Source: an uncultured Clostridia bacterium
GTDB taxonomy: Bacteria; Bacillota_A; Clostridia; Oscillospirales; Oscillospiraceae
NCBI GenBank assembly: GCA_947307375.1
Contig: CAMZIX010000096.1
Span: forward strand, 1-5,050
Direction: 5' to 3'
Length of the DNA stretch: 5,050 bases
Of the stretch, positions 1 through 5,050 are shown piece after piece. A program made the position numbers and the translations under genes. Each line of letters opens with the position of its first letter. The first letter of the stretch is position 1. Under the pieces are notes generated by a model, which was not told the origin of the DNA, did no database searches, and worked only from the letters and a program-made list of their open reading frames with translations.

Positions 1-452
1 GGCAGCTGCTCGTCCTCGATGCGCGCCTCCAGGCCGCTCAGCAGGAACAGGCCGAGGAGGAAGCCGAGGCCGACGCCCAGAGCGCTCAGCAGCACCGCGG
101 CGAGGCTGTCGGCGGCGGTGAGCTGCAGGGCGGCCGCCAGCACCGCGCTGTTGAGCGCGATGACCGGGAAGAACACGCCGAGGCGCTTGCCCAGCAGCAG
201 CTGCAGCAGATACACCAGCACGAGCACCACGGCAGCCGCGGCGAGGGTCAGCGCCCAGGCCGGGAGCAGGCCGCGCAGCAGCCACAGGATCAGCGAGGCG
301 AGCACGCTCACTGCCGTGACGGACAGGCCGAGCGCCAGGATCTTCTCCCGCTTTGAGGAGAAGCCCAGCAGCGGCGTCAGGCCGAAATACGCGGACAGCG
401 CGTAGTTGTTGACCAGGACGAAGCCCAGTACCAGAACGATCATTTCCTTCAT
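1..452 (-). CDS. rnfA: Rnf electron transport complex subunit RnfA, divergent, partial (3' end outside window)
   Basis: RnfA (NqrE family) is the six-helix partner of RnfE. The first 150 codons, of about 190 expected, are visible and read MKEMIVLVLGFVLVNNYALS at the start, which matches the family's VLVNNFVLS signature. About five hydrophobic segments can be seen (near 3-24, 38-60, 65-87, 91-112, 117-140). The two family cluster-cysteine positions are changed: FLGLCPFLG is YFGLTPLLG here (Thr26, codon 377-375) and LPLITTNCAVLG is FPVIALNSAVLA (Ser102, codon 149-147). No cysteine occurs in the visible part. The loop before the second motif is shorter than usual, with the SPxLYRxLG segment largely missing. 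The ATG at 452 overlaps the rnfE stop as ATGA and has AAGGAGG 7 nt upstream; an ATG three codons later is less well placed. The last helix and any rnfB lie to the left of the window. Confidence 0.91.
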   Translation of the reverse strand, partial: MKEMIVLVLGFVLVNNYALSAYFGLTPLLGFSSKREKILALGLSVTAVSVLASLILWLLRGLLPAWALTLAAAAVVLVLVYLLQLLLGKRLGVFFPVIALNSAVLAAALQLTAADSLAAVLLSALGVGLGFLLGLFLLSGLEARIEDEQL

Positions 453-1072
453 GCTTCGGCCTCCTTATCTTCCGGCGCAAGGCCGACGGCGGCGCGGGTC
501 AGCGCGCCCCCGACTTCCTCGCCGGGGAAGAGCCTGTTGACGACGGCCAGCAGGACGGCGAACAGGATCAGGCCGCCCGCGGGCTGGGCCAGCAGCGGGA
601 TGCGGATGTTTTTGAGCGCTGCGATCTCATGGCCGGCAAAGCTCGCCGAGCCGAAGAGCTCGCGCAGCACGGCGAGGACGAACACGAACACGGCGAAGCA
701 CAGCGCGCTGAGCACGGCGCGGCCGAGCGCAGGGCCGAGGTCTTCGTCAAAGGCCCGCTCCGCGGCGGAGAAGAGCAGCAGATCGACCGCGAGCACCGCC
801 AGGTACACGCCCAGCATCGAGGCGGCAGAGGGCAGGATCGCCTGCAGCAGCAGCTGTGTCATCGAGGCAAAGCCCGCCACCGTCAGCACGGCGGCCGGGA
901 GCTTCGCTTCCGCGGGGATCAGCCTGCGGATCAGACCCAGCAGCAGCGTGGAGAAGAAGGTGATCAGGATGACCGCGAGGGACATGCCGAGGGCAGCGGT
1001 CAGGCTGACGGAGCCCGCCAGAACAGGCGTTGCGCCCAGGAACAGGATCGTGACCGGATGCAGTTTCTTCAT
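449..1072 (-). CDS. rnfE: Rnf electron transport complex subunit RnfE, divergent, cluster cysteines absent
   Basis: RnfE (NqrD family) is a six-helix membrane protein that pairs with RnfA around an intramembrane [2Fe-2S] cluster. The 207 residues contain about six hydrophobic segments and recognisable family landmarks: HPVTILFLGATPVLA at 5-19 (canonical NPxxVxLLGLCPLLA), RRLIPAEAKLPA at 49-60 (canonical PxEIRIP), LGVYLAVLAVDLLLFSAAERAF at 87-108 (canonical LGIFIPLIVxNCxxxGRAEAFA), and LRELFG at 136-141. At the two cluster positions the cysteines are replaced by Thr15 and Leu98; the only cysteine, Cys125, is elsewhere. The N-terminus is about ten residues shorter than usual. Extension is impossible because the upstream frame is closed by the rnfG TGA five codons before the start. 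The ATG at 1072 has GGAGGT 6 nt upstream. The gene overlaps rnfA by 4 nt. Membership is clear from motifs and position; ordinary RnfE function is doubtful. Confidence 0.9.
   Translation of the reverse strand: MKKLHPVTILFLGATPVLAGSVSLTAALGMSLAVILITFFSTLLLGLIRRLIPAEAKLPAAVLTVAGFASMTQLLLQAILPSAASMLGVYLAVLAVDLLLFSAAERAFDEDLGPALGRAVLSALCFAVFVFVLAVLRELFGSASFAGHEIAALKNIRIPLLAQPAGGLILFAVLLAVVNRLFPGEEVGGALTRAAVGLAPEDKEAEA
460..466 (-). promoter_or_regulatory. Shine-Dalgarno sequence of rnfA
   Basis: AAGGAGG inside the last codons of rnfE, 7 nt before the ATG at 452. It supports this start over the ATG at 443 and the ATGA overlap between rnfE and rnfA. Confidence 0.75.
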
Positions 1073-1078
1073 GTGCGC

Positions 1079-1084
1079 ACCTCC
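1079..1084 (-). promoter_or_regulatory. Shine-Dalgarno sequence of rnfE
   Basis: GGAGGT directly follows the rnfG TGA and lies 6 nt before the ATG at 1072. It confirms the short RnfE N-terminus, because the in-frame stop just upstream rules out an earlier start. Confidence 0.78.
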
Positions 1085-2320
1085 TCAGTTCCCGGTGCCG
1101 AGGCGAAAGGCCTCGAACACGTCCCGCGTCGCGGTATCGACCGCTTCGCTGCTCATCGTGGCGCCGGTGATCAGCGCCTGTTCGCCGGTGTAGGCGTCCC
1201 CGGTGAGGCCGACAAAGCCCTCCTTGTAGGAAGCCTCGTCCAGCGTGTAGTTGCTGAAGTATTCGCTGTGCAGGATGAGTTCCTTGGCGCGCATCGTCAC
1301 GATCGCGCCGTTCTCGTCCAGCACGTACCAGAGCTCCATGACCTCGTTGGCGTAGCCGTAGGGCCGCGCGGCGAAGGCGTAGAACGTCTCGTCCCCCGCC
1401 TGCACGGAATAGGCGCCGGTGACGGAATTGGCCAGGCCCTCGAGCTGCATCGGCTCCAGAACGGCGCCCTCGGGCAGGAGCTTGGCCAGCGCCTTCTGCT
1501 GCGCCTCGTGCGGGTCGTCGTTGACCGGGGCGGCGAGCTCGGCGACCGCGCCCAGCAGCGCGGGCTCGTCGACGCGATTGCCCTCGAGATCGAAGATCAT
1601 CACGCCGCCGACAACGCTCGCCACGCCGAGCCGGGCGTTCTCGCCGTCCTGGATGAACCAGGCGGAGCCGCTGCCGTTGGCGGCCTTATAGCCCTTGGTC
1701 ACGGCGCCGCTGCCCTCGAGCTCCTCGCCCTGGATGGCGCCGGCCTTGTTGACAAGGCCCGGATAGACGCTCGGGACCAGCTCGGCCAGCAGCTGCTCGG
1801 CGCTCTTCTGGCCGGCGGTGATCAGGCCGTTGTCGATCAGGGTGTTCATGCCGTCGGAGACGGCGCTGCGGATGGCGGAGGAGGAGAAGGTCACGCCCGC
1901 GACCAGCTCCACGCCGCCCAGGGCGGAATCCTGCCCGCTGAAGCTCGGGAGGAAGGCCTCGCCGAGATCCTTGTCGTCAGAATTCTGCACGAGCTGCAGA
2001 TCGGCGATCTTTCCCTCGTAGTCGACCGTCAGCTTCAGCTCGATCGGGCCGTGGGAATAGCCCTCGCTGGTGCTGAGATCCAGGGTAAAGAGCTGCTTGG
2101 TGTCGTCCCGATAGACGCTCCTGACGGTATCGGCCGTGACGGCGAGCGCGGAGGCGGCGGGGTCGGCGGCGTCGTAGATCAGCACCGCGTCGCCCAGCAG
2201 CTTCTTCGCGTTGGCTTCGACGATCGGCGCGGTCAGGGCGTTCATGCCCCAGCTCGCGGCGAGCATCACGGCCAGGATCAGCACCAGGCAAAGGAGAGAA
2301 CGAAGCGTATTGTTTTTCAT
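1085..2320 (-). CDS. rnfG: RnfG-like subunit, extended, with two flavin-attachment motifs
   Basis: RnfG is anchored by one N-terminal helix and exposes a covalently FMN-loaded domain outside the cytoplasmic membrane. Here one hydrophobic helix (about residues 8-25) is followed by a region of about 385 residues, roughly twice the usual RnfG (about 180-220 residues in total). It reads as three related units, each with a V-x3-Y strand and, 34-37 residues later, a D-x-x-G-x-I/V turn: Val66/Asp100, Val207/Asp244 and Val300/Asp335. Unit 1 ends in AGVTFSS (Thr144) and unit 3 in the canonical TGATMSS (Thr388), both candidate FMN sites; unit 2 lacks such a motif. I chose the ATG at 2320 because GGAGGTGA sits 5 nt upstream; a GTG at 2329 would add three residues but lies inside that Shine-Dalgarno sequence. 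The gene is 1 nt after the rnfD stop and 12 nt before rnfE. Identity rests on position, the anchor and the TGAT domain; the repeat reading is inference. Confidence 0.88.
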   Translation of the reverse strand: MKNNTLRSLLCLVLILAVMLAASWGMNALTAPIVEANAKKLLGDAVLIYDAADPAASALAVTADTVRSVYRDDTKQLFTLDLSTSEGYSHGPIELKLTVDYEGKIADLQLVQNSDDKDLGEAFLPSFSGQDSALGGVELVAGVTFSSSAIRSAVSDGMNTLIDNGLITAGQKSAEQLLAELVPSVYPGLVNKAGAIQGEELEGSGAVTKGYKAANGSGSAWFIQDGENARLGVASVVGGVMIFDLEGNRVDEPALLGAVAELAAPVNDDPHEAQQKALAKLLPEGAVLEPMQLEGLANSVTGAYSVQAGDETFYAFAARPYGYANEVMELWYVLDENGAIVTMRAKELILHSEYFSNYTLDEASYKEGFVGLTGDAYTGEQALITGATMSSEAVDTATRDVFEAFRLGTGN

Positions 2321-2321
2321 C

Positions 2322-3248
2322 TCATTCACCTCCCAGCGGCTTTCTGCGCGTCCATTTCTCGAGCCAGGGCGCGAGGATGTTCATGCAGAGGATCGAGAAG
2401 GACACGCCCTCGGGATAGGCGCAGAAGAAGCGGATCACAAAGGTGATCAGGCCGCAGCCCAGCGCGAAGAGCAGCTTGCCCTCGAGGTTGATGGGCGTGG
2501 TGCTGTAGTCGGTGGCCATGAACACGGCGCCGAGCACCAGGCCGCCGGCGAGGATCTCGTATGTTGCCGTGACAAGGCTGCCGGTGGCGAACAGCGACAG
2601 CACGAAGACCGTGCCGACGAAGATCACCGGGATCTGCCAGCGGATCACGCGGCGCAGCAGCAGATAGGCGAAGCCCAGCAGCAGCGCGAGGATGCAGCCC
2701 TCGCCGATGGCGCCGCCGCGCAGGCCCAGGAACATGTCCAGCAGCGTGGGCAGCTGCGCGCCCTCGGTGCCGATCAGCTCCAGAGGCGTCGCGGAGGAGA
2801 CCGCGTCGACCATCCGGGGCGCGGCGCCGCCGGCCACGGTGGAGCTGAAGGCCGCCAGCAGGAACACACGGGCGGTGATGGCGGGGTTGGCGAAGTTGCG
2901 CCCGATGCCGCCGAAGGCGCCCTTGACGAGCACGATGGCGAAGACGCTTCCCAGCACGCACTGCCAGACGGGCACGTTCACGCTCAGGTTCAGCGCGAGC
3001 AGCAGGCCGGTCACGACGGCGCTCAGGTCGCCGACGGTCTGCTCCCGGCGGGTGCAGAGGTTAAACAGGTACTCGGCCGCGACCGCGCTGACGACGCAGG
3101 CGAGGATGACCCACAGGGCGGGCAGGCCGTAGAGGATCAGGCCGGCGACCGTGGCGGGAAGCAGGGCGAGGATCACGTCCAGCATGATCCGGCGGCTGCT
3201 GTCCTTGCTGTGGATATGAGGGCCGGCGCCCATGACGGGTGTACTCAT
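2322..3248 (-). CDS. rnfD: Rnf electron transport complex subunit RnfD
   Basis: Polytopic membrane subunit, homologous to NqrB, carrying covalent FMN. The 308 residues are close to the usual length and hold roughly nine or ten hydrophobic segments. Family motifs are well kept: PHIHSKDSSRRIMLDV near 10-25, TVGDLSAVVTGLLLALNL at 71-88, GGIGRNFANPAITARVF at 113-129, DAVSSATPL at 148-156, MATDYSTTPIN at 244-254, and YPEGVSFSILCMN at 278-290. The FMN-attachment threonine is Thr154 (codon 2789-2787), with the expected Asp six residues before it; SSAT replaces the usual SGAT. The ATG start at 3248 has AGGAGGG 9 nt upstream, inside the end of rnfC. The TGA stop is 1 nt before the favoured rnfG start. 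This is the most canonical membrane subunit in the window. Confidence 0.96.
   Translation of the reverse strand: MSTPVMGAGPHIHSKDSSRRIMLDVILALLPATVAGLILYGLPALWVILACVVSAVAAEYLFNLCTRREQTVGDLSAVVTGLLLALNLSVNVPVWQCVLGSVFAIVLVKGAFGGIGRNFANPAITARVFLLAAFSSTVAGGAAPRMVDAVSSATPLELIGTEGAQLPTLLDMFLGLRGGAIGEGCILALLLGFAYLLLRRVIRWQIPVIFVGTVFVLSLFATGSLVTATYEILAGGLVLGAVFMATDYSTTPINLEGKLLFALGCGLITFVIRFFCAYPEGVSFSILCMNILAPWLEKWTRRKPLGGE
2326..2333 (-). promoter_or_regulatory. Shine-Dalgarno sequence fixing the ATG start of rnfG
   Basis: GGAGGTGA on the minus strand lies in the last codons of rnfD, 5 nt before ATG at 2320 (8 nt counted from the GGAGG core). A GTG at 2329 falls inside this element and so is unlikely to be the start, although it would lengthen the protein in frame by three residues. 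Confidence 0.75.
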
Positions 3249-3251
3249 GCC

Positions 3252-4589
3252 TTACTTCCCTCCTTCCTTGTGCGCGCGCTCCCAGCTGCGGATGAAGCCG
3301 ATCGCGGCGCTGTTGGTCGCGGCCAGCGGGCGGTGGGACGGGCAGACGTAGCTGCAGCAGCCGCACTCCATGCAGACCTTGACCTGCTCCTGCGTCAGGA
3401 TGGCGGCGCGCTTTTCGTCGTCCTCCAGCTGCATCGCGCGATCGAAGGCCGTGGGGTTCAGGCTCAGCGGGCAGACCGCCACGCAGCGGCCGCAGTGGAT
3501 GCAGGGCGAGGGCTCCGTCTTCGCGGCGTCCTTCTGATTCATGATGACGACGGCGTTGGTCGCCTTGAGGATGTGCGCGTCCAGCGACTCCTGGGTCTTG
3601 CCCATCATCGCGCCGCCGAAGAGGATCTTGCCGGGCTCTTCCTTCAGCCCGCCGCAGGCCTCCACGACGTCGCGCACGGAGACGCCGATCGGCACGATCA
3701 GGTTCTTCGGCTCTTTGACCGCCGAGCCGTCGACCGTGATGATGCGCTCGACCATCGGCATGCCGGTGACGAAGTACTCCGCCATCTTGATCAGCGAGGA
3801 GACGTTGATGATGATCACGCCGAGGCTCGCCAGACGCTCGCCCTTTTTGACCACCTTGCCGGTGGCGTTGTAGAGCAGCACCTGCTTGGCGCCCTGGGGA
3901 TACACGCTGCTCAGCTCCATGACCTTGACGGCCGGATCGTTCGCAAAGCGCTCCTTCATCGCGGCGATGGCGTCCGGCTTGTTCTTCTCGATGCCGAGGA
4001 TGAACTCCTCGCTGCCCAGAAACTCCTTCAGCAGCTCCACGCCCTTCTGGACCAGCTCGCCGCACTCCAGCATGGCGCGGTGGTCGCTGGTGATGAAGGG
4101 CTCGCACTCCGCGCCGTTGATGAGCACGGTCTTGATGTGCGTCTTCTGCGCGGCGGAGAGCTTGGACCACACGGGGTAGGCCGCGCCGCCGAGGCCGACC
4201 GTGCCGCTCAGGCGCACGGCCTGCAGGAACTCGTCCAGGTTCGTGGGATGCGGGATCGGCAGATCGGGGTATTTTTCCATTTTGCCGTCGCTCTCGATGC
4301 GGACGGCGATGGCCTTGTGCGCGCCTTGGGACCAGGGCTCGATGGCCGTGACCGTGCCGGAGACCGAGGCGTGGATGTCCGCGCTGCCGCGATCCTTTTC
4401 CTTGCCGATCAGCTGTCCGACCCGGACGTGATCGCCGACCTGCACGACGGGCTCGGCCGAGGTAGCCGAGTGCGAGTTCATCGGCGACAGCGGCAGAAGC
4501 ACCTCTTTGGGTACCGGGATGCGCACGGCGGCACAGCCGGCCGTGCTTTTATAATGGGGTAATTTCAGGGTCGAAATCGTTCTCTTCAA
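3252..4589 (-). CDS. rnfC: Rnf electron transport complex subunit RnfC
   Basis: Peripheral cytoplasmic subunit that exchanges electrons with NAD(H) through bound FMN and two [4Fe-4S] clusters. The 445 residues match the usual clostridial length. In order: a hammerhead/lipoyl-like N-terminal part (VGDHVRVGQLIG at 51-62, HASVSGTV at 73-80); the glycine-rich flavin/NADH site at 126-144 (SGTVGLGGAAYP); NGAECEPFITSDHR at 158-171; YPQGAKQVLL at 230-239; GMPMVERIITVDG at 276-288; FGGAMMGK at 324-331; then two cluster motifs, Cys363/366/369/373 and Cys406/409/412/416, each ending CP. The N-terminal GGxHxP segment seen in most RnfC proteins is missing or shortened (TLKLPHYK here). The start is TTG at 4589, chosen because AGGAGG lies 9 nt upstream and no ATG is near. 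The gap to apbE is 15 nt and to rnfD 3 nt. All key residues I can recognise for the NADH-side redox work are present. Confidence 0.97.
   Translation of the reverse strand: MKRTISTLKLPHYKSTAGCAAVRIPVPKEVLLPLSPMNSHSATSAEPVVQVGDHVRVGQLIGKEKDRGSADIHASVSGTVTAIEPWSQGAHKAIAVRIESDGKMEKYPDLPIPHPTNLDEFLQAVRLSGTVGLGGAAYPVWSKLSAAQKTHIKTVLINGAECEPFITSDHRAMLECGELVQKGVELLKEFLGSEEFILGIEKNKPDAIAAMKERFANDPAVKVMELSSVYPQGAKQVLLYNATGKVVKKGERLASLGVIIINVSSLIKMAEYFVTGMPMVERIITVDGSAVKEPKNLIVPIGVSVRDVVEACGGLKEEPGKILFGGAMMGKTQESLDAHILKATNAVVIMNQKDAAKTEPSPCIHCGRCVAVCPLSLNPTAFDRAMQLEDDEKRAAILTQEQVKVCMECGCCSYVCPSHRPLAATNSAAIGFIRSWERAHKEGGK
3258..3263 (-). promoter_or_regulatory. Shine-Dalgarno sequence of rnfD
   Basis: GGAGGG inside the last codons of rnfC, 9 nt before the ATG at 3248; the rnfC stop lies between the site and the start, so the two genes are likely translationally coupled. 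Confidence 0.7.
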
Positions 4590-4598
4590 ACGTTCCCG

Positions 4599-4604
4599 CC
4601 TCCT
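4599..4604 (-). promoter_or_regulatory. Shine-Dalgarno sequence fixing the TTG start of rnfC
   Basis: On the minus strand AGGAGG begins immediately after the apbE TAA stop and lies 9 nt before TTG at 4589. No ATG or GTG with comparable spacing is present, so TTG is the likely start. The stop-SD junction suggests that ribosomes finishing apbE help start rnfC. Confidence 0.8.
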
Positions 4605-5050
4605 TTACTTGATTTCCTCGATCCATGCGGCGAAGCCGGAGCTCGTGCGCTGCTCCCCGTCCGGGAAGATCCACAGCACGTCCACGCCCTCCAGGCTCTC
4701 CGCGAGCTGCAGGCCCTCGTCAAAGGGCATGCAGAACAGCGCCGTCGACAGGGCGTCGGCCAGGCCGCTGTCCCTTGTGATCACCGTCAGCGAATCGTAG
4801 TACGCCGCCGGGTACAGGGTGTCTTTGTCGATGATATGGTGGTATCTTGTGCCGTTTACCGTGAAATATCGCTCGTATACGCCGGAGGTCACGCAGGAGG
4901 TGTCGCTGATGCGGATGCGCAGGGCGTAATCCTCCGCCTCGCTGTCCGGGTTCCGGATGGCCGTGACCCAGCCGCTGCCGTCCGGCCGCGTGCCAATGCA
5001 GCGGATGTTGCCGCCGACGTTGAGCACATAGCCGCAGGCTCCCTCGCTCT
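4605..5050 (-). CDS. apbE: FAD:protein FMN transferase ApbE, C-terminal part (5' end outside window)
   Basis: ApbE moves FMN from FAD onto a threonine of target proteins with Mg2+; RnfD and RnfG are classic targets, acting at or outside the membrane. About 147 C-terminal residues are visible, under half of the usual 300-350. They show the family order: VLNVGGNIRCIG (canonical VNLGGN), SGVYERYF, HHIID followed by a TLYPA stretch (the clostridial form of HIIDPxTGxP), and ADALSTALF near position 4750, whose Asp (4757-4755) and Thr (4745-4743) match the metal-ligand positions of the family. The frame stays open to the window edge, so the GTG at 5027 is an internal valine codon and the true start lies to the right. 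The gene ends with TAA at 4607-4605, directly followed by the rnfC Shine-Dalgarno sequence, which puts it in the rnf operon. The family assignment is secure; serving RnfD and RnfG is inferred from position. Confidence 0.93.
   Translation of the reverse strand, partial: SEGACGYVLNVGGNIRCIGTRPDGSGWVTAIRNPDSEAEDYALRIRISDTSCVTSGVYERYFTVNGTRYHHIIDKDTLYPAAYYDSLTVITRDSGLADALSTALFCMPFDEGLQLAESLEGVDVLWIFPDGEQRTSSGFAAWIEEIK

Follow-up and report, generated by a model that had tools for sequence, protein, structure and literature searches.

A putative Rnf-derived complex of uncultured Clostridia without RnfB or the membrane [2Fe-2S] site may connect NADH to extracytosolic flavins

We propose that an rnf-type operon of an uncultured Clostridia bacterium, with counterparts in other gut bacteria related to Oscillospiraceae, encodes a derived half of the Rnf complex from which the ferredoxin arm has been removed, and that its electrons likely run from NADH through RnfC, RnfD and RnfG to extracytosolic flavins. 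An initial annotation of the same DNA had suggested a working Rnf that lacks the membrane cluster and uses another electron path, for instance from NAD(H) on the inside to the flavins of an enlarged RnfG on the outside. Comparison with relatives supports this suggestion at the level of sequence: the cysteines are missing throughout a clade, dN/dS values are below one, rnfB is gone, the cofactor motifs of RnfC, RnfD and RnfG are kept, RnfG carries an additional predicted flavin domain, and genes for flavin export and flavin transfer lie in the operon.

The window, that is, the whole stretch of 5,050 nucleotides that was analysed, carries six open and tightly spaced frames on the minus strand in the order apbE, rnfC, rnfD, rnfG, rnfE and rnfA, and Pfam assigned all six (ApbE, RnfC, RnfD, RnfG as FMN_bind, RnfE and RnfA). 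The frames had been described as open and well spaced, and they are; what the description left out is that the window ends truncate both apbE and rnfA. The 3′ part of apbE (4605..5048), for an FAD:protein FMN transferase, matched PF02424 (E 2.3e-36), so the reported presence of ApbE held; in the related locus L001 a complete apbE for a protein of 356 residues occupies the equivalent place (5400-6467). The rnfC gene for the NADH/FMN subunit (3252..4589; TIGR01945, 386 bits) and the rnfD gene for the membrane flavin subunit (2322..3248; TIGR01946, 281.7 bits; 7zc6_D, E 7e-88) both scored above their cut-offs. The rnfG gene (1085..2329) starts with GTG and encodes an enlarged protein of 414 residues whose NCBIfam score is below the curated cut-off. 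The remaining membrane subunits are encoded by rnfE (449..1072; PF02508, 82.2 bits; 9eri_E, E 6.4e-17) and rnfA (3..452; PF02508, 76.4 bits; 7zc6_A, E 4.1e-14), of which the window start leaves 150 of about 176 codons. Two long open frames on the plus strand opposite the rnf genes, 629-2446 (605 codons) and 2211-4562 (783 codons), were rejected as genes and taken to be a by-product of GC-rich coding sequence.

The four cysteines that hold the [2Fe-2S] cluster between RnfA and RnfE are termed invariant in PMC9588780, and the region is called strictly conserved across Nqr/Rnf. In phmmer alignments to chains of PDB 9eri and 7zc6, the window has Thr26 (375..377) and Ser102 (147..149) at the RnfA positions and Thr15 (1028..1030) and Leu98 (779..781) at those of RnfE, all on the minus strand, as the initial annotation had claimed in stating that every membrane-cluster cysteine is gone. 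The NCBIfam scores were low, with 64.3 bits against a cut-off of 229.3 for the cut RnfA of 150 residues and 70.1 against 213.4 for RnfE. The window's RnfE matched 239 proteins, itself included, at E ≤ 0.001. When the RnfE of L031, a member of a second subclade, served as the query, 1072 proteins were found, not all of which need be members of that subclade. Among the 240 matches listed (120 per search, the window included), none has a cysteine at either RnfE site, with one gap at site 1, and the 120 listed for L031, all at least 79% identical, carry Gly and Ala at the two sites without exception. Chance or sequencing error was therefore rejected as the source of the loss. The same picture emerged for the full site: all four cysteines are missing from 18 of 18 distinct cysteine-free operons tabulated, and from L112 and L113 as well.

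A scan of genome contigs yielded 15 loci (L001-L015) of the window's subclade, and the second subclade is represented by L059, L060 and L113, together with L112, which was assigned by resemblance only. Twelve of the 15 loci come from metagenome-assembled genomes and three from entries named uncultured Clostridiales isolate RUG...; a goat or water-buffalo gut compartment is the stated source for five. The form appears sparse by species, since a strict match threshold was reached in 5 of 300 genomes sampled from the family of G001, 2 of 63 from the family of G305, and 1 of 398 from the phylum (G001 itself). The residues at RnfA sites 1 and 2 and RnfE sites 1 and 2 are T/V/S, S/A, V/A/T/I and L in the window's subclade and either G, G, G, A or G, S, A, P in the second, and with such variation the four positions hold no conserved ligand set.

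As far as the contigs reach, both subclades share the gene order lipoprotein, apbE, rnfC, rnfD, rnfG, rnfE, rnfA, NusG_II and EetB-like, and in L112 a gene on the opposite strand comes after rnfA. In none of the 19 cluster-free loci does rnfB lie beside rnfA. The NusG_II frame begins before rnfA ends in 17 of 17 cluster-free loci measured, the extent being exaggerated in four (L006, L009, L011, L013) where frames were read from the farthest start. By comparison, neighbouring lineages (L061-L068) have a gap of 738-896 bases after rnfA that is filled by rnfB. All 85 four-cysteine operons read (67 distinct ones tabulated and 18 more) contain rnfB; they comprise a best-scoring set plus 13 second copies and are not a random sample. 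L124, where RnfA and RnfB were seen and RnfE was not, was excluded from the counts. As the window's contig ends inside rnfA, the absence of rnfB from its own organism is presumed from these relatives. Of three locus searches, the best 30 loci were read in each of two and the best 20 in the third, so that divergent operons with lower scores could be missed. One mixed case was seen: a second divergent operon of G203 (L114:6730-12382, minus strand) keeps rnfB and both RnfE cysteines and has lost both RnfA cysteines, with Glu and Ala in their place. No relative of this RnfA above 41% identity was found in the 295 genomes searched, and both RnfA cysteines are present in all 19 next-best loci. L114 speaks against a simple rule that links cysteine loss to rnfB loss.

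The cofactor motifs of the other three subunits are kept, and here too the initial annotation proved accurate. The eight cluster cysteines it had seen in RnfC form the motifs CIHCGRCVAVC and CMECGCCSYVC (approximately 3330..3503), and both [4Fe-4S] motifs occur in 16 of 16 loci of the window's subclade, the window included, and in the two loci of the second subclade that were inspected. With these motifs and its score over the RnfC cut-off, the subunit is unlike the NqrA that takes the place of RnfC in NQR and has no Fe-S clusters. The flavin-attachment threonines it had reported in RnfD and RnfG were recovered as well. Thr154 of RnfD (2787..2789), in the motif SSATPL, aligns with the FMN-carrying Thr153 of 7zc6, and Asn121 and Asp247 (2508..2510) align with Asn124 and Asp248, which PMC9588780 assigns to a proposed riboflavin/Na+ site, with Thr153 as the point of FMN attachment. 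The pattern S[SG]ATPL was found in 16 of 16 loci of the window's subclade and in L060; it failed to match the RnfD of L059 and, likewise, the ordinary RnfD of L017. With 308 residues, RnfD has PF03116 as its sole Pfam domain and no NAD-binding PF00175 fused at its C-terminus. RnfG is predicted to consist of a transmembrane helix, an RnfG-like FMN domain, a middle domain and an NqrC-like second FMN domain. Its two predicted attachment threonines, in AGVT (1889..1891) and TGAT (1157..1159), are invariant in 17 of 17 aligned RnfG sequences. The RnfG proteins of the second Rnf operons fetched from the same genomes measure 179-195 residues in 11 of 13 cases, and the other two, at 280 and 222, may be over-long frames. 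In a structural model, residues 196-270 between the flavin domains form a fold of their own that matched polo-box domains with modest Z scores (up to 7.0).

The genes around the operon are related to flavins. Pfam identified PF02424 (ApbE), NusG_II and PF07456 (Hpre_diP_synt_I, EetA/EetB-type) in the flanks of L001, and BLAST found an EetB-like gene in 14 of 15 loci of the window's subclade, L011 being the one where none was found. In Listeria, according to PMC9973259, the FAD used for flavinylation is exported by EetB. All 14 aligned sequences of the operon lipoprotein share a lipobox cysteine and a repeated motif; there was no match to FMN_bind, and the protein may be flavinylated. An oxidoreductase with Fer4_20 and Pyr_redox_2 domains, which we take to be GltD/NfnB-like, is encoded upstream of the lipoprotein gene in three of three second-subclade loci that reach so far (L059:197-1675, L060:564-1973, L113:9846-11363). 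Upstream of the lipoprotein gene in L003 there is a frame (2607-4145) whose product combines riboflavin kinase and FAD synthetase domains.

Electrons in an ordinary Rnf make two passages across the membrane, outward from ferredoxin through RnfB and the [2Fe-2S] cluster of RnfA/RnfE to RnfG, and inward from RnfG through RnfD and RnfC to NAD+. The route outlined in PMC9588780 lists the carriers in the order ferredoxin, RnfB, RnfA/E, RnfG, RnfD, RnfC and NAD+. Losing RnfB together with the RnfA/E site would delete exactly the first half of this route and leave a remainder that joins NAD(H) to extracytosolic flavins. With the ferredoxin-docking RnfB gone, the central cluster would no longer be needed, and RnfA and RnfE may persist as a cluster-free scaffold. 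We infer that the second arm is complete and runs in reverse. NADH would reduce the FMN and the two [4Fe-4S] clusters of RnfC, and electrons would then move over the riboflavin and FMN of RnfD to the first FMN of RnfG, on to the second FMN, probably through the neighbouring lipoprotein, and out to an extracytosolic acceptor. Judging by homology, the EetB-like protein would export FAD and ApbE would attach FMN, and the assembled complex might serve the cell as an NADH sink. The G-D-C branch could be self-sufficient because the cofactor distances given in PMC9588780 for this part of the complex are short: less than 5 Å between the FMNs of RnfG and RnfD, 7.7 Å from FMN to riboflavin, and 11.7 Å from riboflavin to a [4Fe-4S] cluster of RnfC. 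The outward direction is suggested by the second flavin domain of RnfG, by a surface lipoprotein encoded with ApbE before rnfC, and by the lack of a recognisable extracytosolic donor among the neighbouring genes that were inspected, short of a full annotation. The initial annotation had also considered a complex that no longer pumps ions; given the residues that RnfD keeps at the proposed Na+/riboflavin site, ion movement may or may not have been lost. Less probably, outward flow from NADH to flavins through RnfD is still coupled to ions without the [2Fe-2S] cluster or RnfB; coupling would then reside in RnfD alone, with RnfA and RnfE as a cluster-free gate or scaffold.

The shortened path could instead run inward, taking up electrons from an extracytosolic donor through RnfG, RnfD and RnfC to make NADH. 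This is the forward direction of these subunits in ordinary Rnf, as PMC9588780 describes it, and all the parts it needs are kept. We nevertheless regard uptake as unlikely, since it requires an external donor whose potential lies close to or below that of NAD, and none was seen among the same neighbours; the flavin-export genes are compatible with both directions.

The genomes with the cluster-free operon generally also encode an ordinary Rnf. A second, strongly scoring Rnf-Nqr match was found in 14 of 15 genomes of the window's subclade (none in G003, a partial one in G008), and an RnfB match above the cut-off likewise in 14 of 15. The check for a canonical Rnf proposed in the initial annotation was thereby answered: all 13 second operons that were fetched have the four cysteines and RnfB. 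This points to a division of labour between the two forms, which we count in favour of the half-Rnf. By scores only, the second-subclade genomes G267 and G861 also have a second pair and RnfB, and in G305 and G965, which may be incomplete, neither a second pair nor RnfB was detected at the thresholds used, so that the cluster-free complex may be their only Rnf. The second operons also bear on another reading, in which the complex is an ordinary ion pump that borrows RnfB in trans and makes up for the missing [2Fe-2S] cluster by some other cofactor or by direct hopping. The 13 second operons could supply that RnfB, and the proposed Na+-site residues of RnfD are kept. However, the lack of a conserved ligand set at the four positions in both subclades, and the two genomes with neither a second pair nor RnfB detected, make such a pump very unlikely.

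Selection was assessed from pairwise dN/dS within the window's subclade, and every value is below one, including those of all 120 RnfE and 120 RnfA pairs. Considering pairs with dS of 0.05 to 0.5, and omitting L006 for RnfC, RnfD and RnfG, the medians of the cluster-free subunits are 0.16 for RnfC (35 of 105 pairs), 0.29 for RnfD (35 of 105), 0.30 for RnfG (13 of 105), 0.32 for RnfE (15 of 120) and 0.31 for RnfA (20 of 120). For the ordinary operons of these genomes, the corresponding medians are 0.09, 0.18, 0.42, 0.28 and 0.18 for C, D, G, E and A (12, 11, 13, 31 and 22 of 78 pairs). RnfA and RnfE of the cluster-free form thus appear constrained, somewhat more loosely than in the ordinary copies. 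A different view would have RnfA/E and RnfD merely anchor a surface flavoprotein chain that another enzyme feeds, with RnfC vestigial. It fits the multi-domain build of both RnfG and the lipoprotein and the Fer4_20/Pyr_redox_2 oxidoreductase upstream in the second subclade, but RnfC has kept its eight cysteines and is the most constrained of the five subunits, which makes this arrangement hardly probable. That the operon is a decaying, functionless duplicate is most improbable of all, for although RnfA and RnfE evolve faster than RnfC and RnfD, and a little faster than their ordinary counterparts, the frames are open and closely spaced in the loci read, every RnfE and RnfA pair falls below one, the RnfG flavin threonines are invariant, and the 240 cysteine-free RnfE matches listed remain alignable; the earlier statement that the operon shows no sign of decay, for which a dN/dS check had been proposed, was upheld.

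The cluster-free form appears to have arisen once. In maximum-likelihood trees of RnfC+RnfD and of all four subunits, the window's subclade and the second subclade (L059 and L060) join with 100/100 support, and the RnfC+RnfD tree is immune to bias from the lost cysteines. Branching within the window's subclade and the exact sister group were resolved more weakly. The trees used 44 of 45 candidates, one having an implausibly long frame; L006, cut by its contig, was omitted, and L112-L114, which were read later, stand outside them. An RnfG of 371-422 residues, together with NusG_II- and EetB-like genes, already occurs in the neighbouring lineages L061-L063 and L065-L068, which nevertheless retain rnfB and the four cysteines; both RnfG flavin motifs were confirmed in L061, L062 and L066, and a related lipoprotein and apbE also lie nearby in L065 and L067. 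From this gene content, loss of the ferredoxin arm probably came after the second flavin domain and the flavin-export genes had been acquired.

The half-Rnf that we propose resembles several known systems. It shares with Rnf (RnfABCDGE ferredoxin:NAD+ oxidoreductase; PDB 7zc6, 9eri, 8ahx) the C, D, G, E and A homologues in the same order, the RnfC cluster motifs and the flavin threonines, and differs in that its relatives lack rnfB, the [2Fe-2S] ligands are missing and RnfG has a second flavin domain. In multi-flavinylated Rnf clusters (Meheust 2021, PMC8238504), too, RnfG has multiple FMN domains, and such an RnfG is proposed there to provide a second exit to extracytosolic acceptors. Those clusters are defined by RnfB; the present form has lost the entry point for ferredoxin, which would leave the extra exit as the sole one. 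The NQR/RNF-like two-subunit systems, as PMC8238504 and PMC10979944 outline them, likewise involve an RnfD/NqrB homologue and a proposed one-way flow from NAD(P)H to extracytosolic FMN, but there an NqrF-type NAD domain is joined to RnfD, which does not conserve the flavinylation threonine; here RnfC is separate, the RnfD threonine is intact and RnfA/E are retained. The flavin-based extracellular electron transfer of Listeria (ApbE/FmnB, EetB, PplA) similarly clusters ApbE, an EetB-type exporter, an EetA-type NusG_II protein and a lipoprotein, with electron entry through a membrane NADH dehydrogenase there and through RnfC-RnfD, as we envisage it, here.

According to PMC4014512 and PMC12174285, NQR derived from a duplicated rnf operon after the loss of rnfB, and RnfC was expected on the way to lose its function (PMC4014512). 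Na+-NQR gained NqrF, kept the central [2Fe-2S] cluster and lost the RnfC cofactors; in the present case no replacement for RnfB was seen, the cluster site was lost and RnfC was kept. The operon may illustrate where the loss of rnfB from a duplicated operon, from which NQR is proposed to have started, can lead, with the opposite fate for RnfC. Two features that define Rnf, RnfB in the operon (0 of 19 loci, and by extension the window) and the four RnfA/RnfE cysteines, are absent. Since the complex would work like the two-subunit type, is built from a multi-flavinylated Rnf, lacks these two features and keeps RnfC, it matches none of these systems, and among open-licence papers, surveyed mostly at the level of listings, we found no description of an Rnf without both cluster and RnfB. 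The mechanisms compared in PMC12174285 disagree on the site of ion passage, which is placed either in RnfA/E together with the cluster or in RnfD, and a natural complex under selection that lacks the cluster and RnfB offers a ready-made test of these proposals. It would also add another route by which anaerobes bring NADH electrons to the cell surface. Some members appear in the database matches as 'electron transport complex protein RnfE', and a reading that relied on such names only would miscount the cluster-free form as ferredoxin-driven energy conservation.

One minor observation concerns the first membrane stretch of RnfE (window 950-1030, TPVLAGSVSLTAALG...). It is unlike that of P0002 (VPALAASADVRAALG...), which is 95% identical to the window's protein, yet matches that of the less similar P0005, as if this segment had been recombined.
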